64,000 nt of DNA from Clavaria fumosa (taxonomy: Eukaryota > Basidiomycota > Agaricomycetes > Agaricales > Clavariaceae), in the NCBI GenBank assembly GCA_951802425.1, contig OX637800.1, positions 1,984,001 through 2,048,000 on the forward strand. The letters run 5' to 3'. Within the stretch, counting starts at the first letter, position 1; the number at the start of each line of letters is the position of its first letter. This document shows, piece after piece, positions 1 to 64,000 of this stretch. A program made the translations under genes and the position numbers. The notes below the pieces were generated by a model. It ran no database searches. It was not told the DNA's origin and saw only the letters and a list, made by a program, of their open reading frames with translations.

Positions 1-2178
1 AAACACGCAATAGTCAACTCATCCGCCATTCGACTGATCGATTACCGCTCTGGACGGCCCGTAATTATGGCCGTCGACTCGTCCAACATCGCCGTCGGCT
101 TCGCACTATTTCAAATCGGACAAGATGGAATCCGATACCCATCCAGATTCGGCTCGATTACCTGGAACGAACGCGAGGCCCGATACTCTCAAGCAAAAAT
201 CGAATTATATGGACTCTTCCGCGCACTTTGGTCGTACCGGATTTACCTTATCGGCCTTCCGAAATTCACCGTTGAAATGGACGCGAAGTTCATTAAGGGT
301 ATGCTAAACAATCCGGACGTTCAACCAAACGCTGCCATGAATCGATGGATTGCCGGTATACTACTCTTCGATTTCGACCTTGTTCATATACCCGCAGATA
401 AACACACCGGAGCCGACAGACTATCACGCCGACGTGCCGCAGATGGTGAAGAAGACACCGAGTCCGAAGATCACAAAGACTGGATCAATCGGAGCTATGT
501 ATTCACCATGGAACACATGAATCGAGCACTGGACGCTTCCTACCCATCCGAAACGCCACTCGCCGGCATCGCCCATTCTCACTTCAAAGCTTACACAGGA
601 TCGATGCTACTCAATTCGACGGTACCATCCAATGATTCACCGGCTCCGAATGAATCTTCCACCATCCTTATACCGCGACCCGACGCAGCAAAGAAAAGGG
701 AAGAACAGATCCGCAAAATCGAATCTTTCCTTCTAAACCCGATCCGTCCTTCCGGCATCGACGCAAACCAGTTCCGACGATTAGTCTGCTCTGCATCCCA
801 GTTCTTCATTCTAGATGACAAGCTATGGCGTTGCCGACCTAACGGATGCCACCAGGTAGTGCCTCCGGACCACAAACGGCTCACAATTATCACAGAGGCA
901 CACGATTCACTCGGCCACAAAGGCGTTTACGTTATCCGAACACGTATTCTAAATCGGTTCTGGTGGCTGGTGTTGGATCAAGACGTAAAATGGTTTGTCC
1001 GAACTTGTCACCAATGCCAGACTCGGCAAATCCGGAAGATTTTCATTCCACCGACGGTTGCCACACTGGCCGGTCTTTTTCGTCGAGCGCATATAGATAC
1101 CATGTTCCTACCCAGAACCCACGGTTTCCGACTTCTTGTCCACGCCCGATGCTCGTTATCCGCATATCCGGAAGCAAGACCGCTACGAAATGAGACTGCC
1201 CGACTTCTCGGAACCTTCATATTTGAAGACATACTGTGCCGATGGGGAGCAGTAGAAGAGATCATTACAGATAACGGTGCCCCATTTATCAAAGCTCTCG
1301 ATTTCCTCAAGAAGCGGTATGGAATCCATCACATCCGTATTTCCGGATATAATTCCCGCGCTAACGGCGTCATCGAACGTGCCCACCGGTCGGTCCGCAA
1401 GTCGTTAATCAAAGCAGCAGACGGAGACGAATCGAAATGGCTGGACGTTTTACCCTCAGTCATTTGGGCAGAACGAACCACAATCCAATGATCCACCGGT
1501 CACTCTCCGTTTTACATCGCACACGGCGTCGAACCGCTTTTCCCTTTCGACATATCCAAAGCAACATATCTAATTCCGACCGCTGATGCCCCGATGACCA
1601 CTCCGGAACTGATAGCCCTTCGTGCCCGCCAACTGCAAAAACGAGAAGAAGATCTTGCAACAATCGCCGATAAAGTGCTCGCTGCCCGCAAACAATCTGT
1701 CAAGCAGTTCATCGACGCACACCGCAAGTCTATTATCGATTACGACTTCCAACCCGGATCGCTGGTATTGATCCGAAACTCGGCCGTAGAAATGGAATTA
1801 AACCAGAAGACAAAACCGCGATTCTTCGGACTGATGATCGTCGTCCGCCGAACTCAATACGGTGCATATATTCTCTCGGAACTCGACGGGGCCATCTCCA
1901 AAATCCACTACGCAGCTTTCCGCATCATTCCCTACTATCCTCGGTCGCAAACATCGATTCCGGTCACTGCTATCACCGACCAAACGACGGAGATAAACAA
2001 GGACGTCCCTCACAATCAAACACACGAGACGTCACATAACTCTATCGACACCGAAGATGAGGAAAACCAGGCGGCTGATCTATCCGATGAATCCGAAAAC
2101 GAGGGCACCGATACCGACGCTCCGGAAACTCGTCCGCAACGCTCCGGAGCAACCCGGAACCTTTGGCCTCGCCATTAA
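1..2178 (+). pseudogene. pol: pol, copy A: RNase H and integrase portion, one nonsense codon
   Basis: This is the C-terminal part of a Ty3 polyprotein, open from base 1 in frame 1. RNase H is visible (VDSSNIAVGFALF, then the QAKIELYGLF segment and MDAKFIKGML). Integrase follows: an HHCC zinc-binding region (HDSLGHKGV ... CHQCQTRQ), then the acidic core residues in HIDTMF, TDNGAPF and VIERAH. A single TGA at 1489-1491 splits it. Element C has CGG here and copy B has the same TGA, so the ancestral codon was probably CGA, lost by a CpG C-to-T change. The frame then continues from 1594 to the natural stop at 2178. Its role would be cDNA synthesis and integration, but this copy cannot encode the full product without readthrough. 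Confidence 0.9.
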
Positions 2179-2236
2179 GCATTTTGTTTCCATCCAATCC
2201 TTCACTCCTCCATAATTTACATTGATTTCAACGACC

Positions 2237-2255
2237 AAAAAAAAAAAAAAAAAAA
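2237..2255 (+). repeat. A-tract just downstream of pol (copy A)
   Basis: There are 19 consecutive A residues between the pol stop and the convergent antisense gene. Copies B (41544-41555) and C (49369-49404) have A-tracts of different lengths at the same place, each followed by a shared AAATTTCGGACAA-like segment. Confidence 0.85.
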
Positions 2256-2403
2256 TTGAGAAATTTCGGACAACTCCAAACTTTATATCCGACGTTCTTC
2301 ACTTTATACCTCAGTCTCACACTTCTCACCTATTTTTCCACTCAGTAACGAAACATAAAATTAAAACAAAAACAAACAAAATTTTTGTGTATTTAACAGA
2401 TGA

Positions 2404-2733
2404 CTAGCCGAGAAGGAGCATCCGGAGAAGCTCCGCCCCAGCCCTCACCTGATCCGCCCCCGCTCCGCTCCTCCTCCCTCGCCCCCGCTCCGCCGCCTTC
2501 CACCTCGCCATCTCCACCCACACCGGAGTCGCCGTCATCCGCCCGCCCACCCGAGCCTCCAACGTGAGGGGCACCTCCACCGTCTGCTGCCCCCCCACGG
2601 CCACCGCACCCACGGCTGCCGCTTCAATAACACCGACAGGCGTCACCCCGTCGGCTCCCCACACGGTCCGGTGACCATCCCGATCTTCCGCCGCTGCCAC
2701 CCGTACCTTTCCTGTCTCCACCTCCACAGTCGC
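2404..2733 (-). pseudogene. Antisense zinc-cluster gene of copy A, internally deleted and 5' truncated
   Basis: Read on the minus strand this is a fragment of the antisense gene that is intact in C (49547-51096). The middle of exon 2 (a segment containing DGVTPVGVIEAAAV) runs directly in frame into the last-exon end GAELLRMLLLG. The join sits at a short shared word (TCCGCCCCC on the plus strand). It removes exons 3-4, all introns between and the cysteine cluster. The 5' part is lost at the junction with element E. It is probably non-functional as a zinc-cluster protein. Confidence 0.75.
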
Positions 2734-3427
2734 GAGGGAGTGCCCTACTCAGAGTAGTGGCTGGCTGTGTCCACGTAGGCCAGCTGCTGCGAGGGGCGGT
2801 ATACCTAGGGATCCTAGAGACAATGGCGGGTTGCTCATCAGGTGTGGCAGGATTGGCAAAATTCTGAAGGGATTGTGCCGCAACTTGGAAAAGTGGGGCC
2901 ATGTCTCGGGGTCCTCTTGTGGGCTGGGCGACTCTCGGAGGTCGCGAGGGAGTATCCAGGTCAGGGGGAGACAGGGCTCCTTGGTCAGTAGTGCCTGGAT
3001 ACTGGCATTGACTCTCGTAGAGTCAGTTCTGCAGGTTAGCTCGGAATCCATCTGTCAATCGTACCAATGCCTTGTAGAGATTCATCATCTCAATGAGATA
3101 CGCTAGTTCTTCATCAAGAGTTCCGGTTTCGTATTGGCGGCGAGTATTGTTAAGGATTTGGTAGGTGCGGTGGCAAGGGTGGTCAAAATGCAGGTAGCCG
3201 AGCTGCTCCACGAGGGTCTCAGCTTCTTTGCGCAGGGACAAGGCATGACTAGGTGTGATTTGGGTGGGTTCTTCAGGCTGTGATTGAATGACAGACACAG
3301 GTTGCTCTTGAACAGTGGTAGGCAGCTCGCAAGTAGTCTCCAAAACCATTGGAGTGATCATGCGGCTACCTGTGCGTGTCTGGAAGTGGTGAGTGGTTGG
3401 TTGGGGAGGAGTGTGACTGGAAGACAT
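2734..3427 (-). pseudogene. Gag-like N-terminal reading frame of element E
   Basis: A minus-strand frame starts with ATG at 3427 and gives a glutamine- and proline-rich N-terminus followed by a helical stretch (EEPTQITPSHALSLRKEAE, LAYLIEMMNLYKALVRLTD). An in-frame TGA at 3023-3025 interrupts it. The same frame then continues (FQVAAQSLQNFANP) to the truncation near 2734. Its place downstream of an LTR and leader fits a gag N-terminus. No capsid or zinc-knuckle motif survives, so the gag call is positional and uncertain. Confidence 0.45.
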
Positions 3428-3496
3428 AATAGGGTGTTATCCGGGTGTTGAGTGGTGGGGCAAGGGGGAGACTTGATATTATGTTAGGGCCTGTCC

Positions 3497-3660
3497 TGTA
3501 AGATGTAGGTTAAGTGAGACCGAATATCCCACATCACAAGTGCGTTAGTACCCTGTTTATAGCAGTGGTTACGCAGTCGTAGTGACAGTAGTAGGATAAG
3601 TGTGGCTGATTAGCTAAGCATCCAGGGAAAGTCCCTTCACCCCTAGGGTGGACCCTTACA
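3497..3660 (-). repeat. TRIM left terminal repeat (164 bp)
   Basis: It starts TGTAAGATG and ends GGACCCTTACA. It pairs with 4491-4654 with only a few differences (for example CACATC versus CATGTC, and GCGTTAG versus GCATTAG). Confidence 0.9.
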
Positions 3661-4490
3661 CCCCCCCCACTGGCACCTGCTCAAGGTGTCAAAGAACAAA
3701 AAATAGAAAAGGAAAGGCATAGGGGTTGCCCTGCAACTCCAACAAGGAGCCATGGGCCCATCCAATCACTCGGCCAAGGCCTCGTCGGCCACGGGTCCTT
3801 CCCGTGTCGAGGCACGTAGGGGTTATTTCAGTATGGGGCATGGGTATCCCCAGGAATAGGGAAGGGCTCAGCAGGTGAGGGGAGACCTGCCTGATGATGG
3901 GGTGAGGTCGGAAGACCTTGGCGAGGCTGTAAAGCCTACGGCAGTAACCAACTGCTGTCAACCTCAGGGAGCGGCAGTGCAGACGCGAAGTTCGTGATAT
4001 CTTGATGACGACGAAAGCTTGTCAGAAGCGCTTTAGACCACGTGAAAGCGCGTTGAATGGAGCCCAAAATCGATCCCAAATCGAATGGGATTGGCTGGGA
4101 ATTGATGGGATGCCGAAAAGGTGGGGGGAAGGGGGAGCAGATCGAAGAAGATGGCGATGCGCCATAACGGCTGGACGGATTGGCGCGCGAATGGTCTCGT
4201 GTGAATGCAGTTGCGGCGGCCTTTCGAAGGAGCCTACCCGCGTGCGATTTCGTCCGCTCGATATTGAGTTATCGTCGAATCTTTTTTTCAGATCTGTGTC
4301 CTAGTTTCTCCCCAACCGCTCCACCAACACCCACGTATTAGGGCTCGTTCGAACGCGGTTCTTGGGGCAAATCGATCGGCGGTTGAATCGAGTGAATCCG
4401 ATAAGTGTTCGTCGAGATAAAACGCAAACAGTGCGTAGCACTGCTACAATGCCTGCCCAAATTAATGGGAGGTGAGGTAACACAAAAAGG

Positions 4491-4654
4491 TGTAAGATGT
4501 AGGTTAAGTGAGACCGAATATCCCATGTCACAAGTGCATTAGTACCCTGTTTATAGCAGTGGTTACGCAGTCGTAGTGACAGTAGTAGGATAAGTGTGGC
4601 TGATTAGCTAAACATCCAGGGAAAGTCCCTTCACCCCTAGGGTGGACCCTTACA
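4491..4654 (-). repeat. TRIM right terminal repeat (164 bp)
   Basis: This is the direct-repeat partner of 3497-3660 and has the same length. It is followed by the target duplication TGTCC. Confidence 0.9.
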
Positions 4655-4789
4655 TGTCCCGTCTCAAAAGTGATACCGGAGATTGACTTATTGGTGACCA
4701 GTCCTGGAAACTTGCTAATACCAATCAACTGTTGAGCACAGTCAAGAATGCTCGGTCCCGGAAGGTTGCAGAGATGTCTGGGGAGATGT

Positions 4790-5100
4790 GAGGATAGAAA
4801 CAAACAAGTAGTAAGATGGGAGACGTCGCTAAGAAGGTCGCAAAGTTAGTAGACAAGGCGTAGGATGGAAAGAGATGAGTGAGGAGATAAGAGATGTTGC
4901 TGAGAAGGTCGCGAGGACGACCAACGAAGTGTAAGAATAGAAATAGACAAGGTGGGAGAAATAGGTAATGCTGAGAAGGTCGCGAAGTCGACTGATGAAG
5001 CGTAAGAAAAGAAAAGACGAGGTGAAGGAAAAAAGACGATGTTGGGAGGGTCGCGGGTAGTTGCGACAGGTTTAGGAAGTGTGTCGGTGAAGGCGATAAC
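4790..5100. repeat. Diverged tandem array, 71-bp period, about four units
   Basis: The word (G/A)AGAAGGTCGC or its variant GGGAGGGTCGC recurs at 4831, 4902, 4973 and 5044, an exact 71-bp spacing. It lies in the presumed leader of element E. A 127-aa minus-strand frame across it looks like a by-product of the repeat. Confidence 0.75.
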
Positions 5101-5920
5101 TTTGCCAACTGACGGGAGAACCTGTAGGGTTCAAAAGATCAGTACCAAGATGAAATGAAGAGAATACTTAGGCGCACGAGTTTATACGAGTGTAGAGAAT
5201 GAGTCAGAGTGAAGCAGGAGTGTCTTGGCAATCTTGAGGTCACCAAGTGAGACAAGACCTATCAATCACGATGGTTCCAAACTCAAAGGGCGTTGTGGCC
5301 TCAAGCTTAAACCAAAAGTGTGTCAATATCAAGTCTAGAGTACTGTAAGTACATGCGAGACTTTATATATGTGCATACAAGAAGTAAAACAGAAAAGGAA
5401 AAGTACAGAGGTCGCCAGGTGACGAGACTGTAGTAGTACAGGGTATGTTTAGTTGTAAAGTGACTAGGCACATGTTCTACTAAGGTTGCGAGGGGTTAGG
5501 TATGCATAGGTAAGGTCATGAAGATGACCTGTCATGGGTTGCAACCTAGTTAAATAAGTATATATGTCACTATAACTATGGAGGAATTCTCGGATCATAA
5601 GTAACATAATTATAGACAACTGAGGAGAAGAAGGGATGCATATTTGAAGTAATAATACAGCTGACCATTGGTGGAGTGTTTGAGTGTTAAGGTCGCGAGG
5701 TCATAAGAGCGGTCATGTGGGTGACGCAGGTGACTTTGGGCGGGAAGTCACGTGGGTAACGCATGTAATGCGGGTAATGGCTGTAACGCTGTTATCGTAT
5801 TGGAGCTGGTAGTGGTAGCGCCGGGGGTGCCGCATGGCAAGTCATGTGCTGGTGGAAGTAGATGCACAATGACGTGTCGTGCATAAGATTGGTGGGTCCA
5901 GGTGGAGTATACGTGTAGAG

Positions 5921-5997
5921 TATGGCTTGGTGGTCGCGGGTGTCGTGTGGGCGCAGTGTAGTATGGCTTGGTGGTCGCGGGTGTCGTGTGGGCGCAG
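5921..5997. repeat. 41-bp tandem duplication next to a solo LTR
   Basis: TATGGCTTGGTGGTCGCGGG starts at 5921 and again at 5962, with the following bases repeated up to the solo LTR start. Confidence 0.85.
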
Positions 5998-6904
5998 TGT
6001 AGTAGGCTGTACAGGTGTTGGCTGCAAATAGATGTTCGCGGCTGGGTTCTTCAGGGGGTCTTGTTACACAACGTAGACACTAGACAGAACCTTGGAGAAT
6101 ACAGAGGTTGAGTGTCTATGGCTTGGAAAGAGAGAATATACACTGTCCGGAGTGTCCAGTATCAGATCCGGTAGAGTCCGATGTTCAGATCAAAGGTTCG
6201 AGGGGCCGGTGACGACAAAGGCCAGCAGATCAATAGGTATGATGAAGGGTGAGCTTGCTAAAGATCACAGCATGATGTGGGCATTCAAAAAGCTGCTTTT
6301 CCATAGAGTCTGGTATGTACTTAAGTACATTTTTCTAGGTACAGCAAATCCGATTCTACGGAAGTCTCCGGAAGCTACAGAAGGCAATGCAATATCATAT
6401 ACAAGGTCATATAGGGGTCTTGATTCATAAAAGAGTCATGCGGTTAAGAGGGATGAAATGTCCAATGACTAGCATATGTCCAGACTGCTCATAAAATGAA
6501 GGAAAGTGAGGCTGGTACAGCAAAGGGGTACTAGGAACAATGGGCAAAGCACTGCAAAGGGTTTGAAATGTTTCAATGATCGGATGGTTGAAAGGGATCA
6601 CAATATGAAATTTACAGCATGGTATATGAAATAAAGGAAGGGGAATGGAATAGTGAGTATGTCAAGCGCTGACCATGCTGGAGTGATGAAATAGGGAGGT
6701 GTGGGCGGTGTGTATGACCTGCAGGCTGTGATCATCACGGGGGATCAGAGACCGGAGAGTCCGATGTCGGATAAGTATCGGACATTTTTCAGATGTTGTC
6801 GGACAGTGTTGGATCGTTATCGGTCGCTGTTGCTTTGATGCCAAAATACCTGGATAGTCAGTATCTGTGATGTTTCCTTGTCTAAACCACATATCATCCT
6901 TACA
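5998..6904 (-). mobile_element. Solo LTR of the B/C Ty3 family, reverse orientation, inside E's LTR
   Basis: It starts TGTAGTAGGCTGTACAGG and ends ATATCATCCTTACA, the reverse complement of the ends of the B LTRs (34439-35344), and has nearly the same length (907 versus 906 bp). Flanking 4-mers are GCAG on the left and GCGG on the right. This fits a 4-bp duplication GCGG with one CpG transition. No internal sequence remains, as expected after LTR-LTR recombination. Confidence 0.9.
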
Positions 6905-7050
6905 GCGGGGAGGTTGTGGGGGCTTCCGGAAGGGGAGAATGGGTTCTGGAAGTATGTAGAAGGGCTTGCGAGGTTGTAGAGGCTCGTTGGGAGGCTCGTA
7001 GATGTTGGTAGAGTTGGCTTGGGTAAAGGAAAAATGAATGGGTCCTGACA

Positions 7051-7814
7051 AGTACCTCCGTTGTTACTGCAATTACCAGCAGGACAACTGGTCGCAGCTC
7101 CTGCCCCTGGCTGAGTTTGCCTACAATAATGCTCTGAGCACCACCACTGGGGTTTCTCCATTCTTCATGAACAAGGGCTATCACCCAAATATGTCAGTGT
7201 TTCCCGAATGTGAAGTAACTTCGGTCCGTGCCCGAGAGCTCACTGTAGACTTGGATCAGCTGCACCAAGAACTCCGTACCCAAATCGCCAAAGTGCAGAG
7301 TCGCTATCAGGGTCTGGTGGACAACTGTCGGACTTCGGCACTGGAGTTTAAGGTCAGAAACCGAATTGATGTTAAGGCAAAGTTTTTCCGTACGACCAGA
7401 CCCTCCAAAAAACTCTCCAACAAGTTCCTTGGACCTTTTGAAATCATAGGAGAGGCTGGTGCACACTCCTTTGTACTCCGACTCCCCGAGGCCATGCGAG
7501 CCATCCACCCTGTCTTCCACATCTCCATGCTGGAGCCAGTCACTCCGAATACGATTCCGAATCATACCATTTCACCGCCTCCCCTGGTAGAGATCGACAG
7601 AGACTTTGAGCATGAAATCTCTGAAGTGCTCAACTCCAAGATTGACAAACGCCACACCTGCAAACTCCTATACCTGGTGTGGTGGTCCGGGTACGAAGGA
7701 ACCAATGAGGAAACATCCTGGCTCCCTGCTACAGAACTTGTTCATGCCTCCGAGGCCGTTTTGGATTTCCACCAAGCTTATCTGAACAAGCCCGGACCTC
7801 TCAATACCCTCTAG
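7051..7814 (+). pseudogene. pol: Element D pol, C-terminal integrase segment with chromodomain
   Basis: The frame begins inside the integrase core downstream of the catalytic residues (QLLPLAEFAYNN, then a SPFFMNKGYHP segment). It continues through the integrase C-terminal domain (NKFLGPFEIIGEAG, HPVFHISMLEP) and ends in a chromodomain (LYLVWWSGYEGTNEETSW ... WLPATEL). In chromoviruses this domain binds modified histone H3 and steers integration to heterochromatin. The upstream protease, RT and RNase H are missing because element E abuts at 7050. There is no internal stop in what remains, and the stop is at 7812-7814. Confidence 0.9.
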
Positions 7815-8234
7815 ACCTTTCTCCATTCACTCCGATACCCCAAAATTTCTCTTATGCTTCTATTTACATACATTTTTCATTCTATACAACTCCATCTCTT
7901 TTCTCTGTCTTCTCTGAAACAATTTATAAAAAATTATATATATAAAAATCTGTATTTCTGTCTCTCTGTCTCTCTGTCTCTCTCTGTTCTTTTCTCTGAA
8001 AACTCTGAAAAACTCCAAAAAAACTCCTTTCTTCTTATTTCTTTTCTCTGAAAAAACTCTGAACTTTTTATTTTTTCTCCCAAGTCCAACTCCGAATCTC
8101 TCTTCATCTTCTCCGTCTTCTTACTTTATTTTCCTTTCACTCTGCTTACTTTTCACTCAAGTTCAAAGATAAAAAACAATAAATTTATAAAAAAGAAAAC
8201 AATAAATACAATGTAGATTATTTTTTTATTTTTT

Positions 8235-9199
8235 TTAGGCAGAGGGGGGCGAGCCGGGCAACGCTTGTAAAACTCCTTCAGGCTCCTTAAGCCCAGACTC
8301 CGCTCCAACTTCTCCCTCCTCCACCTCCACCTCTTTCTCCGCTTCTGCACCCTTCTCTGCCTCTTTCTCCACCTCTGCACCCTTCTCCGCTCCCTCCACC
8401 TCCTTCTTCTCCACCTCCGTCTCCACCGCCACCACCATCTTTTCCGCCTCCTCCTTCTTCTCCTCCCCCGCTCCCCACTTCCCCATCAAAAATTCTCGGA
8501 GGATCCTCCGATCCTCTGCCGCCACCTTCCACTCCACCCTCAACTCCTTCCGCTCCGCCCTCACCTCCTTCCACCACTCCTCCAACTCGAACACCCCACG
8601 GACCACCAATTCATAGATGGTTTTCACCACCCCAGTCCGCTCTGCCTCCGCCCTGTCTACGTCTGCCCACGGGGCCTGCGGGGCCCGCACCTCCTTCACC
8701 TCCTCCTCCAACTCCACCATGGTCTTCTTCGACCATGCGGAGCAGAATTTCTTCCACTCTGGCCCCTCCGCCTCTCCGCCCCCGCACCGCTGCTTTGCTG
8801 CTGCACATGTGATACACACGGTGCCCTGCCCTCCGCTCGGCCACACACACCCCATCCCGAGCCGGACACATTGTGCGCAGTCCGCGCACTCTGTGTCCGA
8901 CTCCGTGGCCCCATCCCCTGCACCTTCGCAATTTCCTCCACCCTCGCCCTCTCCATCTCCTCCCGCCGCATCTTATCCATGGCCTCCCTCTTTTTCCACT
9001 CCTCCTCCTCCTGCTTCCGCTGCTCCTCCTCCTCCCATGCCTTCTTGTCCTTCAGTGCCTTGATCTGGTGCATGAGGACCACAATCTCAGGGTCCTTGTC
9101 CTCCACGCGCAACTGCGTGGGGATGGCAACCATGGGGCGTGGTCGAGGGCGGGGAGGCCGACTAGGCCCTGCTCTGGGAGTGCTGAGGTTGTTGGACAT
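8235..9199 (-). pseudogene. Antisense ORF of element D with Zn(II)2Cys6-like cluster, frameshifted
   Basis: This lies opposite to pol, between pol and the 3' LTR. The N-terminus starts at 9199 and is followed by a strongly charged coiled coil (KAWEEEEQRKQEEEEWKKRE). A one-base shift near a G-rich run around 8905-8930 moves the frame to a cysteine cluster at 8784-8879. Its spacing is C-x2-C-x6-C-x10-C-x2-C-x6-C, which is the spacing of fungal Zn2Cys6 DNA-binding domains. The C-terminal part is a long Glu/Lys-rich helical stretch ending at 8235. The position and domain order (coiled coil, Cys cluster, acidic helix) resemble the antisense gene of the unrelated B/C family. No introns were seen. 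Function is unknown, and DNA binding is inferred from spacing only. Confidence 0.7.
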
Positions 9200-9433
9200 C
9201 GAGTATAGAAAAGATAGGAAAAGAATTTGCCCATGCTAAGGGCTAGTGATGATGGTAGCAGGTTAAGAGGAAAAAAGTGGTGTACAATGCGTGCGGCCTT
9301 TTGACCCCCAAAAAAAAAATCAGACTCTGCTCGACACACTGTGAAACTCTGATGCTAACTTGTTATGGGAGCCACATGTTCATGCGGACTTTGGTCACAG
9401 GGTCTCAGGGGTTCGACCCTAAGAGGGGGATAC

Positions 9434-10142
9434 TGTTACAACCCCATCCGCTTGCATAAGCATGATCCCCGCTCCAGGCTCTGGACTCCATACCAACTCC
9501 AATCCACTCTGCCATAACTCCGTGCGCTCTGCTCTGCACCTTCATCGGACTTTACTCTGCTGGCCTTCGGACCGTTCGGACTTCATTCTAGAACCTTCTC
9601 CCTCCATCCCCTCATTCTGTTTACCATTGAGAGGATACCCTTGACCCATGGGAGTCGCTGTTTGTTGTTGTTTCTTTGTTCCATGAAAATTGCACAGGCA
9701 CATGTGGTGAAACTCTCCTAGTAATTTGATATGTACATTGTTTCACATTACTCCTATACTCTGTCCTTGCAGTATAAGTTTCCACTTGTATCTCCCTGCT
9801 CCTCAGTTCAAATATTAACATCTTGATCCTAAATATCTCTGAGCTTTCATCCTCATCATCCTCGATGTTCTCCACGTCATCCGACTAACTCTGACCAACT
9901 CTGCTGGACTCTGATCAACTTTGGAGTTTGACTTACATTCTGACTCTCTCTTGGGTATTGTTTCTGTTTGATAAATAGGGACAAGTATATACGTGGTGGC
10001 ACAACACATACATTGAGGCCGCAGTCCCATAAGTCTTCTTCCTCTTGTTTACTTCTCCATTCCTCCGATATCGGACTCCAATAATACACCTCTGCTCCGC
10101 TACGCTAACCCCTTCGCTGCTAACCTTGTTAGGACCATGACA
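9434..10142 (+). repeat. Element D 3' LTR (709 bp)
   Basis: It starts TGTTACAACC and ends GGACCATGACA. A polypurine tract lies just upstream. It matches the reverse complement of the solo LTR at 52796-53520 along its length. Confidence 0.85.
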
Positions 10143-10500
10143 GAAATCCACCTATTAGAGATCAGCTTAAAATACACTTGTATTGTAGTGATATTCACCC
10201 AAAAAACAGTGGGTGAATTCAGACATAAAAGTAGTGAAAATCACCCATTCTTTGTACCCAATAAACACTTGATTATCAAATAGTCATGGTAATTTTCACT
10301 TAGGAAACCATTGATATTCACCATATTTCAGGGTTCTGTGTGTGGTGATTTTCACCCAACTTGGAGCCTACAGTGCCACCATCATGGCATCACCAGCACT
10401 GCATGGGCATGGCATGATGGGAGGGGCAGGGGTGTGGGCCAGTGGCTGGGCCAGGAAGGGGCATGGGACTGGGGCAAAGTGGGTTGGCTGGGGGGGTTGA
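10143..10500. other. Non-coding stretch with repeated GGTGAAAATCACC-like words
   Basis: TTCACCC and GGGTGA words recur in both orientations between about 10185 and 10362 (for example TGATATTCACCC, GTGGGTGAATTC and GGTGATTTTCACCC). This could be a small decayed inverted-repeat element, but no clear ends or target duplication were found. Confidence 0.35.
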
Positions 10501-10501
10501 T

Positions 10502-10890
10502 TCACCATGGGAAGGGCAGGGCATGCAGAGTTCTGCTGTGCCACAACACCATCAAACCACTGCTGCTGGGTATCCAGCCTCTCAGCAAGTGCCTTCCCTC
10601 TCCATAGGTTACTGGCATTGGGGAGACATTATAAATCCTTGCCACCAATCTCCTGCTGAGGTTCTGCTCTAGCCAGTGGACCAGAATGTCCAAGTTGGCT
10701 ACCTCTGTCATCTCTGCCCAGTGAAACATCATCTCAAACTTGGTGAAGAACTCTGGGGCTGTCATGGTGCCCTGCTTTAACCTAGTGATGTCTGCAAGAG
10801 CAGTTGCATGGTCATTCAGGTTGTCAAAGGCTCACTTCATTTCTTCCATGAACTCCACCCAGGTTCCAGCTTCACTTGGGGGGAGTGGGC
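10502..10890 (-). pseudogene. Retrotransposon gag relic
   Basis: On the minus strand, TWVEFMEEMK is followed by a TGA, then AFDNLNDHATALADITRLK, TAPEFFTKFEMMFHWA, LDILVHWLEQNLSRRLV and IYNVSPMPVTYGE. This is the pattern of the Ty3 capsid region (short leucine- and aromatic-rich helices). It ends without a zinc knuckle, and the rest of the element is not recognisable on either side. Confidence 0.6.
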
Positions 10891-11148
10891 CATCACAAGT
10901 GTGGCATGAACAAGTTCTTTTGTACATTTCCTTTTTCATTTCATTTTCTTTCTTTTGATAATTGCATATTTTAGAGGCTTTCAGAAACCATCAGAACAAT
11001 GTATCTTCCCAAAAATTCCAACTCAATCTGGTGCATACACTGCCATAACCAGTGCTCTTCCTCTGCAAGACCTCAGCTGCCCATTTGACATCAATCCAAC
11101 ATTTCCATCTGGTTCACATAGTGCTCCAGTTGTCCTTCCATCATGGTA

Positions 11149-12059
11149 CTAAATTGTTCCATCACTCGCAATCAATCTAGATATGAAATGAAAGCTTCCA
11201 AAATAAACAATCCCCCTAAGATTAAGATAAACTTCACCTCCATCAATATCATATTTGATTCTTGGATTGGTTTCTATGCTGCTTTCAGGATATTCTAGCA
11301 TTAATAACTTGGGTGGTTCATTGTGACATATGATTTTGTTCATCTCACACATGCACTCTGGACAGGATTGTACAACATCATGACCCAAGTTATTTATCCA
11401 CTGAGATGTTGATTGACTGCTCTGGGTGGATTCAGCTGGTGATATCACATAGCCAAGTATATGTTCCTGTTCAGGTTCTTTATAAGTGCAATTAGAACAA
11501 ACAATTTGAGAAGATGCAACAACATCATTAGTTTTGAGCATGTCAAAGGCCAATCTGCCTACACTTGCACCTCTGGGGCCTGTGGGATAAGCTATTGGAT
11601 CTGCAGAATGTGCAAATCTAATATCATCCCTGACTTTTTCAAGAGGCACTGAACCCTCCAGATGCTGTTTGAATCCTCTATCCAGAGCAGTAAGACCAGG
11701 CTTTAGGATCCTTAGTCCAAATATGATATAAAATCACAAGGAGTGAGTCATATGCACAGCTATAGTTATCTCCATCCCAAATAAGCCAGCCCAGTTGGCC
11801 CTACAATATTATTTATAGCAGATGATGATGCAAATATCTTTTGCTTTTTAGAAGTTGAATCATCATCAACATCATCAAAAGCATGCATTTGTTGTCTCTT
11901 CAAGGCCTGACTACCTTTTGCAGGTACATATGATGTGTTGTCCTTCCTCAAAGGTGATCCAGTGCTGCCTTTGTGCTTGTCTATGATCTGCCATGGACTA
12001 TCTATTGCTGAGTCTAATACAAGGGGATCCTTAGCTGACCATCTGAGTAGCCCATCCAT
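11149..12059 (-). pseudogene. Helitron C-terminal region with ubiquitin-protease-like (C19) domain
   Basis: Downstream of the helicase the minus strand shows a lysine-rich linker, then a box with the sequence WDGDNYSCAYDSL near 11745-11780 (Asn and Cys as in the USP Cys box). A segment follows with paired cysteines (CSNCTYKEPE ... CPECMCEMNK) and a late GIVYFGSFHFISR block like the region around the catalytic His of these proteases. Frameshifts near 11766 and a stop at about 11693 break the frame. The C19 assignment rests on these short motifs. Related agaricomycete Helitron proteins often carry such a tail, as far as I recall. Confidence 0.55.
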
Positions 12060-12089
12060 TTTGGCTGGAACATAGTCTGCACCATTACA

Positions 12090-13734
12090 CTATTGAAACA
12101 ACTGAAGAATTGCACTTCTTGTACTACCCTGAATTTGTTCAGGAAGCCTTTCTTCATACCTGAGTCTGGTAATCTCATCAAGAAGTTCTAGTTCTCTAAA
12201 TTCCTGTCTGAGATAGCCAGAGCAACCTTTTGTAATCACTCTGGGGTCAAACCCTTGTATGATTATGGTACCTCCTGCACTAGCACTGTGAGACAATGCA
12301 GTGTAATATGCCATATGATTGCTGCAACTGTTCAGATGGACAACATTGTATGGTCTGGTCTTGCCCTGAGAAGCATGGGCAGTCATTGCAAAGTTTGGAA
12401 GTGCCCAGACTTGTTGTCTCTCAATAGATGCTCTCAAGTCACTTGGAAAAGTGCATTGAATGGTTTTCTTGCTTTTTACAATTGGAACCACATTTTCAGG
12501 TAATCCAGAGATGTTGACAGTCAAAAGGGGATTATCTAGCTTGATAAATAAAGTGTCAAGCACTCACTTGCCATGTGGACCCACTGTTGATTGCCAACCA
12601 GCTACAAATCCTTCCTGGCCCTTTGTGATGCAAAGTTCAGTTGCATCATTATTTCTAATCATTATAGGCATGCCTATGCAAAGAGATAACTTGCCTGGAA
12701 AATGCTCAGTTGCTCCAGGGTGGACTTTCCAGATTTCCAGCTGATCATCAAAGTTAATGTCATTGGATGTATGTCTGAGTCTAGAAGATGACTTTGCCTT
12801 TCCTTTACTTCTGTTGACTTGATCAGAATCTTGAGCCCATCTATCAATGGAGTAAAAATTGGTGAGCTTTTGGCTTGTTTCATCTGCAAATCTTTGACAT
12901 CCAAGCTGATTAATCATGTCTTTTTGGGTATGAATTCCACATATTATTGTAGTTACTTGATGCCACAAAGCCTTTCCAATTGCAGATTCCTGAAGACATG
13001 GTCTTAATCCAGAGTCAGGTTGTATTCCTACACCACCATTATATAGAGATGCACCACCAACAGGAGGTAGCTGAGCAAAATCACCTGAGAATATCATGTT
13101 AAGTCCACCAAATGGCAAGTGAGAGACATTCATGGCCTTGGCAAGCTAAGAGCTAATTCTATACATATCATGGCAGGACAGCATTGAAAGTTCATCCAAA
13201 AATATATAGTCAACACCTTCAACCCTTCCTCTGAGCTGTGAAATAGTTACACTTGCATTTTTTGCACTAGTATTGCTTGATCTTATTCCAAGAAATGAAT
13301 GATATGTTGAGCCACTAAGAAGAGCTGCAGCAGTTCCAGTTGGTGCAAGTACAACAAATCTATGAGACTCATTTCTGTGCTTGAAAAATGACATGAGTGC
13401 CTTAATTACTTGAGATTTTCCTGTGCCACCCATACCACCCAGATACATATTCAACTGCTCACACTGAGGGGTTGAAGCATGATTGGCAATGATTCTGAAT
13501 GCTCTTTCTTGTTCAGCATTTTTCAAATTGAAACTTGTTACAGTTTGATCAATGAACATTTGTGAAGAGTTGGACTTGGCCTTGAAGTTTTTGGTCAGAT
13601 AAGACTGGTCTACAATTCTGATATCATTGGCATTGGGATCTGTATATTCAGAAAGTTGCTTTTGGTCACTTAAGCTGTGATGCTTGCTTCTCTCTGAAAG
13701 GACCTTCTGTCTCTGTTCCTGCACTGCTGTCTTC
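12090..13734 (-). pseudogene. Helitron PIF1-type helicase domain, frameshifted
   Basis: This is an SF1B helicase. Walker A is MGGTGKSQVIKAL, Walker B is FLDELSMLS, a PIF1 signature is GGLNMIFSGDFAQLPPV, and a late motif AMTAHASQGKTRP is followed by AYYTALSHSAS. The motifs are in the right order but fall in three segments (13724-13146, 13133-12564, 12563-12090) separated by stops or frameshifts. The upstream end meets the solo LTR at 13735. In an active Helitron this domain unwinds the donor strand behind Rep. Confidence 0.88.
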
Positions 13735-15051
13735 TGTCACAGTCCTATCCAGTCACCCAGAACACCCCTAATCACCTTCAAATATGTTCGAAATACCTCC
13801 AATACATCTCCACTCCAACTCTGGCACCTCTGCTCTGATTCCACTCCAACTCCACTCCGGGGTCTAGGGATCTGCATGGGTAATCCATGGATACTTTTGG
13901 GTGTATCTGTACTTGTACTCAAAAAAATCTGTACTCATATATCCATGGGTCTGGATCCATTCCCATGGATCCACAATCCATGAGTACAGATTTCATATGG
14001 ATTTACTCATGATGTACCCATGGATCTACTTCAAATTGTGCTACAAAAGCATTCTACCTGTCCCCTAAGAAATCCTCACCATCCACAACATCAGGCATCT
14101 TTGCTGCTGTATTCAGATCTTCATTCCTGACAAGGTTAAGCTTACTCCAATACCCAAGACACAACAGAGCATGAGTTGACTGAGCAGAGAGGTGACTACA
14201 TGTGTGGCTCAGCAAGAGCCTGCCTCTGCTGTGCCAATGAGTGGCTGGATCCACAGATTTTGTACACGAGTCCATGGATACCAAATATGGTATCTGTACT
14301 CATATCCACAAGTATCCATATCTGTGATCTGCACAGATTAACCCATATCCATGCAGATGCCTACCAGGGTCTGAAACTCCAGTCCGGACTTTCATCAGAC
14401 TTTGATATTGGTCCTTTGGACCGAATGGACTTTGTTTCTAGCATGTTCCTTGGTGCTAGTCCATGGTTAGTAACCTATGAGATGATGCCCACTACCCTTG
14501 GGAACTTATTCTTTGTCTTACATGTATCACATATGCCTTCCCACTCCTCAGGTGAAATTACTATGCATATTTGATATATTCATGTTTCACAGTCTGCCCT
14601 ATGCCCTACCCTAGTAGCATATAAACCCCCCATGTATCTCCATGATCCTGAGTTCAAATATTAACATTATTTCTGGTCCTTGCCACTTGGTCTGTGCGTT
14701 AAGGGACTTCGTCCTCACTGTTCTTGACAGTCCTGACAAGTTCCACAAAACTCCGACGGACTCTGGGCAATTTCCCTTCAGACTTCGTCCTTCCTTGTCC
14801 TGGAAAGCAAAGTACCAGCAAGGTTAAATTGGGACACGTATACACACGGTGGCACAACCCATAAGTTGAGGCCACAGTCCCATACCCTTTGACCCTTCCT
14901 AGTTTCCTTGGGTGTAGAGGAGAGCTTCCTCATGCAACTCCGATCCAGACTCTGACCAGACTCTGCTCTGCTCTGGCTTCGCCTTTGCCACCTTTTGGTC
15001 TCCTCTACACTACCCCTCCTCCCTCTTGGAGCAAAGAATCAGATCTTAACA
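13735..15051 (+). mobile_element. Solo LTR (1317 bp) inserted in the Helitron
   Basis: It starts TGTCACAGTCC and ends ATCTTAACA. TCTTC is duplicated at 13730-13734 and 15052-15056. Internal blocks match the element D LTR in the same orientation (GAGTTCAAATATTAACAT, GGTGGCACAAC then TTGAGGCC), so it is a related LTR family. It splits the Helitron protein between Rep and helicase. Confidence 0.85.
13868..14363. repeat. Inverted-repeat (MITE-like) block inside the solo LTR
   Basis: ATCTGCATGG at about 13869 is mirrored by CCATGCAGAT near 14353. The interior is full of ATCCATGG and GTACTCAT words in both orientations. No convincing target duplication was found, so it may be a decayed MITE or local rearrangement. 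Confidence 0.4.
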
Positions 15052-15559
15052 TCTTCCAAGCATTGATTGTACAACTTCAGGCTGGATTGGGTCAACACAA
15101 ATTTCACATGGTCCATCTGGGCTGTCATCAAGCCATCCTGCACCTCTAACACTATTCTCTGCTGCTTCCATTTCAGCTTGCAGTGCCAATCCATGTTGTC
15201 CAGGTGTTGTGTACTTATTGATACCATAGTCTTCATCATTATCACCATCACCATTGCCAAAGTCATTACCACAGTTACTTTCATCAATATTTTCAACAGC
15301 AATGGTGGTCAACCATGATGGGAAAATGCCTCCCAACTCTGTGCCCTTCTTTAACTGAGTGGAAAAGTCATCTCTGGCATCATTGCACTCATATCTGATA
15401 TTGAAATTGTCCATGAGTTTGAGTTGATGTGTAGTGAAGCTATGATTTGTAAATGTCTCATCGCCCTTGAGGTGATATACACTACAGTACAGTATAGGAC
15501 AGGCTGTAACAGAGTAGCATACTCCATCATAGGGCTAAGCCCCAATAGGAGTCTAATGG

Positions 15560-15592
<33 letters not shown>

Positions 15593-18367
15593 TAAATGTC
15601 TCATCCCATGTGTCAGTTTCATTTTTCAAATCTTTGCCACTTCTCCAAGGCTTAAACAAAGTCAGGATGGTAATGCAGTAGTACTCTCTGTCCCCAAAGT
15701 CCCTTCTTGGCAGTGATCCACCCACAAAGTTAGGAACAGTGACATCCTTTCTGGACTTGTATTGAATGATATGTGTTTCATAAAGTGGATGCTCCCTAAG
15801 AAATTGTTGACCTGGGTTAGTCTCTACAACATGATCACTGTGGAAATGATTGTTATCAAAATCAAAATCAGAGACAGAGACATTACTAGCAAAGTCATCA
15901 TAGTCACAGTCACTTTGTGGCTCTGACAGTGTCAACTTTTGCATCAAGGCTGTTTCCACTTGAGCACCATTTTCAGCATCAGAATCACTGACCTTTACCT
16001 GTTTAAATTTAAATGGTCTCTTGATTTTTTTAGCCATTTGTGTCCATTCATAAAGTGTTTTGTCACTGTGCACCTCTGGTCTATATATGTAGTCATGTAC
16101 TGATGAATAGCCCACATAGGTTGTTTGGTCTTTACTTTTGTGCACTAGCACTTTATCTGATTGGTCCACACCCATGTCTTCAGCTGATTTCCAGGCCTTC
16201 ATGACCTCTCTGACATAATTTTTCCAAAATAAAGGGACAAAGTTGTGACTGGTATAGTGGTCAGGATTCCCAAGTAGATATAGTGAAGACATTGGTCCAC
16301 CAATCTCCATCTTTGCTGTCAGACTATTGATAATTTGAATGACCAGTTTTCTTGCCTTCCCTTTGTGACTAAGTGGACCTCCCAGCATCACAGAATTTTG
16401 CTTGAATACACTTTGGATTGTATCAAATATGCTGTATGTTTTCAGGTCAGGCTTGGTTACATAATCTGATACATATGCTATTACAGCCTTGATTGCTGTT
16501 CCAGAGAGGAGACTAGTAACATCTGTGTTGCATCTGAGCAGATATGTGACAACTGGTGTCAAAGTATTGATCCATGGTTCACCCTTTTTAATATTCAATG
16601 CTCCAGTCTTAGGGTCAACCTCTGTCTGCTTAAACACTTCCCTGGGAAATCTGGCTTTACAGTTTCCATGTTTATTATTGATGCAGGTAGGTTTGTCCTT
16701 TTTATTTGACTTCTCTCCAGTTGCTTGATTTCTTCTGCAGTTGTGAACATTTGATTTAAAGATGATATCATCTACTGTATACTTAAATTGGGACCACCAA
16801 TCTTTAAGGTCACTGCATTGCTCACAGTTATCACCAGGAGTCTTACACAGAGGGGGAGGAGCCTCAGGAAGAGTCTGCACAGGGTCTTTATAGTTTCTGT
16901 CACACTTATTAGACTCAATCTGAGCCTCAACTTCATCCATGCTTCCTGTCAAAAATTCACCAACATGCACACTTTCAAGATACTCAACCAATTTTCTCTG
17001 AAAGTCTGAGTTAGGATCCATAATCTTTTCTCTGATTTCCTGTGGTGACAGTGAACTTCTGATCCACAAAAGTAAATGCAAATATAATGTAAGTCTACCT
17101 TGTTGCTCAACTGTGCCATAAAAGCCACCAGTTTCACCAGTACCATAGATGCCAGGATGATCTGCACCAACACCAAGTACATGCTTGATAAATATTTCAC
17201 ACATCAAGTGGAAGAACCTCACTCCAGCTACTGGATTCTGAGCTATCAACCTGTATCTCTCACCATATTCTCTTAAGTCAGGACTAAATGTCTCTTCTTT
17301 GTCAGCAAAGTACAATGATATTGGATGCTTATTGTCTGCTGGTGCAAATGTGATAAACCATGAAGGTGCACCCAAGAATGAAGTCAGTGCCCAAATCTCA
17401 TTGTGCATGTATGTTTTGCTGGTAATTGATCCATTAACACATCCACCAGCATGGTCCAAATCTCTAATCAGCTGGAAGCAGTTTTTCTCTTCATCTGTTT
17501 CAGGCATGAATTTTTCACCATCTTCCATCTTCTTTATGAGTCTGTCAAGTGTATGCAAGTCAACTTCCATAAGCTGTTTAGAAATATCTTCAAACTTTGA
17601 TTTCTCTGCAAGAAGATAACCACCAGTTGTGCCTTGCTTTATTTGTTCATGGTTGAAAGCAATCAAAGGAAAATATGGGTCCTTCTGGAATCTTTTGTCA
17701 TGATACAGGAGCAAATGTCTTTTATGTGCAATATCTGATATATGACCTTCTTGTAATGCATTTCCAATCCCACCAAGCCCATATGGAAACAGCCAGGGCA
17801 TCATTTGAGGAAATAGCTGTGGATTTCCATAAATAGACTCTGGTTGTTCTTTATGTCCAATTGCAAGTATACCTTTGTTGCTAGTCAAATGCCTGAGTGC
17901 AATGGCTTTCAAAGCCTTGGCTGTTTTGTTACCATACTCTTCTCCTGTAAGTCCATGAACAACAAATGGGCATTTACCTGTTTCAGTACCATCCTCCAAC
18001 TCATTGTCATAAGTGGCTGTTGCTTCAGGAGCTTTGTTTGTAAATGACTCATGATACTCAATCACAACTGGAGGTCCATTATCAGGATATTTGTCAAGAC
18101 TTCTCAGAGAAATTTCTAGGTCATAATAGTCAGGATGATTGAGTTTAAGCCACTCTAAGGCAGATCTCACTTTGTCTTTCATAACTAAAAGTGGAGTCCT
18201 TTCCAAATCTGCTTTAGTTGGTCGACAAGGTCCTGTATAGATAAATGCCAAGACTTCATCCAATTCCTCCATTGGTGGTGGTAAAACATCATATACTTTT
18301 GGTATGGGATTAGCAAAGGAAATTGCATCCGCTTTCATTTTATGCATACCAGAAGAGACTTTGATAA
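15052..18367 (-). pseudogene. Helitron Rep (rolling-circle endonuclease) region
   Basis: A long minus-strand frame (18347 to about 15600) begins with the Helitron segment HKMKADAISFANP and includes a Helitron-like N-terminal domain. The HUH site reads LYLHLLLW: the first His of H-x-H is Tyr (TAT at 17082-17084). The Y2 motif YVSDY is retained at about 16467-16481, in YVSDYVTKP. The reading frame is interrupted by the SINE-like insert (15463-15592) and then continues (MDNFNIRYECNDARDDF) to the solo LTR boundary. Rep would nick and join DNA in rolling-circle transposition. Loss of an HUH histidine predicts that this copy is inactive. Confidence 0.88.
15463..15592 (+). mobile_element. SINE-like (or truncated LINE) insertion, 130 bp
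   Basis: It is flanked by a 13-bp duplication TAAATGTCTCATC (15450-15462 and 15593-15605). The plus-strand body starts GCCCTTGAGGTG and ends in an (AAAT)n-type tail. Removing it restores the Rep frame as WDETFTNHSF. Long duplications and A-rich tails indicate target-primed reverse transcription. No pol III A or B boxes were recognised, so it may be 5' truncated. Confidence 0.8.
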
Positions 18368-18369
18368 TA

Positions 18370-20790
18370 CAGTTGATTACCTCATATCAAATAACCCCTT
18401 ACTGTATAACCATGATAATGTATGAATTTTTGGCCTTGACCAACTGTGTTTGTGGGGGTTTGGGCTGAAAGATGTATAATGTATAGTGTATGGGCAAAAT
18501 TGGTCAACTATACAATATGGTGGCCAGGGGGCCAATACAAATCAGCCAGTCTAACAATTATGCTCAGAGTTTTTGCTCTCCACCATGGCCCCATCACCCA
18601 CCAAAAAGTGCCACCCAAGGCCACCTCCTTATAACCAGGGTGGGAGGCCCAGGAAAACACCCACTGAGGACAATGTTGCAACCTCAAAGATGCTGGCAGG
18701 GTCAGAAAACCAATGCAAAAATTTGACACTTCATGACTGGATGACTGTCTTCGCTTACATGGACAATCATAAGGGGCTCTCCAGGGTGAAATTGTAGAGA
18801 ATTTTCGCACTAACCACGAAGGTGCTCTTGTGTTCACTCAAGCAACTCTGTCGAGGAGGCTGGCTCAATGTGCTGAACTGGAAAAGTGAGTATCAGCCAA
18901 TCCATCAGCTCTGTCATCGAAGAGGCCCTGAATTGTAACAAGACCAGATGTAGAGCAATACCTTGTTGAGTGGGTAAAGCACATGGAGAACAAGGGAGAA
19001 TCTGTGACTGGTCCCATGCTTTGTGAAAAGCATCAACAGTTGGAGGATATCTGTCAAGTCCCAGAAAATGAATGACTGACTGGACAGGGATGGGTGACCT
19101 CATTTTGTAGAACCTACAAGCTAAAGGAATGCCACAGGCATGGCGAAGCAGGATCTGTGAACCCAGTAGAAGTTGAAGCAGAGAGAGAATGACTACAGAA
19201 GATCCTTGCTGCCTATCAACCAAAAGACCATTGGAATATTGATGAATCAGGTCTTAATCCTTTGTAAATTTTGATATCAATACTGTGAGTCTACTCACAT
19301 CTACTTAGTGCTCTACCTGACCAAGGGCTTGCCTCAAAGCAACTGAGTGGCAAAAAACAATCCAAATTTCAGATCACTGTTACACTTGCTTGTAATGCAG
19401 ATGGGAGCACGAAGTTACCAATTTTCTTCATTGGGAAAGCAAAATCCCCCCAGTGCTTCAAAGGGCGATCACTCAGCAATGAGGATACCACTACCGATAC
19501 AACAAAAAGGCTTGGATGACATCAGAACTGTTCGAAGAGTGGATTAAAGAGCTCGACATACACATGTGGTTGCACAACCATCATATCTGTCTCATAATCA
19601 ACTATTTTTCAGGACACTTCATTTGTTATGAGCCACACAACATTCAGATTGAGTACTTTCAGCCAAACCTGACGTCGCACATACAACCCCTGGATGCTGG
19701 GATCATACGTTGTTTCAAGGCACATTACCATCATGCCTTCTGTATCTGCGCAATTGAACTTGATGAAGCTGAAGAGCAAAATATCTATGACATCAATCTT
19801 CTAGAAGCAATGGAAATGGCGAAGGAAGCATGGGACCCCATCATGGCCTCCACAATCCAAAACTGCTGGGATCACACAGGAATCCAGAGGTAAGACTAAT
19901 GTTGTGATACTGTGGTGAAAATGTACAGGGCATATATAGTGTGTACCAGCTTGGATCCACTGGCACGGAAAAATCTTCGCTCGATGACCCACATTGCAAT
20001 CTGACTGCATGGGATATCATCTATACATTTGCAACAGATGAAGAAATGACATTACCACAGGCAGAGGAAAAGCTTCTTGGACATCGTGGCAATCATTTTG
20101 TAGATGAGCATTGGTGGCCGACACTAAACACAGTCATCAGCTCTGAAGGAGATGCATTGGCAGCCCTGGATGCTCTTTACAAGATGAAAAAATGCACCCT
20201 TCAATTGTTTACTCACCTGGTAATCCAAATCCCTCCCAGACCGAAGCCAGCACAGGTTAAACATACTGAGGATGAGCTAATGGGAGCCATTGCTGAGTTA
20301 CAGAAACGACGCAGGATCATCAGGCAACCGCTCACCTTAGACGAGCTCATTGAGCCGCTAGAAGAGAGGGAAGATGACTCTGGTGATGGGTTCCCAGAAA
20401 ATGATGTGGAGTTTGTTGCAGAGGTGAATAGGCACAGAGAGGTACTAGAAGTTGGATTGGACTCTGATGAAGATGAGGGTGGAGAGCCAGAGGTGAGCAG
20501 TGCCAAGCTGATGCAGCTTTGCCAAAAGCTTGAAGACATTTGCTTGGTGAAAATTGGTGTGGTGGATAATGCCTGAGCACTTTCTCAAGAGATTCAATGT
20601 TTTCGAGGGCACATGTGTCAGGCAGAGTCAAGCAAAGCGAAGCAGGTCACTCTGGAAGTGCTCGGGTTCCAAGTCACATCACAGAAGTCACACATGTGAC
20701 AACATGTCATGTTCCACTGTATCAAATAACTGCAGTACTGTATTACTTTAGACACCTGATGGTCACTATACATTATGAGGTAATCAACTG
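18370..20790 (+). mobile_element. pogo-type DNA transposon inserted in the Helitron
   Basis: Perfect 16-bp terminal inverted repeats CAGTTGATTACCTCAT (18370-18385; complement at 20775-20790) are flanked by TA duplications (18368-18369 and 20791-20792). Total length is 2421 bp. Excision restores Helitron codons reading NCCIIKVSSG. TATCAAATAAC also repeats near both ends in direct orientation. The element encodes a decayed DDE transposase on the plus strand. Confidence 0.95.
18573..20576 (+). pseudogene. pogo/CENP-B-like DDE transposase, multiply frameshifted
   Basis: The order is typical: an N-terminal HTH (LTLHDWMTVFAYMDNHKGL, about 18720-18800), a CENP-B-type HTH region spread over shifted frames (about 18930-19150), then a DDE core. 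The first Asp is in WNIDESGLN (19241-19243). The second position reads LIINYFSGHF, with Asn (AAC 19600-19602) where the family has Asp. The third is in NCWDHTGI (19870-19872). An acidic C-terminal domain (19941-20576) has EEREDDSGDG and DSDEDEGGE. Several stops and frameshifts plus the Asp-to-Asn change mean it is inactive. CENP-B derives from this superfamily. Confidence 0.88.
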
Positions 20791-20792
20791 TA

Positions 20793-22237
20793 CAACAATT
20801 ACAACAAACATGAGAGACCATGAGCTGCTCTGTGAATGACAAGTCTGCTAATTCCTTTGGAACTTTGCCTATCCATTTGCCATTGGCCAGTGCCATTTTG
20901 GGAAATTTTCCTTTAACAAGTGATGCATGGCATGTTTTGCAAATTTTGTCAAGACCTTCCTCTAATATAGGACCTTTTATACCCTGGATTGCATCACTGG
21001 AGGCTAAATGTTCCTTCGGTGTAACTCTTGGCTGTGTCAAGATAGTTAAGTCCAGCTTCAGTTTTGAAAGGCTCAGCAAGTTTATGCACATGGTGAGTCT
21101 TCCACAAACAGCACATCCAGATTCAGAAAAGTTTCTGGGAGACATCTGTTCACAAGCACCAGATATAATCTTGTACTGTAGTTCAGATGTTGGAATACAG
21201 GGAGGAAATGTAGGCAATCTTTTTGAATTCTGATATTTATAAACAGCTTCCAAATTGGACAATCTGTACCTTTCTGCATTCTTGCTCTGGTACCTTTTGA
21301 CAGATTGCAGATTGACTATATTGTGTGCTTCTCCTTGTGTATCCTGATATTTTTTGGCTGCCACCAGATTTGCCATTTTATATCCTGGGCCTTTTTTGGC
21401 CTGATATTTCTTCACTGCTTTCATATTGAGAGCTTTCTTCTGTTGTGTACTGGTAACTTTCTCAAAAATTGTAATGTGATCTTGACAGCTAGAGCACATG
21501 TGGTCAGCCAGCATCCTCTGTATTCCTGAATGCCTCATTTTTGAATGACAGTATATTCCATGGCAATCTGTTATCTTTCTGAGCTCAGATTTGGTCAATT
21601 TGGTTACCATCAAGTGAATAGGAATTTTACATAATACAGTATCCTCAGTCATGTGGATACTATTCAGTTTGGAAATTAGAATGTGGTCCTTAAATCTGTA
21701 AGCAGAACTGATTGTATGAGTGCCATTTTCTGTCAAATATGATTCAAGTTCTTGGTAGGTGAAATCAGACAATCCTCCACCAATGTAACAAAAGTTATAC
21801 TTGTTGTGGAATGACAAGCCAGACTGTGAAAAATGCAGTGTAGATGGCTTACAGAGAGGCTTAGAGCCCTTTTTTTGTGTCATGTAAAACCCAATCAGCA
21901 ATTTGTGAACAAGATAGAGAAAATCTTGTTTCCTGAACAGACTTCTTTGCAGCAGCAGTTTGATCAACTGACACTTTCTGGAGACATGATAGTACCAAAA
22001 TAAGTCAAATTTGACTGAGCTTCCTAGACCACTGTGGCTATATAACATTTTTTTTGGTTTGTTATCCTCATAAGTGGGACAGTGTGCATAACACATCCAA
22101 TCCTGTGGCACATCACCAGGAAAACAATAAGACATCATATAAACCTGTGGCACAACAGTAGGAAAGTAAGAAGACATCATATAATCCTGTGGCAGAACAC
22201 TAGGAAAGTAAGAAGACATCATATAATCCTGTGGCAC
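20793..22237 (-). pseudogene. Helitron N-terminal region (DUF6570-like)
   Basis: The conserved block is CKTCHASLVKGKFPKMALAN followed by GKWIGKVPKELADLSFTEQL, as in DUF6570 at the head of Helitron proteins. The pogo insertion cuts it right after, and it continues at 18367. Upstream are a 19-residue repeat with KYQ/RYQ at the same phase (three and a half units, about 21.23-21.43 kb) and a Cys/His motif CHGIYCHSKMRHSG. The first 45 or so residues are three copies of a 14-residue unit (PQDYMMSSYFP...) made by the 42-bp minisatellite. The true start is uncertain and could be a Met after those repeats. Confidence 0.75.
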
Positions 22238-22245
22238 AGCACCAG
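22100..22245. repeat. Minisatellite, 42-bp unit, about 3.5 copies
   Basis: CCTGTGGCA recurs at 22102, 22144, 22186 and 22228, an exact 42-bp period. It stays open on the minus strand as 14-residue repeats at the 5' end of the Helitron frame. Confidence 0.9.
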
Positions 22246-22312
22246 GAAGTCATCAGATGATGCTGGGGCACAATGTCACATGACAAATAATCCAAGGGCA
22301 CACACACCCACA

Positions 22313-22582
22313 AACCCTGGGGTGCAGAAGCAGGGCAGACATTATAACACACCCAAAAACCCTGGGGTGCAGAAGCAGGGAAGATATTGTAACACACCCT
22401 TAAATCCTGGGGTGCAGAAACAGGGCAAATGGCATAACACACCCTCAAACCCTGGGGTGCAGAAACAGGGCAAACAGCATAACACACCCTCAAACCCTGG
22501 GGTGCAGAAACAGGGCAAATGGCATAACACACCCTCAAACCCTGGGGTGCAGAAACAGGGAAAATGGCATAACACACCCACA
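22313..22582. repeat. Minisatellite, 45-bp unit, six copies
   Basis: CCTGGGGTGCAGAA recurs every 45 bp from about 22315. The unit is a multiple of three, so both strands stay open. On plus it reads as 15-residue repeats (NPGVQKQG...NTP). Confidence 0.9.
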
Positions 22583-22885
22583 ATGGCTGTGAGGGAGATC
22601 TTCTGGCTGAGGAGTTTCCTTGCCAAGGTGGGAGCCAGCAAACCAGGGGTGACCAGGCTGTGGCTTGATAACATGTCAATGATTGCCATAATAAAGAATA
22701 ATAAGCTCCATGCACACACCAAACACATTGACATCCAGCACCATTTCATTTGTGAAGCAGTTGAGCAAGGAACAATAGGTGTGGAGTATGTGCCAACAGG
22801 AGATAATGTTGCAGACAGCCTGAAGCTGCTTCTGCATCCTGCTTTTGAGACCTTCATTAGGGAACTCACACTTCTGCCCATTTGA
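22583..22885 (+). pseudogene. pol: Ty1/copia pol, C-terminal RNase H fragment
   Basis: The frame starts REIFWLRSFLAKVG and goes through TRLWLDNMSMIAIIKN, HTKHIDIQHHFICEAVEQG and EYVPTGDNVADSL to RELTLLPI and a stop. This is the classic end of copia RNase H, with the Asp of LWLDN and the KHIDI and GDNVAD blocks. The upstream polyprotein is absent and replaced by the 45-bp minisatellite. A polypurine tract (GAGAGGGAG) and LTR follow, so this is the 3' end of a copia element on the plus strand. Confidence 0.88.
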
Positions 22886-22892
22886 GAGGGAG

Positions 22893-23150
22893 TGTTGGTA
22901 ATCACCCAGACAGATTACATAATGATGCACTTATTTGGGCACAACTGGAACTGTGCCACAGCTCAGTCTTACATTTGACTGGACTGTGAGTAATTTCCTT
23001 TTTCACCTTGCACTAGTACTTTTCTGATGCCCTAGGATAGAACAGACTATCCCTAGGTACTACTGCAATGCAGCAGTCTTACATTTGACTGGGTTAACAG
23101 ACTATCCCTAGTTTTTCAATAAGTTTCCCGAAGAAGCAATACACAAAGTG
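22893..23150 (+). repeat. Copia 3' LTR, right end not resolved
   Basis: It begins TGTTGGTAATCACCC directly after a purine tract. It contains an internal duplication: AGTCTTACATTTGACTGG occurs twice and AGACTATCCCTAG occurs twice. The end merges into the 3' flank of the cyclin gene and no CA end or target duplication was identified. Confidence 0.5.
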
Positions 23151-23202
23151 CTGCTTATATCCTAAATCCTGCAGTATGCTAAGGTTATGCTTTGACTTGA
23201 CC

Positions 23203-24226
23203 CTATCTCAAGGAAGCATTCTCTTCCAACCACTTCCGCAATTGTTTCTTGTGCATCATCCTCTCCACAGTACCACTTATTTCCCTGCTTCTTGCTCTGT
23301 AAAGCCGCATCACCCAACCACACACACTCCAAACATCCTCCCACTCAGCATCAAAGAGCTCCCACCATTGCTCCGGTAGAGGCACTCCCAAATATCGTGC
23401 AGTCAAGAGAATCGCCGCAGACACAATGGTGGGCACAGGATACAATGTGTACACAGGTGTCTGCATTCTGTCAACATCAAAGATGCAAGAAAGGTAAAGT
23501 CACACTGCATTGTATTATCAGAGATAGGTGCACCCACGCATCATTGAGGTAGCCCCAAGCCCTCGTACAGATGTCCTCCCTCCCTGTGAGTCCCAATACC
23601 CTCAGATAGTTCACTAGTGTCCCATAGGGCAGCACGACGTGGACATTGAACCCGAGTCGTTTCAAGATCTGCATTTCCGCGACAACCAGTGCTTCTCTGA
23701 CATCGTAAAATGTGTTACCAAAGTATGCCACTGGTGTGTACTTGAACTCGCTCTGCGCGTCGGTGTATTTGTGGTCGATGCGTTGAAGCAGGAGGTCATA
23801 CACGTTGACGAGATCGCGCATGCGAAGCGGACATTCTTCAAGCTTCGACGCAAGGTACAGAGCCCCCATACCAGTGTCCTACGGAGAGGGAACGTCATCA
23901 TGATATCCACAGGAAAGATGCGGTGGCTCACTCCGATGCTGAACTGTTTCATTGATGTAACGCACCAGAAACGATGGAAAAGCACTTGGGCCGTTGCCAC
24001 CGCCACTTGTTTCCTGCCGTGTGTGTGCAAACATCGTCAGCGTACTTGTCGCCCTCCGAACGCGCCGACGACAGCCATACTGCTTTAGTAAGATTCCGGC
24101 TTCATGTATCAATTTGCAACCATAGGCTCGCAAGTCCTCCTCCAACTCCCCGGATATACCATCTTCTGTCGAGGGTGTATTCTCTATCTGTGCCAGCGAG
24201 GCCAAAGGGTAAAGCGAGGCGGACAT
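23203..24226 (-). CDS. Cyclin L-type cyclin (4 exons, 277 aa)
   Basis: Minus-strand exons are 24226-24081, 24013-23932, 23878-23538 and 23467-23203. The three GT-AG introns are 67, 53 and 70 nt. Joined length is 834 nt with no internal stop. The N-terminus is short. The first cyclin box includes LRAYGCKLIHEAGILLKQ, VAVATAQVLFHRF and MGALYLASKLEECPLRMRD. The second box includes RAWGYLNDAMQTPVYTLYP and ILLTARYLGVPLP. The Glu and Lys of the CDK-contact face (LASKLEE) are present. The match is to cyclin L, which pairs with CDK11-type kinases in transcription and splicing. The C-terminal RS domain of animal cyclin L is absent. It looks like a functional host gene in a TE-rich setting. The start was chosen because upstream codons are not conserved-looking. 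Confidence 0.85.
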
Positions 24227-24304
24227 GAAAAAGCAAATATCTTCGGCAAATCGAATTTGTGGGGTAAATTGGCATTGTTTGTATTTGTTATTGCTGCATG
24301 CCAA

Positions 24305-24650
24305 AACAGTTCCTCCTCAGCACCCTCTACCCCTCTATTCCTTCATGTGCTCAAGCAATACCCATCTGCCCACTGGGACTGGACACTCTCACCTTTGCAA
24401 CTTTGTACTCACCTTTGCAACCTTGTACTCACCTCTGTGACCTTGTGCTCAGACTTGTTACCATATTTAATTTGGCTACTTTGTATTCCTGTAACCATAG
24501 ACACAGTAGGAGTAGTGTATGGTAAGTGTGAGTTACTAGACAATACCTCACCTTAGAATTCCAGTAAATTCTGCCTTCTCCTTGGTCTTGCCTGAGCAAG
24601 CTCTGTGCACCCAAGACTCAACTAAAGGTAAAGATGGCCTAGCATGCCTT
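24305..24650. other. Upstream flank of the cyclin gene with a short tandem repeat
   Basis: TTTGCAACTTTGTACTCACC-like units recur about every 21 bp near 24394-24450 (CTTTGCAACTTTGTACTCAC, then variants). No gene was seen. It presumably includes the cyclin promoter. Confidence 0.4.
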
Positions 24651-24654
24651 TACT

Positions 24655-25581
24655 GATCTTGGATCATAGATAAGGTAGTCACAGACTACTATAGACAAAG
24701 AACAGAACATATTTGAAGTACATATGCAACTGACTGATGGTGGTGTGTTTGAGTGTTAAGTTGTGGTATCATGAGGTGAGTCATGTGAGTGGTGCCAGCA
24801 ATGCTAGTGATGCAGGTGACCTTGGGTGGGAAGTCACATGAGTAATGTTGGTAATGTGGGCAACACTGGAGGAGCCATGTGGCATGTCACATGCCAGATG
24901 AAGAGGTTGTGCCACAGCATGTCATGCATAGGACTGGAGGGTTAGGTAGGTGAATAAGTTGGAGAGGGAGTCAAGGGAAGTTATGCAAGTGTGAATTCAT
25001 AGCTGTGAGTATTGTGGGAATGCATGGATGGTTAGAGGGTGTTCCAGAAGGTGGCAAGTCTCAGGAGGTGTGTGAGGGAATTTGTAAGGTTGTTAGGGGT
25101 CCATAGATGTTTGTAGGTGCAAGTGGGATTAGAAAAATGAATAGATCCTGACTAGTGAACACCACAGGTAACCTGCGGGTTTTGCATGGGTATTTGAGTA
25201 AACAGGATCGTAGCCCTTCATTTCTTGATGAAAATAAAAAAATTACATTCAAAATGATCCAGAATTGACTGGGATATGGACAGTACAAGTTTCATGGCTG
25301 AAGCTTCCAAACTGAAGCTTCCTCACCCCAATCTTTGCAAGAGAGTCATCAAAATGTCAAAAACCTCACATTTTGATGACTCTCTTGCAAAGATTGGGGT
25401 GAGGAAGCTTCAGTTTGGAAGCTTCAGCCATGAAACTTGTACTGTCCATATCCCAGTCAATTCTGGATCATTTTGAATGCAATTTTTTTTATTTTCATCA
25501 AGAAATGAAGGGCTACGATCCTGTTTACTCAAAACCTGTGAAATACCCATGGGTAACCCGTGGTGTTCACTAATCCTGACA
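24655..25581 (-). repeat. Degraded LTR of the element E family
   Basis: It aligns with element E's LTR from CATATTTGAAGTA through GGTGTGTTTGAGTGTTAAG and GGGAAGTCAC to an end resembling GATCCTGACA. It is strongly CpG-depleted relative to the 5.6-7.05 kb copy. A hAT MITE is inserted close to its right end. Confidence 0.7.
25153..25572. mobile_element. hAT-type MITE, near-perfect foldback (420 bp)
   Basis: Two 205-bp inverted arms (25153-25357 and 25368-25572) are separated by a 10-nt loop. The ends are TAGTGAACACCAC and its complement. The 8-bp duplication ATCCTGAC flanks it (25145-25152 and 25573-25580), as for hAT elements. The inner part of the arms is essentially perfectly complementary. 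No coding capacity. Confidence 0.95.
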
Positions 25582-25599
25582 ATGACTTGGGTTCCCTCT

Positions 25600-25800
25600 G
25601 GTGAACTGGACATGGATACATTGAGTGCATAATTCATAGTAGAGGGATTACCCTCTTGTACAGTTGCTACACTGTATATATAGGTGAGTGGCCCCTCCAG
25701 GAGCCATTAACATAAGCACAGTCTAGCAGCTGTGCTAAGTAGATTATATAATGTATTTATGCTTATGTAATGAACATAGAAGAAGGCCCATGGCCTTACA
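25600..25800 (-). repeat. Degraded LTR of the MG family
   Basis: It shares GTAGAGGGAT, TATATATAGGTGAG, a GGCCCCTC block, TTATGTAATGAA and the end GGCCTTACA with the 225-bp MG LTRs (30526-30750). It is diverged and CpG-poor. Confidence 0.7.
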
Positions 25801-26529
25801 GGGGTGGCAGAGCAGGAAATGAGCAGATCAGGTGCAACAGCAGGGCAGGTCAACTCATTGACTCACTGCTGTCCCTTGACTCCCTTCTATGACCATGAGT
25901 TGGTAATAAACACACCCATCCACCTTCTCTGATATGTCACATATGTGGTCATTAGTAGTCATTATCCCATGAATACACTAGCTAGATTTGACATACTGGC
26001 AATGATGAAGCACCAGGAATCAAGCTCTTCTCCTTTCTGCAATGCTTAGAGTGAGTTGTTGATGGTGCTCAATTGGCCATTAATGACAGCAGAGTGAGTG
26101 GCAGTAGTGGCCACCAGCATGGGTGCACATCTGCACCACTGGCATCCATGAACTCAAACATTCTATGTACATGGCTACCTGTTCAAAGTGGTCATATGCA
26201 TCTTCTGTGGAATGGGATTTGCTTAGAATGGGCTGTGTCAATATCCTTAGGCTTTTGAGCATATTGTCATGCTTTGGTCATGTGATCTAACCATTTTTGC
26301 ATGCAGCCTATCTTAGTAAGAAGAGGAGAAAATGCACAGGCTATTTGCATCAGGCTTGTGACTGAAGTGGCATTCACTACAGTAATAATAAAATAACACA
26401 CAAATTTCATTGTGTGGCATTCAGGAATACGTAACCTCTATTTATTGACTCGAAAAGGCTAGCACGTGCCGTCCCAGCCGCAGAACCGCCACAACCGCGA
26501 TTTCTGTCCTCACCTGTCAAGCCCTACAC
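25801..26529. other. Upstream region of the SNF2 gene, no recognised gene
   Basis: It is AT-leaning with only short unconvincing frames. The last 130 bp (26400-26529) change to a more GC-rich composition and presumably hold the promoter and 5' UTR of the SNF2 gene. Confidence 0.4.
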
Positions 26530-29500
26530 ATGTCCTGCAGCCCGCCATCATCTCCTACGCCGTTCGGTAGCTCTTCTGCTAGCACAACTGCCTCTTCTCC
26601 CCCTCAAAGTCCTCCAGCAGAGCCTCTGGTCGATGATGGTGATCCGGTACAGCCCACTTTATCATTCCATTTTCGCGTCTTCTCATCATTCACAGCCGCC
26701 AGTTACCGTGAAACGCACTGGGAATGAGGTACGGAGATGAGCCATTCAAGGTGACGATGTTCTCATCTTGCATGACGCAAAGGTATTTGAGGAACGCTAC
26801 CAGCGCCTCAAGTTTCTTCTAGATAAATCTGTCATGTATGCGGGTGTGCTTAAACAGCATATGGAGGAAGCTAAGCTGAAAAGCGCTCTCCTTCCCCCAT
26901 CAATGACCGGAAGAACTCTGGGCACCCTAGAAACAAGAAAAAAACGTTCACACGTTGCGAGCGACAACGAAGGCGAAGTGCCTCTGAAACGATCCAAAAT
27001 CGAGAATGACAGTCCAGATATCGCTAAATTCAAGCAGCCGGCCCTTATAACTGGGGCGCAACTCAAGGATTATCAACTCGAGGGAGTGGAGTGGATGATT
27101 TCCCTGGACCAAAACGGCATCTCAGGCATATTAGGTACCTCAGAACCAATTCATAACTTTGCACATCTGACGTCTGCATTGCCAGCGGATGAAATGGGCC
27201 TTGGCAAGGTGATTTTTGACAATAGTCCTAGTAATCAGGGTTTGATTGACTCGAGTAGACGCTGCAGACGATTGCGTTCAGCGCCTATCTTCGTGAAAGG
27301 AGTTTCTTTCGGCCATTCCTGGTCGTTTGTCCTTTGAGCGTCCTTCACAATTGGTGTGACGAGTATAAGAAATTCGCCCCTGCCGTAGGTTTCATTTCTT
27401 TGCCTTCCGCGGCGCAATCTTGATCGTTAGCCTCCGCAGATTCCGGTTTGCATATATCATGGAAGTCCAATAGAAAGGGCGGAACTCAGGAAGACGGTAA
27501 TGAGATACCCCGAAGATGGGCACATTCCATCAAAATTAGGAACGACAAAGAATGTCAAGAACATCTCTACCCCAACTACGAAGAGTGCCTTGAAAGCGCT
27601 GCGAGAGATGGGCGAAAAGAGGCCTCGGGGGCGCCCCCCAAAAGATTTTTTTTATGACAACAAATTCGGAAAAGAAAAGCGAAGCCTTTCGACATCAAGT
27701 TTTGGGCTTGGCACGAATATCCGCGAAGAAAGTGACGGGGCGACTTCACGTGATCCTCTTTCGGATTTCCCAGTGGTTCTGACGACCTACGAGATTTTGA
27801 TGCGCGATCGGGTTCACCTTGCTCGCTATCATTGGGGATATATTGTCGTTGACGAAGGTCACAGGCTCAAGAATTTCGACTGTAAACTGATGCAAGAGAT
27901 GAAGAAGCTCAAAAGTGGTGGGAGACTGGTATTGAGCGGAACGCCGCTGCAGGTGGGTGACTACACTTGACCTCGAAAACGTGCTTATGAGATTTCGCGA
28001 ATGAACCAGAATAATCTCGCAGAACTATGGAGTCTGCTCAATTTTATACTTCCGGATATCTTCACAAGCATTGAATCTTTCGAAGATCTGTGCGTCTCGG
28101 CCTATCGACTGCTTGATTTCGCGTCTCACAAGGTTGTGCAGATTCAACTTGCCAACTATGCAAGCTTCCCTCTCATCGGAGCGGTCGGCGCAACTCATTC
28201 ACACCTTGCATGCAATACTTAAACCATTCCTTCTTCGTCGACTCAAGGCAGATGTCGAGGTTGGGTTACCGCCCAAGAAAGAATATATCCTCTATGCGCC
28301 ATTGACCAATAGGCAGAAAGACTTGTACAACGCTATCGTTGCTGGAGGCTTGAGGCAGTTCCTAATAGGCCAAGGTTCGGTAGAGGTAGAGGTAGTCACC
28401 AAACAGGACGAAAAGCGCACTCTGAGAAAGGGGAAACGGCATTTCTATCTAGAAGATGATGATGATGACGACGCATGGTTGGAGAGGCTCGAGAATAACG
28501 AGACGGATGACAGAGTGCGGAGAAGCGAGCCAGAGCAGGACAATACAAGTGCCCTAAGGGAAGATTGCCAGCGCCAAGCCACGTGTGAGTTTCTGACTCA
28601 TTCTATATCTTCTAGTATTTCTCACTCTCCCCGCAGTGAAACAAGTCAATAACATGAAGCTTCAGAATACCGTTATGCAACTTAGGAAAGTATGCTCGCA
28701 TCCATTCCTCTTCGATTGGCCATCCAACCCCGAAACACTACAACCCGACGTCAATGATGACCCTGTCAACGCCAGTGGAAAGATGATGGTATTAGAGCGA
28801 TTGTTGAAAGAGCTCTTCAGACGCAAGCACAAAGTTCTGCTCTTCAGTCAGTTTACGACCGTACTTGATATCATAGAAGTTCGCTCTCTTCCTTTTTTTG
28901 AACCTCTGTTCAGTTAAAATGATACACTTCATAGGATTGGGCAACGGAGGCTATGCACTGGCCGATATGCCGCATAGACGGGTCTACCAAGCCTCTAGAC
29001 CGAAGAGAGGAGATGAATCGCTTCCAGAACGGGGGAGACACACGCGATGCTCCGCGTCTGTTCCTGTTGAGCACACGAGCAGGTGGATTAGGTGTCAACC
29101 TTGTCGCTGCCGATACTGTCATTTTCTATGATCAGGACTGGGTGTGTATTTGCCATTATACTGTTCATTGCAATTGACAGCAAGCCTGTGAAGAATCCGC
29201 AAATGGATATTCAGGCACAAGATCGAGCTCATCGAATTGGACAAACCAAGCCAGTGCTCATCTTTCGACTCGTGAGCAAACACACCATCGAAGAAAAGGT
29301 TCTGGAGAAGGCGAGTGATAAACGAAAGCTCGAGGCATTGGTCATTGCAAGAGGTGCGTCTTACGAATCGCTAGTCTTATGAACATGCTTGTCATTATCT
29401 TATAAGGAAAATTCAAAATGCCCATGTCAACGACTACACGTATCAAGCAGGAGACAATGGCGGAGATGGCGGCCTCCTTGCTCAAATTGAAAGGAGAAGA

Positions 29501-29732
29501 GATCGAGGTAGTCCCAAGTACAGACTTTGGCAAAGCGAAAGTTATCAGTGATGACGACTTGGACATGCTTTTGGATCGCAGCCCTGAGGTATTTTCAGAT
29601 AGAGGGAAGGGTTGGACATCTAAGACAGATGATACCCAGAAAGGCGGATCCGCTTTCAAAGTCTGTGATATACAAGTTGATGAGGGAAATGATGTCCTGG
29701 CTAGGATGATGGGGGAGGCTGCGGAGTGTTAG
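26530..29732 (+). CDS. IRC5: LSH/DDM1/Irc5-type SNF2 chromatin-remodelling ATPase (12 exons, 873 aa)
   Basis: Exons: 26530-26646, 26696-26728, 26783-27134, 27186-27208, 27259-27384, 27440-27952, 28010-28089, 28142-28584, 28637-28878, 28935-29141, 29194-29353 and 29407-29732. The sum is 2622 nt with no internal stop, and all introns are GT-AG of about 49-57 nt. SNF2 motifs are in order: [13 protein letters not shown], Walker A DEMGLGKT (about residues 168-175), DEGH in [10 protein letters not shown] (about 355), [24 protein letters not shown] and [14 protein letters not shown], then the C-terminal helicase half with [17 protein letters not shown] and [14 protein letters not shown] (about 720). 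An RGRPP AT-hook-like word lies in the insert before DEGH. The family (HELLS/LSH, DDM1, yeast Irc5) acts on nucleosomes and, in plants and animals, supports DNA methylation and silencing of transposons. It is divergent from the cyclin gene. Confidence 0.88.
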
Positions 29733-30525
29733 TCTGTTCACATATCTTGGTTCTTCATTTTGTGAAAATTATGATTGATTGCTATCAAAATCAAGAGTGA
29801 TCACTAACAAGATGACCACACCACTGCAGTCACACACATATCAAATCACTCTTGTACACTTGACTACACCCTTCCTCAAGGGTCAAGATCTCAATAACTA
29901 AACATACAACCAATCCGCCAAGGGACAAGAAGACTATGAGATATACAGAGGTCAACAAATGGAGAGAAAGAAGCAACTGAAGATGACAAGTGGCATCACC
30001 ATGCATCACCACTGACAGTTAAACTCTGCCTTTGCAATCTCATGCATGGCCAGCTTAGATACCAGCCATAATCCCTCCTTCTACCCATCCAACAGTCCTC
30101 TTGTTCATTGTTGGTCTGTCAACAGAGATACCAGCCAGAGCCAATATCTCATCAATTATATTGCCAACATGTTCCCTTGGCTACTTTCTGAAAATGTCTG
30201 GAAGCAGATCATGTCAGCAACCATCCACCAACACCTGGTTGTGGTTATGGTGCAACTCATTCTCAGGCAGGTGGAGTCAGAAGGGAAGGGGAATCAAATC
30301 TATAGGCAAATACTATGGGTTTCACCTACAATACAGGTGCTGGCCAGGAGTAGACCAGGTCAAAGATGAGGGAACTAGACGACTGAACTACTGACTACTT
30401 GTACTATGAGGTCTTATCATCCTTATCATGGACCATGTGGTAAGCCATGCTTCTATTTGACAAGGCCTCTCAGACTAGGTGCCATACCTAGACAGTCCTT
30501 GGCATGATTAGGGATAAACTAAGTC
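29733..30525. other. Intergenic, no recognised feature
   Basis: This is the 3' flank of the SNF2 gene up to the target duplication of element MG (AAGTC at 30521-30525). Frames of about 100 codons at 30046-30394 have no recognisable motif. Confidence 0.4.
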
Positions 30526-30750
30526 TGTAATACTTTCTATCCCTCAAAAGAACCAGACTCAACTGTATATTGAGTATGGTAGTTCTATGTAGAGGGATCT
30601 CCCCTCTCTGTACAGTTGCAATGTGATATATATAGGTGAGCGGCCCTCTAGGGGCCGCTGATGTAAGCATAGCCTAAGCGGCTATGCTAGTAGACTATTA
30701 TGGTATGTATATTATGTAATAAAAGAATAGAAAAGGCCTATAGCCTTACA
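30526..30750 (-). repeat. MG 3' LTR (225 bp)
   Basis: It runs from TGTAATAC to GCCTTACA on plus. It is the same length as 59236-59460, with scattered differences, mostly transitions (for example GTACAGTTGCAATGTGA versus GTGCAGTCGCGACACGA). Confidence 0.93.
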
Positions 30751-31150
30751 CCCTCCCCCTCCAGAGAGGCCCCAACCAGAGGCAATGTGCGGGCAGCGCG
30801 GGACGACGAGCAGAAGTAGGATAATGTTACAAGGGGCGCATCCCCTTGGGCAGGGTTACCGCCATGTCACTGGGCGCGATCCCCTCCTGGGGCCTTCGCC
30901 TGGTGCTGACGGGTCCTACCCGGTGGTCTGCGCGACCTGCCCCCAGTTGGACAGTGTGTCATGAGCGGCACGCCCCGGTGGGGGGTGCCCCAAGTGCCAC
31001 TGTCTCGTCCTGCAGGGTAGGCATATGTTTTTAAAGAGCTCGGACGCTTAGTCTGAGCCCTGCTCGTAGTCGCACGGCGGCTTGCCCTCGTCGTCACTCC
31101 AGTCGGGCGACGACACAACAGGCCTCTTCGCAGCCTTAGTGGCTGATGAC

Positions 31151-32662
31151 TTAGCCGCTTTCTTTTGTTTTTGAGAGGGCCCTTATGGTATGCCAGATGG
31201 CCACCTTGCATGCAAAGGACAGGGGTGAGTCCCCGTCCTTATCAATACCAAGGACAGCCGCTCTGCCCATCCTTATGTCGGTAGCCCAGCAGCACAGGTC
31301 TGACACTGCACCTCTGTCGCCTTTCGGGTTCATAGGGGGAATTTCCCCCTTCTCCCCTACAAAGGAGAGCCACAGCTCCCCAGTCTCTACAAACTCCCTA
31401 ATGGGAGGCGCAACCACTCTTGCCGCTGTCAGCGGCAATGTCTGGTACGACGGATAGGAGGGTGCTCCCCCTCCTGCAACTTCCAAGGGTCCTGCCCTCA
31501 GGGATGGGTCGCCCATCCCTCCACTCTCTCGCAACATCTGCCCCTGCAGATGGCGTGCCACCCGGTCTGCCGATTTCTCGACGCCGGCAGGAACTCTCCA
31601 GTTCCTCAACAGCCAGTCCTCAACTGGCGTAGGCAGCTTTCCCGCTGCCGCATTCTTCTGGGCCTCCTTAATGGCCCATCGCATCTTCATTACAGCAGTC
31701 ATATCATAACTGCTGTCAGGCACTCCATGATGCACCTGCTGGTTGAGGGCTATCACCTCCTCAACCGTCTTCAACTCGACAGCCCATGCACCGGGCTTGA
31801 CGGACATCCCCGATGGCCAGGGATAGCCATCTGGAGCCCTGTCCGGGCGGGGGGCATTAAAGGGATAACCCCTTGTCGGAGGCGCAAGCACCATCTCTGC
31901 AAACATTCATTTATGCCTCAGTGAGGCATCGGGGTTCTGCTGGCTAATACCAGCAGGTGGAAGAGGGGGATACCCCTCCTCAATGTTCATGGGGACGTCC
32001 ACGTCCCCCATAGGCGGCACTATGTCCGCATATGAGACAGCAGTGCGGGCCCTTTTAGGGTCCCGCTCCAAGGGATCCCTGTCAGGTCCCTTCCCTTTCG
32101 CCACTGTTTGCACCACGGCGAGCTCCTCGTTGGCGCTTGCCAACTTTTCTGTCAAGGAGAGAACCTTCTCCTTCGCCTTTCTAAGGTTGGCCTTGACCTT
32201 ATCCAGGCTATCATAAGCTTTTTCAAGCTTTTGCCAGTGCCCGGCGCAAAGGGCATTGCCCTTCTCATACTCTTCATGCAAGTCATCCAACTTGCGCTAT
32301 ATCATTCCGAGCTCCGGCTCGAGCTCACACCTAGCGCTTTCCTGCGCTTCCTTAAGTGTTTGTTGAAATGCTTCATCCGAGTGCAGCAGCAACTTGAAGA
32401 TGTGACGACAGAATCTGATACACTGAGTGCACCAGGATCCGTGGGTGATTGCATGGATCATGCGATCCTGGACCCAGGGGAGAGTTTCCTCCCCTTGCGA
32501 CAACGACGGCTGGGACAACCCAGCTGTTCTGACGATGCTCGTTGGCAGCGAGTTCCCTGGCGCAAGGCCAGGGATGGCGGCGGTAGCGGTAGAGGCGGCG
32601 GCGGTAGCAGCAGCGGCGCAGGTAGCGCGAGGAGATGGGGTTTCCCCCATCAGATCATCCAT
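31151..32662 (-). pseudogene. Extra sense ORF of MG between integrase and 3' LTR
   Basis: One minus-strand frame runs from an ATG at 32662 to about 31151, interrupted by TAG at 32297-32299 and TGA at 31907-31909. Without those it would be about 500 codons. The N-terminus is Ala-rich and low-complexity, then comes a block with WCTQCIRFC and HIFKLLLHSDEAF. A long coiled coil follows (DSLDKVKANLRKAKEKVLSL), then a basic KRAR stretch. The C-terminal domain contains APPTRGYPFNAPRPDRAPDG and a YDMTAVMKMRWAIKEAQK helix. I recall similar repeated hypothetical proteins in mushroom genomes but no function. The position is where env or accessory ORFs occur in LTR elements. No signal peptide or membrane segment is visible. 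Confidence 0.7.
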
Positions 32663-32795
32663 TGTAACAAATGGCTGATGAAGAAAAAGAGAAAAAGAGG
32701 GTGGGCCCTCTTAAGGTTTTGTACCTTACAGTGGAGCCACCACGTGACTTAATCACTGTGGCTAACGACCCAGCGGTCTGGCTCAATCGCGTTTA

Positions 32796-34438
32796 CTACT
32801 CCGTGTGGGCGCTCCGTCCGCGCTCTGCTCGAGGGCGCCTAGGTAGCGCCCTCCATGAGTCTACACCTTGCAGTTCAAGGTAATGGTCTAGAGCAGCCAG
32901 CTCTTTGACCCCCATGTACGGCTCCCAGGTCGTATCCCCGAGGTTCCATCGAACCTCGCATTCCAGGTGGCGGCCTTCCCACCTATGGCCAATAATGGTG
33001 TCTACTAGCCATTCCTCCTTTGGATCCACACCAAAGTCATAAAAGACTTTCACTTCACAATGCGGAAACAACACGTCGTCGTTTGGTTCATGTCGCCGCA
33101 ACTGGCTGACATGGAACGTCGGATGGATTCTCCTCGACTTTAGCGAGTCGGGGAGCTCCAGCTCATACGTAGACGATTCTGGTCTACACGACTGTATTGG
33201 GTATGGCCCAATAAACTTCGGCATGAGCTTTCTAGCTCGTTTTTTAGGGAGATTCAAGTTCTCCATTGAGAGGTAGACTAATTCTCCCTCTCTAAACGGG
33301 TGCTCTGCCCGTCTATGCTGGTTAGCGTAAAACGTCTGGTGGATGCGACTTTCTATAATTGTGTCATGCACCATTGCAAGGTTGAGCGCGGCTTTCTCCG
33401 CGAACATCCGTACCCCTCTGGGCACCGCCCGGAGGTTGTCTGGCAACTCTGCCATCATCTGGGGCATGTACCCATAGGTGAGCTCAAACAGGGCAAACCC
33501 CGTTGACGCGCTTATTGACGTGTTAATGGCAAATTCGACCATTGGAATTCGCTCTGCCCAGTCTGTCTGGTCCGGTTGGACCACAGATCGGAGGATCTGA
33601 GACATGGATCGGATCGACCGTTCCATCGCTCCATCCGTCTGCGGATGGAAAGCTGTGGACATCTGCAGCTTGACACCGAGTAGTCAGTGTGTTTCCTGCC
33701 AAAAGGCAGATGTAAATCTCAGATCATGATCGGACACAATCGATCCTGGCAACCCATGCAGTCTCACTACATGGGTTAGGAAGAGCCAGGCTAGCTCTGC
33801 TGCCGTTACCGAAACGGTAACTGGTACTAGGTGTACCAGTGAAGTGAGGCAGCAGATCACCACCCAGAGGTAGTCCGCCTCTTTCGACATAGGGAATGGA
33901 CCTACGAAGTCCATTCCTATTGATTCCCAGGGCCGCCTGGGGATTGGAAGGGTGTGTAGAAGCCCTTGCGGCTTCTGAGGGGAAGTCTTGCTCGTCTGGC
34001 ACACACCGCATGACGAGCAAAACTTATCGATGTCTTTAGACACCGATGGCCACCAGTAGTAATGGTGGACATAATCCATCATTATCCGTGACCCCATGTG
34101 TCCTAGGACCGCATGGGCTTCCTGGATTATTCTCCCAGGGATGCTTTTCCCCTCATGAAGGGTACAAGGCATGCAGAGCACCTCATCTCCCTTTTTATTC
34201 TCAGCAAAGATCAGGTCATCCCTGATCTTAAAACCAGTGTAGTTTCCCAGTTTCTCCAAAATTATTTTGAACAGGCGATCCTGTTCATAGCCATCACGGA
34301 TGCTTTGCAGCATCCTGCTATCCCCCCCTTCCATGTGGGGCCTTAAGGGCACAAGTGTCTCGTCCCTCACATCCCCATCTGCTTGGGGCACAGGCGGCAG
34401 TTGCTCCTGCTCGGTCTCCTGGTCCGCGGCAGGTGCGT
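32796..34438 (-). pseudogene. pol: MG integrase with C-terminal chromodomain (3' part of pol)
   Basis: The frame continues from RNase H after removal of element B. HHCC zinc binding is visible (HAVLGHMGSRIMMDY ... CSSCGVCQTSK), with catalytic residues in GMDFVGPFP, SDHDLRFTSAF and TDGAMERSIR. The C-terminus has a GPKFIGPYPI-type fold (FIGPYPIQSCRPES) and a chromodomain (WLVDTIIGHRWEGRHLECEV, then TTWEPYMGV). A TGA at 33684-33686, where TGG is expected after WQETH, splits the core between the second Asp and the Glu. The frame upstream of about 34438 is LTR sequence of element B. Confidence 0.9.
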
Positions 34439-35344
34439 TGTAAGGATAATATGCGGTTTGAACATAGAAACATGACAGATACCGATCATCCGGATATTTC
34501 GGGATCCAAAGCAATCGCGTCCGATACGATCCGATAACAATCCGACACCATCCGATAACGACCGATACTTGTCCGACATCAGACTCTCCGGTCTCCAACT
34601 CCCTGTGAAGATCACAGCCCACAGGTCTCACACACCACCCACGCCTTTCTATTTCATCACTCCAGCATGGTCAGCGCTCGACATACTCATTATTCCATTT
34701 CCATTCCTTTATTTCATATAACATGCTGTAAATTTCATATTGTGATCCCTTTCAACCATTCAATCATTTGAACGTTTCCAACCCTTTGCAGTACTTTGCC
34801 CATTGTTCCTAATACCCCTTTGCTGTACCAGCCCCACTTTCCTTCAGTTTACAAGCGGTCTGGACATGTGCTACTCATCGGACATTTCATTCCTCCGAGC
34901 TACTCAATTCTCTTGTGATATAACTCCCTCATGTAACCCTTCACGCGACATGGCGCTGTGCCATATGTTTTCCGGACATTTCCGTACATTCCAATTTGCT
35001 GTACTTACAGAACTGTACTTAAGCACACTTCGGACTATACGGAAATCCAGCTTTTTAACGCCCACATCGTGCTGTGATTTTTAGCAAGCTCACCTTTTGT
35101 CGTACCTATTGATCCGCTGGCCTTCGTCGTCACCGGTGCCTCGAACCTTCGATCCAAACATCGGACTCTATCGGATCCGATACCGGATACTCCGGACAAC
35201 GTATATTTTCACTCTCTGAACCTTTTGCACTCAACCTCCATATCCTCCAAGGTTCTGTCTAGTATACCCGTTGTGCAATAAGACCCCCTGAAGAACCCGG
35301 CCGCGAACATCTGTTTGCAGCCAACACCTGTACAGCCTACTACA
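34439..35344 (+). repeat. B 5' LTR (906 bp)
   Basis: It starts TGTAAGGATAATATGCGG and ends CAGCCTACTACA. A putative primer-binding site (TGGAGCCCACCGCGAGG) follows within five bases. A dense cluster of CCGAT/ATCGG words lies near 34480-34590. About a dozen differences from the 3' LTR are visible, nearly all C/T or G/A. Confidence 0.95.
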
Positions 35345-35571
35345 ATTTTGGAGCCCACCGCGAGGGGGTCGTAACAACGTCTTCACTACAGCCTTCAAGG
35401 ATTCCCAGAGGCTCCTCCGCTTTCCAGCCTCGACGCTCCGAACGTCTGAGAAGTCAAAACCCGGATCGAATCACAGAACCACCGCACTCCGAACCTCCCA
35501 GAGAAGTAATTGAAACTTCCCACTTTCTTCCATCAGACATTCCCAGTATTTCATCCATTGTTTACTCCCAC

Positions 35572-37731
35572 ATGAGCTTCGCCACCCCGGTTACCTCATT
35601 ACCACAGATCTTCGAAGAACCACACTCACCGCTCACACCACTACCCCTCGAACTGAACACCTTACAATTTCCAACTGACGAACCACAGAATCCTCTCGAC
35701 ACCGTACAAGAACTTCCTCATGCAGCAATACCAATGGCCAACCAACCGAGATATCCGCTCCGTGGCGCTCATGGGGCCCCCGCCTTTGATGGAGTACCAA
35801 CCCATCTCAACCGGTATTTCGAGGACATCGACATCGTACTCACTGGCATTAATCCAGACGTTCCGGAAGCCGATTTAATTCGGTACGCAAAGCACTACCT
35901 CGACACAGACACATGTCTCCTCTGGGAGACCCTCACACCAGCCCCGGACCCGGTATGGACCTGGGAAACCTTCAAAGCGGCTGTCCGACGCCTTTATCCA
36001 GGCTCCGATGGCGGTCGTTTGTTTTCTGTCGCCGACTTGGACCGTTTCATATCAGACTCGGCCCAAAAAGGGGTTTACACACGCGCAGAACATGGAGAAT
36101 ATTACCGGGACTTTCTCCGGATCACTTCGCACCTGATCACCTCCCAACGTATGTCTACAAATGACAGAAACCGGCTTTACATCCTCGGATTTGGGGATCA
36201 TACTAGGCGCCGGATCGAGAGCCGGCTCGCGATTATACTACCTAATCACCATCCGGAGGACCCATACCTGATGAATGAGGTTCACGCCGCAGCCGAATTT
36301 CTACTCTCCTCAACGTCCCCACACTCCGTAACAACCGATCAATTCTCCGGACCTATCCGCTTTGCATCCGCAGCCCCCAGGAGAGAAACGAAACCAGTGA
36401 TCAAGAAGGAAGAATTTGATATGTCCGCAGCCTTGGCAACATTCGCCTCCACAATGGCTCGCATCGAATCAATTTTATCAGCCCAGTCTCTCGAACAGGC
36501 AAAACGTTCTGCTCCTCGGACGACGAATTCCCCTGCAGGCCGGACGTGTAATTTCTGTTCAGAACCAGGTCATTTTATTAGTGCCTGTCTGAAGGCCCTC
36601 GAATACATCAAGTCCGGTAAATGTATACGGAACACCGAAGGCAGAATTTGCCTTCCCTCCGGACGATACTTGCCAGGCACTATTGTGGGAAATAACCTAT
36701 CAGAGCGCTTTGACAAGTACTACGCCACCTACCAATCCCAGAATACGCAACCGGCAACAACCGCGGTATTTGAAGCACAGCCGATCGGACCATCCGCTCA
36801 CCCCCCGGACATGGAAGACGAATCGGAAGAAGAAGATAACGAGACGACCGCATTGGAAAACATGGTCCGCACCTTTGCAAATGATGTGGCAAAGAAAGTA
36901 GATAAGGGCAAAAGGAAAGCGCCCACACCCAGGAATAACGATCCACAGCCATCTAGGTTACCTCCTCCGCCTGCCGTTGTCATTACCTCGCCTCCGGTCA
37001 CGCGCCCATCAAAGCCGGAAAGAATCGAACGATCCGACATCCAGTATCATTACCAAGCTCCGATAGAAAATCCGGTAACCGTTCAACAAGTTTTCGATTG
37101 CGCACTCGACATTCCGGTCCGTGTGACACCCCGTGAATTACTCACCATTTCCGGAGACGTCCGCAAAAAGATGAAGGATATGGTTACTGCCCACCGAGTT
37201 CCAGTCACCGCGTCCGTTGTACAGGATACGCTCTACACAAACGTTACAACCCCGGACACCTCCGATCTTGTCATAGCTGTCGATGCCGCTCCGCTCCGCA
37301 TCGTAGAAGGCATATTGGATAGCCGGATCGCCGCGGAGTGCTTGCTCGATCAAGGCAGCTCAATCGTGGCAATGCGAAGAGACGTTTGGGAGAAGCTCGG
37401 TAATCCGCTGCACTCCAAGCGCGTAATTCATATGGAGTCCTCACACGGTACCATCGCCCCGACGCTCGGACTGATAAAGAACTTTCCCTTGCAGATCGGT
37501 CCATGCACGTTTCATGTCCAAATGCAGGTCGCCGATACCCTACCTTGCGAGGTCCTCGTCGGATGCCCGTTCTTTATGCTTACCGGCTCCCAAACTATCG
37601 ACCATCCTCATGGTGCCCAAGACCTGATCCTGAACGATCCGAACACTGGAGAAAGGATCATCATACCGACAAAGGAGCGAATCCCGATCCGGAAGAACCT
37701 CAAACTTCAGAAACCGCATCCGGATTTTTGA
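35572..37731 (+). CDS. gag: Element B gag-protease (719 aa), intact frame
   Basis: The ATG at 35572 gives 719 codons. A second Met at 35734 (MANQPRYPLRGAHGAPAFDG) is the only start shared with C and may be the real one. An alpha-helical capsid region lies in the first 250 residues or so from that Met (YFEDIDIVLTG, RLYPGSDGGRLFSVADLDRF). A CCHC zinc knuckle CNFCSEPGHFISAC follows, then an acidic linker. A retropepsin-like domain has CLLDQGSSIVAM, where the usual D-T/S-G reads D-Q-G. The stop TGA at 37729-37731 overlaps an ATG of the pol frame (TGATG). It would form particles and process the polyprotein. Confidence 0.88.
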   Translation: MSFATPVTSLPQIFEEPHSPLTPLPLELNTLQFPTDEPQNPLDTVQELPHAAIPMANQPRYPLRGAHGAPAFDGVPTHLNRYFEDIDIVLTGINPDVPEADLIRYAKHYLDTDTCLLWETLTPAPDPVWTWETFKAAVRRLYPGSDGGRLFSVADLDRFISDSAQKGVYTRAEHGEYYRDFLRITSHLITSQRMSTNDRNRLYILGFGDHTRRRIESRLAIILPNHHPEDPYLMNEVHAAAEFLLSSTSPHSVTTDQFSGPIRFASAAPRRETKPVIKKEEFDMSAALATFASTMARIESILSAQSLEQAKRSAPRTTNSPAGRTCNFCSEPGHFISACLKALEYIKSGKCIRNTEGRICLPSGRYLPGTIVGNNLSERFDKYYATYQSQNTQPATTAVFEAQPIGPSAHPPDMEDESEEEDNETTALENMVRTFANDVAKKVDKGKRKAPTPRNNDPQPSRLPPPPAVVITSPPVTRPSKPERIERSDIQYHYQAPIENPVTVQQVFDCALDIPVRVTPRELLTISGDVRKKMKDMVTAHRVPVTASVVQDTLYTNVTTPDTSDLVIAVDAAPLRIVEGILDSRIAAECLLDQGSSIVAMRRDVWEKLGNPLHSKRVIHMESSHGTIAPTLGLIKNFPLQIGPCTFHVQMQVADTLPCEVLVGCPFFMLTGSQTIDHPHGAQDLILNDPNTGERIIIPTKERIPIRKNLKLQKPHPDF

Positions 37732-40700
37732 TGGCTGGAGCCTCGATTATCCGCAAATCTATGGACTCACCTCCGGTCGATGCGGACACGGAACCTATAC
37801 CCAAATACGAGACTCCAGCCATCTTTTCTACTTCCGTTCAAAATTTCTCATCATCTTCCCTTGTAAATTTAGCACCTCCCGATCCCATTCCCAGTATCAG
37901 TTTCTCGGACGTTTCTCTCGATTCCGTTGATTCCCCGGTCGCTATTGAATGTGAACCGACACATCCGAATATCGCATACCCTCTGTACAACAATACCTCC
38001 GAAATGAATTTCCCGTCTACGGACACCCTTTTGCCAGTTTACCTAGGAAAGAAATATAAGAAGGTAGCGAACCGCGTCAATCCGATCAAAGCAACGGTAC
38101 CCGAAGAATTCCGGATTGTCCGACGCCGGCATCCAGACCCCCTAGCCAATATACCAACACTTCCAACACACCCACCCGATTTCACCCCCGGTCTCCGATA
38201 TACTCAAAACCGGAAAGATGCGCATAACGCAAACCCCACCGGATTTTTATGGCCGGACGAAGAAAAACTCGTTCACTATCTGATTAAAGCCCAGGAGGAT
38301 GCCTTCGCTTGGACGGAGACCGAAAAAGGATGATTCGACGCAAAATACTTCGATCCGATCATCATCCCGACAGTTGAACATGTTCCCTGGATTTTCAAAA
38401 ATATACCGATTCCTCCTGGCATCTACGACGAAGTCCTGAAGGTCATCCGAGAAAAGATAGCTGCGGGAGTATACGAAGAATCCAACTCCTCCTACCGGTC
38501 CCAGTGGTTTTGCGTGTTAAAGAAAGACGGAAAGTCCCTCCAACTTGTCCATAATCTCCAACCGTTGAACAAAGTTACTATCGGTGACTCCGCGGTTCCC
38601 CCGATAATGGAGGTTTTTGCGGAATCATTCGCCGGACGCAGATGCTATGGATCACTCAACCTTTTCGTCTCCTTCAATCAGCGGTCCCTTGACGAACGGA
38701 GTCGAGACCTTACCACGTTCCAAACCCCTCTCAGAGCCAAACGGCTCACTTGCGTCCCCATGGGATACACCAATGCGACGCAGATTATGCATGGAGATGT
38801 CACGCATATTCTCCAAGACGAAATTCCGCACGTAACCATCCCATTTGTAGACGATGTAGCGATTAAGGGCCCGGAGACCCGATACGAGCTTCCGGACGGC
38901 ACTTACAAGACGATCCCGGAGAATCCGCAAATACGGCGGTTCGTTTGGGAGCATTTGAATAACGTCAACCGGGTGCTCCAACGAGTCAAAATAGTCGGAG
39001 GAACCTTTAATGGCAAGAAAACGACAATTTGCACCCCCGAAACAATCGTTACCGGACACACGTGCACATATGAAGGGCGAGTTCCGGACGCTTCCAATGT
39101 TCAGCGCATTCGAGACTGGCCTCCGTGCGAAACACTTACAGATGTACGATCATTTTTAGGCGTCTGCAGACTGCTCCGGATATTCATCAAAAACTACGCC
39201 GTACTTGCCCGACCACTTGTCAGCCTAACTCGTAAGGACGTCCCATTCAGGTTCGAAGAAGAAGAGCAAAATTCAATGGACCGACTTAAACACGCAATAG
39301 TCAACTCATCCGCCATTTGACCGATCGATTACTGTTCTGGGCGGCCCGTAATTATGGCCGTCGACTCGTCCAACATCGCCATCGGCTTCGCGCTATTTCA
39401 AATCGGACAAGATGGAATCCGATACCCATCCAGATTTGGCTCGATTACCTGGAACGAACGCGAGGCCCGATACTCTCAAGCAAAAATCGAATTATATGGA
39501 CTCTTCCGCGCACTTCGGTCATACCAGATTTACCTTATCGGCCTTCCGAAATTCACCATTGAAATGGACGCGAAGTTCATTAAGGGTATGCTAAACAATC
39601 CGGACGTTCAACCAAACACTGCCATGAATCGATGGATTGCCGGTATACTACTCTTCGATTTCGACCTTGTTCATATTCCCGCAGATAAACACACCGGAGC
39701 CGACGGACTATCACGCCGACGTGCCGCAGATGGTGAAGAAGACACCGAGTCCGAAGATCACGAAGACTGGATCGATCGGAGCTATGTATTCGCCATGGAA
39801 CACATGAATCGAGCACCGGACGCTTCCTACCCATCCGAGACGCCACTTGCCGGCATCGCCCATTCTCGCTTCAAAGTTTACACAGGATCGATGCTACTCA
39901 ATTTGACGGTACCATCCAATGATTCACCGGCTCCGAATGAATCCTCCACCATTCTTATACCGTGACCCGACGCAGCAAAGAAAAGAGAAGACCAGATCCG
40001 GAAAATAGAATCTTTCCTTCGAAACCCGATCCGTCCTTCTGGCATCGATGCAAACCAGTTCCGACGATTAATCCGCTCCGCATCCCAGTTCTTCATTCTA
40101 GATGACAAGCTATGGCGTCGCCGACCTAACGGATGCCACCAGGTAGTGCCTCCGGACCACAAACGGCTCGCAATTATCACAGAGGTACATGATTCACTCA
40201 GCCACAAAGGCGTTTACGTTATCCGGACACGTATTCTAAATCGGTTCTGGTGGCCGGTGTTGGATCAAGACGTAAAATGGTTTGTCCGAACTTGTCACCA
40301 ATGCCAGACTCGGCAAATCCGGAAGATTTTTATTCCACCGACGGTCGCCACGCCGGCCGGTCTTTTCCGTCGAGCGCATATAGATACCATGTTCCTACCC
40401 AAAACCCGTGGTTTCCGACTTCTTGTCCACGCCCGATGCTCGTTATCCGCATACCCGGAAGCAAGACCGCTACGAAATGAGACCGCCCGACTTCTCGGAA
40501 CCTTCATATTTGAAGATATACTGTGCCGATGGGGAGCCGTAGAAGAAATTATTACAGATAACGGTGCCCCATTTATCAAAGCTCTCGATTTCCTCAAGAA
40601 GCGGTATGGAATCCATCACATCCGTATTTCCGGATATAATTCCCGTGCTAACAGCGTCATCGAACATGCCCACCGGTCGGTCCACAAGTCGTTAATCAAA

Positions 40701-41465
40701 GCAGCAGACGGAGACGAATCGAAATGGCCGGACGTTTTACCCTCAGTCATTTGGGCAGAACGAACCACAATCCAATGATCCACCGGTCACTCTCCATTTT
40801 ACATCGCACACGGCGTCGAACCGCTTTTCCCTTTCGACATATCTGAAGCAACATATCTAATTCCGACCGCCAATGCCCCGATGACCACTCCGGAACTGAT
40901 AGCCCTTCGTGCCCGCCAACTGCAAAAACGAGAAGAAGATCTAGCAACAATCGCCGATAAAGTGCTCGCTGCCCGCAAACAATCCGTCAAACAGTTCATC
41001 GACGCACACTGCAAGTCTATAATCGATTACGACTTCCAACCCGGATCGCTGGTATTGATCCGAAACTCGGCCGTAGAAATGGAATTAAACCGGAAGACAA
41101 AACCGCGATTCTTCGGACCGATGATCGTTGTCCGCCGAACTCAATACAGCGCATACATCCTCTCAGAACTCGACGGCGCCATCTCCAAAATCCACTACGC
41201 AGCTTTCCGCATCATTCCCTACTATCCGCGGTCGCAAACATCGATTCCGGTCACTGCTATCACCGACCAAACGACGGAGATAAACCAGGACGTCCCTCAC
41301 CATCAAACACACGAGACGTCACATAACTCTATCAACACCGAAGATGAGGAAAGCCAGGCGGCCGATCTATCCGATGAATCCGACAACGAGGCCACCGATA
41401 CCGATGCTCCGGAAACTCGTCCGCAATGCTCCGGAGCAACCCGGAACCTTCGGCCTCGCCATTAA
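37731..41465 (+). pseudogene. pol: Element B pol with four TGA nonsense codons
   Basis: This is the same frame as C's pol, -1 relative to gag. An in-frame ATG at 37731 overlaps the gag stop. It carries RT (IPFVDDVAIKGP, F-V-D-D in place of Y-x-D-D), RNase H (MAVDSSNIAIGFALF) and integrase (HHCC, HIDTMF, TDNGAPF, VIEHAH). TGA codons at 38331-38333, 39318-39320, 39963-39965 and 40776-40778 all sit where C or A has CGA (or CGG at the last site), so each is a C-to-T change at CpG. The last is shared with copy A. Integrase also shows N-S-V-I-E-H-A, a change near the catalytic Glu relative to C. This copy is dead unless complemented. Confidence 0.93.
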
Positions 41466-41543
41466 GCACTTTCCTCCATCGTATCTCTTAGTCCCCTATA
41501 ATTTACATTGATTTCCTTTGAAGTTCCGCACAGAAAATCGCCC

Positions 41544-41555
41544 AAAAAAAAAAAA
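41544..41555 (+). repeat. A-tract downstream of pol (copy B)
   Basis: Twelve A residues, then TTGAAAAAAAAATTG. This is the same position as in A and C. Confidence 0.8.
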
Positions 41556-41708
41556 TTGAAAAAAAAATTGAAATTTCGGACAAGTCCAAACTTTATACCA
41601 GACGTTTCTTTAACCATTTTCTTACATTCTCACATCCCTCACTCACTTTTCTAGCACGACATAATATAGCAAATGGGAAAAAGAAAAATATATATATAAA
41701 TACAATAC

Positions 41709-42271
41709 TTATACAGTAAGGCGCTCACCAAGGAGAAGCATCCGGAGCAACTCGGCTCCGGCCTTCACCTGGTCGGCCCCCCTCTCCATCATCTGGAGCG
41801 CCTGCTCCAGCGCCTCTCTGACCGATGGTCCCGCCGCCGTCTCCCGCTCCTTTCCCTTCCGGCTAGGGCCCGCCTCCGCCTTCCTCCTCTTCGCTGACGG
41901 CTCCTCCACCAGCTCCACGCTGTCATCTTCAATTTCATCCTCCTCCTCCTCCTCCTCCTCCTCCTCCGGCGTCGTCTCCTCGTGAACCGGTACCCGCGTT
42001 GCACCTCGCCTCGGCCTTTTGCTCGCGGTCGCTTCCGCCGCCTTCGGACCTACACCACTACGTTAGCCGATACAGATCTGGTACTCTCTTGACTTACCTC
42101 CGGCACCGGACACCGCGACCCTCTCGGCTTTCACCCCTGAAACACACCTTTTAGATTGATTCATCAAGAAATAAAAAGAATATTACTTACCTCGTACAGC
42201 CGAGAGACTGCACGACACCTTGTATGTCCGGCACCACCGGCACGCTATCCCCTCCACTCTGTAACACGCGC
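41709..42271 (-). pseudogene. Element B antisense gene, 3' part (last exons)
   Basis: The last exon ends ADQVKAGAELLRMLLLGE at 41709, preceded by an acidic/basic region with a (TCC)n tract giving poly-Glu. The second half of the cysteine cluster (CRWCRTYKVSCS) follows on the 5' side. Exon-intron boundaries resemble those of C (acceptor near 42120, donor near 42194). Element C interrupts the gene just before the third cysteine codon, and the rest continues at 52172. Confidence 0.8.
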
Positions 42272-43189
42272 TGTAAGGACCATATGCGATCTAAACACGG
42301 AAACATGACAGATACCGACTATCCGGATGTTTTGCGATCCAAAGAAATTACGTGCGATACGAACCGATAACGATCCGACACCGTCCGATAACGACCGATA
42401 GTATCCGATACATGTCCGATGTCGGACACTTCGGTCTTCAATCCCCCGTGACGATCACAGCCCACCGCTCTCACACACCGCCCACGCCTCTCTATTTCAC
42501 CTCTCCAGCACGGTCAGCGCTCGACATACACACTATTCCATTCCCATTCCTTTATTTCATATACCATGCTGTAAATTTCATATTATGATCCCTTTCAACC
42601 ATTCAATCGTTTAAACGTTTCAAACCCTTTGCAGTACCTTGTCCATTGTTCTTAGTACCCCTTTGCTGTACCAGCCCCACTTTCCTTCAGTTTATGAGCG
42701 GTCCGGACATTTGCTAGTTATCGGACATTTCATTCCTCCGAGCTACTCATTTCCCTTGTGATATAACTCCTTCATGTAACCCTTCACGCGACATGGCGCT
42801 GTTCCATGTGTTTTCCGGACATTTCCGTACATTCCAATTTGCTGTACTTACAGAACTGTACTTAAGTACACTCCGGACCTCTCTGAAATACAGCTTTCTG
42901 AACCCCTTCTCTCTGTTAGAAACCTCACCTAAGCTCACCCGTCGTCGCAACCTTCGATCCGCTGGCCTCCGTCGTTGCCGGCCCTTCGTCTTATCGCACC
43001 ATCCTTATCGGATTTTATCGGACACATAGCAGAATATCCCGGACACCGTATATTTCTATTTCTCACATATTTTGAATTCATACTCCACATCCTCAAGGGT
43101 GTTTGGTGAATCTCTAACGCCTTACAGGAACCCCTGAAGGACTTGACTGTAATCAAGCAGTTGCAGCAAGAACCGTAATACCCACTACA
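42272..43189 (+). repeat. C 5' LTR (918 bp)
   Basis: It starts TGTAAGGACCATATGCG and ends AATACCCACTACA, followed by a putative primer-binding site TGGAGCCCACCGCGAGG. The first 180 bp contain repeated CCGAT, CCGAC and TCGGAC words, several spaced about 10-14 bp apart. Confidence 0.95.
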
Positions 43190-43578
43190 ATTCTGGAGCC
43201 CACCGCGAGGGGTTCAACAAGACGTCTTCACTACCACCCTCAAGGATTCCCAGAGGCTCATCCGCTCCTCAGCCTCGACGCTCCGAACGCCTGAGAAGTC
43301 GAAACCCGAATCCGATCACAGAACCACCGCCCTCCGAACCCCCCGGAGAAGTAATTGAAACTTCCCACCTTCTTCCATCGGACATTCCCAGTATCTCATC
43401 CATTGTCTACTCCCACACGAGTTTCACCACTCCGGATCCCTCACTACCACAGACCTTCGAACAACCACACTCACCGCTTACACCACTTCCCCTTGAACCA
43501 GACATCCTTCATTTCCCGCCCGAAACACCTCAGAATTCACCAGACGAAGTTCACTCACCGCCCCACGCACCAATACAA

Positions 43579-45576
43579 ATGGCCAACCAACCGAGATATC
43601 CGCTCCGTGGCGCCCACGGGGCCCCTGCCTTTGACGGAGTACCGACACACCTCAACCGGTACTTCGAGGACATCGACATCGTGCTCACCGGAGTCAACCC
43701 GGACGTTCCAGAACCCGATTTAATTCGGTACGCCAAGCACTATCTCGACACCGATACGTGTCTCCTCTGGGAGACTCTTTCACCTGACCCGGACCCGGTA
43801 TGGACGTGGGATACCTTCAAAGCGGCCGTCCGACGACTTTATCCAGGATCTGATGGAGGTCGCTTATTTTCCGTCGCCGACCTGGACCGTTTCATATCGG
43901 ACTCGGCCCAAAAGGGAGTTTACACGCGCGCAGAACACGGAGAATACTATCGGGACTTTCTCCGGATCACCTCGCACTTGATCACATCACAGCGTATGTC
44001 CACAAATGACAGGAACCGACTTTACATCCTCGGATTTGGGGATCATACAAGGCGTCGGATCGAAAGCCGACTCGCTATCATACTACCAAACCACCATCCG
44101 GAGGATCCTTACCCCATGAATGAAGTACATGGTGCAGCTGAATTTCTTCTCTCCTCGACGTCCCCCCACTCTGCGACAACCGATCAACTTTCCGGACCCG
44201 TCCGTCTCGCATCTTCAGCCCCCGGGAGAGAAACGAAACCGGTAGTCAAGAAGGAAGAATTTGATATGTCCGCAGCCTGGGCAACATTCGCTTCCACAAT
44301 GGCTCGCCTGGAATCGATTTTGACAGCCCAATCTCTCGAACCGGCAAGACACTCCGCTCCCCGGACAACGAACTCTCCCGCAGGCCGGACGTGTAATTTC
44401 TGTTCGGAAATAGGTCATTTTGTTAGTGCCTGTCCGAAGGCCCTCGAATACATTAAGTCCGGCAAATGTATACGGAACACAGAAGGCAGGATTTGTCTCC
44501 CCTCCGGACGATATTTGCCAGGCACTATCTCAGGGAACAACCTATCCGAGCGCTTCGACAAGTACTACGCTACATACCAATCCCAGAACACGCAACTGGC
44601 GACAACCGCGGTATTTGAAGCACAGCCGATCGGACAATCCGCTCACCCCCCGGACATGGAAGACGATTCGGACGAGGAAGATGACGAGAATACCGTGTTG
44701 GAAAACATGGTCCGCACCTTTGCAAACGATGTCGCGAAGAAAGTAGACAAGGGCAAAAGGAAAGCACCCACACCCAGGAATACCGATCCTCAGCCATCTA
44801 GGTTACCGCCCCCACCCGCCGTTGTTATTACGCCGCCTCAGGTCACTCGTCCATCAAAGCCGGAGAAAATCGAACGACCCGACGTCCAGTACCATTACCA
44901 AGCTCCGATCGAAAATCCGGTAACCGTTCAACAAGTATTCGATCGCGCACTCGACATGCCAGTCCGCGTCACACCTCGCGAACTACTCGCCATTTCCGGA
45001 GACATCCGCAAAAAGATGAAGGATGTGGTTACCGCTCGTCGCGTTCCGGTCACCGCGTCCGTCGTACAGGATACGCTCTATACAAACATTACGGTCCCGG
45101 ACACCTCCGATCTTGTTGTCGCCGTCGACGCTGCTCCGCTCCGCATCGTAGAAGGGATATTGGACAACCGGATCGCCGCGGAGTGCCTGCTCGACCAAGG
45201 CAGCTCAATCGTGGCAATGCGAAGAGACGTTTGGGAGAAACTCGGCAACCCACTACACTCCGAGAACGTTATTCACATGGAATCCTCTCATGGCACCATC
45301 GCTCCGACCCTCGGACTCATCAAGAATTTCCCCCTACAGATCGGTCCGTGCACATTCCATGTTCAAATGCAAGTAGCAGACACGTTGCCCTGCGAGGTTC
45401 TTGTCGGACGACCGTTTTTCATGTTAACCGGTTCCCAAACGATTGACCATCCCCACGGGGCCCAGGACCTTATTCTCAACGATCCAAACACCGGAGAAAG
45501 AATCATAGTGCCAACGAAGGAGCGAATCCCGATCCACAAATCCTTGAAGAACAAGAAACCGCATCCGGATTTTTGA
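43579..45576 (+). CDS. gag: Element C gag-protease (665 aa)
   Basis: The start MANQPRYPL is conserved with B. The upstream ATG of B is ACG here, so this Met is the likely start. A capsid-like helical region covers residues 1-200. The CCHC knuckle CNFCSEIGHFVSAC is at about 272-285. A proline-rich linker (RLPPPPAVVITPP) and a retropepsin-like domain with LLDQGSSIVAM near residue 538 follow. The frame ends HPDF-stop with the run TTTTTGA (45570-45576). The downstream pol frame is -1, so a slip of the Phe tRNA on the U-run at the stop is a possible way to make Gag-Pol. B instead has a TGATG overlap. Confidence 0.92.
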   Translation: MANQPRYPLRGAHGAPAFDGVPTHLNRYFEDIDIVLTGVNPDVPEPDLIRYAKHYLDTDTCLLWETLSPDPDPVWTWDTFKAAVRRLYPGSDGGRLFSVADLDRFISDSAQKGVYTRAEHGEYYRDFLRITSHLITSQRMSTNDRNRLYILGFGDHTRRRIESRLAIILPNHHPEDPYPMNEVHGAAEFLLSSTSPHSATTDQLSGPVRLASSAPGRETKPVVKKEEFDMSAAWATFASTMARLESILTAQSLEPARHSAPRTTNSPAGRTCNFCSEIGHFVSACPKALEYIKSGKCIRNTEGRICLPSGRYLPGTISGNNLSERFDKYYATYQSQNTQLATTAVFEAQPIGQSAHPPDMEDDSDEEDDENTVLENMVRTFANDVAKKVDKGKRKAPTPRNTDPQPSRLPPPPAVVITPPQVTRPSKPEKIERPDVQYHYQAPIENPVTVQQVFDRALDMPVRVTPRELLAISGDIRKKMKDVVTARRVPVTASVVQDTLYTNITVPDTSDLVVAVDAAPLRIVEGILDNRIAAECLLDQGSSIVAMRRDVWEKLGNPLHSENVIHMESSHGTIAPTLGLIKNFPLQIGPCTFHVQMQVADTLPCEVLVGRPFFMLTGSQTIDHPHGAQDLILNDPNTGERIIVPTKERIPIHKSLKNKKPHPDF

Positions 45577-48500
45577 GAGCTGGAGCCTCGAATGTCCGCA
45601 AACCAACGGACTTACCTCCGATCAATGCGGACACGGAAGCTATACCCAGATACGAGACTCCAGCCATTTTTCCTACTTCCGTTCACGTTCCCTTATCGTT
45701 TTCCCTTATAAACCCAGTCTCTCTCGACCCCTTCCCCTGTATCAGTATCTCGGACGTTTCTCTCGATTCCGCTGATTCCCCAGTCGCTATCGGACGTGAA
45801 CCGTCGCGTCCAAATGTTGCAACCCCCTTGTACAACAAAACCCCCGAAATAAATTCCCTGTCTACGGACGCCGTTCTTCCAGTTTACTTGGGAAAGAAAT
45901 ATAAGAAAGTCGCGAATCGCGTCAATCCGATCAAAGCGACAGTACCCAAAGAATTCCGGATTGTCCGACGCCGACACCCGGACCCCCTAGCCGATATGCC
46001 AACTCTTCCGACCCATCCCCCCGATTTCACCCCCGGTCTTCGATACACTCAAAACCGGAAAGACACGCACAACGCCAACCCCACCGGATTCTTATGGCCG
46101 GAGGAAGAAAAACTCGTTCACCATCTTATTAAAGCCCAGGAAGACGCCTTCGCTTGGAAAGAGACCGAAAAAGGACGATTCGACGCAAAATACTTCGATC
46201 CGATTATTATCCCGACAGTCGAACATATCCCTTGGATCTTCAAAAATATACCGATTCCCCCTGGTATTTACGACGAAGTTCTCAAAGTAATCCGGGAAAA
46301 GATCGCAGCCGGCGTTTATGAAGAATCCAACTCTTCTTATCGGTCCCAGTGGTTTTGCGTGTTAAAGAAAGACGGAAAGTCTCTCCGACTCGTGCACAAC
46401 CTCCAGCCGCTTAACAAAATCACTATCGGCGATTCCGCGGTCCCCCCGATAATGGAGGTTTTTGCGGAATCATTCGCCGGACGCGGATGTTACGGATCAC
46501 TCGACCTTTTCGTCTCCTTCGATCAGCGGTCTCTGGACGAACGAAGCCGAGACCTCACCACGTTTCAAACCCCTCTCGGAGCAAAACGGCTCACCTGCGT
46601 CCCCATGGGATACACCAACGCGACGCAGATTATGCATGGAGACGTCACGCATGTTCTACAAGATGAAATTCCGCACGTAACCATCCCATTCGTAGACGAT
46701 GTAGCGATCAAGGGCCCGGAAACCCGATACGAGCTTCCGGACGGCACCTACGAGACGATCCCTGAGAATCCGCAAATACGACGATTTGTTTGGGAGCATT
46801 TAAATAACGTCAACCGGGTGCTCCAACGAATCAAGAAAGTCGGAGGAACCTTTAACGGCAAGAAAACGACAATTTGCGTTCCCGAAGCAGTCGTTACCGG
46901 ACATACGTGCACATACGAAGGACGAGTTCCGGATGCCTCCAACGTTCAGCGTATCCGGGACTGGCCTCCTTGCAAAACCCTGACCGATGTCCGATCATTT
47001 TTAGGGGTTTGCGGACTACTCCGGATATTCATTAAAAACTACGCCGTACTTGCCCGACCTCTTGTCAGTCTAACTCGCAAGGACGTGCCATTCAGATTCG
47101 AAAAAGAAGAACAAAACTCGATGGACCGACTCAAACACGCGATTCTGAACTCATCCGCCATCCGACCAATCGACTACCGCTCCGGACAACCCGTAATCCT
47201 CGCCGTCGACTCATCAAATATCGCCGTTGGTTTCGCACTCTTCCAAATTGGAGAAGATGGAATACGATATCCCTCCCGCTTTGGCTCCATTACCTGGAAC
47301 GAACGCGAGGCCCGATACTCACAAGCAAAAATCGAATTATACGGACTCTTCCGCGCACTTCGGTCGTACCGGATTTACCTTATAGGCCTTCCGAAATTTA
47401 CTGTCGAAATGGACGCGAAGTTCATTAAGGGTATGCTAAACAATCCGGACATTCAACCCAACGCTGCCATGAATCGATGGATTGCCGGTATACTACTCTT
47501 CGATTTCGATCTTGTTCATATTCCCGCAGATAAGCACACCGGAGCCGACGGACTATCACGCCGACGTGCCGCAGATGGTGAAGAAGATACCGAGTCTGAA
47601 GATCACGAAGAATGGATCGATCGGAGCTACGTATTCGCCATGGAACACATGAATCGAGCACCGGACGCTTCCTACACATCCGAGACACGACTCGCCGGCA
47701 TCACCCATACTCGCTTCAAAGTTTACACAGGATCGACGCTACTCAATTCGACGGTACCACCCGAGGAATCACCGACCCCGAACGAATCTTCCGCCGTCCT
47801 TATACCCCGATCCGATGCAGCAAACAAAAGAGAAGAACAGATTCGCAAAATTGAATCTTTCCTTCGAAACCCGATCCGTCCCTCCGGCATTGACGCAAAC
47901 CAGTTCCGACGACTGGTCCGCTCCGCATCCGAGTTCTTCATCCTAGATGACAAATTATGGCGTCGCCGACCTAACGGATACCACCAAGTAGTACCTCCGG
48001 ACCACAAACGTCTCGCAATTATCACAGAGGCACACGATTCACTCGGCCACAAAGGCGTTTACGTTATCCGGACACGTATTCTAAATCGGTTCTGGTGGCC
48101 GGTGCTGGATCAAGACGTAAAATGGTTTGTCAAAACTTGTCACCAATGCCAAACTCGGCAAATCCGGAAGATCTTCATTCCACCGACGGTCGCTACACCG
48201 GCCGGTCTTTTCCGTCGAGCGCACATTGATACTATGTTCCTACCAAGAGCCCGCGGTTTCCGACTTCTCGTCCATGCCCGATGCTCGTTATCTGCATATC
48301 CGGAAGCAAGACCGCTACGAAACGAGACCGCCCGACTTCTCGGAACCTTCATATTCGAAGATATACTATGCCGATGGGGAGCAGTAGAAGAGATTATCAC
48401 GGATAACGGAGCCCCATTTATCAAAGCCCTCGATTTCCTTAAGAAACGGTACGGAATCCATCACATCCGTATATCCGGATACAACTCCCGCGCTAACGGC

Positions 48501-49310
48501 GTCATCGAACGTGCCCATCGATCGGTCCGTGAGTCGTTAATCAAAGCAGCAGATGGAGACGAATCGAAATGGCCGGACGTTTTACCCTCAGTCATTTGGG
48601 CAGAACGAACCACGATCCAACGGTCCACCGGCCACTCCCCATTTTACATCGCACATGGCGTCGAACCGCTTTTCCCCTTCGACATATCCGAAGCAACATA
48701 TTTAATTCCGACCGCCGACGCCCCGATGACCACTCCGGAACTGATAGCCCTTCGTGCCCGCCAACTGCAAAAACGAGAAGAAGATCTAGCAACAATCGCC
48801 GATAAAGTGCTCGCTGCCCGCAAACAATCCGTCAAGCAGTTCATCGACGCACACCGGAAGTCTATTATCGACTACGACTTCCAACCCGGATCGTTGGTAT
48901 TGATCCGCAATTCGGCCGTTGAAATGGAATTAAATCGAAAAACAAAACCGCGATTCTTCGGACCGATGATCGTCGTTCGCCGAACACAATATGGCGCCTA
49001 TATTCTCTCGGAACTCGACGGCGCCGTTTCCAAAATCCACTACGCAGCTTTCCGCATCATTCCCTACTATCCGAGGTCGCAAACATCGATTCCGGTCACT
49101 TCTATCATCGACCAAACGACGGAGATAAACGAGGACATCTCTCCCTATCAAATACACGAGGCGTCACCCAACTCTATCGACAGAGAAGATGAGCAAAACC
49201 AAGCGGCTGACCTATCCGATGAATCCGATAATGAAACCACCGACGACGACACTGCAGAAACTCGTCCGCAACGCTCCGGAGCAACCCGGAACCTTCGGCC
49301 TCGCCATTAA
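45577..49310 (+). CDS. pol: Element C pol: RT, RNase H, integrase (about 1245 aa)
   Basis: The frame is open from just before the gag stop (45573) to 49310. It has no ATG at its start, so it is presumably expressed by recoding from gag. RT has motif IPFVDDVAIKGP (about residue 372), with Phe in place of the usual Tyr of YxDD. RNase H has LAVDSSNIAVGFALF (about 543) and MDAKFIKGML. Integrase has HDSLGHKGV ... CHQCQTRQ (about 817-860) and the catalytic triad in HIDTMF (884), TDNGAPF (943) and VIERAH (977). The C-terminal domain has LNRKTKPRFFGPMIVV. There is no chromodomain, and the C-terminal tail is acidic. All key residues are present. Confidence 0.93.
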
Positions 49311-49367
49311 GTATTTTTTCTCCATCATATCCTTCATTTTTCTATACTTCACATTGATTCACACCTT

Positions 49368-49368
<1 letters not shown>

Positions 49369-49404
<36 letters not shown>
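49369..49404 (+). repeat. A-tract (36 nt) downstream of pol in element C
   Basis: 36 A residues lie between the pol stop and the convergent antisense gene. This is the longest of the three copies' tracts. Confidence 0.9.
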
Positions 49405-49406
<2 letters not shown>

Positions 49407-49546
49407 GAAATTTCGGACAAGTCCAAACTTTATACCCGACGTTCTTTCAACCATTTTCTCACATTCTCACATTCCTCACTTATCCCACACGACATACCAT
49501 ACCAAATAGAAAAAGATAAACATATATAAAAACAAAAACAAAATAT

Positions 49547-51096
49547 TTACTTAGAGGACGACTCGCCAAGGAGGAGCATCCGGAGCAGCTCCGCTCCGGC
49601 CTTCACCTGGTCCGCCCCCCTCTCCATCATCTCCAGCGCCCTATCGAGCGCCTCCCTCCCGGACACCCCTCGCGCCACCTCCCGCTCCTTACCCTTCCGA
49701 CTTGGTCCCGCCTCCGCCTTCTTCTTCTTTGCCGGCGGCTCCTCCACCAGCTCCACACTGGTATCCTCCTCAATCTCGTCCTCCTCCTCCGGCGTCGTCT
49801 CCTCGCGAACCGGTACCCGCGTCGCACCTCGCCTCGGCCTCTTACTTCCGCTCGCTCCCGCCGCCTTCGGACCTGTTCCGATACGTTAGCAAATGCGGAC
49901 CCGATACCTTCTCGACATACCTTCCGTTCCGGACACCGCCGCTCTCTCTGTTTTCGCTCCTGAAACACACCTATCATTTGTCTCATCATGAAAAATAAAA
50001 AGAATACCACTTACCTCGCACAGCCGACAGACTGCACGATACCTTATACGTCCGGCACCACCGGCACGCTATCCCCTCCACTCCGTAGCACGCCCGCCAC
50101 TTCCGGGTGCACTCCTTGCACCCCGGAACGTGCTCCTAATCATTATATCAGACGTCGAAAAAGCCTCACATATCTTAATTAACCACTCACCTTATCTCCA
50201 GGCTGCCGCGCAGCCCGGGACTCTATGTCGCTCTTCGCCCCGCCTCTCCTCCCTCGCCCTCGCTCCGCTGCCTTCCGCCTCGCGATCTCCACCCACACCG
50301 GAGTCGCCATCATCCGCGCACCGTCCCGGTGCACGAACATCGGCTCCTCCACCGACTGCTCGCCTCCCCCGGCCACCGCACTCACCGCCGCCGCCTCGAT
50401 AACACCGACGGGCGTCACCCCGTCGGTTCCCCACACGGTCCGATGACCGTCCGGATCCTCCCCTGCCGCCACCTCGTCCACACGCAGCTCTCCGGCGTCC
50501 GGTGATATCGTCGTCGTTGTTACCGCCGCTGCACCGGACTCCGCCGCTCCCGTCGTCGTCGTTGTTGCCGCCGCCGCCGCCTCGCCCTCGTCGTCGCTGT
50601 CACTTACGACAATTAAGCGCGCCCGGGCAAGGCGCGCCCTCTTCTCGGCAGCCCTCGCCGCCTCCGCCCGCCTCTCCTCCGCCTCCGCCTCTGCTGCGGC
50701 CCGCTCAGTAGCCGCCCTCTCCTCGCTCGTGCGCTGTTTCTCGGCCTCGACCTCCTCCCGCCTTCTCGTCCGCTCAGCGGACCACTCGTCCCCGCGGAGC
50801 TTCCGCCACTTCTTGAGCCTTCGCGCGACCCGGACGAGTCCCTCGTCCACCTCCACGTCGTCGTCGATCGCTGCCACATATCCGGCAAGAAAATCGTCCT
50901 AAAAACGTTGTCAGTGCGACACAAAAAGTACGAAAGATTCTCGTTCACGCACCGCGTCACCCGCATACGTCCCCACCCACTCCGCGCACTCTCCATCCTG
51001 CCCCCGATCCGGCAACTCCTCGCCCGGCGCCATGGCCTGCGCCTCGGTCATCGCCTGGACTGCGTTTCGAAAGATTGAAGAATCGAAGTTTTCCAT
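49547..51096 (-). CDS. Antisense five-exon gene of element C: coiled-coil protein with Zn(II)2Cys6-type cluster (445 aa)
   Basis: Minus-strand exons are 51096-50953, 50898-50191, 50135-50015, 49959-49921 and 49872-49547. Introns are 54, 55, 55 and 48 nt, all GT-AG. The last has a GCTAAC branch-like word. Joined length is 1338 nt, ending in TAA with no internal stop. Order: a short N-terminal domain (MENFDSSIFRNAVQAMTEAQ), a basic then Glu/Ala-rich coiled coil (about 65-140), an Ala/Thr-rich linker and a VGVIEAAAV segment. Six cysteines at about 290-318 (codons 50120-50034) have the spacing C-x2-C-x6-C-x7-C-x2-C-x6-C. An acidic/basic stretch and a C-terminal helix (ADQVKAGAELLRMLLLG) end the protein. 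It starts 157 bp inside the 3' LTR and converges on pol. B keeps the cysteines although residues between differ. Role unknown; DNA binding and regulation of the element are inferred. Confidence 0.82.
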
Positions 51097-51253
51097 TGTC
51101 GGAGAGTTGACGTGTTGCTGTCGCTGGAGAAAACACAAGGGTGTGTTTGGACCTATGTGTACCCACACGACGCGTACTTCACGATCAACAAACCGTTATT
51201 TGGCCTCGTTTGGTTGCAACCGAGGGCGGTTGCATTTTCAGCCCCCGGGAGAA

Positions 51254-52171
51254 TGTAAGGACCATATGCGATCTAAACACGGAAACATGACAGATACCGA
51301 CTATCCGGATGTTTTGCGATCCAAAGAAATTACGTGCGATACGAACCGATAACGATCCGACACCGTCCGATAACGACCGATAGTATCCGATACATGTCCG
51401 ATGTCGGACACTTCGGTCTTCAATCCCCCGTGACGATCACAGCCCACCGCTCTCACACACCGCCCACGCCTCTCTATTTCACCTCTCCAGCACGGTCAGC
51501 GCTCGACATACACACTATTCCATTCCCATTCCTTTATTTCATATACCATGCTGTAAATTTCATATTATGATCCCTTTCAACCATTCAATCGTTTAAACGT
51601 TTCAAACCCTTTGCAGTACCTTGTCCATTGTTCTTAGTACCCCTTTGCTGTACCAGCCCCACTTTCCTTCAGTTTATGAGCGGTCCGGACATTTGCTAGT
51701 TATCGGACATTTCATTCCTCCGAGCTACTCATTTCCCTTGTGATATAACTCCTTCATGTAACCCTTCACGCGACATGGCGCTGTTCCATGTGTTTTCCGG
51801 ACATTTCCGTACATTCCAATTTGCTGTACTTACAGAACTGTACTTAAGTACACTCCGGACCTCTCTGAAATACAGCTTTCTGAACCCCTTCTCTCTGTTA
51901 GAAACCTCACCTAAGCTCACCCGTCGTCGCAACCTTCGATCCGCTGGCCTCCGTCGTTGCCGGCCCTTCGTCTTATCGCACCATCCTTATCGGATTTTAT
52001 CGGACACATAGCAGAATATCCCGGACACCGTATATTTCTATTTCTCACATATTTTGAATTCATACTCCACATCCTCAAGGGTGTTTGGTGAATCTCTAAC
52101 GCCTTACAGGAACCCCTGAAGGACTTGACTGTAATCAAGCAGTTGCAGCAAGAACCGTAATACCCACTACA
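51254..52171 (+). repeat. C 3' LTR (918 bp)
   Basis: It is preceded by CAGCCCCCGGGAGAA, a weak polypurine tract. It looks identical to the 5' LTR by eye. Confidence 0.95.
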
Positions 52172-53914
52172 GCGCGCCGCTTCCAGGTGCACTCCTCGCA
52201 AGCCGGATCATGTTCCTATTCATTAGATCAGACACCCTAAACCTTCACACATTTTAATCGACCACTTACCTTATCTCCAGGCTGCCGCGCAGCCCGGGAC
52301 TTTATGTCCGCCCCCGCTCCGCTCCTCCTCCCTCGCCCCCGCTCCGCCGCCCTCCGCCTCGCCATCTCCACCCACACCGGAGTCACCGTCATCCGCCCGC
52401 CCACCCGAGCCTCCAACGTGAGGGGCTCCTCGACCGTCTGCTCGCCTTCCCTGGCCACCGCACTCACTGCCGCCGCCTCGATAACACCAACGGGCGTCAC
52501 CCCGTCAGTTCCCCACACGGTCCGAAGACCGTCCCGATCTTCCGCCGCTGCCACCCGTACCTTTCCTGTCTCCTCCTCCGCAGTCGCAACCTCGTCTCCA
52601 CGCAGCTCCGCGGCGTCTGGCGATACCGTCGTCGTCGCCGCTGCCGTTGCGCCGGACTCCACCGCCCCTGTCATTGTTGTTGCTGTTGCCGCCGCCGCCC
52701 CGCCGTCGTCGTCACTGTCACTGATCACAATGAGGCGCGCCCTCTTCTCGGCAGCTCTCGTCGCCTCCGTCCGCCTCTCCTCCGCTGTGGCCCTCTGTCA
52801 CGGTCCTAACAAGGTTAGCGGCGAAGGGGTTAGCGGAGCGGAGTGGAGATATTCTATCGGAGTCTGGTCAGAGTCCGATATCGGAGAAACGGAGAAGTAA
52901 ACACAAGGAAGAGAGATTTATGGGACTGCGGCCTCAACGTATGTGTTGTGCCACCGCGTATATACGTGTCCCTATTTATCAAACAAGAACAATACCTAAG
53001 GGAGGATCAGAACACAAGTCAAAACTCCGAAGTTGATCGGAGTCCATCGGAGTTGGTCAGAGTTGATCGGATGACGTGGAGAATGTCGAGGACGATGAGG
53101 ACAAAAGCTCAGAGATGTTTTTAGGATCAAGAGACGTTAATATTCGAACTGAGGAGCAGGGAGATACAGGTGGAAACTTATACTGCAAGGACAGAGTATA
53201 GGAGTAATGTGAAACAATGTACTTATCAAATTACTAGGAGAGTTTCACCACTTGTGCCTGTGCAATTTTCTTGGAACAAAGAAACAACAACAAAAGCGAC
53301 TCCCATGGGTCAAGGGTATCCTCTCAGTAGTGAACAGAATGAGGGGATGGAGGGAGAAGGTTCTAGAACGAAGTCCGAATGGTCCGAAGGTCGGCGGAGT
53401 AAAGTCCGATGAAGGTGCGGAGCGGGGCGTACGGAGTTACGGCGGAGCGGATCGGAGTTGGTACGGAGCTCGGAGTCCGGGGCGGGGATAGTGCTTATGC
53501 AAGCGGATGGGGTCGTAACACCCTCTCGGCGGCCGCCCTCTCCTCGTCCGCATGTTCCTGTTCGGCTTCGGCCTCCTCCTGTTTCCTCGTCCGCTCGGCG
53601 GTCCATTCGTCCCCATGGAGCCTTCGCCACTTTTTGAGCCTTCGCGCGACGAGGACGAGTCCTTCGTCCACCTCCACATCATCGTTGATTGCGGCAACGT
53701 AGCCCGCAAGGAAATCATCCTGAAAACTTGTCAGTGCAAAGTCAAAAAGAAAGAAAGAAACAACACACACCGCATCACCCCCATATATCTGCACCCACTC
53801 CGCGTATTCACTGTCCTGCCCCCGCTCCGGTAAATCCTCACCCGGCGCCATGGTCCGCGCCTCTGTCATCGCCTGGACCGCGTTCCGGAAAACGATAGCG
53901 TCGAAGTTTTCCAT
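52172..53914 (-). pseudogene. Element B antisense gene, 5' part, interrupted by a solo LTR
   Basis: It starts MENFDAIVFRNAVQAMTEA at 53914, with an exon-1 end and intron similar to C. Exon 2 includes the coiled coil (DEWTAERTRKQEEAEAEQEH) and is interrupted by the solo LTR at 52796-53520. It resumes and runs to DVTPVG-type sequence, the QPGDK donor, and the first cysteines (CEEC) up to element C's junction at 52172. The join with 41709-42271 gives the same cysteine spacing as C. Confidence 0.82.
52796..53520 (-). mobile_element. Solo LTR of the element D family in B's antisense gene
   Basis: It is 725 bp, starts TGTCACGGTCC and ends GGTCGTAACA, with CCCTC duplicated on both sides (52791-52795 and 53521-53525). 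It is the reverse complement of the D LTR (9434-10142). It contains several ATCGGAG/ATCGGATG words (53030-53075). Confidence 0.93.
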
Positions 53915-54073
53915 TTTTTTGGATGGTTGATGCGTTGCTGTTATTGGAGAAGACACAAGTGCGTGTTTGGACCTATGTGCACCCACACAACGCGTACTTC
54001 ACGATCAACAAACGATTATTTGGCCTTGTTTGGTCGCAACTGAGGGCAGTTGCATTTTCAGCCCCCGGGAGAA

Positions 54074-54979
54074 TGTAAGGATAATATGCGGTTTGAACAT
54101 AGAAACATGACAGATACCGATCATCCGGATATTTCGGGATCCAAAGCAATCGCGTCCGATACGATCTGATAACAATCCGACACCATCCGATAACAACCAA
54201 TACTTATCCGACATCGGACTCTCCGGTCTCCAACTCCCCGTGAAGATCACAGCCCGCAGGTCTCACACACCGCCCACGCCTTTCTATTTCATCACTCCAG
54301 CATGGTCAGCGCTCGACATACTCATTATTCCATTTCCATTCCTTTATTTCATATAACATGCTGTAAATTTCATATTGTGATCCCTTTCAACCATTCAATC
54401 ATTTGAACGTTTCCAACCCTTTGCAGTACTTTGCCCATTGTTCCTAATACCCCTTTGCTGTACCAGCCCCACTTTCCTTCAGTTTACAAGCGGTCTGGAC
54501 ATGTGCTACTCATCGGACATTTCATTCCTCCGAGCTACTCAATTCTCTTGTGATATAACTCCCTCATGTAACCCTTCACATGACATGGCGCTGTGCCATA
54601 TGTTTTCCGGACATTTCCATACATTCCAATTTGCTGTACTTACAGAACTGTACTTAAGCACACTTCGGACTATACGGAAATCCAGCTTTTTAATGCCCAC
54701 ATCGTGCTGTGATTTTTAGCAAGCTCACCTTTTGTCGTACCTATTGATCCGCTGGCCTTCGTCGTCGCCGGTGCCTCGAACCTTCGATCCAAACATCGGA
54801 CTCTATCGGATCCGATACCGGATACTCCGGACAACGTATATTTTCACTCTCTGAACCTTTTGCACTCAACCTCCATATCCTCCAAGGTTCTGTCTAGTAT
54901 ACCCGTTGTGCAATAAGACCCCCTGACGAACCCGGCCGCGAACATCTGTTTGCAGCCAACACCTGTACAGCCTACTACA
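54074..54979 (+). repeat. B 3' LTR (906 bp)
   Basis: Same ends and length as 34439-35344. It carries extra CpG-to-TpG/CpA changes (for example CACATGACA for CACGCGACA). Confidence 0.95.
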
Positions 54980-57900
54980 GCATGTACTCGTAGTGCGCAC
55001 ACCTCCTCCAGGCATCCGCAGGGTAACTCGTCCCCTTCAGGGTCAAGGCGAACATCCGCCTTTACGTACTCATGATCCAGATGAATCTCATCTGTTGCAT
55101 CACTCATATGGTAACACGAAAGGCCATCCGCAACTTTGTTGCTCTCGCCTTTAATGTAAGTGATGGAGTAGTTAAACCTCTCCATATATTCCATCCACCT
55201 GGCCTGCCGGCCAGACAAGCGCGTTTGGTTCTTAAAGAACCCCAGCGCTTCGTGGTCTGTGACCACGTTGATTCGTCTACCAAGGAGTTTATCCTCCCAT
55301 TTCTGTAGCGATTTGACAATTGCTAAGGCCTCCCGGTCCCAGGTTTTGTAACTAAACTGGGCCGGGCTGAACCTTTTAGACATAAACCCCGCTGGATGGC
55401 AGGTTTCCCATGTCTTTCCCTGGCCATACATGGCCCCTATGCCCGACACTGATGTGTTGCACATGAGCCAGATTGGCTCCTGTACTGCCATGTCTACCAG
55501 GCGTAATATTGGTGTTTTACATGCCAATGCCTTAATCATCTCCATGCACTTGTCATGGAGTGGTCTCCAGTGAAATGTTCGCGTTTCACTACACAGACTA
55601 GCCAAAGGGCCAGTGTAAGCAGACAGATCGGGCATGAACTGTCCGATGTACTGTACTAATCCAAGGAACCTCTGCACCTCATTAACGCTTGTCAGCATTT
55701 TCCAGTTACAGATTTTATCCATTTTATCCACTGTGATGTGGATTCCTTGGGCATCTATAATATGCCCTAAGCAATCTACGCTCTTCGCGTATAACGAGCA
55801 CTTCTTCTTGCTCAAGAAAAGGCTTGTGCCTTTGAGGGTCTCAAAGACCGTCTTTAAGTGACGCTCATGGTCCTCCAAGGTCTTGGAGAAGATGAATACA
55901 TCGTCTAAGTACACATGCACGTACTTTCCCAATTGATGACGAAATATGTGCATCATCAGGCGCTGGAAGGTAGCAGGGGCATTACAATCCCCTATCTGCA
56001 TCACCTGTGAGAACATGGTGCCCAAGACGGTCGTGAATGCCGTCTTCCACATGTCCTCAGGCTCTACGCGTCCGATAGGTCAATCTTTGACCTATATGCA
56101 GCTCTAGTCACATCCTGCCTGATCTGATCCTGATCAGGCAACGGGGTGATATCCTGTACTGTGTTTGCATTCCGTTTCCGACAGTCTACGACTGTCCGTA
56201 GCAGCGGGTTCCGGCTGCTTTTTGGTATGCATAACATAGGAGCTGCTTGCGATGCTGCTCCTGCTTCCCACCAACCGTTAGTAATATAACGGTTCACTTT
56301 CTCAAGGAATTGTTCCTTAAATGCCTCAGCACACCGAGGCAGGTAATAATTATAGACTTGCTTTTCATCTATTAAGGGTATGCGGTGGTTCACTGCCCAA
56401 AACGGCGGCAGTCTGGGGGGAACTCCCCCAAAGAGCTCAGTGTACTGGTTAAACCAGTACTCACGCCTGCCTTCAAGGTAGGCGTCGTCTATCTTTACAG
56501 AGGCGTTAGCCTCTCCCCCCTTCCAGGGCTCACTCGCATCCCAGGGGCCCGAGTGTAGTCAGCTCTTTCAAGCTTCCTTCCTCGGCGTGTTCTTAGCCGA
56601 TATATGGATGCGTAATGCTTCTGTCTCCTCACTGGGCGACATCGCCTGAAGGGTTTCCCCTTCCCTTCGCCAATCCGGATTGCACGTTGGTGCACATCCA
56701 GTATCACACGGCGGTCATACATGAACGCCATTCCGACTATGATATCATAGCGGTCGATGTTCGCTATATCAAAATACTGGTCCTCCACCAGTATTCCTCC
56801 CAAATCTACCGCTATGCGGCATCCATGTGTGATTGTCGATTGGCTGCTGATACAGCCAAGTTGGATAGGAACTGGATTATCCAGTTGGAAGGTCGGTACC
56901 TTCGTCACCTGGGCAAAATCCAGGCTCATCAGGTCTGGGGTACTTCCAGAATCGAAAAGCGTATACGCTTTTACACCGTTCATGGTGATGTAGGCCGCGA
57001 GGCATTGCCTAGCCTCCTTTGTCACTACCGGGCGTGATCTCATCCACTCCTTCTGGACGTGCGCCCGAAACAGCCTGTCGTCGACATGGCCAACACGTAC
57101 TTCTGTCGTGTAGAGGACCTCGTCCTCTTCCAATTCCTGGATTCCAGCGACCTGGTCGCTTTCCGCCTCCTCCTCAAGCTCGTCCGAATCGTACTGGTCC
57201 CCATGACCAGCGTAGTTGTCTTCTGCGACTTCCTCTGGTAGGGCTTCACCCTCCGGCTCCTCGCTTTCAACCGCAGGTGTTTCCGGTGGTTCTTCGGGCT
57301 CTGACTCGCCCAGCTCCTCTTGTAAGGCATAGTTCCTTACATTTCCCCTAAAAGCCTCTGGCTTTTGCTGTGACTGAGGGCACACATTCGCGTAGTGCCC
57401 TGCTTTCCTGCACATATAGCATGTTAGAGGAGCTTTCCGCTCCTCTCTGCCTCATACCTCAATCTTGGGCACCGCCTTAGGCAGTTCTAGCCAGGGTTTG
57501 CTTCCTCCGGTTTGGATGCGGTCGATTCGCAGGGGAACAGGTTCCCCTGGCCTACGGTCTGTGTGCAGCCGATACGGCCACAGTCTCACAAACCTCTGCC
57601 CCACAGGCACTCTGCCTGTAGGCGGGTTTCCTTTGGGACCTGCCTGGTTCCCTACTGAAGGCACTGCCCTCCGCTGCTGGAGGTAGTGGAGGGTCGCTTC
57701 CACTTGGCAACTAGCATCGATAATATCCTCAACCGAGGATAACTCGACACTAATCGCACAAGTTTTGAAGATGGCCTCCACCATCTCGTTAGGCAGTCCA
57801 TTAAGGAACTGCCTTTTCATCATACCGGCATCAGGCAGGGTGAGCATTCTCTCCGCCGCCTGGGCCAATTTGTTCCAGAATCCCAAGGCGCCCTTCGCCT

Positions 57901-59197
57901 TTGTAAACTTCACCTGATAGAAGGCATCCACTGCCTTCTGGGCCATTACCTCGATCAGGAACCGCTTAAACATAGTGGTTATCAATTCCTCGAAGGTCCA
58001 CCTTCGAGGAGCATGGGATAGACCCGTTACTTCTTGGGTATACCAAGTAGTGGCTATTCCGCTTAAGCATGACCCCGCTAGCATAACGTGTTGGTGCTCC
58101 AACTGCGGGCCGACTACTCTATAGAAGTAGAAGTAATTAAGGAGGCCATCAAGCCACCTTTCCCAGACGACGAGGTCGTCTCGTCCGTCATAAAGCTCAG
58201 GGGGGTCAATCTTAATCCCCCTAATCTCAGCTATTGCCTCAGGCAATAGCAAGGTTTTATCTCATATCATCACGAGGTAGCGATGTAATACATCACTCTG
58301 GTAGTTTGTAGAACTCGGGGACACCTCCCGAGTAATCTCCCACTCCTTCTGGGGCGGTTCCATCCATCTGAATGGGCCCATCCAGCCTGTTGGCTCTCGC
58401 TGACCCAGCTGTGGGTAGCACGACATAAGCCATGGCTCTGGCCCCGCTGTTTCTCGAGGGCTGCCGCCCCCCATTCCTGGTTCGCCAGGGTTTCGAGAAC
58501 TGTCTGCATGGTTCTCCCTTCGCCACCCTTCCTTGCAGTCGGCTGGCGCCTGACTCGGTGGGGCAGGCCCCACTTTGGGTTCCAACGAATCACAGCATTG
58601 CCGCCGTAAGGGAGCCGCTAGCACAGTTCCCTGCTCATCTAGCGAGTCCAACACCCACCTAACGTGGGTAGCCTCCTCGCTTAGCCGTTGCCAAATAGTG
58701 GCTTGGCGATTTTTCATCGCCCTTACAAGAGCCTCAAACTCTTCGTCCTGGCGGGAAAGTTCCACCTGAATGTCCGAGAGTCTCTTGGCGACAGCATTAG
58801 CTTGCGCTATCGCTGTGGGCTCATCTCCACTATTGGAGGGAGCCCACGAGCTTGACCGCTCTCACGGCCACCTCTCACGGGTTTCTAAGGGCTCTCTGCC
58901 CTTTCCTTTTGAAGGTCCGGCCTTCTCAAATGATGGCGCCTCGCCAGTGACTTGGCATGTTGTGGCGCCCTCCTCGTGGCGATTGCCACGTGTCGACGGC
59001 GTTTCAGACCTAATGCCGTTGTCAGGGGCTGGTGACGCCACGTCAGCCCTTAGCGGGGGTTCACCGCTGGGCTCGACAGAGGGTTCTATTCCCTCTGGCT
59101 GCGTGATGCCTGTGTCGTGCAGGGGTCCTACCAAGGGAGGAGTTTCTCCTCCCTTCCTGTTGTGCTTCTTCTGTGCGGCTATATGGGTGTAACCCAT
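54980..59197 (-). pseudogene. gag-pol: MG gag, protease, RT and RNase H (5' part of a single gag-pol frame), decayed
   Basis: It starts at an ATG at 59197 (MGYTHIAAQKK). Gag is one frame with TGA at 58859-58861, 58262-58264 and 57452-57454. The capsid region includes DPPELYDGRDDLVVWERWLD and LIEVMAQKAVDAFYQV, and the knuckle CYMCRKAGHYANVC is at 57427-57386. A retropepsin-like segment has TLFDSGSTPDLMS. A shift at a C6 run near 56516 moves the frame. RT then has KIDLSDA (motif A), after which a small deletion near 56068 removes the expected next residues and shifts the frame again. YLDD is intact (YVHVYLDDVFIFSKTL), and RNase H has VTDHEALGFFKN. At 54980 the frame hits element B's LTR and continues at 34438. 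Confidence 0.92.
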
Positions 59198-59235
59198 TTC
59201 TAGCCACACTTGTTGTGTTGAAGGTTCAAAAAAGT

Positions 59236-59460
59236 TGTAATACTTTCTATCCCTCAAAAGAACTGGACTCAACTGTATATTGAGTATGGTAGTTCTATGT
59301 AGAGGGATCTCCCCTCTCTGTGCAGTCGCGACACGATATATATAGGCGAGCGGCCCTCTAGGGGCCGCTGATGTAAGCATAGCCTAAGCAGCTATGCTGA
59401 TAGACTATTATGGTATGTATATTATGTAATAAAAGAATAGAAAAGGCCTATAGCCTTACA
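59236..59460 (-). repeat. MG 5' LTR (225 bp)
   Basis: Pairs with 30526-30750. The sequence just inside (minus strand ACTTTTTTGAACC) has no obvious TGG tRNA-type primer site. Confidence 0.93.
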
Positions 59461-59797
59461 AAGTCCAATAGTGCATGGCTATTCTATGGTCTGTGTGAGC
59501 CATTAGTCATGTGGCTTGATGGGTGAGCTGTGCTCTAGCCTTGCTCTATTAAGCACCAATTATGCTTACATAATACTGATGCTAATATGGGCACTTAGAT
59601 TCATATTAGTGCAGACCTATTACTAAGCATATATGTATTAAGTGCTCATGATGGTGCTTAGGTTATTAGGTGCTCACATTGAGCACTTGAGTAGCAGGCA
59701 CTTATGGTAGAGTGCTTAAGGGTGATAATTATGTAAGGAAATTGGAGTTTCCTTACATCACCCCCCCCCCCAGGTTCATGTCCACATGAATGCTGTA
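59461..59797. other. Non-coding, GTGCTTA/AAGCAC words and an LTR-end-like hairpin
   Basis: AAGTGCTCA, GTGCTTA and GAGCACTT words recur between 59550 and 59730. At 59732-59757, TGTAAGGAAA and TTTCCTTACA form a small hairpin, followed by TCA and a C-run. It resembles the end of a minus-strand LTR next to a polypurine tract, but no second boundary was found. Confidence 0.35.
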
Positions 59798-60260
59798 CTT
59801 TTCACTCCCCACCTATTCCTATAGGAGTCTGATTGGAATGATTGGATGCCTAGGAATCCTATAGGAATGAATGAAAGTCCTAAGAGTCTGATAGGAATGG
59901 ATTGGAATCCTATAGGATTCTGATTGGAATGGGCCATCAGTGTTACAGTGACATTCTGATAAATTTCTGATAAATTTCCAATAAATTTCCCACCCAAATT
60001 TCAAGTACAGGTACAACAGGTTATTGTTGCTGTTGTTGTTGTTGTTGCAGTCAATGATGTAGATTCCTTGCGATAAACTATTGTAATTACAATAGGTGGC
60101 CATTGCAAGAATGACCATTAGCATATTGCAAGGCATTACAATACAGCCCTCTGTGAAAGCTGTGATCCTCCTATCTCAATGTGTTGCAATAAATTACAAT
60201 ACATGTCCTTTCCCAGGCCTGCCCCTATTGCAGATGCTCCTGCCAAATAGGAATGACTGA

Positions 60261-60715
60261 ACAAACAAAGGCAAATAAAGAATGCTAAAAATAAAAACTT
60301 GAAATTGAGCAGCCCTGTGGCTGGTCCCTCAGGAACAGGTTACCAATCAGGCATAGCTGCTTTTGGTAAGCTGCTATGACCATGGGAAAAATTTTGCATG
60401 GCTTGCAAAATATGACTTTTTATACACCAAAAAATCAGCAAAAATCAGGAGATTCTGAATCTGGACACCCCACATTTGTATCTGCCTTGGTTCAGTGTCA
60501 ATTTGCAAAATACACAGAAAATATTCATTTTTACACAATTCTGCAGTACTCTGGGTTGAAGATGGATAGTAGAGGATACACACTACCTGTAGACATATGG
60601 GAAGGGTGTGGATTAGTTTAACAACCCACCCACCATCTCTGCCACCTCCCTGGAATCCATTACTAGGAATTATGGGTGTTATTGGCCTGGGAGCATGGCC
60701 ATTTGTTAGATTGCA
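60261..60715. repeat. Left arm of a 455-bp inverted repeat
   Basis: ACAAACAAAGGCAAATAAAG at the left end and TTGTTAGATTGCA at the right are mirrored by 60985-61439. The spacer is 269 bp. By eye the arms differ at only a few positions. Confidence 0.93.
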
Positions 60716-60984
60716 AATTCCATCCATCAGACTACACCTTATGATACCTAACACAACCATACAAAAGCCCATAATATTTGGTGCAGAACTACAGATTCCC
60801 CATGTCCATTTTCCCAAAGTTCTCAAAATCTCTCCCCAGACAGCCCTTTATGTCAAATCACATATTCCTCTTGTCCAATAGCTGACAATGTATGCATGAA
60901 AACATGTTCAAAGTTTGATGAAGTTAGGCCAAGTTCTCAGGAAGATAGCTCAGAATGTGTCTGTTGGAGTGCAAGGCAAGGTTA

Positions 60985-61439
60985 TGCAATCTAACAAATA
61001 GCCATGCTCCCAGGCCAATAACACCCATAATTCCTAGTAATGGATTCCAGGGAGGTGGCAGAGATGGTGGGTGGGTTGTTAAACTAATCCACACCCTTCC
61101 CATATGTCCACAGGTAGTGTGTATCCTCTACTATCCATCTTCAACCCAGAGTACTGCAGAATTGTGTAAAAATGAATATTTTCTGTGTATTTTGCAAATT
61201 GACACTGAACCAAGGCAGATACAAATGTGGGGTGTCCAGATTCAGAATCTCCTGATTTTTGCTGATTTTTTGGTGTATAAAAAGTCATATTTTGCAAGCC
61301 ATGCAAAATTTTTCCCATGGTCATAGCAGCTTACCAAAAGCAGCTATGCCTGATTGGTAACCTGTTCCTGAGGGACCAGCCACAGGGCTGCTCAATTTCA
61401 AGTTTTTATTTTTGGCATTCTTCATTTGCATTTGTTTGT
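60985..61439. repeat. Right arm of the 455-bp inverted repeat
   Basis: Reverse complement of 60261-60715 with the same length. The matching 81-aa frames on opposite strands in the two arms are a by-product of the mirror symmetry. Confidence 0.93.
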
Positions 61440-61628
61440 CTGAGAAGTTTGGTATTCCAAACAAGTCTGATAGGAATCCTATGAAAGAAAATTCCTAGGA
61501 AATTCTGATGGTCTCACTGATTTCATGCCAGTTTGGCTGGGATAATATTCCTATCAGATTCCTAGGATTCCTATTAAATCCTAGGACTCCTATAGGACTC
61601 CTATCAGAATAGGTGGGGGAGTGTAAAG

Positions 61629-61965
61629 ATGTCCAACTCCTGAGCATCACTCATTCTGCATTGAGCTTGATGATGCTTCTTGCCTAAGCCATACTGGTAG
61701 GTACATAAATGAGATGTTAGATAAGGTAAGCTCACATGGCGGACAAATAGGTGTCCATTCACGTGGCGAAGTGTCATGTCCATCTACCTGTCCACTTACA
61801 TGCCACTTACACGCCACTTACCTGTCCATTCGCTTTTTGTCACACTGGCACGTGTCACCACAAATAATATTATATAATCATATTATAATCATTATTCATT
61901 ATAATGTTATTATTTTATGATCCGTATCGCAGTGTGGCTGGCTCGAGTAACGGACTGCAACTATC
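61629..61965. other. Upstream flank of the terminal gene, short CACTTAC repeats and AT-rich tract
   Basis: CACTTACATGCC and CACTTACACGCC, with related words, repeat near 61792-61825. An AT-rich ATTATAATCATTATT-type stretch follows (61863-61918). The promoter of the next gene is presumably here. Confidence 0.4.
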
Positions 61966-63913
61966 ATGAATATCAGTGACAAGCCCTCAAGCTCACCTTC
62001 TCTGTCTGAGGCTCTTCAGGCTGTGGACCCACAACTTCTCATGGTCCTTGAGAATCTCGTGCAGTCAAAGATGGCTGAGACTGAGCAAGCATATCGCCAG
62101 GAAATTCAGGCTCGTGACGAGGCCTGGCAGAGGTGTGAACAAGAGGTGCAGGCTCGAGAGGCCGCTTTGCAAGTCAAGCTCTGTGAGTTAACAGATGAAC
62201 TTGCGGCTGCTAAAACACGATTGGGGTGCGTTTCAATATTCCACATCTGGGAGCATTTAACCTGACTATCATTAGGACCACAATGACAGATGATTCACCT
62301 ATGGTGGACACACCTCTCCGTCATTCTGAGTTGCCAGAAATCCCTGTGCAAAACACAAGACGTTGTAATCTTCGCCAACATGTGCCAGTACCCAACTTAG
62401 CCCCTTCGCAGAACCTTCGCTCGAAGCGCCCTGCTGCGGCAGCATTTTTGCCTGACAATCCCCTGGTGCCCAGGCAGAGAAGCAAAACTGTCCCGAAAAA
62501 CTTGCTATCATCCATGATACCCAAGAAAGACAGGCCTACCACGAAGCCTGCAAGCCAATTACATTGCCTCTTGCCTTCGGAGTTACCGGGTGACATTGGA
62601 GGGCTTCAGGTGCGTTATCATCCACTCACTCATCAAAAAATACTCACAAACCCATGTATTGATAGAAAGCTATGAACCTTCATGTCTGGATTCTTTGGGG
62701 CTTACTCGATCCAAAGCAGATCCATCAGAATCCGCCTAACCAAATCCTCGCAGCCTTTTCTGCCCGCTTCTCAACAGAAGCCTCTCTGTTTGAATGTCGG
62801 GAAGGGCCATTGCTCATTGCACCATCCCTTGTTCAAATCAGCTCATCTGTATCTATTACAGACCACGGACAGATAGCTGCCCATGTACTAAAGGTGGAGG
62901 AGCACATGCTCGAGTATATACAAGGGTGCCTTGCAAGATTCGGCTTCTTGACTTGGTGCCCAGACCTTCGCCAAACACCATATGCATTGTGTAATGTGGC
63001 CTGCCGAGTTATCACGATTGATACGTTCAAGCAAGCCCTGGTTTCGCATGCCTATGCTCACCTGAAACCGAATGCCATGTATGTGAGGAACATGGGCTTG
63101 TTGATCCAGCTATATGATCATGTCGTACATTATTACATGTATTCGCAGTACAGGAAGGACGGCCAAAACCCTGGAAGTGTCATGGCCATGGACAAAGCAA
63201 GTCCTCAATATCATGCACGCACATGAGTAAGTTCTTCAACTATTGATGCATCATTACTGATACAACATTTAATTTCAGCTTGCTAATGCTCGTCTCATGT
63301 TTCTGAAAGAGAACAACTATCCACAACGTTACCATGACCTCATCAATGTTAAAGCAACATCGGATGATAAGCCAGATCCATCGGATCACACTGTCAAAGG
63401 CTTGAAGGTTTACCACATCAAGAAACGTCCGGAGCGTTCAGTAGTGGCTGAAACCTGGATTCGGCTGCTTGACAAGAAGAGGAAAGAGAATGCACATCAC
63501 AACCCATCGAAAAGATGGCGTGAACGTCTGCGCATCACGCCTGAAAACCAGAAAGACACCGAATTCATAGCACTTCTGCAAGGAATGCCAATTAATTATT
63601 TTAGCCCAGAATTCTACAACTGCCTGCAACCCCGCTTACGATATCACATTACAACAGGGAAGATCTCTCTCCTGCTCGACATGAATAACTCCTTCACTGG
63701 CAATCCAGATGAAAAACTCAGTGACAAGCAGTTCATGGAGAAATTTGCCGAACCTGTCTGGCTAAGTATGCTCTGGTGGATGTGGGTGAGCTAGATGATG
63801 AGGAAGATCTTTGGCTTGCTGATGAAGGGCCGGTTGATTGTGATGGTGAGGACTGGTTGGATGAGGACCTGGCTAGCAGGCGTCAAGAGCTTGTGGCACA
63901 TCTCTCTTCTTAA
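61966..63913 (+). pseudogene. Unrecognised four-exon gene, one nonsense and one frameshift
   Basis: Exons are 61966-62225, 62276-62609, 62666-63226 and 63279-63913, with introns of 50, 56 and 52 nt (GT-AG). The joined frame is about 583 codons if two lesions are ignored: TGA at 63224-63226, at the very end of exon 3 where CGA fits, and a one-base loss near 63757. The N-terminus is a short coiled coil (MAETEQAYRQEIQARDEAWQ). Then come a basic linker (RSKRPAAAAF, VPRQRSKTVPK), a larger domain with HYYMYSQYRKDG, a block KENNYPQRYHDLINVKATSD, and a very acidic tail (DEEDLWLADEGP). I recall similar multi-copy hypothetical proteins from mushroom genomes but no function. It may be a transposon-associated or lineage-expanded family. 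Confidence 0.6.
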
Positions 63914-64000
63914 AGTTGATAAACTAATGTTAATAGAATCTGGTTGTCGGTGTGCTGATCGGTGAGGATCCTATTGAAGGATGACAACGGTGATGATGAG

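Follow-up and report, generated by a model that had tools for sequence, protein, structure and literature searches.

An intron-bearing antisense gene with a Zn2Cys6-like cysteine cluster and a helically phased CGGA array in a Ty3 retrotransposon of Clavaria fumosa

Results

The window, that is, the whole 64,000-nucleotide stretch of Clavaria fumosa DNA analysed here, contains a Ty3 LTR retrotransposon (element C) with a gene on its minus strand. The initial annotation had described this gene as lying between pol and the 3′ LTR of a young element, which agrees with the gene's position and with the 100% identity of the two LTRs to each other. The LTRs end in TG...CA, the GCGC flanking the element is likely a 4-bp target duplication, and a genome search with the LTR gave at least 41 hits, of which 40 are near-identical and a single one is partial (68%). 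The primer-binding-site-like stretch that follows the 5′ LTR led us to take the plus strand as the genomic-RNA sense of C. The gag-protease ORF has Pfam matches to an aspartyl protease and to DUF4100, both under the cut-off, and pol overlaps its 3′ part in a different frame. In pol, RVT_1 scores slightly under its cut-off (27.9 vs 29.6), while RNase H and H2C2 exceed theirs, so that C displays the LTRs and the order of RT and RNase H ahead of integrase that define a Ty3 LTR retrotransposon. The features of the element are as follows.

42272..43189, plus strand: 5′ LTR of element C, 918 bp (self-comparison and BLAST)
42272..49310, no strand: CGGA/TCCG array, 194 sites, ~28 per kb, 10.2-bp spacing
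43194..43215, plus strand: primer-binding-site-like stretch TGGAGCCCACCGCGAGGGGTTC, directly 3′ of the 5′ LTR, read from the sequence
43579..45576, plus strand: gag-protease ORF, open from its ATG
45447..49310, plus strand: pol ORF, delimited by stop codons, with Pfam matches to RT, RNase H and integrase H2C2
49311..49546, no strand: gap between the pol stop and the antisense-gene stop, holding a long A tract at ~49369-49404
49547..49872, minus strand: exon 5, with basic stretches, an acidic stretch and a helix-like C-terminus (by eye), and the stop
49873..49920, minus strand: intron 4, 48 nt, GT-AG; GT/AG kept in 7/10 diverged copies
49921..49959, minus strand: exon 4, 39 nt
49960..50014, minus strand: intron 3, 55 nt, GT-AG; GT/AG kept in 8/10 diverged copies
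50015..50135, minus strand: exon 3, with the whole six-cysteine cluster
50136..50190, minus strand: intron 2, 55 nt, GT-AG; GT/AG kept in 10/10 diverged copies
50191..50898, minus strand: exon 2, with a long charged helix-like stretch (by eye)
50899..50952, minus strand: intron 1, 54 nt, GT-AG; GT/AG kept in 10/10 diverged copies
50953..51096, minus strand: exon 1, ATG at 51096
51097..51253, minus strand: leader/upstream region of the antisense gene, between its ATG and the 3′ LTR
51254..52171, plus strand: 3′ LTR of element C, 918 bp

Element C appears to be the innermost member of a three-deep nest at 30526-59460, in which C would have inserted into the antisense gene of element B, and B into element E. 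B is related to C and has LTRs at 34439-35344 and 54074-54979; E is a third Ty3 element and lies on the minus strand. An A tract like that of C is also found in B near 41544, and from the side of the antisense gene it is a T tract past the stop. Within the region upstream of the antisense gene, positions 51150-51235 are better conserved than exon 2 in nine of ten diverged copies (identity 0.65-0.91 across the ten), and 51097..51253 is a candidate promoter or plus-strand priming region. The block at 51150-51245, which adjoins the 3′ LTR, holds an inverted repeat GCAACC...GGTTGC, both arms of which seem altered in copies L075 and L078. Elsewhere in the window, a 455-bp inverted repeat with 99% complementary arms and a 269-bp spacer occupies 60261-61439 and contains zero CpG in 1179 bases, and a 45-bp tandem repeat array lies within an ORF region at 22257-22616.

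The five exons join into a frame of 445 codons plus a stop, and this structure, together with the GT-AG borders and lengths of the four introns (54, 55, 55 and 48 nt), is exactly as the initial annotation had read it. We compared it with ten diverged copies (L069-L078), hand-picked to span the range of identities among at least 168 exon-2 matches and sharing 56-81% identity with C in exon 2. The position, GT/AG borders and shortness of the introns are maintained across these copies; the exceptions are L076 and L078, which are degenerate past exon 2, and L072, in which a deletion has removed the end of intron 4. Several of the ten carry stops or frameshifts, as old insertions would show. The 30 best-scoring copies (L009-L038, with L010 being C itself) are the best of at least 168 exon-2 matches and therefore not a random sample; all 30 have GT-AG at the four introns, and 29 of the 30, C being among the 30, have a full-length open coding sequence. 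Genome-wide, exon 2 has at least 168 matches (150 of 192 candidates scored) and exon 3 has 140 (140 of 140 candidates scored). Unspliced intron-2 boundaries of the C type occur at least 48 times at ≤3 mismatches (41 exact), and searches for spliced C-type junctions gave 0 genome matches at ≤3 mismatches both for exon 2-3 and for exon 3-4. The retention of the introns, with none precisely removed for introns 2 and 3, fits the idea that antisense introns are invisible to the splicing of the sense genomic RNA. The proposal that the introns survive because they are antisense thus gains from both observations, their positions being kept and no close copy having intron 2 or 3 excised.

To assess selection, dN/dS was computed between C and each of the ten diverged copies on exons 1-3 (exons 1-2 only for L076 and L078), a comparison across genomic copies that the initial annotation had put forward. 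The gene frame gave 0.23-0.33, whereas the shifted frames gave 0.94-2.08. On the opposite strand, frames f0 and f2 gave 1.21-1.88 and f1 gave 0.31-0.41, probably because f1 has its wobble positions in common with the gene frame; of the 55 pairs computed, 16 were listed, and f1 exceeded the gene frame in each of these. A sense-strand ORF over exon 2 was considered and rejected: in the aligned frame it is open over its whole length in five of 11 copies (L069, L070, L071, L073 and L074) and not open in C (104 of 236 codons). In the eight copies with exon 3, divergence in introns 1-3 (0.31-0.44) is about that of third codon positions (0.27-0.46), and codon positions 1 and 2 diverge by 0.09-0.26. 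These patterns indicate that the antisense gene is under purifying selection, and they make its splicing in the cell very likely.

The gene belongs to the element lineage and has a fixed place in it. For at least 132 of the 140 exon-3 matches, a pol C-terminus lies 3′ of the gene and no more than 4 kb away, at a median distance of 700 bp and at most 3593 bp over the 132, and the gene is on the strand opposite to pol in 132/132. Because the pol matches are the best 143 of 492 candidates, the pol-linked counts are lower bounds. Eight of the 140 exon-3 matches have no pol match nearby, three of the eight being of the C family by identity, and 13 pol matches have no assigned gene. Gene identity and pol identity are correlated (Spearman 0.68, 68 pairs typed). 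An antisense gene between pol and the 3′ LTR across a lineage is also what characterises the Retand-type aORF-3R genes; here, the LTR side was checked in the window. About ten old gene copies, alike in score and each with a pol, lie mostly near contig ends (for example C1:186040, C7:42016, C10:3296658, C13:1880291 and C14:51523) and perhaps reflect a subtelomeric duplication of the element.

These data bear on whether the gene could be a captured host gene or a pseudogene, a passenger that does nothing for the element. The stops and frameshifts of the diverged copies would suit such a passenger, as would the mild constraint among 29 young copies (L018 left out), in which the variants comprised 14 synonymous and 24 nonsynonymous changes, none of them a stop, against a neutral nonsynonymous-to-synonymous ratio of ~3. 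However, the low dN/dS beside introns that drift at the pace of third positions, the same place beside pol and the correlation of gene with pol identity all argue against it, and we regard a functionless passenger as highly improbable.

The six cysteines of exon 3, at residues 290, 293, 300, 308, 311 and 318, show the spacing C-x2-C-x6-C-x7-C-x2-C-x6-C that the initial annotation had reported; a seventh cysteine, at residue 37, lies outside the cluster. The spacing conforms to the general Zn2Cys6 pattern, C-x2-C-x6-C-x5-12-C-x2-C-x6-8-C. The annotation had proposed to judge the cluster by the constraint on its cysteines across copies: all six are invariant in 9/9 exon-3 sequences, and the pattern is intact in 28 of 29 young copies (C included; L018, 87% identical, left out). 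Assignment to the fungal Zn2Cys6 family itself holds in part. PF00172 is the sole Pfam family that matches 9/9 exon-3 sequences at E up to 10, with the best member at E 0.0011, but exon 3 of C reaches 11.2 bits against a curated cut-off of 21 (E 0.41), and the HMM search proposed for the 445-residue protein gave no PF00172 row for the full-length sequence. The Pfam scan likewise gave the protein no row for the TRP28 domain (PF04195) at E up to 10. We therefore describe the cluster as a divergent Zn2Cys6-like module, short of proven membership. Visual inspection of the protein shows a long, charged and helix-like stretch together with basic stretches resembling nuclear signals, an acidic stretch and, at the C-terminus, a further helix-like part. 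A single-sequence AlphaFold2 fold was of low confidence (pLDDT 62.6, pTM 0.30), and sequence searches of the PDB found no meaningful relative. The protein database contained four relatives, all confined to exon 2, and no candidate covering the zinc cluster region. These four records (P0001-P0004) match exon 2 and then run into the apparent intron-2 donor (50190), so they seem to have the same intron boundary and may derive from the same or a related species. Among viral contigs, 337 pattern matches were obtained and none was confirmed.

The DNA of element C is rich in the tetranucleotide CGGA and its complement TCCG. Compared with the dinucleotide expectation, the LTR has 22 sites instead of 8 (24.0 per kb) and gag 58 instead of 30 (29.0 per kb); pol has 106 (28.4 per kb), and a slightly longer pol ORF has 109 against 63. 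Density is even along LTR, gag and pol. In shuffles of gag, pol and B that preserve protein, codon usage and dinucleotides, CGGA was the top 4-mer (gag z 3.3, pol z 5.1, gag and pol together z 5.9, B z 5.2). The two strands share the sites almost equally in pol (51 CGGA, 55 TCCG) and gag (28 and 30), which points to double-stranded DNA and disfavours an RNA-level packaging signal; the antisense gene itself is strand-skewed (12 CGGA, 30 TCCG). The controls, comprising six pooled host CCT loci, element E and the other Ty3 pols L088 and L089, have 6-8 sites per kb vs 24-29 in LTR, gag and pol. Against dinucleotide expectation, the counts were 178 vs 209 in the host loci (7.6 per kb), 52 vs 58 in E, 16 vs 18 in L088 and 15 vs 12 in L089; over synonymous shuffles, E had 44 vs 36.8 (z 2.0), so this control is not flat. 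The motif is therefore abundant in its own element and rare in the sampled control loci, as a VANC-type recognition motif is, but CGGA does not follow the VANC pattern of lying in noncoding tandem repeats. Diverged related lineages show enrichment to differing degrees: 85 vs 50 expected in L080, 49 vs 29 in L079 and 32 vs 24 in L090, which is hardly enriched. L081 (42 vs 32), chosen as a pol comparison for the L072 family, matches pol over only 462 bp and was counted neither way. The preferred flank in L080 and L079 is TCGGA instead of CCGGA, possibly a shift alongside the diverged cluster, as judged from these two lineages.

Could the enrichment be a mutational by-product of CpG methylation context, with the phase described below following from it or arising by chance? 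Old copies do lose CpG (observed/expected 0.80 in L079), and the CpG-poor part of the window at 7000-30000 is also over expectation (88 vs 57), yet at only 3.8 sites per kb. However, the null models keep CpG counts, CpG outside CGGA is without phase, and CpG in the pol of C (observed/expected 1.51) exceeds expectation and is not eroded. We consider a mutational origin improbable. The 7000-30000 region, which contains a Helitron-like ORF, has a CpG observed/expected of 0.35 (vs 1.5 in C pol), a strong CpG loss.

Besides being frequent, the sites are in register. For CGGA/TCCG pairs 4-150 bp apart in 42272-49310, the mean cosine at 10.2 bp was 0.206, as against a mean of -0.001 (sd 0.023, maximum 0.078) in 2000 random placements. 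Because the motif had been found by enrichment and the periods scanned afterwards, all 4-mers were ranked by phase. CGGA ranked first in C (of 121), B (of 119), the LTR of C (of 22) and L080 (of 102), and second in D (of 58), the LTR of B (of 24) and L090 (of 76); it ranked 16/95 in L079, which is enriched in CGGA yet without phase, 31/133 in the host CCT loci, 17/127 in E and 31/102 in L088 and L089 together. The p values for the phase were 0.0005 for L080, 0.009 for L090, 0.085 for L079 and 0.003 for the LTR. Because B, C and D are closely related, the phase in them is not independent; L080, L090 and L079 are more independent lines, though old sites are held in common. Within C, the LTR, gag and each half of pol are phased (z 3.4-5.0), and the antisense gene itself is not (0.018, z 0.3). 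Successive distance bands from 4-60 up to 1200-2400 bp gave z 6.5, 5.7, 3.6, 4.2, 1.4 and 7.5 at 10.2 bp. For the 24 sites of E in 54980-59460, one of six distance bands reached z ~4 at 10.15-10.2 bp. The whole-element periodogram of C is moderate, with R 12.2 at 10.19, and other 4-mers peak as high as 17.8 at different periods. For pol, the observed value of 10.6 was surpassed in at least one of 300 synonymous shuffles, the highest of which gave 12.6. Preferred dimer spacings were also considered and set aside: apart from the TCCGGA palindrome, most peaks fall at 10, 21 and ~31 bp.

The register is specific to the complete motif. CGG not followed by A, GGA not preceded by C and CpG outside CGGA showed no phase at 10.2 bp in C, and a plain nucleosome signal was rejected, since AA/TT (-0.023), WW, SS and all CpG (-0.017) gave values from -0.016 to -0.023 at this period. 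This bears on the alternative that the array is read by a host factor, nucleosomes, integrase or Gag while the antisense protein does an unrelated job. DNA on nucleosomes has a helical repeat close to 10.2 bp, no direct link connects the protein with CGGA, and the antisense gene has no phase of its own, all of which leave room for such a reader. On the other side, a nucleosome signal should have appeared in AA/TT, the two unrelated Ty3 pols, E and the six host loci are without enrichment over dinucleotides, and CGG is what proteins of this domain type are known to bind. Another reader is, in our estimate, unlikely, at about one chance in four.

A second alternative confines the protein to the LTRs, where it would act as an HBZ-like or TRP28-like regulator that activates or dampens sense transcription, the CGGA of gag and pol having some other cause. 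Its position and strand are those of the antisense genes in HTLV and plant Retand (PMC10186651, PMC11963269), and the LTR has its own excess of phased sites. However, density and phase in gag and pol are about the same as in the LTR, and we hold an LTR-only regulator to be rather unlikely.

Comparison of relatives showed how the sites turn over. CGGA retention from C to B was 0.720 (rank 10/123) against 0.583 for other CpG 4-mers (z 3.7), and from B to C it was 0.772 (rank 1/122). Retention was 0.518 from L080 to C (rank 3/85), 0.370 from C to L080 (rank 18/81) and 0.203 from C to L079 (rank 55/82). Sites specific to C with respect to B are in phase with the common sites (0.157, z 3.7), and B-specific sites are so more weakly (0.107, z 2.3); neither set is in phase with itself. 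With respect to L080, C-specific sites are in phase (0.244, z 4.4) and L080-specific sites are not clearly so (0.084, z 0.8), while L079-specific sites show no clear phase.

Discussion

Plant Ty3 elements are known to carry antisense genes in the interval from pol to the 3′ LTR (PMC7264820, PMC11963269), and spliced antisense regulators are known from HTLV (PMC10186651), whose antisense genes are also treated in PMC1459196, so the antisense arrangement as such is not new. The initial annotation was aware of no described regulator of this type; the suggestion of novelty falls for the antisense position and stands, to our knowledge, for the multi-intron zinc-cluster version. The titles and abstract openings listed from the open-licence literature showed no antisense retrotransposon gene of fungal or zinc-cluster type and no phased CGGA motif; the phased CGGA sites, too, are new to us. 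The aORF-3R, gene23 and TRP28 genes of Retand and Grande resemble the present gene in being antisense, placed between pol and the 3′ LTR, conserved within a lineage and suspected of encoding DNA-binding regulators. They differ in having the TRP28 domain and tandem repeats, in place of a Zn2Cys6-like module and a dispersed phased motif, and the word "intron" is absent from the two main texts searched, while the gene of C has four introns. HTLV-1 HBZ and related genes are likewise spliced antisense genes near the 3′ LTR and encode transcription regulators, a putative role here. They belong to primate retroviruses, have a bZIP or no bZIP and are of demonstrated transcription according to the accounts consulted, whereas the present gene is Zn2Cys6-like and known from sequence.

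A further parallel is VANC of the Arabidopsis VANDAL elements, a protein encoded by the element whose DNA is enriched in a short motif, which there serves self-recognition against silencing; in VANDAL21 the motif is dense, and in other transposons it is rare (PMC5735166). As described there, VANC binding has been demonstrated, and its motif, YAGTATTAY, is found mostly in tandem repeats within noncoding DNA of a DNA transposon. CGGA, in contrast, is spread over coding and noncoding retrotransposon DNA in helical register, and its binding by the antisense protein is our inference. Fungal Zn2Cys6 (PF00172) factors share the six-cysteine spacing and a CGG in the suspected site, but the cluster of C scores under the family cut-off and is borne by a retrotransposon. 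CGG triplets are binding sites of Zn2Cys6 regulators (PMC6080790), and an element that encodes such a module is itself full of CGGA, which suggests VANC-like self-recognition.

We propose that the antisense Zn2Cys6-like protein of the element reads the element's own CGGA array and thereby regulates its chromatin or the transcription of its LTR, an explanation to which we give about an even chance. The gene would be transcribed from near the 3′ LTR and spliced in the cell, and its product would be a nuclear, zinc-binding and DNA-binding protein with a divergent Zn2Cys6-like module. This protein, rather than another, would recognise CGGA in the DNA of the element. The lineage appears to have accumulated CGGA along LTR, gag and pol in a 10.2-bp register, which places many sites on the same side of the helix. 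The protein bound to this array would then act on element chromatin or LTR transcription in a direction that we can only suggest. An effect that keeps the element accessible, by anti-silencing or activation, is the favoured direction, although we put it at clearly below even odds; self-repression seems to us less likely, at roughly one chance in five. A more specific form of the proposal, also tentative and put at somewhat over one chance in three, is that CGGA constitutes a helically phased tag, present in both strands and in coding as well as noncoding DNA. The antisense-encoded protein would read it along a single face of the (nucleosomal) helix, and the element's own chromatin would thereby be told from that of the host and spared silencing. 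The likelihoods given to the alternatives overlap and need not sum with that of the preferred explanation.

The survival of antisense introns opens a way for retroelements to carry regulatory genes that are spliced. If the protein does read CGGA, the element would be a natural example of self-recognition through helically phased motifs across coding sequence, and how a transposon is told from host DNA would become directly testable.
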